Below are positions 1 through 64,000 of a stretch of DNA of 64,000 nucleotides, piece by piece. The stretch's first letter is position 1; every line of letters begins with the position of its first letter. The DNA comes from Isoetes taiwanensis (Eukaryota; Streptophyta; Lycopodiopsida; Isoetales; Isoetaceae): positions 1,556,968 through 1,620,967 of the forward strand of contig JAJEKV010000111.1 in NCBI GenBank assembly GCA_021234155.1, written 5' to 3'. Position numbers and translations under genes: made by a program. The notes below the pieces were generated by a model, which saw nothing but the letters and a program-made list of their open reading frames with translations, was not told where the DNA came from and searched no databases.

Positions 1-745
1 AATGTCATAAGCAGATCCATACATGTCGCGAACCGCTTCCCTTCGATGATGGCGCTCCAAGCGAGACGCCGTCTGGGAAAGAAGTTCTTCTGGCGTGAAG
101 TTTCCGGACGCATTACGGCGACGTAAGAAAGGAAAAGCCGAATCGCACCCGCAGCGGCGATGCTTTTTGGGGTCCGGGTTCGAAACTCCTGCAAAGACGA
201 CCCTCTGTGAGGACCCGTGGATCTAACAGGAGGATTCGGGGACTATGTCACGCGGGATTTGCAAGAAAACAAAGGAGAGAGAAAGGAAAACAAAGAACAA
301 TGAGACAACAATGATAAGCTTCATTGATATCAATGATGATGATACATGAGCTCTCGCAACCGAGAGACCGAAGTGAGACAAGACTCAAAACTCATCTAAA
401 ACTCATGTGCTAGCTCTACTCATATATATAGTACAATGGCCTTTGGCCCAATATAGACACTCGACCGATCTCGCGTGGACTCACGAAGGAGGCCCGACGG
501 TGAATGCCGGCGGTGCCTCTTGAAAAGCCTCGAAATCACGCCGACGCCGACGCTGGGCGGTGATTCCGCCGCTTGTCTCCGGAAGCGCCTCTTTGTTGAC
601 CTTGGACGCAGCTTTGACTGCGTGGTCTGCTGCTTGGTCTTCTGCTGGGCCTTTGACGACTGACCCACGCCTGGTTGTGGATCCTTGGCCTTGACTTGGT
701 CCGTGGAATGCATGAATAGTCCTGTACCAGGAGGCACAGGACTAA
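1..745. repeat. GC-richer block, possible end of an LTR element
   Basis: This block is richer in GC than the sequence after it. It contains a TATA-like run (positions 421-430) and an inverted repeat AGTCCTGT...ACAGGACT at 717-742. Read on the minus strand the right edge begins TGTTAGTCCTG, an LTR-like start. There is no second copy in the window, no primer site and no target duplication, so an LTR identity is only a guess. The short open frames on both strands look compositional and match nothing I know. Confidence 0.2.
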
Positions 746-2324
746 CACAGTCAAAAGAAACCTTCTAGTAATTTGAGCTCAAATTGTTCATGAACTGCAT
801 TTTACAAGTGAAAATTGAATGAGTAATCGCTAAAGAGGAAGCTTGACAGAAAATGGCACGAAATGACCAATAATTGGCCCAAACAAAATAGAGAAATTTT
901 GAGAATTAGTTAAGTGATTAGAGAAAGTGCTTTATATGAATATGTAGCAAAATAATAGGGGGATTTGATATAGATGTAAAAATAACAATTCTTAAAACCA
1001 TAGACCATATATCCCTAAAACAATTGAATGGGTTGTTATATAAAAAAAAAAAAAAACATAGATTCAATATAAAAAATAATCACATTAACTTACTGTGTAC
1101 ATTAGTTAGAGTAGTCTTAGTAGGACATTGAGTTATTTTGCTAGAGGTTCGAGCCCCCGTATTTCATATTCTAAAATCTTAGGCAAAGTCGTATAGAGGT
1201 TCGATATTCCCTCAAAAACCTTAGGCGAAATCGTATTTCGTATTTCAACATCATAGGCGCCTCCAATCATAAATGACTATAAGCAAAACGAAAGGTGCCC
1301 AGAGGCCCCAACATGCGATCTGGGTCGTAGGATCGATGAATCCGACGAGTGTGGTAGTCCAGGGCGCACCTCGTTTAGAATATGTAGCACCTCTATTCTT
1401 TAGAAGTTCCCAAATTGTAGTATGAACCTCTCTTTTTTTCTTGTAAGGCAAATTCTAAGCAAATCTCTGAAGCTGTCATAGAGCACACAGAACAAATAGT
1501 TTGCGAGATCGACCTAAAGGTGCCTTGAATAGACAAAGTCATCAACGGAGGCAAGAGCTCTTGAAGAGGCCACCATCAAAGAAGCCAAGTTGTTGGAAGG
1601 AACAAACAGGCAGCTCCAGCTTGCGCTTGAACGTTGAAGCACTCATGGCAGACAGCAAATCCTTGAGGCTTTGTAGCCAAGACCAGGTATAGGATCCAAC
1701 AGCTTGGACTGTTCTATTGAGATTCCTCAAGATCCCATAAAGATTCCTCTAGATTCTTTTAAATTACCATAGATTTCATAAAATTCTAGATTGAAGAGGA
1801 TTCTGAGGATCCGATCACATTGGCTCCAACTATGATGGAACGGTATCAAAGCAACGCTCATTATAAAGGTCTCGACGAGAGAAATCCAAGGGCATGGGTC
1901 CCTCCTTCATCCGACCCCTCTAATGCAAGTTACGTGCCTTTGGAAGCGATTAAAAAAAAGGAAGCTTCCTAGAAAGTCAATCTACTAAATGCTTTGCCAC
2001 CTCACTACCTTTTTATTAATAAGGGTGCGACTCACCTCATTTAAAAAAAAAAATGCAATTTAATATAAAAACTTAATGGCTAGAATTTATCCTCATCTTT
2101 TGATCTAACGGCTATGATCTGCTACACCAAATCACCTTTTAAGAACCTTCCTTGCACCTTCCCCGCAAAAATCAAAGGCTATGATTTTGCCTTCCCCCTT
2201 GATCCGACAGTTCACGGATGGGTGCATGCCCCCACGCATGCCCATGCATGCCCACACATCTAAATATCGACGGCCCAGATGGAAAGGAGCAACAGATATG
2301 TCCCACACATCAAAGTGTGTTTAT
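746..2324. other. No gene recognised
   Basis: AT-rich intergenic sequence with homopolymer runs (poly-A at 1042-1055 and 2042-2053). Short open frames around 1251-1730 overlap on both strands and show no motif. I see no coding signal, RNA gene or repeat boundary. Confidence 0.4.
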
Positions 2325-2675
2325 ATATATAATGATAATGAAATATGTCATGACATACTTGAAGTATATGATTAAAGCTAATATATATGTTTGCCATGAC
2401 ATATGTCATGTCATACAGTGATATGTACCAAAGATATATGACACATGTAATATGAGCTTATTATATTTTCTATTATAATAAGATATATGCGTGTCATGAC
2501 ATATGTCATGTCATATTATGATATGTGCCAAAGACATATGACACATGTAATGTGAGCTTATTATCTTTCATATTATAACATGAATATGTCATATGTCATA
2601 TGCGCGTCATGATATATCTTATGTCATATTATATAATATATATGTTAAAGGTATATGACATGTGAATCTTTAACT
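2325..2675. repeat. Tandem array of AT-rich palindromic units
   Basis: About three degenerate units of roughly 100-113 bp. Each is centred on the 16-bp palindrome CATGACATATGTCATG (perfect at 2395-2410 and 2495-2510, degenerate from 2608). It is followed by a conserved stretch containing ATATGACACATGTAAT and an AT-rich spacer. No open frame is conserved across units, so this looks like a non-coding minisatellite or the interior of an unidentified element. Confidence 0.7.
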
Positions 2676-2744
2676 ATTTAAATAAAACACAAAATGTTTT
2701 CAAAGGGGCTTAGAAACTTAGAATTTGATAGGCCTTACCCTTAA

Positions 2745-3090
2745 TTAATATGCATGAATTTCTAATTCTAGAACTTTCTAGACCTATTTAAAGCATTTCA
2801 AATTATAGAGGAGCTTCCTCACACCTATTGCTGATGCCAGAGCATCACTTATGAGGCACTTAATCATATCTACTACCAATATCTGGAACATTTTGGAACA
2901 TTCGAAGCACCCTTAATTCTGTATGAATTTTCAATTCCAGAACTTTCTAGACCTATTTAGAGCATTTTAAATTAATAGAGTACCTTGCTCACACCTACTA
3001 CCGATGCCAAAAGCATCACCATATGAGGCGCTTAGTCATACCTACTACCAATATCTGAAATATTTTAGGAACATTCGAAGAGATTCTATA
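2745..3090. repeat. Two-unit tandem duplication (about 180 bp)
   Basis: Two diverged copies in direct orientation, about 2745-2925 and 2926-3090. They share AGAACTTTCTAGACCTATTTA, CACACCTA, GATGCC..AGCATCAC and CTACTACCAATATCTG in the same order. The divergence suggests an old duplication. No coding potential is seen. Confidence 0.65.
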
Positions 3091-3171
3091 TGATTGTAGC
3101 ACTCTGTTTGCAAAGCTTCTAAAAACGTTCTATGTTTTGCAGGTTTAGTCGGAGAGAACAAGTTTCTAGCC

Positions 3172-3232
3172 TACCATTTCCTAGTTTTGGAAGGGCAGGA
3201 TATGGGGTAGTTGTAGCGAGGTCGATGTCGAA
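3172..3232 (+). repeat. Short dispersed repeat, copy 1
   Basis: A stretch of about 55 bp around CTAGTTTTGGAAGGGCAGG and GTAGTTGTAGCGAGG is almost identical to 26682-26741. The family is unknown. The open frame that runs over it (3132-3368) has no recognisable domain. Confidence 0.55.
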
Positions 3233-3944
3233 GTTGTTTTCGTATGTTTTGTGCTTGTCAATGTCAATTGCCATTTTGACATTTGGGTTTTGTAAATTTA
3301 ATGGCACATCTCTATTTCGCTACATGGATAGGCTAGAATTAGAAAAAGGTGGTGGTAGAACACTTTAACAAGGTTAAATTTATTAGGTTTTACATGTTAA
3401 GACTAGTGTCATGAAAAAAGACCACTTATTTGTCGTATTTTATATCATTCTTACAAAATTTCGTCTAGATATTTGGTTGCATTTACTTTTATCAAATTGG
3501 TTTTGACCTTGGAAGGAACCTCTCATTGTCTCACTTGTGTGAATCAAATTATTCATTGCGTATATAGACAAGCTTAACAACAGAGCTAATGCGTAATCGT
3601 ATGCATTATTGCATTCCAACTCGCAACTCAAGTATTAAAAAAAGGCCTAGATATCTTTTACTTATTGTGCAAGTTAGCCGCTCCCATCTTTCGCATTTCT
3701 TCCATAGCATATACTCTATAACCAATCAAAACTATCATATTATTAGTAGAATGATTTGTATCATCAATATGCTTTGTATTTTGATTGTGACCTTTGATGC
3801 ATACTATGCACATGCGTCATTTCTTTATCCATATTTTATTCATTATCTACCTTACTCCTTTATTTGAAATCCAAGCTAATCCATAGGCCCACAAGAAGCA
3901 TTCATTTTCACACCCATTATGAATTTTGAAATTTCCCTCGAAAA

Positions 3945-4060
3945 CACTTCGGGGTGGGGGGTTTTTTTTAACCCAGACAATAATAAGTTTGTTGCGCTCC
4001 AGGCCGATTGGTCTCAGTGGACGATAAAAATCATTTTTTCTTTCTTTCTTCTGGTGGCAT
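3945..4060 (+). mobile_element. Truncated 3' tail of the TTCTA-tailed LINE family
   Basis: The stretch GGGTTTTTTTAACCCAGACAA, then TTGTTGCGC, then GGCCGATTGGTCTC and GACGATAAAAA matches, in order, the 3' untranslated end of the LINE at 35505-35940. This copy has lost the pentanucleotide tail. It is 5'-truncated to a little over 100 bp and carries no coding sequence. Confidence 0.5.
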
Positions 4061-6807
4061 TCTATTGTATAGTGGAAGTGTTTTTTGCCTTTCTTGGATA
4101 ATGGTAAGGTTTACTTATATATTACCAATGTAACCTGCCCAGGTAGCGGAAGTGCCCTATGAAATTCTTGTGAATGAAATACAGGAAGTTGCTAGTAATG
4201 ACAGACTTTTTCGATTATGGAAAACTATGCAATTCCAGTTACTCTTTGATAAAGTGTGCCTGTGAAGCGAGACGGTAAGTACAATTCGTTCTGTCATGCA
4301 TTCAACATTTAATCTAAAATGGCTTGCCTCTAGCGTGGTTCGACTTTAAAATGTCTATTGCTTGCTCAGAAATTTTACCATCTAAATATCTAGATCATAT
4401 GCAAAGAAATGAGGTTATTTACTTTAAATTGAATAAGTGTGTAAACCTCATTTATGATGAACTTGATTTGTATTTATAAGGTTCATTGTGGACTAGACAT
4501 TATCCTTCAAATTGGTCGATGACATCTCTTGCATTGACCTTTAAACCATATCCCAAAAATTAGTTTGTTAAATGGTAATATGCGGCCAAACAATTTCTGT
4601 TAATTTGTGGTCACGTTATGACTAACATGTGATCTTGGTTCTTGAGCAATGGTTTTGAAATCATGCTCAATCCAATTATGAAATATAGAATCTTAGATGT
4701 ACATGTATATTGGCTAAGATTTGATCCTGCCATATATACTTTATTTTAATATGAAAATATAACCATTGAAAATTAGCTATATCTCCAACACAGTCACCTC
4801 AAACCTAAGCACAAAAAATCCAAATTAAAGGCCAACCCTTAAACTCTCAGCACATAAAAAGAATGCATCAAGGTAGAGTAAAGTATGACAAAGCTCTACA
4901 AAAACAAGAAAGGGATAACAGAACCCGAGAGCTTTGTTGTGATTTCATAACAAGGGTCTAGGTTATTAAGGTGCTAGCACAGGTTATCTTATTAAGTTTT
5001 TGTGCATTTGCATTGGCTTAAATGGTGTTTGAAAGTCATATGTTAAAGTGCTCTATAAGGTGAGTAGCTAGCGCTAATGAGGTGACAATCAAATATCTCT
5101 TATTAATTTTGTGCATGCACGTCGAACGTCAAATTGCATTAGAATTCCCTATCTTTACAATGTTCATGGGCCAAATAGCTATTGGTTCTATAACTATGGC
5201 AATATGTTATAGCCATTGTTCTTTTGAAGACATATAATGCACAATAATAATAATAACTATTATGACTTCTATTTTATTGTGTATACTAATATATATTTAT
5301 ACAACAAAGATATATTCATATACATGAATTAGCATAGCATTTACATGAGGGTAGCTAGAACCCTCGTGTTCTTTCCATGATCAACTCTCATATTACTACC
5401 AAAAAAAAAAAAAAAAAAAATCCTAAGCAAATTGTGCCCTTCTAGTTGAGCAATTGTCATAGATATGATGTCATTAGCCAGTTTGTTTCTAATTTTATAA
5501 GCATCTTCACAAAAATAGCCTTTCCACTAGATAATGTTCAGAGTGAAAGCGAAGATTTTATTCCATTTGAAATGACAAAGCATGGCGTAGGGGTTTATCA
5601 AGCCCAAGGATTTTTTTTTTGAGTTCCATATAGGAACCTACACAGGTAAAGACCAACAAAGTTCCAAAGGCTCATGCATATGCCCGACATCAAGTCCTCA
5701 ACCTAGTGTTACTTATAAAAGCCCGATGCAATATCATACCAAAGTCCAAGTTTTATACCCTTTATAATTGGAAGTCCATCCCCTATAGCCAAACTTATTC
5801 TATCAAATCCTCAAGTTCTTCCCTTATTTTCATCACTTACTAATGTGCCTCTATATTTGTTACTTATAGTCTCTGTTTCTCCAACTTTAGCATCTACATC
5901 GAGTCCTCGTGTTCCTTCACCCCCTGAGCATTCAAATAAACATCATGCTCTTCCCTCTCTATCACCTATACATCGTCAAAATGGTGGGCCACACTCAAAT
6001 CCTTCTCCAGTACATCATCGGCATCTATCTACAAGACGAAACAGTGGGCATATCCCTCCACAAAACCCTTCTCTCCCTCCGCCTGCTTGCACCTCAATGG
6101 ATGGGGAGCCAGGAGGTCCAGGTGGAGATGGAGGGTGGTGGTGATGGTTGGCTGCTTTGTAGGTGGTAAGAAAAATCAGCCTGGAGTAAATAGAGGAAAT
6201 GGGCACTTTGGAGCACATGGAGGAACAAGGGGAAAAGAAGGGGAATACCCTCCCCCCTCCCCCCTCCCAACCAACCAACCAAAAAAAAAAAAAACTTAAT
6301 ATATAGTTATATAATACTTTCAAAAGTTATAAGCAATAATAATGGCATGTTTAACAAAATTTGGACTTATTGAAATCCAATAGATATACTTCAAAAATGA
6401 TATTTAACTCTTATTGATTTTAATAATTTATTCAATTCATCAATAGATCAAAAGTATGACGGTATGACGGTTATTAAAGTATAAAATTGCTTTCTAATGT
6501 GAATTTTCACTTTAATCTATTTTTGTTTTCTAATTAAAATGTTATTTTTTAAAAAATTTAAAGAAGAAAAATTTTAGATTGAAATTAATCAAATGATTAC
6601 GTTTATGTTTTAATATACAAAAGGAAAAAGTTTATTACTGATTAATTTCAATATATTTTATTTCGTCATAATAAATTGTTCAATAGCTATTATTAAAATA
6701 TTAACTTTATCATTTAATTAATTTCAAACGAAGACTTTTCTTAAAGTATTTTGAAAAGTGTAAAAATTTATATATTGTGAAATTCTAATAATAGTTTTTA
6801 AGTCAAT
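4061..6807. other. No gene recognised; AT-rich intergenic
   Basis: Contains poly-A/T runs (5401-5420, 5610-5622) that may be ancient retroposon tails. A slightly GC-richer island at 5845-6290 has a proline- and serine-rich open frame (5845-6144) overlapped by frames on both strands. I cannot support a gene there. From 6300 to 6807 the sequence is very AT-rich without features. Confidence 0.4.
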
Positions 6808-7222
6808 TGTGACGATTAATCATCAGGTCTGGAGCGTGTGATTTGGTTTCATCCAAATCATCGTGGCCTTTTTGGTTAGGATGCACAGCTACCACTCCAG
6901 AGGTAGTGGGTTCAAGTCCTGTTCAGACCCTTAAATGTGACAGTATGATTTGGATAACTCATGCCCTAGTGGTGTGGGCAACTCGTAATAGGGTTGGGGG
7001 TCCAGATGGTTGTTGTCACACTCCTCGGTTTCAGTCCCTTCCAGATCGAGTTCGGTTGCAAGCCTTCAAGGAGGGGGGGCCTTCAGGGGAGGATAGTGTG
7101 ACGATTAACCATCAGGTCTGGAGCGTTGGTTTCATCCAGCGTGTGATTTGGCTGGTTAGGATGCACAGCTACCACTCCAGAGGTAGTGGGTTCAAGTCCT
7201 GTTCAGACCCTTAAATGTGACA
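6808..7222 (+). mobile_element. TRIM/SMART-type small LTR retrotransposon
   Basis: Direct terminal repeats at 6808-6942 (135 bp) and 7097-7222 (126 bp) begin TGTGACGATTAA and end TTAAATGTGACA, so they have TG...CA ends. They flank a 154-bp interior. The element is bracketed by a perfect 5-bp direct repeat TCAAT (6803-6807 and 7223-7227), the size expected for LTR-retrotransposon integrase. The interior ends in the purine-rich AGGGGAGGATAG next to the right repeat, consistent with a polypurine tract and plus orientation. I see no primer-binding site matching a known plant tRNA and no coding capacity, as usual for TRIM elements. Each LTR contains tRNA-like A- and B-box motifs (TGGTTAGGATGC, GGTTCAAGTCC). 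Confidence 0.8.
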
Positions 7223-7679
7223 TCAATCACTTATCAAAACATTAGATTTTAATTAGAAATTATCATGATTATTAAATTTTAAATTTGTTAAATCTCTCAA
7301 AGTTGAAATTTTATATTCTTGAAATGTTTAATTTTAAATAGAATCAAGTGAAAAATTAGTTCGGAAAGTAATTTTATTTTTTTGATTTTAAATTAAAAAA
7401 CTTCTATAAAAAATGTAACAATCAAGAAGAATTAAAGATACATAGTCCTTGAAGCGTTATCTATTAAACCTGAATAAGTCCAAGTTTTGTCGAATATGAA
7501 TATAGCTTTATTTTTGTACTAGTTAAGGTGTCCAGCAATGGGCTTTACTTATATACTTATTAATAAATTTTCCAAACACTTATTAATAATTTTGCAAGCA
7601 ATGTGAGTGTTCTTTTTATGTTTGTTCTTTGGAAAAAAATAAAAAATGCCCTTATATTTTTACTTATTTGTCAAAATGC

Positions 7680-7775
7680 CCTTATTTTATACCTGTCTGG
7701 TTTCTCTTACCCGATTGGTCTCCGTGGATGATAAAGACTCTATTCTATTCTATTTTATTCTCACCCAAGAGCTAT
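7680..7775 (+). mobile_element. Truncated 3' tail of the TTCTA-tailed LINE family
   Basis: ACCCGATTGGTCTCCGTGGATGATAAAGACTCTATTCTATTC resembles, piece by piece, the end of the LINE at 35505-35940, including a short TATTC repeat tail. Only about 90 bp are present, so this is a strongly 5'-truncated copy. Confidence 0.5.
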
Positions 7776-7835
7776 GGCCTTACATGCAAACTAGATATGA
7801 ATAACAGAAGTTGGCAAACTAGACATGTATAACAG

Positions 7836-8105
7836 ACAGAGTGCGTCCAGGGTTTTAGCTAAATTTTAGCTCCATCCTCTCGCGCACTATGTGAGTGTTT
7901 GATCACTGATTCACACCTAGATAAGTCCAAAACAAGAAACTAAAGGAAGATTCTGGCCTACTTCGTGAGATAAGCAAGATTCTGCCTTCGTACCAAACTT
8001 TTGGAGTCACCTAGGACCCAAACATGAGCCCATCGCTCACAGAGTGCGCCCAGGGCCTTAGCTAAAATTTAGCTCGAGCCTCTCCCGCACTGTGTGAGTG
8101 GTCAG
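7836..8105. repeat. Direct duplication about 200 bp apart
   Basis: The motif AGAGTGCGYCCAGGG followed by TTAGCTAAA..TTTAGCTC and a cytosine-rich CTCTC.CGCACT.TGTGAGTG occurs at about 7839-7895 and again at 8040-8100. No coding signal lies in between. It may belong to the degraded gypsy element that follows. Confidence 0.5.
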
Positions 8106-8149
8106 ATTTAAACAACCATAACTTACCCAAACCACCTCCAAATTAGATG

Positions 8150-8925
8150 AAATTTGTTGCAATAGGATCATTAGACAGCCTTCTACATGCTCATAATCTT
8201 AGACTACCTCTACCCAAATTTCATCAGAGTATCCTTCGTCTCATGCAAGCATTTGAAGCTGAGGCTAGCCAATGTTCATGCTACCACCCATGCTCAAACC
8301 CGTGTGGTAGACCCCTCGGCCTCCATGCCTCATCCACGCACTCGAACATACTTAAACATAACTGCTAAAGTTGAGCTTTTAAAAGAAGTGTCCGCTTCTT
8401 TACCCATAGAGTCTGCCTAGAACACAACTTGTGCCGAGACTTGCATTTCTTTGGAACTCCAAGAGGAATTTGCCAAACTTAAGATTCCACTTAGTTTGTC
8501 CATCATTGTCAAACTTTGCCCTGCCCTTCGGGAACAATTACCTTTGCTTACTGTCCTTGTAGGACGAGCCGTGGCCACTTCCACACCCAGTGTTCGTGCT
8601 CCTGTGGAAAATTATCAAGTTAACCATGTGCAAATTGATGGACATAGTGCAGTCAACCCTATCACGGACAAACTTTGGCAACAATTAGGCATCAAACAGT
8701 TATGTCGTGCTCCTTATGATATCAAACTTGCCAATGGTCATAACACGCACCCAAAAAGTATCACCCGAAGCTGGCAAACTCATGAGGCAATTCCAACCTT
8801 TTCAAAATACTATTCTAGGAACCCATTTGGAAGTTGGAATCATCGGACCACAAATCCAATGCAAAATTTCCGTATGATCCCTTCTATGGCTATGCGTGAG
8901 TGCACCTATCAATGAAGTCTTTAAC
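8150..8925 (+). pseudogene. Ty3/gypsy polyprotein relic (gag-protease region)
   Basis: Broken frames on the plus strand are collinear with the better preserved relic at 18500-19090. Shared landmarks are an ANVH.T segment, AKVEL..EVSA, LELQE.F.K.K, LSL...KLCPALR, NHV.IDG, and APYDIKL.NGH. The DG....I.D.L...L.IK followed by PYDIKL.NGH pattern fits the retropepsin region of Ty3/gypsy polyproteins. The catalytic DTG-type motif is not clearly intact and reads DGHSAVN. Stops and frameshifts separate the pieces, so it is inactive. The reading frame degenerates after about 8800. Confidence 0.6.
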
Positions 8926-9933
8926 TTAGTGAATAACACAAAGATAGTCTTGAGGGTACCTGTGGGAGTACAATCTTTATGACCAGTTCTGGGTACAACA
9001 CCATTGCTGCTCCAATCTATGTGCTCTTCTTTGATCATGGAGTACTCTCCTTTCTACCTCATCTTTGGTCTTCAACAGCTTCGTACGGAATACCTCCCAA
9101 GTGTCACACTTGGAGAATTCAATCTTCTTCGCAATACTCACATCCTTGAAGCTACGCCTCCTTGTTCTATGAAATCCTGTTGGAGAGACCTTCTTGCCCA
9201 TCAATGCCATGACTTCTGCCTTGACCTCCTCAAGAATGCATGTCTTCGTAAAGATTGCAGGCAACTTCCTTACGTTTTTCTGAATGCCATCTTCATTCCT
9301 CCTGTTGCGATGTGGTAGAGACTCACAATTCACCTTCACAAACATGGAGAAAACAGCCTCTGAGGCTAAAGTCGAGGAATGAGCCTTCATTGTGCCTGAA
9401 TTGCCATGCTCAACTTTGTATTAAGATACCCCGACTTCAAAATACCCAGACCAAGGTATCAAGCTCTCTTGTATCAAGCTCTCTCTAGTCCATGAATTCT
9501 TCCACCATTCATATTGTTGGACAACATGTCATACACAAATGTAACCCTGTCACCGGATTTCATTGCCATACATTCCTTTCGCATATTTATAGCCTAATCC
9601 ATGCTGAATTTCTCATACATCTTTGCTTGCAACATATGGTTTTCCTGTACTTCAAGATGACCTCATTACTTATGAGTCTTTCAATCTTTGCGAGCCTCAA
9701 AACCTTCTTCGATTGACAAGAATGCAAGGTGTATTTGCGCTTCTCGTATTAGGAATGCTTCTCAAGCTCCGAACTACCTTGATTGGATGCCGTGTCTGGT
9801 TGTTCAACTGGATGTGCACCCAATATCTCAGATACCTTCACTGACCTACTTTGACAAAATCATTATTCCACCTGACAAGCATGCCTGCCTTCGAAACTTG
9901 CAGGCAAGCATGACATCGAAAGTTCACCTTCGT
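8926..9933 (+). pseudogene. Probable continuation of the gypsy relic (integrase end)
   Basis: The plus-strand peptide EYSPFYLIFG at about 9043 resembles the conserved end of Ty3/gypsy integrases (usually G.SPFYL.YG). The polypurine tract at the right edge would close the element. The rest is frame-broken and unmatched. An overlapping minus-strand open frame (8977-9390) has lysine/arginine-rich composition but no recognised domain, and I regard it as less likely. Confidence 0.35.
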
Positions 9934-9958
9934 CGGGGGGGAGAGGGGGGAGGGGGTG
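9934..9958 (+). other. Polypurine tract
   Basis: A G/A-only run of about 22 bases (from CGGGGGGGAGAG to AGGGGG), followed by TGCTCGATAACACA. It lies at the downstream edge of the gypsy relic, where a plus-strand primer site and the start of a 3' LTR would be expected. No matching LTR is found in the window. Confidence 0.45.
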
Positions 9959-10770
9959 CTCGATAACACACTCCTATGCTCTTTAAATCTAAAAACTGGT
10001 CACATACTGCATTATCCGGACCAGTGAAAGACAAGAAACTCTTTTTTGCTAGGATGGTGTCACAGGAGTGCCAAATTTCATCCTCTAGCCGCTGCCTCTT
10101 GTGCCCCATATACGGTGTATTAGAATCACGTACTTTATCTCACCTCCATAATATGAATGATCCTTTGGCTTCTTCTAAGAGTCTTGCCTCTGCAGTATGC
10201 CAAAGAATGGGGAGGTTCTCTTCAAACACTTCCTCAACTCCAGCACTAACAACTCCTGTTGGGATGTCTTTGAAGTGGTATTGCCTCGTTTCCTTCAAAA
10301 CGCCCCTAGTGACTGCTTCATCATCTTTAAAGAGGTACACAACCTGCCAAAGCAAAATCTGATCATGTTAACATGCTGTCAACGATAAAACATGCTGTAA
10401 AATTAACATAAACAAGGACAAGCAAATTGGGTGGTTGCCCAATTTGGGCCTGTGACAAGCAAATTGTGCGGTCGGCCAATTTGGGCCTGTGACAAGCAAA
10501 TTGGGCGATCGGCGCGGTCGGACAATTTGGGCCTGTGACAAGCAAATTGGCGGTCGCCCAATTTGGAGATACCCAGTATAGATACTTGTACATATACCTA
10601 ATAATATAGCTATAGTGTATGGAAATTATTTTTCGTGATATAAAGGAGAGTGGAGTCACAACATACCACCACTCATTTGCCATGTCTCGCAATCCGATAA
10701 CTTCTTGCCCACACTGGAGTTCCTTGGCACCTTCTCTTGAATATTTGAAGTCCATTGCGTGTAGAGTTGC
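9940..10770 (-). pseudogene. Unidentified two-part coding relic on the minus strand
   Basis: Two minus-strand stretches look coding. The upstream part (10770-10650) starts with ATG and reads MDFKYSREGAKEL and later LRDMANEWW. The downstream part (10355-9950) follows a good acceptor (TTTGCTTTGGCAG at about 10356-10344) and reads VVYLFKDDEAVTRGVL, ARLLEEAKGSFILW and, after one stop, KRQRLEDEIWHSCD. The roughly 290 bases between them would be an intron holding the palindrome array at 10421-10567. The short segment around LEEAKGSFILW vaguely recalls proteins encoded by plant CACTA transposons, but I cannot assign a family. At least one in-frame stop and the uncertain donor site argue for a relic. 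Confidence 0.35.
10421..10567. repeat. Tandem array of four hairpin-forming palindromes
   Basis: Four units at 10423-10446, 10460-10483, 10497-10529 and 10543-10565. Each has arms close to CAAATTGGGC and its complement around a short GGTC-type centre, separated by the spacer GGCCTGTGACAAG. The third unit has an enlarged centre. The arms remain paired although the sequence varies (GGGT opposite GCCC, GGGC opposite GACC). It is non-coding in both directions and belongs with the array at 12360-13028. Confidence 0.75.
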
Positions 10771-12359
10771 TGCTCCACCGGCTCATGATGAGCCCGGCTG
10801 GTGAATGAAATATAGACTGTGAGCCCGGCTATGTTTTTCCACTATGTTGTTTCTTGAACGTATAATTCTTTCAGCATCAATAAGAAGTTGTATTCAATGT
10901 TTCTTCATGTTTTTCCTTTCTATTTATTCGAACCCAACCCCCAAATTTGGCGCTCGCCATATTTAGTAGTTCGTGGGTCCCCCCAGAAGTGGCTTGCATG
11001 CAAGATGGATGTCGGCCAGTCCGACCCTCGGGCTTGATGTCATCTCAATTAAAGCTGCCAACTATGCCCCAGGGGTGCAACACATAGTGCATCAAGGGCG
11101 TCCGCCCATTTTTGCCCGTTCATAAGCACTCCCGTTCATTTCCCCCAAAACAAACTGGACGGCCGCCATCTTTAACCCATGGAGTAAACACAATCTGCTG
11201 GGCAACGAATCCCCTCTCACTTGGCAAAAAAAAGAAGAAGAAGAAGAAGAAAAACTATCATTCTATATTTTGAAGATCGGAGTTGCCCTCGTGGTCTGTT
11301 CAACAAGATGTAACCTTCATAGTGTGCATATTTGGGTAATGGACCATAATGCTTCCCATCAACAAGCCATAGAAGATGTTATGCCCAGGAAACTAATAAA
11401 GAGCATGCACATTAAAAAACTACACTTCCATGATACAGATGCAATCTAGGCTCTATGCAATTGGCAAGGAAGATTTGTTTAGTTATGTGCCCGTAGGTTA
11501 CAGACCAATGCATATTTTGTAGGTTTCACTAACCTTGTTTGAATGCTGCGTCACTGAAATCGAATAAGCAGATAAGCGCCAACGAGTGCGCTAGACAATG
11601 TAAACGAAGAGGGATTTCAAATGGCGGTGGTCTATTTAAATTCAAATTCAAATGTACGGCATAAAGTAGGTGGCCACGTGGACATTTGTGTATACCCAAT
11701 CGTTACTAAACATGTGGCATGTAAGTGGAACCCACTCAGTTTGAAATGAGCTCTTTGGGTCCCACCTTGGAAGTTCCCACTAAGCGCCCACATTAATGAC
11801 GGGCGGGGCCATGAATAACGAACCTTTAAAACTGCCCGTTTGTAAAATATTTATTACTAAATGCTTAGGTCTATATTTAATTGGTCATTTCTTAAAAGTA
11901 TGTACATCTGTCAAGCATGCATGATGTCCTTTTACATGCCCCATTTTAAACTGTTTCTTGCCCCTTGGGCACGAACGTTTCGTTGCATCTTGCTCCAGCA
12001 TCCAGTTTTTTCGCTTCCAGACACTCCAGCATCAATACGAATTTGTCCTTTTTTGCGTCTCTGTGGCGACTCTTACTTGGTCGATCATTTTATGATGGCA
12101 ACATGCCCCACAGGACTACAGAAAGGTACACTATACTTTATTCCTATAAAGTACATGCAGTGATAGTTTAGATAGATGCATGCCAACTCAGTAAATGCAT
12201 GCCTTCTAGTCCCATTGCAACAGCATGGTGGCCCGCTTGTTTGAAGCTTTGTCCCTTGAGGGCTACCTTTATGCACATCTCAACCAAGCCCTTGAGGCCC
12301 TTGAGGCCTATCAGGCCCTGTCTAGGAGCCCCTGTGATCACAGCAATTAGTTAGCCCTT
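10571..12359. other. No gene recognised; isolated palindrome relatives
   Basis: The plus-strand frame ending at 10804 closes with a peptide (APPAHDEPGW) like the C-terminus of the gene at 63772, but the rest does not match. Weak relatives of the palindrome family occur near 10945 (GGCGCTCGCC), 11093 (GGCGTCCGCC) and 11150 (CAAACTGGACGGCCG). An AAG microsatellite lies at 11229-11251. The frames around 11861-12171 show no domain. Confidence 0.4.
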
Positions 12360-13028
12360 TAGACAAACTGGGCGTCCGCCCAGTTTGTCCCCTGCATGGG
12401 CAAATTAGGCGCTTATCCATTATGGCCCTTGAGGTCTCTGAGGACTACCAGGCCCTTCAGGGCTACCAGGAGGCCCCTTGGGATGGCACCAAGTAGCCAG
12501 CCCCTTGGGCAAACTGGTCGTCCGTCCAGTTTGTCCCTTGGGGGATACATCATTTGGCAATGCAGACCCCCTGGGAAAACTGGGCGTCTGTCCGATTTGT
12601 AGGGTGGGCCCATTTGAAAGAAACCAACAAACAAACTGCATGGGCAAATTGGGCGCCTACCCATTATGCCCCTTGAGGCCTTTGAGGGCTTCCAGACCCT
12701 TTAAGCCCTTGAAGCCTTTGAGGGCTACTAGGCCATGTTTGTCTCTGGGAGGCCCCCTAGGATGACAACAAGTAGCAAGCCCCTTGGGCAAAACTAGGCG
12801 TATGCCCAGTTTGTCCTCTGGGGGCACACACTTTAGCAATGCAGACTCCTGGGCAAATTGGGCGCCCGCCCACTTTATAGGGTGAGGATACATAAATTGA
12901 TATGGAGGTTGAATACCTCGTTGCCAAATTGGGTGCCCACCCAGTTTGTTTTCGGGAGGCATCTTTGCTCAAAGGAATGTGCATAACCAACTCCAAAGGG
13001 CAAATTGGACGTCTACCCAATTTGATCC
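12360..13028. repeat. Array of about nine imperfect palindromes
   Basis: The best unit (12362-12389) has perfect 12-base arms GACAAACTGGGC and the complement around GTCC. Others start at about 12400, 12510, 12575, 12643, 12787, 12851, 12925 and 13001, spaced 65-145 bp apart. Between them are repeated stretches related to CCCTTGAGGCCTTTGAGG and CCCCTTGGG. Arm changes are often compensated: one unit has GGGT facing ACCC where others have GGGC facing GCCC. The overlapping open frames on both strands are by-products of the repeats. Confidence 0.75.
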
Positions 13029-13114
13029 TTGGTGTCGTCTAGGCTTTCACTGATGTCTTTCTATGCAGATGGAAATTTTGATATGACTAAATTTTTTGGT
13101 GCTGTGCGGAACAA

Positions 13115-13652
13115 ATGGCAAGGGCAAAACAGACTGCCTAGTTAGCCGGTTCCAGCCCTCGCATTGCTCAAGCCGTAGCCACTGCCAAAGAGTTTGGAGA
13201 GACTATTGTCTACAATGGCATTGACGTAGTACCTGCAAAAATGCCAGAAGTTTTCGAACAGTACAAATGGTTTATTGAAATCGAAAACATATACCCTGGA
13301 TCCTCCACTAACCATCTGACGGATTTATGCATGTACTTTGCCGACCCCAAAATAAAAGAGTCCTATAACATGAGTATCATTGTTGATATGGTGGTATCGA
13401 CTGATGCAGAGGATCAGATTGTTGCTGACATCAAAGACACGGTGGACAAGACTTTCGTCCGTTACAAGCTCCCTCTGGACAGTTACCATCCACCACTTCC
13501 GAGGGTATATAAGCATCAACGACATTGAGCAGTCATATTCACACATGGGCTGGTTACTGCCCTCCTATACGAGTATTGAGAGTGCGGATATTTCAAAGGT
13601 TGACGATGTAATAGATGGTTTTGATCAGGATCAACAACAACTTGGACCATAA
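13115..13652 (+). pseudogene. Unidentified protein relic with an H3-tail-like N-terminus
   Basis: A frame opens at ATG 13115 with MARAKQTA, then a stop at 13139-13141, then continues open to about 13505 (AGSSPRIAQAV, FGETIVYNGIDVVPAKMPEV, YPGSSTNHLTDLCMYFADPK, VDKTFVRYKLPLDSYHPPLP). The sequence goes on in the next frame (YISINDIEQSYSHMGWLLPS to GFDQDQQQLGP, ending at 13652) after a one-base slip near 13505. The composition and length of the frame look genuinely coding. I do not recognise the family. The first eight residues differ from the histone H3 tail (ARTKQTA) only at Thr3, but the rest is not a histone. It is disabled by the stop and the frameshift. Confidence 0.5.
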
Positions 13653-14050
13653 GATCTATTACATATAATTCCCAAAGCCACGTGCATCGTGGAAATGTCT
13701 CAAGGCCATTTGAACTGTTGGATGTATCTCAAAGTAACGTGAGCCTTAAGATCTCGGATCAAAGATCATGATCAAGGACAATCTGGACCATAGGATCGAT
13801 TACATATAAACTCCCAAGCCATTTGAACCATAGGATATCTCAAAGTAACATGAGCTGTATTGGATTGACGATCAGGATCAAGAAGAACATGGATCGTAGA
13901 ATCAGTTACATATAAACTCCCAAGCCATCTGAACTGTAGGATCAGATCAAATCAATCTGGACTGTAGGATGCATTGTATGGAAGAATAAATAGACATAGG
14001 AGGGATGGGTAACATGAAAAGGAAGAATGGGTCTCCAAACATTTCTTTAT
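13653..14050. repeat. Degenerate duplicated spacer
   Basis: Repeated short blocks of the type GACCATAGGATC.ATTACATATAAACTCCCAAGCCA occur three times between 13648 and 13930, with AT-rich filler. No coding potential is seen. The blocks may be the 3' flank of the element carrying the preceding relic. Confidence 0.45.
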
Positions 14051-15130
14051 GAATTATAAGATACTTTGCTAGAATATCAGGGAAATAAAATCCTCCGAGT
14101 ACAAGAAAAGCATGTTATCAACTGCAATCAAGGAGATAAATCCAGATGTAATATCCTTGTAGGAGCATAAGTGTAAACAGAGGGAGATACATGAGTTATT
14201 CAAAATGTTAGGTAAAGAATATGTGGGTATTACTGCAGTGAAAGATACATCTAATGCAGGCACTCTTATCGCCTGGAAAAAGATGTAAAAATACGTGAGC
14301 GACATGTACATAGGTTTGATAGGTGGGATATAATCTTGCGGCAATAGGAAGGTCGAAGATGGGACTTGGTGAATATATACGCTCATAACTCCACAGAGGT
14401 AGAGGAGCTCTATGGGTTACTCTTAGACATAGGCTAAAGAGGTTTGGAAACCAGATAGCTTGACTTATGGCAGGAGATTTCAATATGGTGGAGGCAGCCG
14501 AAGACAAACAAGGGATATCATCCGAAATTGTGCATGGGTTTGAGAAACTTTAGTGGTGTAAATTGGTGGAGGATCATGCCTTTATAAAGTTAGATGGAGA
14601 TAAGGGGTACACATGGCGTAATAGTTGGGTTGAACAGGGAGGACATATGCAAGGCATGATAGATGCTACATTAATGACATGGCTTTCTCCATCCTCCCAA
14701 ACCTTCATAGGTCCAACCAATTTAAATATGCTATCCCTGATCATAATCTGCAGGTGATATCTTCTGAGAGGTGCCAGATCAGAACTTCTAAAACAATATT
14801 CAGACTAAATACCAGATACTTGAATATTTGCAACCAACACCTTCCTCTTCTTACACTATACGAAGTTAACTTGTAAAATGCAAATTTGTTTTTGGATGCT
14901 TTTCCTTAGCCCTCTAGTGTCCTTGTTCGATGGGAAGAATGTCTTGCTCTATGGACATTAGATACCATGGCTCCAGTATGTGCTTCTCTTACTCATGGCA
15001 AGTCCTTTCAATGGAGAAGCAATTAAGCTTTTATGCATTTCAATTGGTCGTCATATTTCTACTTTTATGTTTGGGATGAGATAATCCAAAATTAGTTAAA
15101 GCATCTATGTCGATGAAACACAACTAAAGC
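14050..15130 (+). pseudogene. L1-type LINE relic, endonuclease domain
   Basis: Plus-strand frames match the apurinic endonuclease region of plant L1 LINEs in order: KEINPDVISL.EHK (about 14115-14165), KEYVGITAVKDTSNAGTLIAWKK (14215-14285), a GDFNMVEAAEDKQG-type motif (about 14467-14510) and GYTWRNSW (about 14608). The GDFN segment holds the catalytic Asp/Asn pair of this family. Frameshifts and stops separate the pieces, so it cannot encode an active enzyme. RWEECLALW near 14930 may be a further downstream part. No RT domain is preserved. Confidence 0.7.
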
Positions 15131-16960
15131 CTCTGAACTGTTAGTCTCCTAGTCTAAGGTGCAAGCAGGGAAAAAAAATTGTGTGTTTATATATATTCTA
15201 ATGCAACTACGAGAATTTTTTTTTTATATATTATTAAGAGAAGCTCACAACATAGCTTATAACATTCATGCTTTGAACTACATTCAATGCAACACACCCT
15301 TCTATATATGGAGATCACATTGCACTTATCTTCAATTTGAAGTATGCAAAAATAAGACATTACGAGACTGGCCATCTGTTGCAATTCCTTTTTGAAGATG
15401 GTACGTGGCTCCTAAAAATATATAATAAGAATTCACAAGAGATAATATAGGTCTCCAATGTGGAACTAGAGAAAATACATATCATCTTTTTGCTCTAGCC
15501 AATCAGAGATGCGCGCTCTTGTTCTTAAGCCATACCTACATGGCATGGCATATTAACTTTGGTAGCCACATGCCTTATTTAGATAGACTCTCTTTTTCTA
15601 CGAGATACTCCCAAATCTACTACATTTTCCTATGAAGAGTCCCTAATCATTTTCCTATAGAGATTTGAAGCCATTTACTCACATGCAATTAATTTTGGTT
15701 TGGTTGCTCTAAATTTCTGGAGATTGCCTTAGCAAGGCTTTGACGGGGTCAATCTTGTATGGGAAACCACATGATTTCAAAATTTTCATAGTTCTACCTT
15801 ATTTTGAAGCATAGAAGCCACTAGAAATCTATTCTGATGTACAATTCAAATGGAAGCTGATTTTGATCTCTCAATTTGCTGTTGAAGAATGCAGACTACT
15901 CATAAGCTCATAGGCTAGGATTTTTATGGAATTTGACTGCTCAAGTTTTCCCTAAAACTAACTCTTTGTTTTTGGAATTCATACTGGGCAATCGATCTGA
16001 AGGAACATCTGGAGCAAGCACGATCATTCTTCACAATATTAAGGACTTCAATGGCAAATGGATTGATTTTGTTGTTTCAATTGGCTACTAAATTATCATC
16101 ATGCAGTGAGAAGAGACAAGCTAATGGATCTGAATGCCTACTGGAAGGCCCGTGTAAAATGTCTTGTATTTGGTTCAAGAGGTACTAAGATGAGGGATGT
16201 GGTTGTAGAGCATGGCTACACTACAAGAAGGTTTCTAGAAGACATTCTCTTGAAGCCAACACAATTTGTTCTTCATGTTATATTGACAAGGTTTATATCT
16301 GCCGCATTACTAGTGTGCTTGAAGTGTACCATCACAAGACTGGCCAATTGATATTTCATGATTCTGCATCTATGTTGAGAGCTCGGGGTACTTTTTTTCC
16401 ATACATATCATTATAGTCTCTCGTGTAGGCATTGGTAAGCTAGTCGAGAAGAGTCCCACTTAAAGCAAGTGGGTGCTTATTTTTGTGAAAATGACCTTGT
16501 AACAATGTGTTAAGAGTTGACCTTAGGAACAATAATGGAAAAAGGTGGAGTGAGATGTGAATTCAAAGTATTTCTATCACTTACTATCTTTGCTTTCCTT
16601 TTAAAGCATGAATCCATTAGGGTGGCACCAGTAACATACATGGTAAGCAAGATATCCTTTGACGCATTGAGCATGCTGCTTCCAAGTAATATGAAGAGTA
16701 GGCAGTATCAAAATGGAAGGCGACTGACTAACGCTTCAGTTGCATGGCAGCCACTTATCTTTAAGTTTGATAAGGCTTGATTGATATGTTACTTGTGAAG
16801 TTTGAACCAATATGGCATGTGGTTTTGCAGGTACAGACTCACGAAGCAGATAATGTATGCAAATTACTTTGTGAAGAGAAGACTGCGCATTTGGGAGTGA
16901 GATCATTGGGAATGGAAGGTGGTAAAAGATCATTCAGCAAGTTCGAAATCGATGGTTCCC
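15131..16960. other. No gene recognised
   Basis: AT-rich sequence with scattered short frames (for example 16106-16351 and 16517-16780). They have plausible amino-acid composition but no motif I can name. They may be further decayed retroelement sequence, given the relics on either side. Confidence 0.35.
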
Positions 16961-16964
16961 ACCT

Positions 16965-18130
16965 ATGAACATTTACTCCATGGGTGTTGAAGAGGAAGGA
17001 CATCCTAGTGTTGAAAGTCCAGATGCTCAATTGCCACCCTGTTCCACCCCTTTTGCTACCTTCTTCACAAATCAATCCATTCCAATTCCAATTACTTCTG
17101 TTGTTCTAGCAGCCATTTTTTTGCTCCATTTCCCAGTACTTTCATACAACCCACCAGAGTTTGTTCCTACTCAAGGACGGTATGCTTTGATTCCCTATTT
17201 AAATCTTAAGCTTCCATATCCCATCTTTGGCCCTGCAAAAGGCAAACCCATTATGGATCACGTGTTGAAGCGCATGTTGAAGAGTTTTAAGCTCTTACAA
17301 TTCTCAATGGACACTCTCAACTACAAATCAACTTTCAGATCAACTTTGCGAGGAGCTCTGTATCGATGGTTCATAGCCAATAAAAGTCATTGGAAGAAAA
17401 GTTAGAAAGAAATGAAAACTACTTTTCTTGCTCACTATGGATCTTCTGTTGATGACCAACAACTATTGAAGCAACTCAATGACATGTAACAACAGGCCGC
17501 AGAATCTGCGCATGACTTTGCTGAACATTTGCTTATCACTGTCAACAAACTGTGGGAATATCCCACTAAGATCCAGATTCTTGTATAGTTCCTTTAAGGA
17601 TTACCACTGGCTATCTGCCTCATGACTGAGCACTTATGACCCACCTCCTTGGATGAAGCTATTGAACTTGTTGATCATTCATTCAATGTTTCTTCGCTTA
17701 GTGCCTCCTCTCGAATCTCCCATTTATGCAGCCCTTTATGATTCCTCAAAATTCTGCTCAACCTCAGCAATCTTCCCAAACTCAATGTGGCCAAATTTGG
17801 TGCTATATCTCTAAGTATCACGGTTACCTCGCAAATGAATGCAATTCCACCAATGGACCTCCTCATTGAAAACATTGCAACATGTGCACCCACAACATGA
17901 AAGAATGCACACATGCTCATCCCACGCACTTCAGACAAAAAATGGTATTTCAAGTTCAAACCACACCACAATAACAATATCAACAGTCACCTCAACCACA
18001 ACCACGGAGGTCAAACCTCGTATGCCTTTTGATCCAGCCAAAGCTCAATGTTATAATTGCCATGAATGGATCACATTACTACTCACTGTCAAGCCCCTCA
18101 ACTGCAAATTTAACTCCTTGGTATAAATCA
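16965..18130 (+). pseudogene. Ty3/gypsy gag relic
   Basis: An open frame at 16965-17405 ends in LRGALYRWFIANKSHWKK. After a stop the same frame continues with KEMKTTFLAHYGSS, SAHDFAEHLLITVNKLWEYP and TSLDEAIELVDHSFNVSS. The FL..Y...... (A/T)HEF-type pattern is typical of gag capsid regions of gypsy elements. A cysteine-containing AKAQCYNCHEW at about 18035 looks like the start of a zinc knuckle. It sits directly upstream of the protease/RNase H relic and in the same orientation. Many stops make it inactive. Confidence 0.6.
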
Positions 18131-18499
18131 AACAATTTTAGTTCGACTGACAGCTTATCGGCTTTGGGTTGCTAATTATAAACAAGGTCCACCTCTAAAT
18201 CGATGCTATCCTCCACCCGCACCCCAATCACAGCAAGCTTCTGCCCAACCTTCTTTGGATTAGCAAGCTCAAGAACACATTTACCAAGAGCATTCAATTC
18301 CTCTGTGTAATAATCTAATTGGATTGGTCTGTTCTCCTGCCAGGATCACGGCACTCGACAACAAAATTTTACACCTCAAGATATACAGTCTGCCTATGCC
18401 ATTACTACTATTCACAGGAGAGATCTCCCAAATCCGTCCATTTCGATAGTTAGAAAATCTGATGCCCAATGTCATGCCTAAAGTATGATAGAGTATTCT
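18131..18499. other. Degraded gag-protease spacer of the gypsy relic
   Basis: Proline- and glutamine-rich broken frames (for example around PPPAPQSQQASAQP on the plus strand at 18215-18255) fit a linker between gag and protease. No domain can be identified. Confidence 0.35.
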
Positions 18500-19740
18500 T
18501 CGTCTCATGCAAGTTGCTGAAGGATGCACTCTTGCTAATGTTCACACCACCATGAGAGGTCAACAATGCAATGTTGAACTAATGCTACCAATGCCATCTT
18601 CATGCAGCCAATCTTATCCCAATATTGTTGCCAAAGTCGAGCTCTTTCATGAAGTCTCAGCCGCACTGCCCAAGGACCTCTGCACCAGTGGTTCCTGCTA
18701 ATCCCTTGGCCCATGTTCCATTGGAACTTCAGGAAGTATTCGTTAAAATTAAGGTTCTTCTCAGTTTATCCACTATTTTAAAACTCTGTCCTGCCTTGCG
18801 TAAATAGCTTTCCTTCTTGTTGGCACAGTTGGCACTTTCACATCTACTGTCCACGCCACCGTAGCCAATCAACAGGTTAATCATGTATGTACATATTGAT
18901 GGTTACAATACCATCAATTTCATCATCACAGATAAACTCCAACATCATCTTAAAATTAAACAGTTATACAGGGCTCCTTATGACATCAAATTGTCCAATG
19001 GTCACATCACGGAACCTCAAGAAATCATTTCTGCACTTACCATCAATGTTACCGATCTTAAATCGCCTTTGGAATTTGGAGTTTAGATAGCATATGAAGA
19101 TCCAGATGATTACGATATGCTGGTTGGTCGCCCGATCAGGCACCATTCTATCCAGAGAAGTGTACTTTTTGTGACCTCTAGTGTTCTTTTAGGACATGTG
19201 GTTAGCTGTCTTGCCATCACCATGGATCCTTCCAAAATCAATTGTGTGTTAAAAGCTCAGGCACCTACCAATATCAAAGAGACTAGGTCATTTACTAGAA
19301 AAGTTAATTATTATGCTACCTTCATTCCAAGTTTAGTTACTAAAGCGCATCCCATTCATAAACTCACGGGTGATGTGTCCACTTGGGCTTGGACCTCCAA
19401 GCCGAAGCTGCTTTTCAAGAATTAAAGATTCTGCTCACGCACGCCTCTGTTCTTGTACCTCCTCAATGGGATAAACCTTCTCATGTCCATATTGATGTTT
19501 CAGCCTTCGCCATTGGTGTTGTTATAACTCAGGAATATGCATCACATCAAGATACACCCATCAGATTTGCCTGTTGTAAACTCAACACCGCTGGAAAACA
19601 TTACTCGGCTATAGAGCATGAGGCCGTGGAACTCATCTTCTGTGTGCGACATTTTAGACATTATCTCCTAGGAAAAGGTAACTGGAGCGTTAACACGGAA
19701 CAGAAGCACAAAATGTTGGTTATTTATATCCCCCTGTCCT
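18500..19740 (+). pseudogene. Ty3/gypsy protease, RT end and RNase H relic
   Basis: Protease-region landmarks repeat those at 8150-8925 (KLCPALRK, IDGYNTINF, APYDIKLSNGH). The catalytic core of RT is missing: about 19100-19160 jumps from DDYDMLVGRPI to the RT thumb (VLLGHVVS, MDPSKINCVLKAQAPTNIKE, FTRKVNYYATFIPS). RNase H follows in the next frame: AFQELKILLTHASVLVPPQW, HVHIDVSAFAIGVVITQE, KLNTAGKHYSAIEHEAVELI and RHFRHYLLG. The order is that of Ty3/gypsy elements. The RT deletion, stops and a frame change at about 19420 show it is dead. Confidence 0.8.
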
Positions 19741-19779
19741 TTTCTAACCTTAGTTAACATTCTTGCAATCTGAAATTTG

Positions 19780-20395
19780 AAAATTTTCGGCGAATATTCA
19801 CTCTTAGACACATCATTAGATTGGCATGAAAGGCTCGAGCATTTGAATTACACCCTCCTCTAGCACATGCAAACACATGGCTCCAGTAAAACGTCTGCCA
19901 AAGTTACACAAACCACATATCCTTTGTGATGCATGCGCGTTGCGCAAGTTAAAGAGGAAGCCATATTGAAAGGAGAGAGTGAAACGTGTGACAACACGAC
20001 TAGAGTTGCTGCATCTTGATCTGTACAGGCTAAGTATTTTATGTTGATCGTTGATTATTTCAGTTGCAAAAATTGGGTATTTTTCTTGCAGCACAAATCC
20101 GAAATTTTTAATACTTCATCAAATGGAAAACTGAGGTTGAAAGGCAAATAGAATGCTACAAACCCTAAGGACTGATCAAGGCAAGAAGTTTCTCAATACT
20201 AAGTTTCGCATTTTTTTGCAAGACGTTGGCATTCATCACCTTAGAACTAAGCATAGGTTATGAGCACCAGCAAAATGGCATGGGCGAACGGAAGAATCAG
20301 ACCATGCTAGACTGTGCTCAAGCCATGCTTAACAGACTGAAATTGATCGGCCGCGATTTAACATCTTGCATCATCCATTATTTGGTAGAGCCTGC
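19780..20395 (+). pseudogene. Ty1/copia-type integrase relic
   Basis: Frames on the plus strand reproduce the copia integrase order. A zinc-binding-like end comes first (KPHILCDACALRKLKRKPY, about 19907-19965). Next is the first catalytic Asp segment (KYFMLIVDYFSCKNWVFFL, about 20030-20090), then TLRTDQGKKFLNTKF around the second Asp (20165-20205). Last is a QQNGMGERKNQTMLDCAQAML segment with the catalytic Glu (20270-20330). Pieces lie in different frames with stops. It follows a gypsy-type RNase H, which is the wrong order for either superfamily, so this is a nested or recombinant remnant. Confidence 0.75.
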
Positions 20396-21937
20396 AAGGC
20401 TTTTATTGGTGTTGCAGAGCGGTCGCGATGTGCTGGAGTCGGTGCAGTGATAAAAAAGAGCACCTGAAATAGGTTTTAAACTGGAATGTGAATTATTAGC
20501 AGACCGCGATCATCAAAACATATATAATACAGTTACTTTTAAATTTACTCATATATAATTTTATAGTTTGGATTGTTTCTTTTGTGTACGTAAGAATAGG
20601 TTTCTAATAAGTTGTGTTTTATTTCAGGTTATCAGAAACGGCTAGCCTATTACATGGTTTCTAGGTTTGAGATTCGAGGGCATGCAGATCTCCATGGAGT
20701 TCTTGATTGTGATGTGAGTCTGTGTAGCGAAGAGTATGGAGATGCTGTCATGTACAGAGAGCAGGTTTCAAAGAATTGGCACAGCGGTTGATGATTCTCA
20801 TTTCCGCCCGCCGATTTGGAGTTATGAACAGGACTTACGATCGACACATACAAGCAATATATTAGGCATTTGCCAGAGAAGGATAATGATCGGCTACGGG
20901 CTTTTTTCCTGCAAACAATTTGTAATTCAAGATATAACGTAAGTTTTCTAACTTTATTGTATTTCTATTTTTTATTTTTATTTTTTAATAATAGTCTTCA
21001 ATATTTGTGTTATTGCAGGCATGATCAGAAGGTACCAATGGGTGTCAACAAAATTCGTACTTGGTTGCAGTGTATGGGCAGTTTGGTAAGTGATGTGGAA
21101 ATAACAAACAAGAGTGGTCGTGTGACACTGGTTTCGAGGTTATCAATGGCTGGAGTTCCACTTGAAATCGGGATGCTGATAACTGGTCATCGAAATGTCA
21201 ATTCATATAAAAAGTAAGCGATTTTGTTTTATTTGACTATTTGTTTGCTTTTATGTACCTTGTTAACTGGATTTTGTGTATTCTAGGTATGACAAAACTA
21301 AAGAAATGCAGGTTGATGCTGCAATGAATATTCTAGGATGTCCCTATAACGATGACGATTCATTGAAGGTTTACAGTGATGTTCTTCAGCAGCAAAAAAC
21401 TAAGAAGAGTGCAATGATGACAACATTTGATGTTGGAGCAAGTTCTAGTAGTGAGAAAGTTGGGTAGGCGACTCTTGATGACAAGAAATAAAAAGTTGCA
21501 ACTGAGGTAGGTTTCTGTGTTTTAGTTTAATTATTTAGTTACTTTCTGTGTTTTAGTTTATTTATTTACTTTAGTAACTTTTCTTTATTTGCAGGTTCCG
21601 ATTGTTCTTCCTGATGGTTCAGTTACTCAAGTTACTGAAGGTGCTACTAAAGATGTTGTCGCAGTTGAAGATGATATTGCTGTGAATTTTGGAAGTGTGG
21701 CTGTGACAAATTTGACGCAACTTGATATCACTAACAATGTCTGGGAGAAGTGTCTTCAATCTTGTCCTGAGTTGGAAGGTGGGAGTTATATTAAAAACTC
21801 GACAATGAGTAATAGTGGTGGACAATTGTTCATGGCAGCGACAAATAAAAATTGTGTCTTTCTTTCTATTTCATTATGTAATCCTTCGCATGCTAGAGCA
21901 ATAATAAAGAACATGTTCGCTGCTATACCAAAGGTGC

Positions 21938-22735
21938 TGATACGATTCATTATTTATGGGAAGCTAAACTACTGATACAACAACATCTTATTTGAAGATC
22001 AAGATCCAAGAACATCATATATCACAGACCAATACATTGATGAGCACGTTTAACCACCCAACCGGGTCCACAGGGTTATGGCAATGCAACTAGCTCAGCA
22101 AACATCTGGCTACTCCGCATAGATCATGAGCAAATAATATCTGGCTAGTTTGCGTAGACCATTGGGCAAAGACTATATCTGGCTTATTGGCCCTCCAGGC
22201 TAGTATAGCTACTCCACGTAGCCACACATCATAAAAGCAATTGCAGTTCTGAGAAGTCGCTATGGCAGTAATTTGTAACCCTCTGTCACCTTTTCGGCCA
22301 TTACTCCCTCATAGGATATATGCTATCCCAATTCGGAAACTAGACTCCGAACCGGTTCCAACGAGGTAAAGATTGCTGCAATCCGACCTCTGGTTGCCGA
22401 GATATGTCCAACTGAAGTTTCGGTTTTATTTATAGACCTCTCTTGCGACTTCAGCCCTTTTTTTTAGCATGCAGTTGCCTTTTTCTCAAAATATCTCTCT
22501 GCGTTTAATTAGATTATATGACTTATCATATGGATATTATCTATGGCCTTTTTGTGCAAAATAGTCTGCCCCTTTTGCTTGATCATTGATTCCCCTTGAT
22601 ATCTCTCCAACCAATGGTTCTCGACCCCATCCTAGATATTACAACCTTGCCATAGTTCTACAACTTTGCTATATTTTGCCATGCCCCATAACCCTGGCGC
22701 CGTGGACCACTCCCCCGTGCTATGACTCTGTATCA
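21938..22735 (-). repeat. 3' LTR of the non-autonomous element (798 bp)
   Basis: Nearly identical to 24133-24939, with the same TGATAC...GTATCA ends. Small differences between the LTRs indicate some age since insertion. Confidence 0.9.
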
Positions 22736-22752
22736 GTCCATCCCTTCTCAAA
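22736..22752 (-). other. Polypurine tract of the non-autonomous element
   Basis: On the minus strand the purine-rich GAGAAGGGATGGAC directly precedes the TGATAC start of the 3' LTR, the expected place for plus-strand priming. Confidence 0.6.
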
Positions 22753-22899
22753 AAGAGATCGTCCGCGATCGTCCAAGCTCGCTCTAATTTGGGCCATCCC
22801 TTCTCAAAGCGATTGTCCCATGTTCAACGTACACCATGTTCAACGTACACCTGGGAGTTCCTAGACCCTGCGAACTCAAGAATGGTTATATAAGTTATT

Positions 22900-23207
22900 G
22901 TACTTCCACAGTACCTTATACCCATTGGAACCTCCACGCCCCTATTCTTTTAATCCCTGCAAAACTCTAAAAGCAGTTATGGATATCCGCGTACTTCCGC
23001 AGTACGATATATCCTTGTACCTCCGCGGTACATTATTATCTTTCGTACCTCCGCGGTACTACTTGATTGTATCTCCACAATACAGTATCTCCACGATACA
23101 GTATCTCCACGATACAGTATCTCCACGATACCAAACTATTGTATCTCCGTGATACGTTATTATTTTTCGTACCTCCGCGGTACTACTTAATTGTATCTCC
23201 GCGATAC
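22900..23207. repeat. Array of eleven covarying 15-nt hairpins
   Basis: Units begin at 22900, 22991, 23017, 23045, 23069, 23085, 23101, 23117, 23141, 23169 and 23193. Each has a 5-base stem, a loop TCCGC, TCCAC or TCCGT, and the complementary stem. Stems occur as GTACT/AGTAC, GTACC/GGTAC and GTATC/GATAC, so changes on one arm are matched on the other (one unit has a single mismatch). The array lies in the non-coding interior of the LTR element. Some units are direct 16-bp tandem repeats (23085-23131), the others are irregularly spaced. Confidence 0.85.
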
Positions 23208-23225
23208 AGATGCAATTTTTGTCAG

Positions 23226-23385
23226 GCCTATTGTGTTGCAACCACAATTATCGCTCTTTAAAAATATACATCATGCACTCTTGTTCAAGCCTATTGTGCT
23301 GCAGACCCAATTACTGATCTACCAAGAGGCATTCACAATTAGTGCACCATGTTCAGGCCTATTACGTTGCAATCGTAATTACCAA
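23226..23385. repeat. Three-unit hairpin repeat of about 65-bp period
   Basis: Three copies of a unit containing a 6-base stem around a TTGCAA-type loop, at 23230-23248, 23293-23311 and 23361-23379, each preceded by CA.GCCT. The first has ATTGTG/CACAAT and the third ATTACG/CGTAAT, a double compensatory change. The middle copy is less well paired. Confidence 0.7.
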
Positions 23386-24118
23386 TCCACCATGGGTACA
23401 CACAAGAAATAAATTCTTATTCTCTATTCCGCATAAAGAAAATCAACTTACGAACTTTACCCATAAGTCTGTCCCATAGGAAATAATTTGAGATTCCGCA
23501 TCCAAATTTTAGCATCCATATCCTTGATAGCTTGTCCGTAAAGTTCCTTCCCAACGCTTATCACTAAGCAAACCTGCAAACAAGGTCAAGTGTTAAGATG
23601 ACTTCCAAAGTCAAATATTTACACCACGGCCAACCGGCCTCTCAGATCACCACGATCTGACTCCGCAATCCAAAACAGGATGCTTTTACTTATTCCATAA
23701 TCCCCCAAAGGATCGTAGAAATTTCCTCCAACCATCCGAACTCGTTCTCCACAACTCGGTCCCATATGCTTCGAGCATTCTCCAAGAAAGCACCGAATTT
23801 TATCTGCTACTCATGCCCCAGCTTCACTTGCAGCAGTAGTCGTCAAATCCTCCTTACTTGGATGCCACGCTCCAAGGATTCGCCAAGGATTCGCCAAGGA
23901 TTCGCCACTGCACTCATATACTTAGCCCCAACACACTTTTTGACGAAGTTCAACCCAACTGTACTTGCATCACAAACTTGCAAGATTCTTGGTGCGTCGC
24001 AGCCTTAGAGTATAATAACACTACTAGTTCCGTCTTTTTTGATTCAAATCAGAAGTAAGAATTCAAATCCCGGTGATGTTTCCATAGCCCATAGATTCCC
24101 AGAAGAATCGTAACCTCC

Positions 24119-24130
24119 GCTCTGATACCA
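24119..24130 (-). other. Primer-binding site, initiator Met tRNA
   Basis: Read on the minus strand, the 5' LTR end is followed by a 2-base spacer and TGGTATCAGAGC, the classic plant primer site complementary to the 3' end of tRNA-iMet. It fixes the element's orientation. Confidence 0.9.
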
Positions 24131-24132
24131 CT

Positions 24133-24939
24133 TGATACGATTCATTATTTATGGGAAGCTAAACTACTGATACAATAGCATCTTATTTGAAGATCAAGAT
24201 CCAAGAACATCATATATATCACAGACCAATACATTGATGAGCACGTTTAACCACCCAACCGGGTCCACAGGGTTATGGCAATGCAACTAGCTCAGCAAAC
24301 ATTATCTGGCTACTCCGCGTAGATCATGAGCAAACAATATCTGGCTAGTCTGCGTAGACCATTGGGCAAAGACTATATCTGGCTTATTGGCCCTCCAGGC
24401 TAGTATAGCTACTCCACGTAGCCACACATCATAAAAGCAATTGCAGTTCTGAGAAATCGCTATGGCAGTAATTTGTAACCCCCTGTCACTTTTTCGGCCA
24501 TTACTCCCTCATACGGATGAACTAGGATATATGCTACCCCAACTCGGAAACTAGACTCCGAGCCGGTTCCAACGAGGTAAAGATCGCTGCAATCCGACCT
24601 CTGTTTACCGTCCAACTGAAGTTTCGGTTCTATTTATAGACCTCTCTTGCGACTTCAGCCCTTTTTTTTAGCATGCAGTTGCCTTTTTCTCAAAATATCT
24701 CTCTGCCTTTAATTAGATTATATGACTTATCATATGGATATTATCTATGGCCTTTTTGTACAAAATAGTCCGCCCCTTTTGCTTGATCATTGATTCCCCT
24801 TGATATCTCTCCAACCAATGGTTCTCGACCCCATCCTAGATATTACAACCTTGCCATAGTTCTACAACTTTGCCATATTTTGCCATGCCCCATAACCCTG
24901 GCGCCGTGGACCACTCCCCCGTGCTATGACTCCGTATCA
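24133..24939 (-). repeat. 5' LTR of the non-autonomous element (807 bp)
   Basis: On the plus strand it starts TGATACGATTCATT and ends CCGTATCA. The short inverted termini TGATAC/GTATCA are intact. It differs from the other LTR by a few substitutions and small indels, such as an extra GGATGAACTA-like insertion near 24515. Three short stem-loops of CTAC-TCCGC-GTAG type lie near 24308-24425. Confidence 0.9.
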
Positions 24940-24949
24940 GGTGCCTTGA

Positions 24950-25300
24950 TTTCTGATATAAAAAATCTGAACTTTAGTTGCTGATGTGAACTGATCTGAT
25001 CTGATAACTTTCATATCACATTGGAATTTTGGTTTTCATATGATGGAAGTGATCCATTTTGGAAATGTAACTCTTATTTTGAAATTTAAAACAATGTCTC
25101 TTCTATATTTGCTTCAATTTTAAATTTGCTTTTGAACTCTGTCTGATGTATTGGTTGATCCATTTTGGAAGTGATCCATTTTGGAAATGTAACTGTTGAT
25201 TTCTTATTTGAAATAGTGAACTATCATGTTCATGTTCTATAATGAACTTCTGCATCATGTTCTATAATGAACTTCTATATCATGAACCATGATAATTTTT
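24950..25300. repeat. 3' flank of the recombinase relic with small duplications
   Basis: GTGATCCATTTTGGAAATGTAACT occurs twice about 123 bp apart (from about 25049 and 25172), and CATGTTCTATAATGAACTTCT twice in tandem near 25229-25275. Probably untranslated or element-end sequence of the Crypton-like gene. No coding is seen. Confidence 0.5.
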
Positions 25301-26681
25301 GTATAGTTTCTATATCATGGTGTATAATGGGAGATGGCGGTGCCACCAGAGTGCCGCCAGAAATTCTCAATGATAAATCTCCTAAAAATTACCTGAAAAC
25401 AACCTAAGCCCTAATCTCAAGTAATTTTAAGGTCACGTTGGTTATGTAATATAAATTTGAAGTCGAATTAGGGAACTAGATAATATAATTTTTGCAAAGA
25501 GTCAACAAAAGTGGTTGATATCACATGCTTAAGCCACGTGAAAACTATTCAACTTTACAGAAAAAGAAAGAAAAAAAGAAACTAGAAACAAAAAAATCCT
25601 TACTTTTACTGAGTGTTTTAGCTCTAAGCCAATCTCCACCTTCCAAAGCGAATATTTTTAGGCCACACAAGATATAAGATATTGAATTTGACTTTATCTG
25701 TGAATGCATAGGCATGGAGAGATCTCTTGCATCTCCTCCTTGCAATCAACATTACATTTATCCATTATTAAAATGACAGTGCTTAGCCATCATACAGCCA
25801 AGTTGTCAAAAGACAATACTGCATAGAAATATAATCATAAATGACACAACTAGGGACCTTTCCTGAAAATTAGTACGACTGCAACCATGAAGATGTTGCC
25901 TAAGTAGTTATTTTTATTTTTTTTGAAGAATATAAGAATATATTAAACCACTAGAATGCGATCAAGTACAATGATAAGTGTGGTGCCTAAGTAGTTATTC
26001 AATATATCACCTTGTGCATATTGCATACATTAATATTAGTCCAATTAAAAACCGTCTGTATTAACTTAAATAGGAAAAAGAAGTTACTTTATTGCCTGAG
26101 ATGTTCTGCAGATTCTAATTATATCATCTCAAGCCAAAACCGGCCTACATTGTCTTGAATTTATAGGTAGTCAAACATTCATTGGAAGTGCTTTGTGTGA
26201 CTACCTATGCTGCCACAATGCATCAATCTACCTTACGAGGCATTCGAATATTTTTTCGATTGCCCTATTAATAGACTCAACACTTAGTAGCATCAATTAG
26301 TTATCTCAAAAAATTTGAAGCACTCAATCATGGAGGTTGGAGCCACAGCCATGACACACCTTTAATTCCACTAGAACAGAGATTTTGGCACTATTCTTTC
26401 ATTGTCAACAACTCACACGAAATAAATCTTTTTTCCCACTGGCCCTTTTGGCAATACTCGTTGCCAAGTCGTCCTCGACCAATCACATTGTTCTCCCTGC
26501 GAATACTCTGACATATGGGCATCCCTTGAGTTTAGCTTGTACCTAAAACACGTAAGATCTTTTTTTACTTATGCAACAACAAAACCAGAAACTAGAAACT
26601 ACATAACATACTTAGGAAGTTCCAAACTTTGACAACAAATAAAAGACAAATAGATAGCATCTGCATTTAAGGTAACACCAT
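25301..26681. other. No gene recognised; one likely retroposon tail
   Basis: A T-rich run at 25910-25923 followed by GAAGAATATAAGAATATATTAAACC resembles the reversed 3' end of a poly(A)-tailed plant LINE, with its body presumably truncated. Otherwise AT-rich anonymous sequence. Confidence 0.35.
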
Positions 26682-26741
26682 TTTCTAGTTTTGGAAGGGC
26701 AGGATATGAGGTAGTTGTAGCGAGGGCGATGTCAGTGCTGC
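26682..26741 (+). repeat. Short dispersed repeat, copy 2
   Basis: Nearly identical to 3172-3232 over about 55 bp. The following frames (26795-27272) have no recognised domain. Confidence 0.55.
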
Positions 26742-27361
26742 GTATCATCGCCACCGCGATTTCTAATAGCACTATCGGCCTTGTCTAACTCAAGATGGCT
26801 GAATCAAGGTCCATACTATTCAATGGTGTCAAAGTTGGGGAGGGCAAAGTATATGGCTTCAACAAACATCATAACTTGGGCACCGTGGTAGTGTCTATGG
26901 ATAAGATTGTGGATCCTTTATCACCACAGGTTTGCTTGAATGGACCTTCCTCGTCTTCGACTACCTGCCAGTCAATTTTTTTTAACTGCGCTTATGTCAC
27001 CTTCGGGCGCAAGTGACGCTACACAACGTGCATGCCACAAAATAAAACTCTTGAGCGACTCTCCGAGTGTTGAAACCTCAGCTTCCAGGTATGGCAAAGG
27101 TATGCTTCCTTATGTGCTTGTTCACTGTGGTGCTTATTGGCTGGAATTTGTACCAGGAATGCCGGAATTTGCACGAGGAATGCTAGTAGTAGATGTGTTT
27201 TTATTGCAGGATTATAATGAAAGCAATGACATATTTCGCATCAAATGTTTGAGGTATATTCTGATTTTTTAGATGTTAGAGTAAGTATTTTCAAATTCTG
27301 ATTGCATATTTAGAATCAGCATGATCAGATTAGTCAAGATCATGTTTCAAATTGTTAAAAT
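26742..27361 (+). other. Unassigned open frames
   Basis: Two overlapping plus-strand frames (26795-27016 and 26940-27272) contain NGVKVGEGKVYGFNKHHN and YVLVHCGAYWLEFVPGMPEF. Composition is plausible for a decayed gene but I recognise no family and see no clear splice structure. Confidence 0.25.
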
Positions 27362-27480
27362 CTTTTTTTTTTTTTTTTGACAAAAAACTAATACATTATT
27401 AACTTTGTAGCTAACTAGTTACACGTGATTTTGGCATTAGCCGTTAGCTAACTACTAACTGCTAACTCCTAACTTGAATA
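27362..27480 (-). repeat. Reversed poly(A) tail with TAACTA-rich minisatellite
   Basis: A run of about 17 T (27363-27379) followed by GACAAAAAACTAATACATTATTAAC has the look of a minus-strand LINE or retrocopy 3' end. Immediately to its right is a short TTAGCTAACTACTAACTGC repeat. Confidence 0.4.
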
Positions 27481-27559
27481 GATTTTCCGGATTTCTAGAA
27501 TGACGATAGACCATATGCGAAATAATGTAAAGATGTATTTTGCTCATGAATCATGGTCG

Positions 27560-28582
27560 TACGAATGATCCTTGTATGACATTGTTCATGGAAATATAGT
27601 GACACTCTTCTGGAACAAGACCAACATGGCTACATGCAATCAACATATGTTAATAAATGTCGGGTCAACTGGAATGATGCCATCAATTTGCATGCTTTGG
27701 AAAAGACTAAAACCTTTTTTTGCATAACCATGATAATACATCTGACACGAAACACCTTAAGTTGTTCCTGTACTTTCACCTTTTTCAGCCATATTTAGAA
27801 AAGCATTCATCACCACTAGATTAGATTCAAAATATGTACCTTAATAGAAGCATGCAACTCTTCGAATTTGGTTAATGCAGATAGATTTGCACAAACACTC
27901 TATAATGTAACGTTTTAATCCATACATCTGTAGTTGCATGAAGACATGGCTCTAAGACTAGAGCAGATAAGAAACATGGTAATGTAGGTAATCCTATATG
28001 GCATTACATATCCAAGTTGTTCCAAGAGATCATATCCTTATTTACTGTTCTTTGAAATGCATCCAATGTATTTTTTGGACTGCTACATTGCTCATACATA
28101 TGCCCGACGGGATTCTCAATAATGACATTTGTAATAAACCCACCAGCTATTGCATGTGCATGCATCCGCCCAACCTTCAAAAGAATACTTGACTTTGCAC
28201 ATGAATCAAAATCGTCCACAAAAACTGACCTTGTTGAGCTAAATACCTTTTAACTGCATTTGGCAGAAGAAAGATGGAAAGTCTCTTTAGCATGACTACA
28301 TTTTGCAAAAATGCAGGCTTGAACATTTGCCACACATATTCAAAAGGCTAGTCCCATAGTAAGGTTCATCTGATCTTCTCCACTTTTAGAAATATAAGTA
28401 TGAATTATTTGCTATTAACCAAATTCAAACGTTAGGACATGCATGGAGTAGGTTGGTGAAGGAGATTTTTTTAAGTACCAAGTCTTCTAGCTGCATTAAC
28501 TGGAAATACCTCAATGCTGCAATGAATGACAACTTTGCCATAAGCTGTTATCATGGTACTCCAAGAGATTATATTGGTTCAA
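27560..28582 (-). pseudogene. PPR (PLS-class) gene relic
   Basis: Minus-strand frames read in PPR order. NIISWSTMITAYGKVV is at about 28575-28525 and YYGTSLLNMCGKCSSL at about 28360-28310. Then comes a long stretch from about 28220 (DSCAKSSILLKVGRMHAHAIAGGF, MYEQCSSPKNTLDAFQ, NKDMISWNNLDM). Near 27720-27580 are FQSMQIDGIIP and ACSHVGLVPEECHY. These correspond to the P, L and S motifs of plant organelle RNA-binding PPR proteins (GR.HAH...GF...V, MY.KC, D.(V/I)SWN, ACSH.GLV.EG). Stops and frame changes break every repeat pair, so it is a pseudogene. No E or DYW domain is preserved, and the poly-T run at 27363 could be the tail of a retrocopy. Confidence 0.75.
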
Positions 28583-28975
28583 TATATTTTAGGTTGTTTT
28601 CTCGGCATCTTCTAATGCCTCACATTTTCCATAGGTATTAAGTATTGCATCCAGGTGGTTGATTTGAACCTACCAGACAAGATGAACGAAGCAATCACTT
28701 ACCATTCAATCTTGAACATACATCAAACAAGCTCAAGAGTGTATCAAAGTCTGGCATCATATTTTCTTGTGCTAAGTTAAAGGGACTGATATATTCGGTC
28801 TGCCAGCAGCAGAAGACAGAAGTAATGTACAAGTACAAAGGAGCCCATGATGTTTACCATCATTGTGGATGTAGATTCTCGAGGCCAGTTTGAAGTTGCC
28901 CGACCCACAAGTACTATGTGGATATTTTCGTTTGTTATCGCCTCTTAGGTTTTACGTTGTATGCGCAGAAATCGC
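28583..28975. other. No gene recognised
   Basis: Anonymous AT-rich spacer between the PPR relic and the repeat family that starts near 28980. Confidence 0.4.
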
Positions 28976-29342
28976 TGCACTACCATATAGAAATGTCATC
29001 GATTCGCTACGCGAATCGACATTCTTGCACCAGACGAGCATGCATGCATTGCATGCGTCGCATGCATTTCTAGGCCGTTCATCAGGTTGGGGATCGCTAC
29101 TTATTGCAGAGTTCTTCATCGACGTTTCATCGGCGCTTTCTCATCTCTCAGCAGTATCCATGGCTCCCACCCTTCCACCCCTTAAAATTGTTATTTATAT
29201 GTTCATATTTATTATAATTGTCGCGTGGCACGCGTGACCAGCCCCTCGCTTTTTCGAGGTGTAAATGTTGTTTTTTGTCGCGTGGCACGCGTGACCAGCC
29301 CCTCGCTTTTCGAGGTTTTTTCTCTATTGGTTTTTCTATTGG
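28976..29342 (+). repeat. Dispersed repeat family R1, left part of interrupted copy
   Basis: Collinear with 52730-53084: TCGATTCGCTACGCGAATCG (a near palindrome; AATC..ATCGTGTAGCGAAT in the other copy), GCATGCATGCATTGCATGC, ATTGCAGAGTTCTTCATCG, CTCATCTCTCAGCAGT and TGTCGCGTGGCA. A 61-bp stretch around GTCGCGTGGCACGCGTGACC is tandemly duplicated at 29219-29320. The repeat is cut by the inverted-repeat element beginning at 29343 and resumes at 33206. Confidence 0.7.
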
Positions 29343-30093
29343 CATTAGGGCAGATTTGGGGTCTCAAAATGGCCTCCTATCAGCCATTCCACGTCATATT
29401 TTACTCCTTTTTTCCCATGCCACCTAGGATACCAAAATCTCATCATTACAGATTTACTTGGAATATTCTCCCGGAATAAGGGGGATCGCGCATTCATGGC
29501 GCCATATGTATTTAATTCTGTTGGTTGTCAGACAGACTGATGCAACACGTGTCGCTTCTAAAAAGCCACTTGCATTATAGCATACCGGCAACTCATGACG
29601 GTGCCTCTTGGTTTGTCAGATACCAAGCGTGCGCGTCACCGATTCTTGCGCTATTTTCATTTAGAGGCCATGGCCATACAAGCTTCCCGCCTTCCACATT
29701 TCAAAATTTGAATGTGTAGGTTGAAGCTTTGTATCAGACTTTCATTTCGAGGCGCTGCGGCTGCGCCTTATGGGTGGTTCACATGGAGAAGTTTAGGCCC
29801 TCCGCTGAGTTCTAGCGGAGTCAGCACTGATTAAAAAATTCAGCGCTGTATCAGCTACACAAGTTGGATCTTGCGAGGGCTGATTTTCCAAAACGGGGCT
29901 GAATTTTTTTGCCTCAGCCCAAGTTCAGCAGGTTTTAAGCTAGCGCTTCGCAGTTCGTCCATGTGAGCCCAGCATTAACCGGGATCTTTACTTCATCCCA
30001 ATACAGGCTTCCCGCCCCCCTACAATTCGAAATTTGAATTTGCTTAATATATAAAAGCATGGATTGTAGGAGAATGGACTTTTCGATTTCCAT

Positions 30094-30423
30094 ATGCACG
30101 TTGCAAATTTCAAAAACGAGGTTAGTACGGACGTTCGGCTCACACGAAGCGAATTGTGCTGGGGCATACAAATTGTACACCTTCATTTCGCGCCGTGCGA
30201 TCCACGCAGTATGGAAGCTCCAAATGATGTGTGGATAAGGATCCAACTGACTCACGAATATCCAGTCTTCAATCGCAAAAAAGGAGGTCTAAAAAATAAG
30301 AACTTAGACCTCGACGTGTTGCGTCTTGCAGGCTCAAAAAGTGTCGACATCTGGGCGGATGGCAGTTTATATGCATTGGATCCGTTGAAGGCATTCGGAA
30401 TCGAATACAGTTCCTTGAGATGA
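30094..30423 (+). CDS. Unidentified 109-aa open frame inside the TIR element
   Basis: ATG at 30094 to TGA at 30421-30423. The protein is charged and globular-looking, with NEVSTDVRLTRSELCWG near the N-terminus, a stretch VDIWADGSLYALDPLKAFG near the C-terminus and no membrane segment. GC content is higher than around it, and one good open frame of this length is unusual in this window. It could be a captured host gene fragment or part of an element-encoded protein. An overlapping minus-strand frame (29935-30255) looks less coding. No domain recognised. Confidence 0.3.
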   Translation: MHVANFKNEVSTDVRLTRSELCWGIQIVHLHFAPCDPRSMEAPNDVWIRIQLTHEYPVFNRKKGGLKNKNLDLDVLRLAGSKSVDIWADGSLYALDPLKAFGIEYSSLR

Positions 30424-30774
30424 GCTGCTTCCGATAATGAAGGGGAAATGTCCGTGAAGATGCTAATAAATGACATTATACTTTGCAATGTGAAGGGTTT
30501 ATACATTCTTGAAGTACAAAGGTTATGGTGTTTGTATTTAGATACCTCTAATACAAGAAGTCTTTGATTACTTTTCACAATAGATTCCTTTAAAAATCTA
30601 TTGCTATTTAAATTATAGCAAAAATGAGTCTTGAAACTCTTTAAGTAGTAGAAGAACTCTTTGACTAGTTATCCATTTGATGACCATTTTTTAAGAAAAT
30701 ATGATATGTGACATTCTTATATGCAAACATTCATAAAATTTATGAACATTGAAGGTCAAAGCCATCCTTGTTTA

Positions 30775-31640
30775 AAGAGGATTCGCCTGGTGTGATCCTT
30801 GCGTAAAAAAGTAAATAAAAACACAAATATTGAACTTACAACTTAGCGTAAACAAATAGTATTTTAATAAACCAACACTTTACATACTAACACTTTACAC
30901 TTCAAATATGATATTTCTTTCTTTCCTTTTACTTGAAAGCTATTTTTTTTTTCAAGATGGATCACACCAAGCGAATAATACATATGCAAAAAAAAGGGAC
31001 ACACTAAATTAGCATGGTGTGATCCACTTTCTTATTTGTTGTCAAATTAAAATTAAACACAAGTACTCATTCCTATTTGTATCTAAAATGCTTTACCACT
31101 CTTAAGTACATAAGTCATTATCCCTTTTCAAAGAGCATATTATTTTTCAAGAAGGATCACACCAAGCGAATAGTACATATGCAACAAAAATGGAACACAC
31201 TAAATTCGCATCGTGTGATCCACTTTCTTATTTGTTGTCAAATTAAAATTAAACACAAGTACCCCTTCTCATTTAATGCTTTACCACCCTAAGTGCATAA
31301 AGTTATTAGTCCTTTTCAAAGAGCATATCTTTTTTTAAGAAGGATCATATCAAGCATCCTATTTGCATCTAAAATACTTTACCAACTCTAGTAGTACATA
31401 AAGTTATTAGCCTTTTTCAAAAAGCAAACTCTTTATCAATAAATGAGCACGTCACATATCCACACTTAACTTCAAATAAGACACATATATATTTCTTTTA
31501 TTAAAAGATAATCAAAGTAATTTTACTATAGGAAGTCATCTTTTTCCAAAAAGATCACACCAAGCAAATTTTGTATAAGCTAAAAGGTTGGAATATACTA
31601 AATTCGCATGGTGTGATCCACTTTCTTGTTTGTTGTCAAT
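30775..31640. repeat. Tandem array of about 190-bp units, each with a 17-bp inverted repeat
   Basis: Units start near 30959, 31154, 31342 and 31551 (195-, 188- and 209-bp spacing). Each contains GGATCACACCAAGCGAA and, about 45 bp later, TTCGCATGGTGTGATCC, giving a long stem-loop. A lone right arm occurs at about 30780 and a diverged pair at 32316-32383. The rest of the unit includes ACTTTCTTATTTGTTGTCAA. No open frame is shared between units. Confidence 0.75.
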
Positions 31641-32435
31641 AGATAATAACACCAAGTCCCTCATCAATAGTCTCCCATTTGCATATAAAATATGTATCAT
31701 TCCAGGTTATATTATGTTTTATGAACTAAACTTTTTCAAAGAGGGTCCCAAAGCAAAATACAAACACTTAATCAATAAGCCAACACTTTACCAACAACCA
31801 AAGCTTTATTAAATAAGATTTTTATGTTATTTTATCAAACCTAACAATGTTTCCATATGTGACACTTTAAATTAACTGATCCAAAGGCTCATGAAAGCGA
31901 CATTTTATACAATATATCTTTGGAGCTTTTGTGTCGTGGCATTAGTAAATATACCTCTAATGGAGCAAATATTTTGTAACTCATTTTTTCAACAACCCTG
32001 GATGCACGTCTTATCAAACATTTCTTCATTGCAAGGACACCATTCTCATAAGGCTTGCACAATTCGCTTAAAAGAGGTCATGGGACGACTTTCAAGCTCG
32101 GCTCCCACAACTTTACAACGTAAAACTAGATGCCCATTGCCCTGAATGTATATCTTGGAAAAACATGTCTCTTATGTCTATATGTTAGACAACAACGATG
32201 CTAGTAATGCTTTTCCCTAGTCTCAAATCCCCGACATCTGATAAATATAGCCCAAAGAAAAATATTTGATTCAGTGAGTGAATATAAATCAAGAAGAGGG
32301 AAGAAAAAAAGCAAGGATCACATGACGCTTAAATTTCACTACACATTTACAAAGTGCATATGCATTTTCGCATGGTGTGATCCATGTATTATTGAGGGTG
32401 CAAATTTGCAAATATCCTCCTCTTCAAATCCCTTC

Positions 32436-32470
32436 CCCCCCCTTTCCTTTTTTTTTTTTTTTTTTTTATA
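32436..32470. repeat. Poly-C/poly-T tract
   Basis: A C-rich run followed by about 20 T inside the TIR element. It could be an old retroposon tail in minus orientation or simple slippage. Confidence 0.4.
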
Positions 32471-33205
32471 CTATCCATAGCATTTATTTTGAACCCTATA
32501 GTTCTATCTATTCATTATGCATTATGAATGTCGCCTCCGCGATGTAACTCCATAGTCACCATTCGTTAAGGATAGCATTCTCACCCAGGAGCCTATGGAT
32601 AGATATCCTTCCACCGTCAGATCGATCGGTCGTTGAATTGTAAGAATGAATGGCAGGGAGCAATACGATGAATGGGAAGAGCTGAAAAGTAGGAAAACTT
32701 CAGAATGAAAATTTGGGTAGTAAAAACATGGCATGTAACGTCGTTTGCTTTGCGCACATCGCCTCGCCCGTTGTTGCTTAACTCTATGCTTTCGCCCATA
32801 AAAACACGTACACTATTGGAGACTTGAATTCCAAATGAAGAGCGAAGGCGGAGAGGATGCACCTAGCGGCGCTAATGTGAACAATGGAAATCTTGGTGCC
32901 AAAATTTGATAAGGTGGTTGGTGCATGTGGGCATGTGCACAGTAGGCGGGAAAAGTAGCCATTATTTTGGTCCGCGATACGATTTTCGAAAAATGCGGGC
33001 CATTAATGTGGTTGCAATGAATGCACAAACATGTCCTATGAAATTTCGCCATGTGGATGCCAAGTAAGCCTGCTCCTCTTTCTACTTGCCAACTAATACT
33101 GACTTTGAAAAAAAATGCGCAAACATCATTGGTCGCGAGAAACATGACGTGGAATTCTGGCATCCAAGATATGGGCCATTTTGAGACCCCAAGTCCGCCC
33201 TAATG

Positions 33206-33430
33206 TGATGTGCAGGTCCAGGGGGGATGCACACTTCGGTATTCTCTGTGGAGCGTGGGTTTTTTTGCGGGAACGTTTAGCAGCCCTGCGTTGTTCAAAC
33301 CCCTTGCCGAGATTTTATCGCTAGGGTTTTTCCTCGAAAACCCGAAAGGGCGGGGTTTTTTAATCCCGACGATAAGCTCTCGGCAGGTACACTAGCCAAC
33401 ATCTGTAGCACACAATTTTATTTGGGGTCC
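33206..33430 (+). repeat. Dispersed repeat family R1, right part of interrupted copy
   Basis: Resumes with TGATGTGC and is collinear with about 53090-53310: GGAGCGTGGGTTTTT, TTTAGC..CCCTGC, ACCCCTTG.CG, TTTTTAATCCC.A.GATAAG and GTAGCA.ACAATTTTA. Confidence 0.65.
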
Positions 33431-33534
33431 AGGTGTTATAACTGGATATTCCCTATGTTTTTTATTTTTTGGGTAGCCTGCGATGTGCAGCTACCCACCC
33501 TATACCATTGTAGAAAAAACTGCTGAGATGAATG

Positions 33535-33760
33535 AAAAGCCTATCTCTCAGCAGTATCCATGGCTTCTATTCTTTGATCTCATGCGGAGGACGGGCTTCT
33601 TCTTGCATGAGCTACTGTTTCTTGGCCATTCATATCCTTTCTAACCTCTTCTATCTTTGCCCTTTTGTCCGGCATAGGACAATCTTCAACCTTTCTCCTC
33701 GGATCTAGTATTTGAAGTTCTCTGGTATCGGGATGTTGTTGGTTTCATGCAAGTCGCAGT
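33535..33760 (+). repeat. Second R1-related segment
   Basis: CTCTCAGCAGTATCCATGGC, then TGATCTCATGC.GAGGA.GGGCTTCTTCTTG, TTTTGTCCGGCATAGGACAA and CTCTGGTATCGGGATGTTG match 52530-52720 in order. Function unknown. It may be a structured or non-coding part of the same repeat. Confidence 0.6.
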
Positions 33761-35504
33761 GCAAGAATCGAAATATACTGATTGCAGAATGTGCTTTATA
33801 TGTGGCACTATTAGGTTATCTGATTCAAGGTTCAAATACAGATTTTTAGAGACAATTCCTAGGTATATCATCACATGTACTGCCCATGTTAAAGTGTTCT
33901 GTTTCTCATAACTTCAGGCCCTAAAGTAGCAAAATCTTCTTCTCGGGCTTTATATTTTCCTTCTGCGTTGTGTAGTATACAGATTATATGGTACGATGTT
34001 TCATAGGACATTTGTCAAAAATTTGAACAAAGGGTTGCCTTTTTTATGATGTAGAAATGGGACTTCTGAAGAACATCCTGTGTGCCATAACTATCTGGTG
34101 ATGCAAGCCTATGCTTTATGCGCACTAGAGCTCTCAGTACAACTGCAAAATGGCATCTTGAAACTTATTTTGGAATCGTTAAAGACTTTAAGGGTTCAAA
34201 AGCAGAGTTGATGGCACTTTATGCAGGTTCACATTCTGGAATCCTTTAAGACTGTAGGGGCTCAAAAGCACAAAGTTGATTGCAGACTATCCTGTATTTT
34301 CTGCAGTATTTTGAGCATCTATGGCAATGAAAGCTGCTACAAAACGGCTCTTCTTATTGGGTCTCTGGTCTAAGAAAGAACGAGTAACTAATTCTTTGAA
34401 TGTGTCAATGTACTAACTCCTAATTTATTGCTCTTAGTCATGAGCAACAGTTTGATGCTTCCTTTTGCCTTTGCCAAAGGTCTAACAAGAATAAAATGAA
34501 AATGGTTCCATGTGCTCCAAGAACAAGGTGTGCCTCTTATGGTTTTGCTTGCTACTTCTTTGCTGCTTCTTTGCCATTTCAATGTCTCTTGAATAGCTAT
34601 TCCTGAATCGGTAAGATACAAGATTCTAATCAAGTCAATTAAATAGATAATTTGAAACAAGTATGGTAACACCACTTTATGGGTACCACTAACTTAGACT
34701 TGGAAACCAGCATTGCAATTGATGCAGGGTTATCTAACATTTTGAAATAATTTGCTAGATACACCAACAAGGCAACCCAGTCCGACCATGAATAGAACAA
34801 CGTTAGGAAAAGGCAAGTTAGAGGTAATGTTTCCTTGCATTTTGAAGAGGCTTGCTGCCTGGAATTTGAGATGCAAGATGTGGGCTCTAGAGATTGCTCA
34901 AATTCAAATATCATCGCATTGTTGAAGGCACTATCTTATATAAAAGAAAATGAAATGTATTTTTGGTTAGTGGTGAAAGCATATTTGGAAGTGCACAGTT
35001 AAAAGATGTATTCAAGTCGCATATTTTGGTTTATCATGCAAAATTCAAGACAAAGAGCAGAACTACATTTTCTTACTTTAGTGCATTCTAGGATGCCCAA
35101 ACTTTGGGTTGTCCCTAAAAGGGCATACACTTGGTGGGTGAATGCAAGCCTAAGTCTCGATTGTATCTAATTGGATTAGTCAATCTAGCTAATTTTACTT
35201 ATGCATGAACAATTAAATTAACAAGGCAAAGTTTTTAATATGTACAAGAAATATATCGTGGTGGCCAAGGCGCCGCAAGCCTTTCTCTTTCCCAACCCCT
35301 TTGGTTTCATATCCCCTGGCCCTGTATTCACAGCCTTTATCTACTCATTTACAACATGAAATTCATCTGCCAACGAACATGTATCAATTGACAACAAACG
35401 TTTATAATCTAAGAACACGCAGGATTTCAACCCACACTATTGCCTCTGCTCTATGGGTGTTGTAGTCGACAACTATTGGGAGTCCCACTAACCCAATTTT
35501 TTCC
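33761..35504. other. No gene recognised
   Basis: Two adjoining minus-strand frames (34388-34675 and 34639-34914) are open but match nothing I know. The motif GGAATC.TT.AAGACT occurs twice near 34172 and 34238. No RNA gene or element boundary is seen. Confidence 0.35.
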
Positions 35505-35940
35505 TTGAGAATCTCAACTATCGTTTTTTTTTTCCTTCAGAGCAGTCCAGCATATGATGACATTTGGATATGCTATGCCGAGCTGGTCCATCCTGGACAG
35601 CCCCTGCATGAGATGTTGAGCACAGCCTCGATACGGATGTTGGGATCATACCTTCAAGAGGTCATGGATCGCCGAGATCAGCTTGGTCCTCAGGCACTTG
35701 TTTGATATGTGTACATATTTCTATCCTCCCATGATAGATCTTTGTACAGTTTGACATCAACCATATTCCTGTCATGGTTTCCCCCCCAAAAAACCCGTCG
35801 GGACGGGGCTTTTTTAACCCGGACAGTAATATGCCTGTTGCGCCTCCTTTTTGCGTCCCATAGGCCAATTGGTCCTCATGGGCGATAAAAACTATATTCT
35901 ATTCTATTCTATTCTATTCTATTCTATTCTATTCTATTCT
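35505..35940 (+). mobile_element. 5'-truncated LINE with TTCTA-repeat tail
   Basis: An open frame to the stop at 35703-35705 encodes HPGQPLHEMLSTASIRMLGS and YLQEVMDRRDQLG. It is homologous to the last residues encoded on the minus strand at about 49700-49610 (VPGQPLHQLL, LLGSYLQEVMDA). The 3' untranslated part contains AAAAAACCCGTCGGGACGGGG, a potential stem, then GGCCAATTGGTCC and GCGATAAAAAC, and ends in about ten ATTCT repeats. The body is a short C-terminal stub, so the copy is dead on arrival. Confidence 0.75.
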
Positions 35941-35941
35941 T
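35891..35941 (+). repeat. (ATTCT)n pentanucleotide repeat, LINE tail
   Basis: About ten uninterrupted ATTCT units immediately after the LINE 3' untranslated region, in place of a poly(A) tail. Confidence 0.9.
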
Positions 35942-38139
35942 TGAGAATGAGATGCCATAAGTCCTTTTCAATTGTTCATTTTTGGCACGTCTTCTTTCAC
36001 TAAATCTAGAATGCCCAATAATATTCAATAACTTAATAACAAACTACAAATGAAGAGGTTTAAATTGCTATTGTAGGAAGAGTTTACAAAGTTCAATGTA
36101 ACTTGAAGTACTAAGTTCTTTAAAGTTTGTTTGCTATTGACATTTACAAAGATAATATACGCAATGCAATAATACCCTAAATTTTTGGTTTTGCACCACA
36201 AGGCACTACCTTCAGAAGCTTGATCCTACTTTGCTACCAAATGATCTAAGCTTTGCATGTCTTTTAAAAGCTAGTCTTGTTACCTTGCATAAACAATATG
36301 CAAGCATTAATATGTAACTTTGTAATACGTACTAGGAACGTGTGCCCGGCAATGCCGGGCTTTAGCTGAGGACGTATGGAATGGGGCATAATGGATTTTG
36401 TACGTGGAAGAAGACGTTGTATACATCTCTTGTCTATAGATAGATTAGAGTGGAAAGATGTGCAATTGTTGTTGAAGTGGGAGCGAGAATAGTAAGAGAA
36501 CAGTATAAAAGATGCGCTAAGCCAATGAACCACCACAAATTCATAAGTTATGATGAAAACATGGATCTGTTACTTGCATATGTTAAATGAAGATGGTGGG
36601 TAATAGCGGATCATTATTGCTTATTCCATCAAGTAATATTAGTAGAATATACATAAAATACAATGTTTGCTCATGTCCATTTTATCACAAACAATTGTCT
36701 TGTGCTTGCCTCATGCAAATGCTAGTGTAAAAAACCACTCTGAGGTTGAGCTTTCTCCAGTTTCAAATATCTCTATGGTCATAATTCTTTGCATATGTGA
36801 TTGCTAATATGCGTGGAATGATCAAGTTGTAGCCAGTCTAAAATGTGGACCAATGTGAATGAAAACGACTAATGCATATACCATCAAAAGCTCACATCAT
36901 ATCAAATGTAGACATAAAGTCCATTCTATCTAGGGTACATATGCATGGTCATCTTTAAAAGTTCAAATTGATTATTTAAAAGAATAAAGTGTATAAACCC
37001 TTTTTTTGTCTCGCAGGGCTATGAGAAAAGCAGGACACAATTTGTGGAGTTGGGCAATTACTTCCTTCTTCTTTCACTTTTATTTATCTCGTGGGTTTAA
37101 GAGTTTATGTTGAACAACAAGAGACAACTTGTGAGCATCCAAACATTTTCTACAAAAAATTCATTATGCCAAGTTGCAACACATTGATTCAGCTTTTTTA
37201 TTTCAACTTGTGAACTGAATAAAAAGGAAATGTCATTATAGTATCAATATTGTGTTCAAGGACTGGAATCTATCTTCTCCTTCGGCAACAACCTCTGCTT
37301 TTGCACCAGCAGCTCCGCTTCATGTTCCTAAGAAAGCTTCCTAACCAGCAGAACTACATCCTAGAGCACAACAGCTCAAGTAGACTTGGGTAAAAGGATC
37401 ACTATACAAAGAATAAAATACTTATTTCTTGAATAGAGCCTATGACAAAGTCATCATGAAAGGAAGTTCACGTGATTCAAATCGTTATTCAAATCAAAGG
37501 GCTCGTCGATTGTCATGATAATAGTAATGTTGCGCTTAGTCTCTGTCTATTGCAAATGGGCACACCTTGATACTCAACAAATAAGCAAGGACTTACTATA
37601 ATAGTTTTGAGACATTTATTCAAATTAAGTAGTAATGCTAATATGTAGCATAATAACAGGGTTTTTTTTTTGTGTTTTTGTACGCTTTTCACAAAGGTTT
37701 TCCTAAGATTTCATGGGCGTATTCGAATGGATGTATTAATGCGTACATCTAGAGTGCACCATTTCTTAGCCGTTGATTTAGCTTTTTTTTTTCAATGGTC
37801 CCACATCCAAGGGCTCACAACAAAAGCCCTCTTTTTTTTTTTAGGGGTTTGAACATGCAAGCCTCATGAATAGCATTTCGTGGCATTCTTGCAAAAAATT
37901 AATGTTCTTGTGATCAGAGTGCTTTAGTGCAGAGGATTATGCGGCCGGATGCTTGCTTCAGCAGTTTGTGCTACATATTCAAAGTTTCCATGACATGGTC
38001 TGTGTTGATATTCTTATTTTCAGTGTGTTGATATTTAGCATGATAAAGTCGAGATGGAGACAGATCTTGCAGTGAAACCCACAGGCCGAAACTGGACCCA
38101 TGAGTTTACATTGTTAAGGAGCAGAATGTTTCTCACACA
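35942..38139. other. No gene recognised
   Basis: AT-rich intergenic sequence. A GC-rich hairpin GCCCGGCAATGCCGGGC lies at 36343-36359. T-runs at 37661-37670 and 37781-37795 may be retroposon tails. No frame with a motif is seen. Confidence 0.4.
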
Positions 38140-38825
38140 AATTGGTCGCCATAGCCAGATGTGTTCAACTTTTTCCCTGCAAAACCCTCTGAGGGATAAG
38201 TGCACCGGTTTAGCCATGCAACCTAGCTAGGCATCGGATTGAGCAGAAAAGCAAAAGGCCTTGAATTTCAATCTGTCACAGAGTTATTAGCTCCGGTCAA
38301 ATGTTATATTCAATTTTTTTCTGCTGTTAATGCTGCAGGCGGCAGCTTGGCCCCTATCAATCAGAATAACTCTTTGAGCTTCGTCTGTCTTCTAGAAAGA
38401 AAAGTGAAGCAGTTATGTAAGTCGTACTTATTGACAAAAGAGGAGTCTGTTTGTTCCATATCTGAAGCTATCACACGCGTCAGATTGATGGCCAAAGGTT
38501 TTGAAAAGGAAGCTGCTACATTCACAGCAAAAGCTTACAAAAATGCAGTAGGTAAACCTGGGGGATTCATATCTGAAGAGATTCAGCCCAATCCAATCAG
38601 TTTTGCATCTTTTTTTGTAAACTGCCATGTTCGAATGCTGAAATCCTAAAGTTGTGCCACCATAGCCAGATCTCCTCAGCTTTTCCCCTGTGTCTTCTCA
38701 ACATCTAGGAACAGCACAGTTAGATTCGGCCAAATCCGATTGATTTTGCATCTGTTTTGGTAAGCTCCCATGATCGAATGCAGATCGAATGCAGAAACCC
38801 TAAAGTAGCCCTAATATCCGGCTCC
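38140..38825 (+). repeat. Internal duplication with a 136-aa open frame
   Basis: Two blocks recur. GCCATAGCCAGAT...TTTTCCC.TG is at about 38150 and 38660. ATTC.GCC.AATCC.AT..TTTTGCATCT..TTT followed by CATG.TCGAATGC..AAA.CCTAAAG is at about 38580 and 38725. An open frame at 38239-38649 runs through the first copies. It has no recognised domain and its end coincides with the repeat, so I treat it as doubtful. Confidence 0.35.
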
Positions 38826-39176
38826 GTCGAAAATCCCATGGTTATTCACGTTTGTTTCTTTGAACTATTTCCATTTAAAATTCAATATCTACCATTATAG
38901 CCCTTCCTTTCAATGTCTACCAATATCTAGCAATGCCCATTCTTAAAAAACTCGTCCTCCCTTTATATCTAGTGCCTAAGGTTGAAACTTTAAAATCTCA
39001 CCCTTCCTTTGAATGTCTAAAATCCTTTAAACTTCAAAATTTAATGCTATTAGAAGCTTGTGTTACTCATATTATTTTTACCATTACGTATTACATATTA
39101 CGTATTACATATTGCTACATGTTTCTACGTATGTTTGCTTTTTTTAGGGGCCGAAGGGCCCAAAAAAATTTTTTTA

Positions 39177-39617
39177 GTACAACAACCAACACATAACTAC
39201 CATTAACATTAATTAACACAACCATTGGGTCCAACACATTTAAATTAAAATCCCCCTTAAACCCCCTTTGGTTTGGGTGCATATTCACACGGGGGGTGAC
39301 ATAGGGCAGCGAGAGCCCTTATAATTATATTTTGCACGTACAAAATCAACACCATATAGTATTTTGGTTGAAATCTTATACAAATTTTGTACTTTCATAC
39401 CCCACAACGAGGAACTTTACGTACGGTGTAGATTAAGGAATAAGGGTGAATATGCCTATCCAAGAGCTCGCTTTCCTGAGAGTCACCCCCATGTGAATAT
39501 GCACCCAAATCAAAAGGGGTTTAAGAATAGAATAGAATAGAATAGTTTTTTTAAATGTGTTGGACCCAATGGTTGTGTTAATTAATGTTAATGGTAGTTA
39601 TGTGTTGGTTGTTGTGC
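39177..39617. mobile_element. MITE with long terminal inverted repeats, 441 bp
   Basis: The first and last 68 bases are almost perfect inverted copies (left end GTACAACAACCAACACAT, right end ATGTGTTGGTTGTTGTGC). A second inverted block further in contains GGGTGCATATTCACA. The element is flanked by TA on both sides (39175-39176 and 39618-39619), compatible with a TA target duplication of the Tc1/mariner type. No coding capacity. The right arm carries a short GAATA repeat absent from the left arm. Confidence 0.8.
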
Positions 39618-39619
39618 TA

Positions 39620-42140
39620 TTATCTAAACATCCAGCAAAACAATCTCATACAGCCAAAAAGAACTTACTCTTACTAAAAGCATAGATAATAGTGATGATT
39701 TTCCAGATCGCCATGTAAGCATCAAATGATTTATTAGTTATCCTGCTTACTGCAATGTCTTTTCTCCAATCATAGCTTTTCAACCATGGCAAATACAGTA
39801 AAAGGCAATTTGACAAAGGCGAAGAGAGTGCAACACTGACTTTGGTCTTTCATGAATTATGTTAGCCCTAGGGTTCATAAAACGATCATGTATTTGCTTG
39901 CGAACTAGTAATCTTGAATTCCCCAACATCTATCACACGGTTATGGCAGTTGTGGCACTGGTGCAGAGGAGCGACTTCGGTTGCATCTATCACCAGCCTC
40001 AATCTTCTCTTCAATTAAAGAATGATACCTCAAAGAATCTTGCCTATAGCAATTATATAGTTTAGAATATAAACCTTGACCTTAGCCAAACATTTTCCTG
40101 AGGGAAAATGTAGTAATTCAGAAGTCTATCACCTTAAAACTTAGGGATCTATTAAAGAACAAGGTTTAATGCATGAATGCGGAAGCAAAGCTTTGCATTG
40201 CCCTAAACTAACGCTTTCAATGGGAGTCGTATAACAATTAAAGCCATAAATAAGGATCAAAGAAGACATATTAATGCCTTTATACATGTACTAGAAAATG
40301 TTCATAGCGGCCTGTGCGAGTGAACTCTCTAATAAATGCCAGCACAAGAATTTGTAGCTTATTTAGATCCACCATTTCAAAGAAAGAAGCAACTGATGGC
40401 ATTTATCCATTGAATAAAAGGTCTTACCTGTGCAACATATATAAAGGTTAGGCTTTGTTTTGACAAACCATCTTACTAGGATTAGCTACTTACAAAGTCA
40501 TATGTCGAAAAAAAAACTCTCTCTAGAAATGAGCAATCAAATGAATAGCCACAAAAAATCCTCTTTAGAATCCTAAAATTTTGAAGATTTTGAACTGATT
40601 TAAGAAAGAGAATCTATTATATCAAGAATTGGACTTGAACCCACTATAAACTGTATCTATCTGTCTATTTATATTATTGAATGCCCCATTTTTATGTGCA
40701 AGCACATATGCCCCACTCTTTAGTTCCAAGCAGTTAATTGAAAATTGTAAAGCATGAACTAAAAAGCACAAAGCAAAGAACGATAAATTATTGTATGTCT
40801 TATTATTATGTGTGCATTCATAGGCCAGTTGATAGATGTTAAAAATGCTTTAAAATTAATTTGATTTCGCTCCATATGCAATGCAAAGTAGATTGTACGT
40901 TCATGTTGTCAATAAAATGCTGCTCCTCCTCCATCTAATCCAATTTCAATACGGGACACACATGAACTAATTAAGAAACAAAACAATAGTCCTTGGACTC
41001 TACTTTATTTCAATACCAATATTCTATTCATTGGTATGAAGGCCACATGTGTAAACTGTGCTTTCATTTCGAAATCAATAACATGTGTAGATAATTTTAA
41101 GTAAGAATGCACTAAGGTAGATTTATAATAACAAATGCATATGTTTAATATACAACCTAGATAGGAATTATCCTTTTATTTCGAGTGATACAATTATTAA
41201 CGTTTAGCATCCTTTTTATTATTCCGAATTCCACTTTGTATAGTAAAAAATATATTCCATATTCTTGTGAGTACATAGCTAGGCATTTTTTGTTGTCAAA
41301 AAAGCACCGACTATTTTTTCTTAAATCTTTTAAGGATGACAAAAGAAGAGCTTTTAGGCAATCCTCTTGGTGCCATGTGAAGAAGAAACCTTATTTGGGT
41401 TGCAAGGAAGACATATGGACAAAAGTGTGGCATCAAATGTGTGACTATAGAAGTTTGACGGTTTTTTCTACGATGTGAAAGGAATCAAAACGTGGACACG
41501 TCCTTTTAGCTCATAGTAATTGTTTTTGCTGATATAAGGCATCTTATGTCACATAGTAAGGTAAAATGCGTGAATTTTCCATAGCTGTGGCAAGTGGGCG
41601 TTGGTTTGGGCGTTGGTTATACGAAGTGCCAAGTGATTAGGATTGCATGATGATGTCATGGCCACTAAAACTATTGATACTTTTGCTTCATTTTGCCATT
41701 AGGAATCTTTAATAAGCAATCTAATAAGCATTTTATAGTCATATATATATAGCCATATCTAGTCTTCCTGCTATTCAAGACTTGAGATCAAAGTAGTTAC
41801 TAGTTTGTACTTGAGGGTCTAGAATGTCGGTGGCTCCATTAGATTACCAAAAGATCCTGTTCAATTTGAATGTTCTACTGCATGATCTAATGCAGAAACT
41901 TCCTTGAGTTTTTTTCTTTTGCAGCAGCAGTGTCAGGGTTGAAAGAATCACAAAATTTGGATAAGCATCAAAAGAAATGTCTATCCTTGCAGTGAAGCAT
42001 CAAGTCGAGATCTCCGTTTGAAGTCTTTTGAAGCAAAAAGAAACAGATCAGAATAAATCTGTTCCTTTACAGCACAACAATCTGAGACCTCGCATGGTTT
42101 GTTAAAACATCTGATACACGATGATCTGATGGCCTGCAGA
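39620..42140. other. No gene recognised; upstream region of the ERF gene
   Basis: AT-rich spacer. A 97-codon frame at 41185-41478 is lysine-rich and overlapped on the minus strand, and I do not support it as a gene. The right end would contain the distal promoter of the ERF gene. Confidence 0.35.
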
Positions 42141-42148
42141 TATATAAG
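42141..42148 (+). promoter_or_regulatory. Candidate TATA box of the ERF gene
   Basis: TATATAAG about 245 bp upstream of the first ATG of the ERF reading frame. Position is compatible with a promoter if there is a long 5' leader, but there is no other support. Confidence 0.3.
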
Positions 42149-42390
42149 TACCAGTGATACAGAGAGTGGAATAGTCTGATAGAGAATCTTGAAGTACAAC
42201 ATGCGTGTCCTTCAAAGAAAGGGTCTAAGTAACGCATTAAGAGAACAGAATTTGCAAGGTATTAGACTGTATGCTTTTCTATATGAATAAATGGCATCCA
42301 ATACAGATGAATTGTTCCAGAAGAGGGACTAAGGAAAGATCTAGTGTTTCAATCTGACAGCCAAATTTAAGAAAGAAATTAGATTAAGAG

Positions 42391-42905
42391 ATGCAAAGGA
42401 TGCAAAGAACAGAGCGAATACCTGTAAGAAACGTGAAGGAATGCAGCTACAAAGGGGTAAGAAAGCGGAGCTGGGGAAAATGGGTAACAGAGATAAGAGA
42501 GCCAAACAAGAGGTCGCGGATATGGCTAGGATCCTTCGAAACGGCGGAGATGGCAGCGAGGGCATACGACGCAGCGGTACTCTGTTTAAGGGCCCTTCTG
42601 CGGCCTTCAATTTCCCAGAATCACTACCAATTCTGCAGCTTCCGCTGCCATCGTCTCCGAAGGCAATACAGGCCATAGCTGCCGCCGCTGCAAGGTCGCC
42701 TCCATTCTGCGATCTTCCGGCACCGGCTCCGCTCGCCGGAGATGCAGGGTCCTCCTTTGCCTTCAACCCTAACCCTAACCCTAATTTTGTGGATCTGCAC
42801 ACTTGGTCTCAGGAAGATTGCTATGCAGATTTGGACTGTTTTCCAAACGTTCAAGTTCCTTTAGAAGTTCATGACATTCCTGATTATAGTCTATGGAACC
42901 CATAG
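42391..42905 (+). pseudogene. AP2/ERF (DREB-type) transcription factor with one-base frameshift
   Basis: The ATG at 42391 follows an in-frame TAA (42385). Residues 20-67 are a near-perfect AP2/ERF DNA-binding domain: [19 protein letters not shown], then [21 protein letters not shown]. Val and the surrounding residues of WVTEIRE favour the DREB side of the family, and the AYDAA.LCLRG-type end resembles group II/A-5. After LCLR the frame ends wrongly; the expected continuation ([11 protein letters not shown]) is read one frame over, so one G is missing near 42589-42592. The second frame stays open for about 105 codons, through a Pro/Ala-rich region and an acidic C-terminus (EVHDIPDYSLWNP), to TAG at 42903. 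A single lesion in otherwise intact coding suggests either a very recent mutation or a base-calling error in GGGG. The full protein would be about 171 aa, nuclear, binding GCC/DRE-type elements. Confidence 0.85.
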
Positions 42906-43555
42906 AGCCTAAGTATTCTAGGGTTCCTGTTCTAAGCCACTTTATACATTGTATTTAAGAGCTAGGCTATACACCGCCGCCATTTACTTGTACCTGTTCT
43001 TAGGTTCTTAGATCGTGGCACTAATTTCAAATGGTTTAGCTCTATATAGTAAGATTCTAATCTCAAAATTTGCATGGAGGATCTTGTTTGGACATACACA
43101 ATCTTATGGTATGTGATTGCTTGTTCAAGCCATAGAGCATTCTTGTGCCTTGAGAAATCAGCCCGCCCCATCCTACCATGGGCAATCGCTTCTTCCCTTT
43201 GAAGGTATTTAAGGCATGGGATGCCGTGGAAATGATTAATCTCTTTACATCCTTCAAATTGCTCGCCTTCTTTGCCTTTTCTCTCGGTATTTGCCTCACC
43301 CCATCTGCCCGGGTCCGCTGGTTTTGTCCTTGCATCCTAGGACTCAATTCCGTGGACTGGACATCTACTGGCCTGGTACTTAAGGGCAATGGGCTCGCCC
43401 CCCGCGTAACTTCAAGGCCACCTACAATTTGATTGAGCTAGACTATTTCACGTGGGAAATAGTAGCTGATACTATCCCGATGCGGCCCAATCTTGGTAGT
43501 GATCAATATCTCTTGGGGTAAGCATTTTGTTACGACATGCTATAAACATCTCACG
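42906..43555. other. 3' flank of the ERF gene and spacer
   Basis: About 42906-43040 is the ERF 3' untranslated region and matches the duplicate at 45012-45225 (GAGCCTAAG.ATTCTAGGGTTC, CATTGTATTTAAGAGCTAG, GGCACTAATTTCAAATG). Open frames on both strands at 43063-43432 have no recognised domain. Confidence 0.5.
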
Positions 43556-43616
43556 GCGCAGCCTCCTTTGTCACCCTAACCCTAATTTTGTGGATATGCA
43601 CAATTGGTCTCGTGAA
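43556..43616 (+). pseudogene. Truncated duplicate of the ERF 3' end, left part
   Basis: GCAGCCTCCTTTGTCACCC and CCTAATTTTGTGGATATGCA match the ERF coding sequence near 42745-42800. It covers only part of the C-terminal region. The match is cut at 43616 by a retroposed insertion and continues at 44908. Confidence 0.8.
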
Positions 43617-43798
43617 GATGATGGCCGCCATGTAGGGTCTCGACGCAGCTTTTCTTCATAACTCGTGGCTCTGTGTCGATTCAGGTGTTCTTTAGTGCGT
43701 TGGAAAGCTAGAGATGTGAGCTTTCCATCGGTATATAGCTCATACAGTTTTGTTGTGTCTATCTAGGCCGGATTTGGAGTTTACAGATTGCGGCTACC

Positions 43799-44203
43799 AT
43801 GGCAAACCCTAGTTTGCCGGCTGAACACGCTCACGCCCAAGAAAGTGTTGACAGGCTTGTGGAGCGTGGTGTTGATCCTCTTTGGGGACATTATCTTCTA
43901 TATCAGGTTTATCCTCCTGGATTCTTGCCAAGTAAGTCTGGTGCATTGTGCATGCCTTGTTGGCTTGCCTTAGAGGATTTTCCACTAGAACTGCAAGTGT
44001 CTGATTTTATGATTGCTATTACCAATGGATTGGGTATGCATCTTGCCCATTCTACGCTAATGGTCCTCGAATTTGTGTATCTCTTCCTACTTGTGTTTCT
44101 ATTCCTCCTCAACAAGAGGGTCAAAAGTGGCCCACTTTTTTCAAATACAAACCACGCCCCGCTTAATGGACCCGAAGCTTGCCAAGATGTTTCCCAATAT
44201 TGA
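43799..44203 (+). pseudogene. Unidentified 134-aa frame in the retroposed insertion
   Basis: ATG in good context (GGCTACCATGGC) about 180 bp from the insertion's 5' end. The protein begins MANPSLPAEHAHAQESVDRL and contains ERGVDPLWGHYLLYQVYPPG. Toward the C-terminus the frame turns hydrophobic (LVFLFLLNKR), probably because the true frame is lost there. Another coding-like stretch follows at 44440-44560 (SRDIARKQELLEEEW, RNLHVAKIARLLNRFGSLR). I do not recognise the family. Shifts between frames make it a relic. Confidence 0.35.
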
Positions 44204-44877
44204 GGCTTTCGCTACTTACAGTGTTCGGGCATACTTTTGTCTCTATATCCCCAACTCTCCTATCCCATGTCGATAGCATCCACTTCACTTGAATGTCGTG
44301 TTGTATCATCTTCTTCCTCGTCGCCTCTCGCAATAGTTAACCCGCCAAGATACTGTGCTTTGTGCCTTATCCTTTAGCTATTTCTACACTATCGCCTTCT
44401 TCTATTGCATTTCGCTCGGCCTATATCAAGAGACCCTCTTAATGAGGATCAACACTCGCTCTCGTGACATTGCTCGTAAGCAAGAATTATTGGAAGAAGA
44501 ATGGTCTACTCCACGCTCAAGAAACTTGCACGTCGCAAAAATAGCTCGGCTTCTCAATCGCTTTGGTTCACTCAGAGTCGCAATATCCGCCACGATTGTT
44601 ACAAAGGATGTCCCCCGATTCAATGGCATTGAGGCACTAGGGAGCGTATCAAGTTGCTATTAATGATTCTATGGATGTGGAAGTTCAATCTAGTTAAAGT
44701 GACTTTTAAAACATGATTATATATTATTATTCTTCTCTTTGTAGGAGAGGAAAATAGTGTGAACTGCATTTTATTGTCATGCTTAGATGGGTGGCCCTGC
44801 TCAGTTGGATCTGATTGTCCGCTGGGTTTTTTATTCCTGTCTCTGCATTGTATTATGTATTATGTTGGAGTGTTATT

Positions 44878-44883
44878 AATAAA
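44878..44883 (+). terminator. Polyadenylation signal of the retroposed transcript
   Basis: AATAAA 15 bases before the genomic A-run that ends the insertion, the normal spacing between signal and cleavage site. Confidence 0.7.
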
Positions 44884-44907
44884 GTCTGACGTCCTTCAAA
44901 AAAAAAA

Positions 44908-45230
44908 AATTGGTCTCGTGAAAATTGCTATGCAGATTTGAACTGTTTTCCAAATGTTCAAGTTCCTTTAGAAGTTCATGGCATTCCTGATTATAGTCTA
45001 TGGAATTCATAGAGCCTAAGCATTCTAGGGTTCTTGTTCTAAGCCACTTACAGCTAGATTACACATTGTATTTAAGAGCTAGACTTACACCATTGTCATT
45101 TGGAGCTACACTATGTAGGATGATTGATTGGCTTGCATGATTACATTGACATATTAGGTCCCTTGTTAACATTTGTATCAAGACATTTGTTCTTAGTTTG
45201 CGGCACTAATTTCAAATGCTTGGGATACTA
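44908..45230 (+). pseudogene. Truncated duplicate of the ERF 3' end, right part
   Basis: Continues the ERF match (NCYADL.CFPNVQVPLEVH, IPDYSLWNS, stop at 45009-45011) and then the 3' untranslated region. TGG-to-TGA and other changes make it non-coding. It carries about 75 bp not present in the first copy (around 45100-45180). Together with 43556-43616 it shows that the ERF tail was duplicated before the retroposition. Confidence 0.8.
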
Positions 45231-46108
45231 AAACTGTGAAAGTAGCATAAGCTTCATAAAGACCTAGTTCAGAGTCTATAGCTTCAATAACAATGCATTC
45301 TAATCTACAAATGCTCATTTTTCTTTATGGACAAATATTTTTCATATGATAAACCGATCCAAGGAAGCATAATCTGCAACTCTTTCAGAATAACATGTTC
45401 AAATCTTACAGCTACATATTTTCTTTATGGCAAATATTTTTTCTTATCATATATCTGGGGACAATATGGTATTTGGGTCACCATTTTTGGTGTTGGGTTA
45501 ATTTAGTGATGCCCGCAAAAATTCATTGCGTAATGGTTCGTGGTCGCAGTTAAGGAAATTCCCCTGTAAGGCAATATTGCTATCGCCCATGTGGACAAGA
45601 ACCCCGTCCCTATGTGGCAATCCGTCCGGATTCATCACCGCCAATTTTTGCCCATTTTCGATTTCCCCATCCCAAGAATCGGTGGCCAATATTTATGGCT
45701 TCTTCTAAGCACACATTCTTAGAGGATTTTCTAAGAACTGTTTTTTCCAAGGTGCCAAGGCATGTCCTTTAAGAATCAATTTTCAAGAGTTATACTTTGA
45801 GATCCGCCTCAAGGCAAGTACTTATGTTCTTTGGAATCGCCTTTGTGGTTTTCTTCGATCTCTTTTTTTAGAAAGAAAGAAAGAAAGAAAGATTATATTA
45901 ACGTCTATGAGAGACCGCTTGGGTCTATGAGACTAAATATACATCAATCATGTCCAGCTAGGGATGCATTTGCAGCCACCTAGAGATATTGCATAAAAAA
46001 AGAAAAAGAAAACTAAAACAATGAAATTAAGAAACTTTTGTCTTCTTGGCCACGGCTCAAAGTATAAAGTGATGCCAAACTTGTTTTCTTTTTTGAAGGA
46101 CCCTATGC
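45231..46108. other. No gene recognised
   Basis: AT-rich spacer with a GAAA microsatellite at 45872-45892. The sequence after it (GATTATATTAACGTCTATGAG) looks like a reversed LINE 3' end. Frames at 45498-45708 overlap on both strands and are not supported. Confidence 0.35.
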
Positions 46109-49040
46109 TTTTTTTTTTTTTTTTTTTACATCCACTTTCTTCTTTTAGACACTTTCATGGTTATTCCTTTGAGATTGGATGAGATGGTCCGAGAAGAGAA
46201 CTTGACTTCCATTTATTGTCATTATCATCTCCAAATAGAAAGAGAGTGATCAGTCTTTGTGTAGGATCATTTTCATGTCCCACTCTTCCCCTAGCTTGCT
46301 CTTTCAATAGATTTTTTCTACGCACAATCACTTGGTGAAGGAAAATAGCTATACATTTTTGGTCCCTCATCGGGATCAGTTTGAAGGGGGGGATAGGTAT
46401 AGGCAATGGAATTTGCCTCCCATTTCATAATAGACCTGACATGTGAAGATAATATGTTCCTCTGACTCAATTACATTCAAATGATACACCGCAGCCTCTC
46501 TTCGAAAGCCCCACCTTGGGTCTACTAGCACGACCACCAGCTTCAATCTCAAGCCGATGGGGATGAGACCCCGAAATGACCAATAGCATGTCTCACTTTA
46601 TGTGCAAGGTGAATATTCAAATATCCTGGTCGCTAGATGAAACCATCTTCATTGAACTCAAGGAAGTGATCTTTGTAAAATTGCATCTTGGTAGGAAGAT
46701 CACTTGGAGTTAACCATGTTTTTGATATGTATGAAATTTCCAGATCGTGCCGTATGAGCTAGTTCTTATCTTTTTCAATATGTTGAAAGGGAGGCAGTTT
46801 CCCAAGCCAAATCCTAAAGAGGCAGCCCATTGCGATGCCCTTTATGCACCAACATTCCTACACCCCTTTCAGCCAAATCTTTTGAACTCTTGAGAGCAAT
46901 CCATGGAAGCCTGCATTGGCCCTGCTGCAGACCCGAGTTGGTGCACTTTGTGCAAAAAGGAGACTAACTGGAATGCTGCATCCACTTATAGGGGAGTGGC
47001 TAAAAATTCTGCCAATATGATTGATGCAAAGATGATGCTTTGCTCATAATCATTTTGGACAAAAAATAGATTTGCGCCTTGATTTGCGCCTATCTATATG
47101 ACCCTATTCTTTGGCTCCATCGCCCACATCAAAGTCTCCGATAGAACAAAAATGGTCTAACTAAGGTATTGAAAAGATGAAGCTTTGCTTTGGAACATCC
47201 TAAAAACTCGGCTTTGAAACATTTATTTTCTAGCATTGCAAGCCAGGCATATCCCTTTGTGAGTCTTCCATATGTTGTATCTTTCATGCTAAAGACGAGA
47301 CACTTAAATTGCGCACCCAAATAAGTATAATGAGAGACCACTTCCACTTGTTTATTCATGAAAAAGAAGATGCTGTGATGCATGAAAGCACGTGATGTGT
47401 TGAAAATCATCATCTTTGTTTTGTCCATATTCACTTTAACCTCCCTTTGAGCACAAAATTTCTCAAGTGTCAATAGATGATGCTCAAGGCCTTCGTGGGA
47501 AGAGGATATAAGTACCACATCATCCGCTATAGAAGAAGAGATATGCATTCATGAGCTAATCATTTCTAAGCACCACTACGAAGCTTTTAGCTCGCCAATG
47601 TACAAACCGAAGAGTGTAGGAAATAAGGGACAACCCCTTTGGTCGCTTATGTCATCCCACCAGTCCCCTGCACTTTAATTCTTCCTAAAACATTTTCATA
47701 GAGCATCAAAAGGGCCCATATGACTTGATGCAATAATCCCAATTCAGTAAGTCTATAAAACAGGTGTTCCGAGGGGCTGTATCAGATCAAAAAAGCTTTG
47801 TGGAAATCCACAAAGCAGCAATAAACTTTTGTTTTCTTTGCTTTAGCTTCCTCAATGATAGACCGCAAGGTAAAGATATGATCTATTGTTAAAAAAATTC
47901 TCTTAAAACCGGCCTGACCCTTTGCTCTAAGGAGGTTTATCTCCGCGTGTTCACGATAATCAAGTCCAATGCACATCCATATGATCTTGCCATGACATGC
48001 CCAATCATTATAAGGCAGTAGTTGTTTGGATTCATTTGATCTCCAACCTTAAAAATTGGTTTGATGATATTAATAGTCCATACTTTTGGAAAGCTTGAGC
48101 ATATTATCTCATTGAATAAATCTGCCACAATAGCTGCAAGGGTATCCACTCTATGGATCAGAAATTTAGCCTGCAGATCCTCACATTTCTTTTGCTTTTC
48201 AAGTGTTCAATTTGCTTATAGCTTCTCGGATAAGGGAAGTGGAGAAAAGAGAGGAGGATTGGGGCCGGGGCTATAGTTGGATGAACCCGGACAATGTTGT
48301 ATCCCATTGTAAATGACAAGATTATGCATCTGTCCAAATTCCAAAGGGAAGTGCCCATTTCTAGTAATCTCCACATTATCATCAGCTGACTTTCATATAG
48401 TATGAGTTTTAGCAGTAAGGATGGCAGTAAGACAGGATCACCTTCAAAATCTACCAAATGAACTTGGGCATCTGTTGTTCTCGCATTAAAATCAACCATG
48501 AGCAGGATTTTGCTTGCTTAAAGAATTCAATGATATCATCAAATAAAGCCATGTATGGAGAGGTTCCTTCTTGGATATCCACATCAGCATTCTCAGAATT
48601 ATGAGGGGGGAGTAGCAGGCAACAATATATAAGTAATCTCCTGGAGAGGTTTTTATCTTGACCCACAAAAACCTTGCTGCTTCATCCTTTTTCACTATGG
48701 AAATGATTCCTTATAATTCTTATTTGTAGAGGAATGCTACCCCTCCTGATCCCCTTTACCTTTCTTCATGCTTCAGTATCGAGTCCCAAGTGTAACCCCG
48801 ACATCCGGGAGACCGGTTTACATTGTTTCATCTATGAAGATTTTGGGAACTGTTGCAAGTTTTCTCCTATTCTTGAGGGCATTCAATCTACCTTTCAAGG
48901 TCATAAACTTAATAATTAAAGGCTGTCCTCTTGGGTTGCCTTTGTTTACACTCCATGCAGCTTCAATTTTATGATCAGAGATGCCTAAAGTATTGGTCAC
49001 AAACTCAGTTGCCGCATCGATGGGATCAATGGTCATGTCA
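46109..49040 (-). mobile_element. Poly(A)-tailed LINE relic with endonuclease and RT
   Basis: Read on the minus strand. N-terminal part near 49036-48820 (GISDHKIEAAW, the SDH motif of the endonuclease type). Then an endonuclease stretch at 48700-48440 (ARFLWVKIKTSPGDYLYIVACYSP, and a GDFNART-type motif read as LMVDFNARTTDAQ). RT follows: FPKVWTINIIKPIFKVGDQ.NPNNY (48120-48020), QAGFKRIFLTIDHIFTLRSI and KVYCCFVDFHKAF (47920-47785), and the catalytic box as ADDVVLISSS with NMDKTKMMIF (47530-47390), then SHYTYLGAQF. The C-terminal part ends near 46420 with a SEEHI-type segment. A T-run at 46109-46127 is the poly(A) tail. Frameshifts and stops throughout. The DHIFTLR...CFVDF pattern differs from the usual plant L1. 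Confidence 0.8.
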
Positions 49041-49387
49041 AGCCCAAGGACTCAGCTAAAATCTTGTACTCGCTTCATTTCTTAGGCTTTAGCTTTATTT
49101 CTTATGGGAGTTCCATTATCGCAGTTTTGTTCTTGCTAGAGTCTGATGCATGGATGTCTCATATTTGTTCTGGTCATGCATTTTGGCTTTGTTCAGGGCA
49201 GTATTTAGAAAGAAAATCCCATTTGAATGGTTATTTCTTAAAGAGATTTAGGTTTTGGGCTATGATTCGTCTTACAAATCTAGCTTTCTATTTTGACTTG
49301 ATTATTTGCAGATCTAACTTTTCCATTATCTTTTTTAAGATTTCTGTATACATCCAAAAATGTTGCTTTGCTAGATTGGATTTAGTT

Positions 49388-50720
49388 AAGAATAGAATAG
49401 AATAGAATAGAATAGAATAGAATTTTTAGCGTCCACGAGGAGATCGATTGGCCTATGGGACCCAAACAAAAAAGAGACAAATTCTTGCGACAGATTAAAA
49501 ACCCTCGCCCCAAGGGTTTTTTAGGAAAAAACCTTAGCACTAATAAGTATCTTTGTACGCATTGTACAATTGTATAGGATACCAATATCATCTCGGAGGA
49601 CACAAATCTGCGTTTTGTGCATCCATAACCTCCTGGAGGTATGACCCCAACAAACCCATTGATTCCGTAGTCAATAACTGATGCAACGGCTGGCCAGGCA
49701 CTAGTAATCGAACATATTGCTCTCGGATATGGGCAAGCGGCAGATCCGGAGGGCATGACATTCATCCTCAATGGCCTACGGTGGCAACATTAGCCAAAGC
49801 CTTTGCTCGTGCTTCCCGAGCCCAACGTCTTGTTTCAATCACGAGGCGATGTGCACTGTCGTGCGAATGGAAGCTATAAGTCTGCGCTTTTTCATGGGCA
49901 GATGGGTGTACAAGTACTGGTGTGGGCCTCTCGTGAGCCTAGGATTGACTTGCTGGTGATAGTGTGCCAGCTTAACGTGCGTCAGAGCATCTGCATCCCA
50001 GAGCTTGCGAAGGAAAGTAGCATCTAGGTACAGCTTAAGTGCCTTGTGATCTTTCTTTGTCCTTACATGTACGCATCTGTTTGCCTGTACACCCCAGCGT
50101 GAGAACCACTGAGCTTGCTTGTTCTTCCAGCAGGATTTCAGGCATTGGGGACCCATCGCCATGGCCAAAGCAAGGTTGAGCAAACGTGTATCAGCCATAG
50201 CGACCACCTTCTGGAAGTAAATGATATGGCGTTCCAATGCAACCCGTTGAAGGGGTAGAAAACCTGTCTCCTGGAGCAGGATCTGGTATGGAACTGTGGA
50301 CTTCACCCCAAGGGCTCGTGCCAAGAAGGCCTTCTACACCTGCTCGAGGTCATTCCAGGTGTTGAGGGATATCACCCACCCCACACCACGCCCCATACAA
50401 AAGGACTGACTCGACCAAGGCCCGGAACAAGTGTGACTAGTGGCCCCAGGCATACAACTCTGCCTTGTGGCTGTTGTTCTGCATGGCATATAGTGCTTTT
50501 CAACCCGCTGTGACCCACAACTTGATGGCAGCATCCCAATGGGTGGTAGTTGAGAACTCGATCCCCAAGTACTTGTAGGTCGAACCACCTCTACATCTTG
50601 TCCCAGTAAGTGAATGAGGGAAGCGGATGATGAAACTAGCAAACACCCTAGGGAAAAATAATGTGTCAATTTGTTTTCTTTGGGTTTAGAAGTAGCCACC
50701 ATAGTTGGCGGATACAAAAA
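49388..50720 (-). mobile_element. 5'-truncated LINE with TTCTA tail, C-terminal region
   Basis: Minus-strand frames give the part of a LINE polyprotein downstream of RT: TYKYLGIEFSTTTHWDAA (about 50590-50540), LFRALVESVLLYGA (50440-50400), NDLEQV then a long open frame 50324-49839. That frame reads ARALGVKSTVPYQILLQETG, PLQRVALERHIIYFQKVVAM, ADTRLLNLALAM and a basic end with HIAS. VPGQPLHQLL and LLGSYLQEVMDA follow near 49700-49620. The 3' untranslated end contains an AAAAACCC..GGG stem and GGGTCCCATAGGCCAATCGATC, and ends in six or more TTCTA repeats (49389-49420). It is homologous to 35505-35940. Only about 1.3 kb remain. Confidence 0.75.
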
Positions 50721-52429
50721 TTAACTTGAGATGATGTATCCTCTTGGTATCCTTGCATTGGAAAAGATTACAATCTCTTTATTTTTGTCGTTGAATATAG
50801 AGATTGATCGTATGCTTTTCTTCTCAAAAATGGTCTGCTCCTGGTTCTTTAAAACAATGTTTTTTGTTCAAATTGGATCTCTTTAAAATAAGGTTTAATT
50901 CTGCTTTTTTATCGCAGTGTCCACTGTCTGATCCTGTTGAGTGTTGGGAGTAGTTTGATGCTATTGGTGTTCAAATTGGCATACTCTAATTTAACTTATA
51001 TTTTAAATTATGTGAGATTTGCTTTTGAGTATGACAGTACAAGTAAAAATGTTGGAAGTACATGTTCCTCAACACTAGAACCTGCAACACTACATAAATT
51101 TTAGTGCATGTTCTGGTTTGAATATTAGATGTAGGAAGCTTCCGGATGAATCTTGTAAATTTCGAATGCTCTGAAACTCAATAGGAATTTTTCCTAGAAG
51201 GGAACCCCAACACTGGTTCGTGTCTACCATTCCGCATGTCCACCAGAGAAATAAGTTTTCGCATGTTTTTTCTTGTTGCCTAATGGCAAATCTACCAGAT
51301 TAATACTGGATCGTTGGCCTGGCGTCGGATGTGCGAGCTCTTGAGGATGGATCAAGAGCTCTTGACGGTTAATGGCTTTTTTGTCGTCCTATCCATATAG
51401 TTATCTTGCTCCCCATCGCCCTTCTTGTGCCAGATCTGACACTGGAATTGCAACTAAAAAAAGAAATTCTTGAAACAAAAAAGGGACCAGCATTTCCAAA
51501 ATGGTCGTAAGAAGTTGCAACTCACGAATAGGGTTTTGGAAAGACATGAACGTGATTTTTCATTGAACCAGTAGGTCGAACACTTGTTCGGAATGCTGGA
51601 TAAAACCTCAAGATTGCAAGGTAAATTCAGGCTCAAAAGATTATCCACATGTCACAGTATGATTTACTCTGAGGACAAAATTGCTCCTAGCCAAACTCTA
51701 CGTCTCCTACAAATACCATGTTGTGGATTTTAAGGAATTCGATCCCATGTTTGCAACTCGCTCTCGGCCTTCCGTCGATCGCGGGCCCCTCCTTCATTGC
51801 AAAGTGTAGTCTCAAATGTCTTAAACCCATACATCTTCCATTTTAATGACTAATACTTTGATTTCACCACTACAAGCAGAGAGAAGAGGTCTAGATAGGA
51901 GGTCTAGCCAAGCTTATATTTCAATAGCCATGTGTATTGATGGCATTCATTAACATAGCCATGTGGAACAATGAATTTAAATGTGTCTGGCAGGTTGTAA
52001 GTTAATTAGTTGTCCATGTCAACTAAATTTAATTTGGCCATTAGATCTGTTAATTTATGCATCCACGGCAAGAAAATTTCAAAACCCTCTAGGGAGGCAA
52101 AAAAAAAAAGGAAAAGGAGCTCTACCTTCTTGGATAGCGGCTGCTCCAATCCTACCTATAGCATATATCAGCAAGACCTCAAATGGAACAATGCTTTTCG
52201 ATTTCTTTCTTTTGGCAACAAATGCATTTTGTTATTCAATAAAAAAAATCATTTGTTTAGCTTGAATACGATATCTTTTCACTGCTCTAGCCCTTTTGCA
52301 TTGCTTATTCAAGCATTTCATTCAAAACAGCATGTAGAAGCTCTAATCTCTATTATTGGACTAGTCTAAGAGGTAATCTGCATTTGCATATCCTACCAAA
52401 TTCGATCGATCCGTGTAGTAGATCGAGAT
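50721..52429. other. No gene recognised
   Basis: AT-rich spacer. Overlapping frames at 51981-52369 give no motif. No repeat boundary is seen. Confidence 0.4.
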
Positions 52430-52725
52430 TCTTGAGCAAGATGCGCATGCATGCATTGCATGCATTTTTGGACTGCTTACCCCAGTGGGAGATCACTATT
52501 TATTGCAGAGTTATTCATCGGTGCTTTCTTTTATTTCTGTTCTATGATCTCATGCAAAGGAGGGGCTTCTTCTTGTAGGGATTGACCTTTCTTGGCAGTT
52601 CTTATCCTATTTCTAACCTCGTCTATCTTAACCTTTTTGTCCGGCATGGGACAATCCTTGGGCCTTCGCCTCAAATCTAGTTGGAAGTTTTCTGGTATGG
52701 GGATGTTGTTGTTTCATCATTATTC
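52430..52725 (+). repeat. Dispersed repeat family R1, partial copy
   Basis: Begins with the near-palindromic GATCGATCCGTGTAGTAGATCG and GCATGCATGCATTGCATGC, then ATTTATTGCAGAGTTATTCATCGGTGC. It continues into the segment shared with 33560-33760 (TGATCTCATGCAAAGGAGG, TTTGTCCGGCATGGGACAA). Confidence 0.65.
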
Positions 52726-53320
52726 GCGACGGAGAATCTGATCGATCGTGTAGCGAATCTAGATTCTCGAGCAAGACAAGCATGCATGCATTGCATGCAT
52801 TTCAGGCATTTTTTGACTGCTTATCCCATTGGGAGACCGTTATTTATTGCAGAGTTCTTCATTGGTTCCATCGATGCTTTCTCATCTCTCAGCAGTTTCC
52901 ATTGATTTCCACCCACCCTCCCTCCCTCCCTTAATTTTGTTGTATATGTGATGATGTTTGTTGAAAATTGTCGCGTGGCATGCATGAGTAGCCCTCCCTC
53001 GCTTTTTTGTGGTTTTATGGCATGCCATGCCTAAATAACCTTCGCTTTTTAAAATTTTTTTTTTTCACTATTGTGTTTTTCAGTATTGGTGATGTGCGGA
53101 TGCAATAGTGGTCTTGACGGTTTTCTCCATGAAGCGTGGGGTTTTTATGGGAGCATTTAGCGACCTTGCATTTTTCTAAGCCCCTTGTCGCGGAGCTTAT
53201 CGCTTCGGGTTTTCCTCAAGCCCCAAAGAGTAAGGTTTTTAATCCCATGATAAGTTCTCCATAATTTTACTAGTCAACAAGCTGTAGCAAACAATTTTAT
53301 GTTTTGGGGTTCGGGTTTTT
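52726..53320 (+). repeat. Dispersed repeat family R1, uninterrupted copy
   Basis: Collinear with 28976-29342 plus 33206-33430 and lacking the 3.86-kb TIR element. At 53091-53106 it reads TATTGGTGATGTGCGG without a gap, so it supplies the empty-site reference. No coding frame is conserved. Confidence 0.7.
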
Positions 53321-53510
53321 GGTATGTTTTTTCCTTATGTTTGATAATCCCTATGTTTTTCATTTTTTAGCAAGATGGGATAGTCACGGGGATCTTACTA
53401 TGGAGAATGATTCACAAGAAATTTGTAACAAGTATGCCGATGTCACATTCCTCTTTCTTGTATAGACAATCTTGAATGCAAAGCTTCTTCTTGATACTTT
53501 TTCTTTAGTC

Positions 53511-53528
53511 ACTACAAAAAAGTGCTCA
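53511..53528 (+). repeat. CACTA-like terminal motif
   Basis: CACTACAAAAAAGTGCTC fits the start of CACTA (En/Spm) transposon ends. A degenerate inverse (GGACACTTTTACGTTGTG) occurs at about 56245-56262. The G-rich repeats inside each end run in the same direction instead of being inverted, and the flanking three bases do not match. The assignment is therefore weak. Confidence 0.25.
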
Positions 53529-53559
53529 AATCCCTGAAAATCCCCATTGAGGCCCCGGG

Positions 53560-53900
53560 GACTCGAGGAACAATGGGTTGTTTTCTTGGCAATGGGGGAA
53601 TTTTAGAACAAAAGGGTATATCCTACTAGGGAAGATTAGTAGAAACATGGGATTCATGAACAAAGAGGGCATATCCTAAGCGGGAAATTAGAAGCTAAGG
53701 GGAAGATGGTAGAAGCAGGGGATACTTGAATAAAGGGGTATATCTAATGGGGAAATTAAATAGAAGTAGGGGATTACAAATGCATATTGGGGTATTTTTT
53801 CAAAAAAGGGGGATTAGGTCAAAAGAGAATTTGCAAATAGATTGGGGTATTTTTTTGAAAGGACATTGGTTCAAAAGGGAATTACCACATAATAGAGGAA
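53560..53900. repeat. Degenerate G-run repeats, left block
   Basis: Irregular repeats of the kind GGGGATTA..TCAAAAG and TTGGGGTATTTTTT, with A/T spacers of 15-35 bp. Related to 55985-56250. Confidence 0.5.
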
Positions 53901-54713
53901 TTATAGTTGAATCAAGGAATAGTGTACTTTAAATTAAAAAGAATTTTATAGTTGTATATTAGCTATTCAAGTCGTTTTGCATTTTCTAACATAATTAACT
54001 CTGAATGAATCAAACCTAACCAAGGAAAGGGGTGTTTTTAATTAAAAGGAAAAGACGGTTGTCTAATCCAGCCCTTCCCTCCATTAGTATCGTGACACTT
54101 GTCGCATCTTCTTGCCTTGAAAATCGTGCAATCATCTTACTCGTCATTCTGCGTTTTTTATCCCCCTTTATTTTTCACCTAGTATTTTGCTCACTTTGCC
54201 ACGTGGTGGCCTTGGATTGAACACGGTTTGTCTTTTCCGTCGAGGGCAAAGGCCTATGGGTGATTTTCTAGCCGGTCAAGGTAGCCTCCTCTTCTCACAT
54301 CGTCCTTTTCTTGGCGAGAAAAAGCGGGGCGATGAAAACCTGGACCCTAGGGGCAAAATGACTTGAGTAAGCGGCGCATACATCCTAGGGGCAACTCTAG
54401 GGACATCACAGATTTTGTAGTTGTATGCTAGCTACTCCAAACATAAATTACATTTAATTTATTTGGAATAAATAAAAGCGTAATCAAATATGTAATTGTC
54501 TTTATGTCTTCATTTTTTGTCTCCTCGGCGATGGCGGGCAGCCCAACAAAATTTGGGCAACTTTGTTTTTCTTCCGGCCTTCGGGTAAATCTCTATGGGC
54601 GCCCGACATCTTTTCTTAGTTTTACTTCACGGTTTTCAAGATTTGGGCCGGTTTTGTAGATTCTTTTGATTTTCTTCACAGATTACGTACCTCATACCTC
54701 GAATAGTCATCGT
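53901..54713. repeat. Spacer with an internal duplication
   Basis: TTTTATAGTTGTATATTAGCTA.TC near 53945 recurs as TTTTGTAGTTGTATGCTAGCTACTCC near 54413. Between them a GC-richer stretch (54220-54400) has no recognisable coding. Confidence 0.4.
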
Positions 54714-54953
54714 CTAAATCCCTACTTCCTTTTCGATTTGCCGTGGGAGCGATCCATGCATGTATTCATAATCATTATCTGCAGCTATCAAGTTTTCACT
54801 TACCAGTTTAGTAACTCCATAATCTCGATAGACATTTTCTTGCTCTTGTCTACGTGCTTTTATAGCTATTTTATCATCTATTGAATGCCCATTTACATAG
54901 GCCAATGTCCAATAATATTTGAAATTTGTTGAATATGCATCCCTTTCATACAT
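54714..54953 (-). pseudogene. Unidentified minus-strand coding fragment
   Basis: A 79-codon frame that also stays open upstream of its ATG. It contains AYSTNFKYYWTLAYVNGHSI, IAIKARRQEQENVYRDYG and LPRQIEKEVGI. Charged, aromatic-rich composition suggests a real protein fragment, possibly from a transposon gene. No family recognised. Confidence 0.3.
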
Positions 54954-55984
54954 AGCTTCCCTAGTATATGCATTCTACCATAGCCATCTGCATCGGAACG
55001 GCCCTCAAAGCACATTAGCTTCCAAGCGAATAAAGGAAGTCACCATCCAAGAATAATATATGGTAACTTTCTCTGAAATCTATGTCCTCTGTTTGGGTCT
55101 TCTCCTGATATGAAGGTGTAGGATGCATGGAGGCGAAAGCACCGCGATCCATTTGTATTGGATGCAACCCATAGAAGAGATTAACCACAAAAAAAGCAAT
55201 TTTGTTTCTTCTTTCTCACGAATCTGTTTTGTGGCTTGAAATTGAATACTTTAGTTTGAGTTCTCTTTGTTGAAGATCATGTTGTCTTTGAAAGCTTGAG
55301 AGCTTTGATAAGTTTCAAAATATGCAGCAAGCAAAATACTACCATGATTTTTAAAAAATTGGTTTCATAAAACTTGAATATTTATATTGATGACCACATG
55401 TTTTTTTTCATCCTTTCTTAAATCTTGCTAAGACTTGTGCGGATGCTTCTGACTTGGTGTTCAACTTTGGATTCTCTTCGAACTTATAGATTGGTATCAC
55501 CAACCTCTTTTTGATCCTTCCTATATGAAGAGCTTGCTAAATCATGAACCTTATTATCTTTGATTTTATTTGTTTGCCCAATATATTTTTATGGTGCTTC
55601 ACAGTATTAGTCTGCGAGGAAAACATATCTTCAAAAGTGGTGTATCAAAACTTTGAAAAAGAGTTGCAAAGCGATGATTCTTATCGTGCCTTATTTGTGT
55701 CTTGGGAATTCTACTTCCACATACCACTATGTACCTCAACATTGCTATGAAAATGCTATGTTAACTTGTGATGCTATAACATATACGCACTAAAATGTAA
55801 CTTTTGCAATGAAAAATAACTTTTTGTTTGCAAATGAAATTTGATGATGTGAAATGTGAGTCACGGAATCTGAATTAAAAATCTGGATAAGGCTGCTTAA
55901 AATATATGTAACCAAAGTTACTGAAAAATATAATTACCGACAGCGGTTTACAACCAAAAGCGATTATAACGGTATTTGTATAAC
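54954..55984. other. No gene recognised
   Basis: AT-rich spacer. The frame at 55544-55750 has no motif. Confidence 0.4.
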
Positions 55985-56262
55985 ATGGCATTGGCTATTA
56001 TATTACAAATGAAATGGGGGATTATGGCCAAACTAGGAAAGGGGATTATGGCCAAATGTATCGGGGTTATTATTTTACAAACAAAGGAAGGGATTATGGT
56101 CAAATGTAGCAGGGGTATTATCGCATAAATAAGGAAAGGGAGGATTATGGCGAATACCCGATTCTAAAAATCCATTTTATACCCGTTGTTTTACAGAAAA
56201 GGAGGATTCTATAGACAATTTTGGGGTATTTTTTGGGGTATTGGACACTTTTACGTTGTGTT
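55985..56262. repeat. Degenerate G-run repeats, right block
   Basis: Four or more units of GGGGATTATGGYCAAA with spacers containing TTTTACAAA, then TTTTGGGGTATTTTTTGGGG. Similar in kind and direction to 53560-53900. Confidence 0.5.
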
Positions 56263-57206
56263 AGGGTTCGTGGAGAAAGGGATTTTAGGGTTTAGCTAGA
56301 TCTTTCAAGAAGAAGATAGGCGGCGGTGATTTTCCATGGGAGAAATCCTTGTTTGTCTGGTTATAGAAGACCGGGGAGCTGATTCTTGTTCGCGGAGGGA
56401 GGCATTGCTTACAAAACTTGAAAGGCCACTTCTTTGCTTGGTTGTAATGGGAATATGATCGAGATGTTTTTCCATCACATTTTTTGCTCTATTGATTCCC
56501 ACCTTGCAACAAGGGGTTTTCCCTTTTTCCGTTCCGTTTGTTATTCTTGAAAAATAGCGGCAGTTTATATCGTTGATTCCACTTTGCATTAAATTGAAGT
56601 GGAGGCCCGGATGAACCGTTCCCTTCACTTAATCTTTGCGATGATTGAAACCAAAAGTTTGGACCAAAATTGTGATGGACTAATGCAAATGTTTGTGTCG
56701 GGCATTGTATAATGGCTCAAAGGCAAATTCATGATGCCAGGGCTTAACACCCGAGAGAAAAAAGTACACGGTATTGTTATCTTTCCTCGATATCTTAAAT
56801 CATTTAAGTCTACAACTTTGCCCTAGAGTTCTTGATATTTACTTGAGCTTGGTTTCTTGCACAAAGGCCAAGCATGGAACTCTACTAGAAAAGTTGAAGA
56901 GATTGCACCATCCATCTTTAAAATTAAGGCTCCATATTCAGGCACTAGTCTTGGATATTCATTGTTTTGTGAGATCAAACTTAGATAAAACCAACAAAAA
57001 GACTTACTAAGGGCACATGATTACCTTGCATGTTTGCTCAATCAAATCCATCGGCTATATGTTCAAAAGCACTACATTAGTTGAATATCTAACATATTGT
57101 TATACTTTTCCCTATAGTTTTTATATGATTTGATGATTGTATTACGCAAGACATACTAATTAATTACCGATGGCACAAAAAGCGTCCTTCGTCTTGCCCG
57201 CGAGCA
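56263..57206. other. No gene recognised
   Basis: A 107-codon minus-strand frame (56305-56628) lacks any motif. A 78-codon plus frame at 56774-57010 (SLVSCTKAKHGTLLEKLKRL) may be a fragment of something but cannot be assigned. Confidence 0.3.
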
Positions 57207-57635
57207 ATGTTCCGGTCCAGCTGCTCCACGGCTTCAACAAGTCGGCTTTTTTCAATTAGTAATTGCCTCGTTACACCCGGCGAGAGTTACCGTCTTGTAG
57301 GATCAACCCTCCATGTTGGGGTCTCTCCGGAGATAGCAACCCGGGTTGAAAGGGTGCGCTCACAGGCAGACCTCATCAACTTCACCGGTGTGGTTAGTGA
57401 GGATGACATGCGTCCTGTTTGAGCCACTGTTGGTCCTTGATTGCTTCCGGCCTTATGCCGCAATGGCTCCACTGGACGACCTCATTTCTTCACCTCCTCT
57501 TTTTTGGCTGATAAGAATGTAGAACTTCCCTCACATGCCAATGTTTTAATGTACAATGTGGCCTGCGGGTCAAGAATTTTTGTGATGGGCCTAATTGCGA
57601 ACTTTTGTATCAGCCCTCGGGCTTCTTTGAAATGA
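57207..57635 (+). pseudogene. Unassigned coding-like stretch
   Basis: Plus-strand frame 57207-57422 with PGESYRLVGSTLHVGVSP and RSQADLINFTGVVSEDDM, then in the next frame SFLADKNVELPSHANVLMYN to 57635. Composition is that of a folded protein and GC is higher than around it. I do not recognise it. A minus-strand frame over the same bases is possible but looks less natural. Confidence 0.3.
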
Positions 57636-57882
57636 ATATGAGTGATGCACTTTAGTTATTGTCTTAACACAGTTTTTATTTACAAATGCAACAGAACTTT
57701 CCAAATTGTGCTGATGATCCCCTTCAATTGAAGACCAATGTTTGCTGTATCATATGCCATGAGATCTGATTTTAAGGTTAGACCAATTTATCAAACGTAA
57801 ATATACAATGCAAAGAATATAGGGTTGCTTTCATATTTAATGTTGTGTTGCTGCTACAAGTGCTGCTACCTTAGTTGTCTAA
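57636..57882. other. Spacer
   Basis: Short AT-rich sequence downstream of the minus-strand relic at 57883-58960. Nothing identified. Confidence 0.3.
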
Positions 57883-58960
57883 GGCCTCGTCTATGGTCTC
57901 GTCACTGTCTTCAGCTTCCTGCCATGTGCAAATGTTGGATGTTAGTATTGTATCAGACATGCCTAACTCTTAAGCGCCTGCTGTAGACTTAACACACCTG
58001 GTTAGTGAAAGTGTTGCCCTCTCCGAGATCTTGGGTAAGTCTTGACCATTGAGACATATTGCCCTCAAGTCTTTGCAAACTCCACATCCATTCCTCGGCC
58101 CGAGATTATGTCCCTTGTCCCGCCTATTTAGACCATTTCTCGAATGATCCTAGCTTTGTCTATGGCCCCCATCCCCGTCATGTTGGGGTCCGGAATGTCT
58201 TCTTTGCATAATTGACCCAACCTTAGGTATCCAACCTCATGGGAATTTCAGGGCCAATATCTGCCTATTCTTTGTGACTCTCCCTCCACAGTGACCAAGT
58301 TCAGGGTCTTCAATGGTGACCTGATTGTACTAATGGAGTTTGGGGCCGATGCGACGGGGCGGGGAAGCCTTCTATCACTAACATCTGCACAGCCAACAAC
58401 ATCTCCTCGAGAACCTGGTGGTATCTTCGGAGTGCGCACATAACATTCACTTCATCTTCACTATCATGGTCACTGCATGATCACTAGTAGCTTCAGGTGT
58501 GGTCAAACCACTAACCTACTAAGTCGGGGTCCATGTTGAATGATGTTCTCAATATTGGATCCTAATTGGACTCAACCCTTCGCGTTGTCCTCATTCTGTT
58601 TCTAACCTCTAACCTTTTGCTCCTCACCTCATCACTCATTGGTCTCCGGCTGAAAATTTGCTGCAACTCTTGGAATGCCCACTGCAGGGGTATGAGTGCC
58701 CTAAGTCCACAGCGATGAGGCTTCAAATTTTTGCATTAGCCTTCTTCCCTTTTCCCTCTCTTCCTATTATGTTGAGCTCCTCTTGGCGACCTCCACCGTC
58801 TTTTCCAATTTCCTTCTAGCAATTTCGAGTTTCCTGGCTGCAACTTGCTCATTCTTTAGTCTTGCTGCCTCAGCCCTCCTAGACCTCTCAGCAGCCAAGG
58901 CCTCACAGAAGCCATCACTAGAGATGTGCACCCTCCCACTTAGTGCGGGACTACACCCGA
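57883..58960 (-). pseudogene. Unidentified gene relic with a coiled coil
   Basis: Read on the minus strand. A charged helix at about 58930-58785 (CEALAAERSRRAEAARLKNE, QVAARKLEIARRKLEKTVEV) is predicted by eye to form a coiled coil. Then TTRRVESN and MDPDLVG (58590-58510), SEDEVNVMCALRRYHQVLEE (58465-58400), SQRIGRYWP, GYLRLGQLCKEDIPDPN and MGAIDKARIIREMV (58280-58140), then GGTRDIISGRGMDVEFAKT. A last small exon with acidic EAEDSDETIDEALDN follows an AG acceptor (GCACATGGCAG), with its stop at 57881-57883. Several stops and frame changes break it. The overall look is that of a plant transposon-associated protein, but I cannot name the family. Confidence 0.4.
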
Positions 58961-59560
58961 TTCCCTTGCCCTAGAGTTGAGGCATTTGCATGCGGGCGTG
59001 ATGTCTCACTTACATGGGGAGGTGCACACATGCATGTGTTGTTCCCATGTCACCCGGATGGTACCACATATGTTCTTTGTGGGGTCTTAAGATTGAATCA
59101 ATGGCACGATGTTCCTACTATGGCATCTTCGATTGAGGATGGTTACGCCGTAATCTTTCAATGTCCACATTAATCGCTACATGTTGTTACGCGCCAAGCC
59201 GAATACCCATTTTATTCTCACCAGCGGTCGCGGTGCTTATCTCCCTCGCGCATACAAATCCGGCCATGTTGAATTGCTCAATTCCTCCTCCTCAATTTGG
59301 CATTTTCTGGCCTACTGGATACGCTCCATGGGCACTCTACAAACTGCCACTTTCACGGCTGGCTTAACCTTGTCCAGGATTGAATGGCCGTGATTGCCTT
59401 GATGTTGCTAAGGTGTCCGGTACGCGGTTAACGAGGCCGGCTCGCGCGTGTCCTCCCTCTTGAGTTCCAGTCCTCCTTTGCTTCAAAACCATGTAGAGAT
59501 CCTCGAAATCAGAAATTTGCCTTAAGATAATTGCGGCATGCTATCAAAGGGATATAACCC
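58961..59560. other. GC-richer stretch, strand of coding uncertain
   Basis: Plus-strand frames (58943-59173, 59161-59393) contain WGGAHMHVLFPCHPDGTTYV and AYKSGHVELLNSSSS. The minus strand is also partly open. I cannot decide which, if either, was coding. Confidence 0.25.
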
Positions 59561-59639
59561 TATGTGATGTATGGGGTGGAAGTAGGGCAAAATGTATGCC
59601 ATTTCCTTCGGCACTTGAAATCACTTCCAGCTCCACACT

Positions 59640-59942
59640 TGGCTACCAACCATCAATATTATCGGATGTGGCCTTGTTGGAGATACTCCACCGGGAACCA
59701 ACGTAAAATGCTGACAACCAGGACTTGGAACAATTAAACATTCATCGGGCCGAGGCTACGACGAATTGCCCTTCCTCACATCTAGCAATGTTACCTTTAC
59801 CCCTTGAATATATACAAATTGGAATTATCTTAAAACCCTTCCGGCATTTACATGCCGGAATGGTCACCTCCCTATTGTTCGCGGCCACCTCATTGACCCT
59901 ATGTAGCCTTTCCTCCCTATGATCTTCATGCCCTTCTGCCAC
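59640..59942 (-). pseudogene. Unidentified minus-strand coding fragment
   Basis: From ATG 59942 the frame reads MAEGHEDHREERLHRVNEVA, then TIPACKCRKGFKIIPICIYS and EEGQFVVASARPDECLIVPS, and stays open to about 59640. Cysteines C-K-C and the charged start look like a real protein. No family recognised. It may belong to the same gene as 57883-58960, which lies downstream on the same strand. Confidence 0.35.
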
Positions 59943-60285
59943 CGAGCGGATGCGGTCTCATCGGCATTCCCAAATCCTAGAGCCCGGGGAAGTTAAGACT
60001 TCGTCGCCGTTTGTCTGGGGACTGACATAAAGTTATCAGTTCTCTTGTGTCATAGCGCGCGCCAGCGATAAGGGCGTTTGAACAATTTTCAATAATGCAA
60101 AATACTATTGACCAAGGGCATTACAAAAATTTACGAAAACTCAGGGGTATGTCATGAAGTTTGTCAAAACATAAAGGTATTTTGTAGTTTTTCCCATTAT
60201 TTTAATGTCCACCCAGGCCATAACACAAAGGATGATGAAATGGTACGCAATAGAAGGTTAATACTGGAAAATTGCCCACCTTGAT
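59943..60285. other. No gene recognised
   Basis: Transition from the GC-richer block to AT-rich sequence. Nothing identified. Confidence 0.4.
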
Positions 60286-60840
60286 TGTCACCTCTTGTGC
60301 TTTTACATAAACGATAGAGTGTTCAATCAAGTGTTCAATCAAGCTGTAATCTTAGCCAGAATCTTGTATGCTGCATTAGTTAGAGAATTGGGCCTCCCGT
60401 CCTCAACTTTACTAGGTTTAGAAATGGAATGGAAGCTACAAAGCTAGGAGGAAAAGGAGGGCAAAAGGATGCAGCTTCCCAACCTCCTTGGACAAAGGTA
60501 ATAAAGTTAGTCTTCAAGCTCCTTGAACAAATGTAATAAAGTTAGTCTTCATTGTTTCCCAGAAATGAATGAGAAAATCTAGGAAGAACCATTTGGTCGA
60601 CTGCTTTTCCCCTTCTTTCATGCATTTAAGGGTGTTAAGATCTCAATCTCTGAGGCAGCAATCTCTTTCCATTTGGATCCATTGGATAGCCAAACTATAG
60701 AGCTCATTTTGGGTAAGCTTATCCTGCTCAGAGAGGGTAGAGGCCTAAGCTTGAGTATAGGTATTGAGGATGGCCTGTATATGATTCTCATTAATGATAA
60801 GGATTCCTTTTTCGCTCTGATTTTGGATAAAACCATGATT
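60286..60840 (-). pseudogene. L1-type LINE relic, start of the RT region
   Basis: Minus-strand frames show LSEQDKLTQNELYSLAIQ (about 60750-60700), STKWFFLDFLIHFWETMK (60605-60550, the place of the PGPDGF...FFQ.FWE motif of plant L1) and, in another frame, PNSLTNAAYKILAKITA (about 60395-60350, the RPISLCN..YKI.AK motif). The order fits L1 reverse transcriptase. Frameshifts throughout. A 55-bp duplication (GGTAATAAAGTTAGTCTTCA) lies at 60497-60555. Confidence 0.6.
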
Positions 60841-61162
60841 TTGTTTTATTTGAAATTATTCCATCATTTTGAAATTTACAAATAGTGACAATTTCAATTT
60901 CAACAATATGGGATTGCATGTAAATACTTTTTGTTATCAACCTTAATTCTAACATGTCTCAAATTACAAGTTAACACTTAGTTAATCACAAGCCAGTATT
61001 TTACATAGTGAAGTAGATGTAACTCAACATATTTATACTCATCGACAATGAGAGTTAGATACTCATACGAAAGTAAGATTACAATGAAAGCACGAATACA
61101 ATGAAAAATAAGATGCACTAAAAATAGGATTACAATGAAAGTAAGATTCACATCATAAGATA
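60841..61162. other. No gene recognised
   Basis: AT-rich spacer with a small repeat of the type AGATTACAATGAAAG (61075-61145). It would be the 3' flank of the DUF7869-like relic. Confidence 0.4.
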
Positions 61163-62940
61163 CTATTTTGCTTGTTCGGCTATCTTTTCTAGTGACTTCA
61201 GAACTTTATCCTTCACAGAGATTGGAATATTCATGTACCCCTTTCTTGGATCCACCTTGCCCTTTTTGGGGTCTATAACATTAACAAGGATTTTATTTCC
61301 ACCCATTGGGGTGGACCACTTGCATCATACTTCCATTGCTTATTAAAACAATCTTTATAGCGCTCTTTTTCAGTAATGACCCCTTTTCCACTTAATGGGC
61401 GCCACCATTCCATATGCACCTTGTTTTTGTTAGGGTTATTAGCTTCCCTACAAACGCTCGAAATGGTATATCCTAACCAAATAGGATAAGTATCTTCATC
61501 TGATAGCCTGACAATTAAATATTAGCCATCCTTCAAATCCATCTTAGGATCATATGGATCAAGTCCATAATACTTGGGACGCTCCTTTCTAGGTCCAACA
61601 TAGTGCTCTTCTTCCTCTTCCATCTCCTCTTCAGACTCATCTGTCATCAAGTGGATCGGCTGATGATCAGGTTGAAATTGACCATGGTCGAGCCTCCATC
61701 GACTTTGAGATAGCCAACCCTCTCGAAGGAAACTACTGCTTGTGTCCAAACTCCCCAAAAGTATATGAACTTCATTCCAATAATTTACAATTGCTTCATT
61801 GCACGCTCTCCTCTCTAGTGCTATGTGTTTATCTAACGAAGGATTTCTCCTAGTACTTTATATATTCCATTATCCCTTCCATAGTCTGCTCACAGTCCTT
61901 CACTTCTCCTAATGGTTTCATAGCCTTAGGCTCTCCCGTCGGCACCATTGGTTCACCTGTCACATTCTCTTTCCAAATCAATGTATCCTTATCTTCCGGT
62001 TTCCACACAGGATCTCTAGCCCTCATCTTATAGTTTATACTGCATTATTGGCTTTCCATTTTTCATCCAAAACCTAAATTGCAATGGAGCACTATGCCTA
62101 ATAAGGTCTTCACGAGCATAAGCCTCTATGAACTCTTTCGAGTCGGGGACTTCTTATATCAATGAATCAATAAGAAGAGGTGAAGAATACTGCTTAAATA
62201 GCTCTAAAAGCCTCAGATAGGTGGTGACATCTCTTTTCTGCAATTTGATTCTATAATGCCTAAACATTGCATCAATGTCTTCGTGAGTATGGCAAGGCAT
62301 CAAGTAACCAATATATACCATTTCAAATACTCCAAGATATGACAAGTATGCAAACAAGTATCTATTTTTATTCTGGATAACACAATTGTCAAGTTTCAAG
62401 AGTAGCTTCTTGGGTCGTCGACACATTGTGAATCTACCAAAGCAGTTGTTGGGGCAGTCACAATCTCCCCCTCTGATGGCTTGCATAGTCTCTTCACTAC
62501 AGTTGTTAGCATCTTTCATAGTCTGAACCTTTTCCTTCCTCTTCTTCCTCTTCTTCCTCTTCTTCCTCTTCAAGAAGTTGTAGGCCCTTCAAACTGGTAT
62601 GGAAACATCCATATGAGGTATGGATAGAATGTCATTTTTATCCACCACCTTATTATTTTCTCCAAACGCTCAGTTCTTTGAAGCAATCATTTTCCTATTA
62701 TCTCAACGAAGTCCACTAGCCAGAGCAACAGGGCTGGCAACTCTAAACCATTATTGATATTATTGCAAGCATAGCAGTGTTTGTCCTTTAGCTCAACACT
62801 GAAGTTATGAAGCTGTATTGAAGAAATAGAGACTCCCACAAAGTCATCACGAATAACCTGTCCGTCGTAGTAGTGCATAGGATCCCATAGTATAAGCACA
62901 CCTTCACCAATAATTCTTCTATTGCACTGATGATGCAGTT
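61163..62940 (-). pseudogene. DUF7869-like transposon gene relic
   Basis: Minus strand, N to C: GEGVLILWDPMHYYDG and FVGVSISSIQLHNFSVELKD (62915-62790); a Lys/Glu-rich low-complexity linker (62571-62530); KKLLLKLDNCVIQNKNRYLF (62410-62350); VYIGYLMPCHTHEDIDAMF (62325-62265); KEFIEAYAREDLIRHSAPL (62150-62080); WKPEDKDTLIWKENVTGEP; an acidic run ending EEEEHYVGPRKERPKYYG (61610-61560); DEDTYPIWLGYTISS (61500-61455); HMEWWRPL; and a C-terminus KSLEKIAEQAK with stop at 61163-61165. The LDNC..QNKN.. followed by (G/C)HTHEDID.MF is the hallmark I know from large multicopy families of uncharacterised proteins annotated DUF7869, probably RNase H-fold and mobile-element encoded. Here the usual Gly before HTHED is Cys. 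Stops (for example DG*YLIV at about 61521) and at least three frameshifts make it a relic. The N-terminus is not recognisable. Confidence 0.6.
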
Positions 62941-63771
62941 CACTTACTCATCCTTCCATGTTAATCTGGAAACCACTATTCTTCTTTCCTCATTAGCACC
63001 AGCTTTGGCATCAGTTTTATTTTGAGCTATCTCTTAGTCCTAGAAGCTGGGCAAAGAAATTTGTTAGAGATTCTAAGGAGCTAATGCTGGAAGCCGAAAC
63101 GAACTTCCTGCTCATGATGACAAATCTGCATGCGAATAGACTAGATTATATTGTACAAAGGACAGTAATTGTTGAACCTGCATCACTGCTACTACTCTTA
63201 CCAGAATAGCTTCTATGAAGCTCTCTTTTACAAAAGTTGTGGATTAAAACAAATGTTTATACAATTTGTCAACTCAAATATACATTTTTCTGTTCTTTTT
63301 TCTTCTCGCGCTAAGCGGGAGTCAGTTTGCATAAGGAAACGAAACATGTCTAAAAGTGTTTTATAGAAAACCATATTAAGTTCTCGCGCTAGGCGTGCGT
63401 AAACTCCAGTTTGTTAAAATTCATCTTAAAGGAGATTAGATTTAATGTACATATTAGATTTAGTTAATTGTTAATTAACACAAAAAAAACTACTACATAG
63501 TACATACATGTCAGTACACTATACTCAATGATATAGCATATAATTGGTAGAAAATACAAACAATGATTTCCTAGTGATATATATAGATAATGAGGGTGTC
63601 GTTTGCAGTGAGAGATAGCTTTGGCATTTCAAGCTACAGACAAAATATTACAAATGCACAATATTAAAGAAGTTGGGATGTCATTTCTAATCAAGTTCTT
63701 AACGGGATGCAGGCGATTTTTTATTCAACAAGGAAAAACCATGTCAGTTACAAAAGGAGAGGATCATTCTT
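62941..63771. other. No gene recognised
   Basis: AT-rich spacer. The stretch TTCTCGCGCTAAGCGGGAGT at 63301-63320 is partly repeated as TTCTCGCGCTAGGCGTGCG at 63381. The frames at 63169-63366 and 63621-63818 have no motif. Confidence 0.35.
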
Positions 63772-63990
63772 TCACCAACTGGGTTCATCATAAGCAGGTG
63801 GCACGGTCACTCTCTTAGCTTCATAAACACCATGCTCTGGAACCCACAGAAGGTGGATGACAACCTTATATGTATCAGGATAACTTCTAGCAGAGGCTAT
63901 TGCAACTTCCTGCAGCCAAGGATCGAGTTCCAAGCCCCTCTGCAGGCATCTATAAATCTCAGAATAGTTCATGGAGCAAATGATAGAATG
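63772..63990 (-). CDS. 3' exon of an unidentified gene, continuing off the window
   Basis: A clean minus-strand frame from beyond 63972 (it stays open upstream of the ATG at 63970-63972) to TGA at 63772-63774. It encodes MNYSEIYRCLQRGLELDPWL, RSYPDTYKVVIHLLWVPE and a C-terminus VTVPPAYDEPSW. No stops interrupt it, unlike most of the window, so it may be the last exon of a functional gene. I do not recognise the family. A related C-terminal peptide (APPAHDEPGW followed by TGA) occurs on the plus strand at 10770-10804. Confidence 0.4.
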   Translation of the reverse strand, partial: HSIICSMNYSEIYRCLQRGLELDPWLQEVAIASARSYPDTYKVVIHLLWVPEHGVYEAKRVTVPPAYDEPSW

Positions 63991-64000
63991 ATAGATCGAC

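Follow-up and report, generated by a model that had tools for sequence, protein, structure and literature searches.

Comparative analyses suggest, with high probability, that the tyrosine recombinase (YR) exons in a 64,000-nucleotide stretch of the Isoetes taiwanensis genome (contig JAJEKV010000111.1; hereafter the window) belong to a DNA transposon family that encodes a YR and no other recognisable product, the YR being the presumed agent of excision and insertion. The window copy is one member of this large and formerly active family, which is dispersed in the 1.66-Gb genome of this lycophyte; SBP genes, a plant family, are present in the same genome. The family is a Crypton-like YR transposon that differs from the described Cryptons.

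A fossil copy in the window

GT-AG introns separate the four exons lying between 20628 and 21937 (Table 1), which carry the motifs IRGH, SKN, PMGVN, NKSGR, TGHR and YD in the order expected for a YR; together they code for its C-terminal half. This exon-intron layout was recognised in the first-pass annotation, and it was borne out in the sequence. The interval given there for the gene, 20628-24949, includes these exons, but it also takes in an unrelated LTR element of 3.0 kb, and the 3' end of the transposon copy is located at 25446. The window copy is dead because of a frameshift, stops, the LTR insertion and the missing 5' part, and is a fossil that was struck by the LTR element afterwards. 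Homology starts at 20331-20336 with 10 of the 17 other loci compared; with the remaining seven it begins further in, partly because those loci themselves end there.

Table 1 Features of the decayed YR transposon copy and its nested LTR element, in window positions
Feature	Position	Strand	Basis
YR transposon remains, subfamily W, dead and 5'-truncated	20331..25446	+	homology to dispersed copies, common 3' end
Decayed upstream coding exon, RFNILHHPLFGRACKAFIGVAERSRCAGVGA...	20333..20431	+	tblastn with group G2 exon peptide
Exon bearing Arg I in RFEIRGH and the conserved Lys in SKN; reading frame broken around 20785 by a frameshift and stops	20628..20938	+	
Exon with PMGVN, NKSGR (K-x-x-R) and TGHR	21019..21213	+	
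Exon opening with catalytic Tyr (YDKTKEMQ); interrupted by an in-frame stop around 21466	21287..21506	+	
C-terminal exon, interrupted by LTR insertion	21595..21937	+	
Nested LTR element, unrelated to the YR transposon, inside last exon	21938..24939	.	LTR identity 94.7%
LTRs of nested element	21938-22735 and 24133-24939		
Target duplication of LTR element, GGTGC, 5 bp	21933-21937 and 24940-24944		
3' subterminal inverted repeat, G+C-rich	25336..25358	+	sequence; similar stretch in sister copies
3' terminus AAGGTCACGTTGGTTATG (other copies ...GGTTACG)	25429..25446	+	W end-pattern search

In a Pfam profile search, the spliced window copy matched Phage_integrase (PF00589) at E=0.034, but below the cut-off, and had no DUF3504 match, so that identifying a YR from it by Pfam on its own would be marginal. 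The YR identity of the window exons is nevertheless secure, because family members match YR profiles and close copies exist; the closest of these are 92-95% identical to the window copy in exon 3. A domesticated YR gene that later died, one of the origins first considered, is not supported, since the window copy is one of many mobile copies.

Recombinase profiles, conserved residues and selection

Relatives of the window copy contained intact ORFs, and significant profile matches placed the family in the tyrosine recombinase superfamily. All 11 members of the A1 alignment matched PF00589 at E<=0.1 (best 8.9e-8); the score of the first member was below the Phage_integrase cut-off, and locus L018 matched above it. 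In the A2 alignment, 23 of 34 rows matched PF00589 at E<=0.01, the other 11 including some short exons, and 26 of 34 matched a PHROG integrase at the same threshold (best E 7.9e-10). The homology to DUF3504 by which Cryptons are recognised was found in subfamily D, which scored 32.8 bits against a cut-off of 29.7 (E 8.6e-8) with exons joined by the analyst, and in two unspliced stretches that also passed the cut-off. Scores were below it in B (23.5 bits), the sister group of the window copy's subfamily, and in G2 (16.0 bits), and group A had no DUF3504 match at E<=0.1. The score of D and the Phage_integrase matches of intact A members uphold the initial proposal of a Crypton-like, DUF3504-type YR in a plant. 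A stray match to DNA_pol_B (E=0.0064, below its cut-off) was seen in one G2 ORF.

The catalytic residues were kept in nearly all alignment rows with letters at the respective positions: Arg I in 25/26, Lys in 30/30, Arg II in 30/32, His in 30/31 and Tyr in 27/27. The first H of HxxR was replaced by K in 31 of 32 such rows, giving KxxR. The KSGR box noted earlier as an unusual substitution for the HSLR-box residues is therefore real, but it is family-wide and peculiar neither to the window copy nor to its decay. A literature search on KxxR gave no paper in which all five terms used occur together.

Structural comparisons were made with an AlphaFold2 model, for which pLDDT was 38.4 from the 11-row alignment and 58.5 from a trimmed 34-row alignment. 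The 18 best Foldseek matches of the latter model were all YR chains (best E 2.3e-3, none <=0.001), the integrase of Tn1549 was among its fold matches, and VIA-align gave Z of at most 7.4; this modest model appears to resemble XerA and Cre. Human QRICH1 was rejected as a fold relative, its VIA-align values (Z 3.7, 94 aligned, rmsd 5.0) being too low. PDB sequence searches with the A profile and the D and B proteins gave no clear relative, and an integrase match of the D protein was at chance level (E=0.66). Three weak short matches were obtained in IMG/VR. A bacterial source finds no support here, because a search of GTDB genomes gave no match.

Between A lineages dN/dS was 0.10-0.15, and among A copies with dS of 0.02-0.04 it was 0.5-1.05; the sample comprised 10 of the 11 A1 members (L043 left out), and 31 of its 45 pairs were without finite dS. 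These ratios indicate that the A lineages are under long-term purifying selection and that recent copies evolve near neutrality. Such long-term purifying selection, together with the common flanks in C44/C918, L022/L023 and L112/L114, is also what a host gene family of YR ancestry, whether domesticated or ordinary, could produce if amplified by segmental duplication. That origin is extremely improbable: the near-neutral evolution of recent copies, precise ends with unrelated flanks and internal-deletion derivatives argue against it, and it is contradicted by empty sites, which had a clear extra G in 9 of 11 tested B/W insertions.

Element ends and empty sites

Genome-wide searches with end patterns found 53 sites for B, 18 for W (<=3 mismatches allowed at the 3' end; the window copy included), 14 for G2 and 155 for A, and the 5' end pattern of B/W found 55, while the reversed controls gave 0 in each case. 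An inverted repeat lies near each element end and a palindrome at the 5' end. The palindrome partner was detected in 17 of 23 copies examined; L032 was also palindromic by eye, and none was found in L031, L077, L079, L083 and L084. Among 12 fetched long B/W end pairs, a set that leaves out more distant pairs such as those on C1028, C1059, C1068 and C1078, 10 were 3.0-3.7 kb apart and two were larger. A YR exon was located on the same strand inside 10 of the 12, two of which (C44 and C918) have common flanks; the YR exon of the C919 pair had the opposite orientation, and the C901 pair had no YR row among the matches listed. Short copies of about 0.2-1.1 kb shared the same ends. The defined ends, the short derivatives and the empty sites all support the plant transposon lineage that had been put forward as one possibility.

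The long copies carry a single, intron-containing YR gene. In three full-length elements, each about 3.1 kb long (G2 L016, A L021 and B C918), the larger ORFs encoded a YR but neither reverse transcriptase (RT) nor DDE transposase, and 10 further ORFs in them gave no additional Pfam domain at E<=0.1. A DIRS/Ngaro-type retroelement whose RT was lost or is hidden would likewise combine a YR with repeats at its ends, and the available text of PMC4157794 describes DIRS-like elements as RT-encoding, with YRs and inverted repeats, and as known in Viridiplantae, e.g. Volvox. An RT ORF does adjoin the YR in L018, but the close relatives L020 and L021 have different DNA at that position, and no RT was found between the ends of the three full-length elements in the ORFs scanned. 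A retroelement origin is disfavoured because the several spliceosomal introns of the YR gene are unexpected after an RNA stage, and we regard it as highly improbable.

Comparisons of filled with empty sites showed that insertion converts X-G-Y to X-G[TAG...TTAC]G-Y. The flanks meet at one G in the empty sites of B, W and G2, and at TGT in those of A. Exactly one extra G was present at the junction in 17 of 20 aligned empty-site rows, and the other three comprised two with T or C instead of G and one ambiguous alignment. The searches used 20 of 51 and 10 of 48 matches, with 40 candidates scored of 877 and of 163, and C44 was excluded from the query for the flanks it has in common with C918. Equal 2-base flanks occurred in 3 of 26 insertions, with 3.1 expected by shuffling, which gives no target duplication beyond the shared G or TGT. 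A test for copies at different loci with short flanking duplications had been suggested at the outset; the copies are indeed dispersed, but there is no such duplication beyond G/TGT. Because the empty sites show the shared G/TGT and no other duplication, they fit insertion mediated by a recombinase, not DDE transposition.

Rolling-circle elements insert at a fixed short site without target duplication and have a hairpin at one of their ends. The same features here resemble those of a single-strand (HUH or Helitron-like) process, in which the YR would not be the mover. Helitron ends are TC...CTRR, whereas the ends here are GTAG...TTACG; inverted repeats lie at both ends, and scans of the elements gave no domain apart from the YR, so we consider such a process very improbable.

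The inverted repeats near both ends and the MITE-like short copies would also suit a DDE cut-and-paste transposon with terminal inverted repeats (TIRs) that carries the YR gene as a passenger, for which the available text of PMC3212892 offers a fungal precedent in MarCry, a DDE element carrying a YR gene, with TIRs and TA duplications. The fixed-length, variable-sequence target duplication of DDE TIR transposons was not found, as equal flanks were not in excess and the difference at empty sites was a single fixed G, or a fixed TGT in A. There was no DDE domain in the YR ORFs or in the 10 ORFs of the three full-length elements, and most fetched long end pairs enclose YR exons. These observations make a DDE passenger very unlikely.

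Relation to Cryptons and a proposed mechanism

Cryptons (CryptonF, S, A and I) were treated by Kojima and Jurka (2011, PMC3212892), whose available text lists 24 host species, all of them animals, fungi or stramenopiles, and mentions Chlamydomonas solely in the legend to a tree of Cryptons and other YRs. The Isoetes family is like Cryptons in its YR gene without RT, its DUF3504-type YR, its non-autonomous derivatives and the lack of an ordinary target duplication. We use the label "Crypton-like" because described Cryptons, according to the same portion of PMC3212892, have no TIRs, and direct repeats at their termini are either 4-6 bp long (fungal and oomycete) or missing. In contrast, both ends of the Isoetes elements lie close to inverted repeats, the 5' terminus is palindromic, and the shared bases number 1-3. 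Their KxxR also departs from the catalytic tetrad given there as R-H-R-Y, although Arg I, Arg II and Tyr are kept.

In the transposition mechanism that we propose, the YR would bind the inverted repeats beside both ends and excise the element as a circle, with a predicted junction of ...GGTTAC-G-TAGGGG... in B/W and ...CATTTTG-TATTGGGG in A. The junction G of the circle would then recombine with a G of an A+T-rich target site, and short copies could be mobilised in trans. Conjugative transposons of the Tn916/Tn1549 type likewise integrate a YR-generated circle into A+T-rich, poorly specific targets, and they have variable coupling sequences. Such sequences were not seen here, where the flanks match the empty sites right up to the G.

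A tentative and rather doubtful extension, drawn by analogy only, is that plant YR transposons recombine a folded site, as a eukaryotic counterpart of integron attC recombination. Extrusion of the 5'-terminal palindrome would bring the two inverted-repeat arms together at the crossover base, and strand exchange at a single position would be followed by resolution of the product by replication. Recombination of attC by IntI would resemble the Isoetes system in relying on a YR and a substrate folded into a hairpin, and in having what is effectively a single-position junction, and folded attC hairpins with replicative resolution are mentioned in the available parts of PMC11641012 and PMC4792948. 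Unlike the Isoetes family, integrons are bacterial and attC is recombined by a separate integrase.

No land-plant Crypton family appeared in the titles and abstract starts among the best literature matches listed, a scope outside which Repbase and most subscription papers fall, and the word "Crypton" is absent from the main texts of the I. taiwanensis and I. sinensis genome papers. As the hosts from which the available text of PMC3212892 describes YR DNA transposons are animals, fungi and stramenopiles, a multi-copy family in a vascular plant would widen their host range. Having intact ORFs, copies of low divergence, exactly defined ends and empty sites, the family would provide a defined substrate for tests of eukaryotic YR integration, and it points to Cre-like plant enzymes that choose their targets loosely. 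Because the conserved palindrome adjoins a junction of a single base, a specific mechanism can be put to the test.

The recombinase gene of the window and its relatives

Four exon blocks with plant-style introns had been proposed in the first-pass annotation, and these were borne out with the same bounds and with GT-AG introns in the sequence. The motifs Arg I (IRGH), the conserved Lys (SKN), PMGVN, NKSGR, TGHR and YD were found across the exons of this tyrosine recombinase (YR) gene. The window copy is dead: a frameshift and stops interrupt it near 20785, a further stop lies near 21466, and an LTR element is nested in it. Homology begins at 20331-20336 in 10 of the 17 other loci compared, which indicates that the window copy is without its 5' part, and the 3' limit of the homology is 25446. 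Taken singly, the spliced window translation gave only E=0.034 with Phage_integrase in the HMM check. Decayed LTR-retroelement coding fragments (18900-20330; by eye, RT- and RNase H-like peptides followed by integrase-like ones) adjoin the 5' truncation, and repeats within the nested LTR element lie at about 23015-23085 and 23139-23209.

Features of the YR copy in the window
Feature	Position	Length	Details
YR exon 1	20628-20938		GT-AG introns
YR exon 2	21019-21213		GT-AG introns
YR exon 3	21287-21506		GT-AG introns
YR exon 4	21595-21937		GT-AG introns
LTR element nested in YR copy	21938-24939	3,002 bases	GGTGC duplication; LTRs 94.7% identical

The genome searched (1,658,258,908 bases in 1110 contigs) contained at least 256 rows matching the window protein (150 scored of 1525 first-look candidates) and at least 133 matching the intact ORF of copy L018 (114 scored of 1888). 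Contamination is an unlikely source of these copies, since the contigs that carry them reach 53 Mb in length and several insertions are flanked by repeats of the same genome. SBP, a plant family, had 54 matches. The Isoetes taiwanensis assembly is described as 1658.30 Mb in 204 scaffolds and 909 contigs (PMC8566536). The copies were given the working names W (window), B (sister of W), G2 (L015-L017), C (L024, L025), D (L034, L035), and A (L018, L036-L045, and others). Two W copies, L002 (C952:10791983, plus) and L004 (C952:10794420, minus), are by eye apparently arranged tail to tail, with the junction close to their 3' ends and the terminal GTTGGTTACG absent; this inverted dimer may have arisen through the transposition pathway.

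Recombinase identity

Judged from its sequence, the family protein is a tyrosine recombinase. L018 exceeded the Phage_integrase cut-off (28.8 vs 27.1 bits), and all 11 members of A1, the alignment of intact group A ORFs, matched this profile at E<=0.1 (best 8.9e-8; the first member was below the cut-off). In A2, an alignment of 34 rows of which 28 are group A, 23 rows matched Phage_integrase at E<=0.01 and 26 matched a PHROG integrase (best 7.9e-10). DUF3504 was above the cut-off in D (8.6e-8, on manually joined exons) and in two unspliced genome stretches, and below it in B (6.5e-5) and G2 (0.013). Among the A2 rows with letters, the catalytic residues were kept at Arg I (25/26), Lys (30/30), Arg II (30/32), His (30/31), and Tyr (27/27). 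The KSGR substitution reported earlier for the window is present and is a family trait, since 31 of 32 such rows have K as the first residue of HxxR. As KxxR is conserved under selection, we infer that it is compatible with recombinase activity; Lys occurs at this position in some other YRs. For a modest structure model of the catalytic domain (pLDDT 58.5), the 18 top-ranked Foldseek matches were all YR chains, including XerA, XerH, an S. aureus integrase, Cre/Tre, and the Tn1549 and integron integrases, at E 2.3e-3 to 0.75 and none at <=0.001. VIA-align gave Z 7.4 against XerA (rmsd 5.3, 158 aligned) and Z 7.0 against Cre (rmsd 5.2, 154 aligned), values that, according to the tool itself, prove little when taken alone.

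Element ends and insertion sites

In aligned W and B copies, the shared sequence stops at ...GGTTACG, with unrelated DNA beyond. Searched genome-wide at <=3 mismatches, this 3' end was found at 53 B and 18 W sites (window included), and the B/W 5' end, which begins GTAGGGGGAAA, at 55 sites at <=2 mismatches. The G2 end repeat ...GTTTACG (14 sites, <=2 mismatches) and the A end repeat ...CATTTTGT (155 sites, <=1 mismatch) were counted together with their inverted 5'-side copies; reversed controls gave 0 in every case. Within the W/B 5' end the 3' end recurs as an imperfect inverted copy, with a TATA-like box after it, the G2 inverted repeat is 26 bp (96% identity in L016, shorter in L015), and that of A is ACAAAATGGAAGTTGGGTC. 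The element 5' end itself is a palindrome beginning within the first six bases, the second arm of which was matched in 17 of 23 W/B copies and, by eye, in L032; it was present in all seven A short copies fetched. Its bases 12-15 vary among copies (TGCA, CTTT, CTTC, CCTC), and since this block is matched by a complementary block in the opposite arm (by eye; mismatch in L072), pairing is kept through compensating change. DNA fold z was -13.2 for B, -13.1 for W, -7.7 for G2, and -5.8 for A (one chosen sequence each; 0/200 shuffles as good). The order palindrome, inverted repeat, gene, inverted repeat is common to A, B/W, and G2, despite only ~26-38% identity of the A protein to those of the other groups.

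Ten of the 12 B/W long pairs fetched (5' and 3' ends of one long element) were spaced 3.0-3.7 kb, and two 6.1 and 6.7 kb. A same-strand YR exon was enclosed in 10 of the 12, among which the C44 and C918 pairs share flanks; the C919 pair had it on the opposite strand, and the C901 pair had none among the matches listed. At C919:10486549-10489749, minus-strand B-type ends surround plus-strand YR exon matches, possibly a nested or inverted gene. No Pfam domain at E<=0.1 was found in 10 ORFs outside the YR core of three full-length elements (3.1-3.2 kb). Short copies with the same B/W ends were 0.6-1.1 kb (n=15 fetched), and A short copies had ~172 bp between the inverted repeats (n=7 fetched; L112 and L114 share flanks). 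L110 and L115, A short copies at different places, have the same repeat on their 3' side (CCCTAGCATGGTAGGAAAA...), which suggests that both inserted into a single repeat family or that a longer version of the element exists. Exact A-type end repeats at C919:1075770, 1164547, 1261234, 1342203, and 1428086, all minus and spaced ~81-97 kb, resemble a large tandem segmental array in their arrangement. In the G2 5' leader (L017 1400-1820 and the same region in L015/L016) a GACGAAGTTTGGCGAA-like unit is repeated, and L017 has an expanded set of these repeats.

Flanks were compared for 27 elements (26 distinct), and position -2 was A or T in 27/27. Equal flanks were not in excess: one base 12 (9.0 shuffled), two 3 (3.1), three 2 (1.2), four 1 (0.3), five 1 (0.2), and six to eight none. 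Joined flanks of 26 insertions led to unoccupied paralogous sites for 11, and 20 such empty sites covering all 11 were fetched and aligned. In 17 of the 20 rows there was exactly one additional base, G, the rest being continuous save for scattered differences; L093 also had G in an ambiguous alignment, and L103 (T) and L106 (C) were more diverged paralogs. Counted per insertion, nine were clear, one ambiguous, and one T. Insertion thus converts X-G-Y into X-G[TAGGGG...GGTTAC]G-Y. Five empty sites were aligned for one A insertion: two give TGT as the shared bases, and the remaining three, which are more diverged, give TAT. The four empty sites of the G2 copy L015 have TG at this point; as the element has TG at its start and CG at its end, G is the base in common. 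The one empty site of L116 was compatible with a shared G but diverged.

Mode of insertion, comparison with Cryptons, and age

Read from these alignments, the elements insert precisely, sharing one to three bases with the target and duplicating nothing further, and the YR is their sole recognised gene. The YR would bind the inverted repeats and excise the element as a circle, the G of which would recombine with a target G. Since the flanks agree with the empty sites right up to the shared base, there were neither variable coupling sequences, as in Tn916, nor a shared segment of 6-8 bp, the usual length for YRs (PMC3212892). This leaves either an overlap of very few bases or one effective exchange. 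A single exchange, with the palindrome folded to bring its two arms together, would be similar to attC recombination in integrons; we consider this rather unlikely.

Kojima and Jurka (2011, PMC3212892) describe 94 Cryptons from 24 animal, fungal, and stramenopile species, with terminal direct repeats of 4-6 bp in fungal and stramenopile Cryptons and none in animal ones, without inverted repeats except in one Mariner composite, and with known non-autonomous forms. For the family as a whole, the Crypton-like reading stood as regards its mode and DUF3504-type YR homology, but not as regards R-H-R-Y, in place of which the family has KxxR, or terminal structure, as the family has inverted repeats and one to three shared bases. 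Since it departs in these two features, we do not file the family in any described group. Among the papers listed by the literature searches, which covered mainly open-access work, no land-plant Crypton was found.

Between A lineages, dN/dS was 0.10-0.15 (10 pairs; dS 1.0-3.0, so rough), compared with 0.26 in one pair with dS 0.20 and 0.5-1.05 in three low-divergence pairs (dS 0.02-0.04); 31 of 45 pairs were saturated. This is the pattern of selection acting on moving lineages, with landed copies drifting. Low dS together with intact ORFs suggests fairly recent activity, and the saturated dS values suggest that the family has been resident for long or entered several times.
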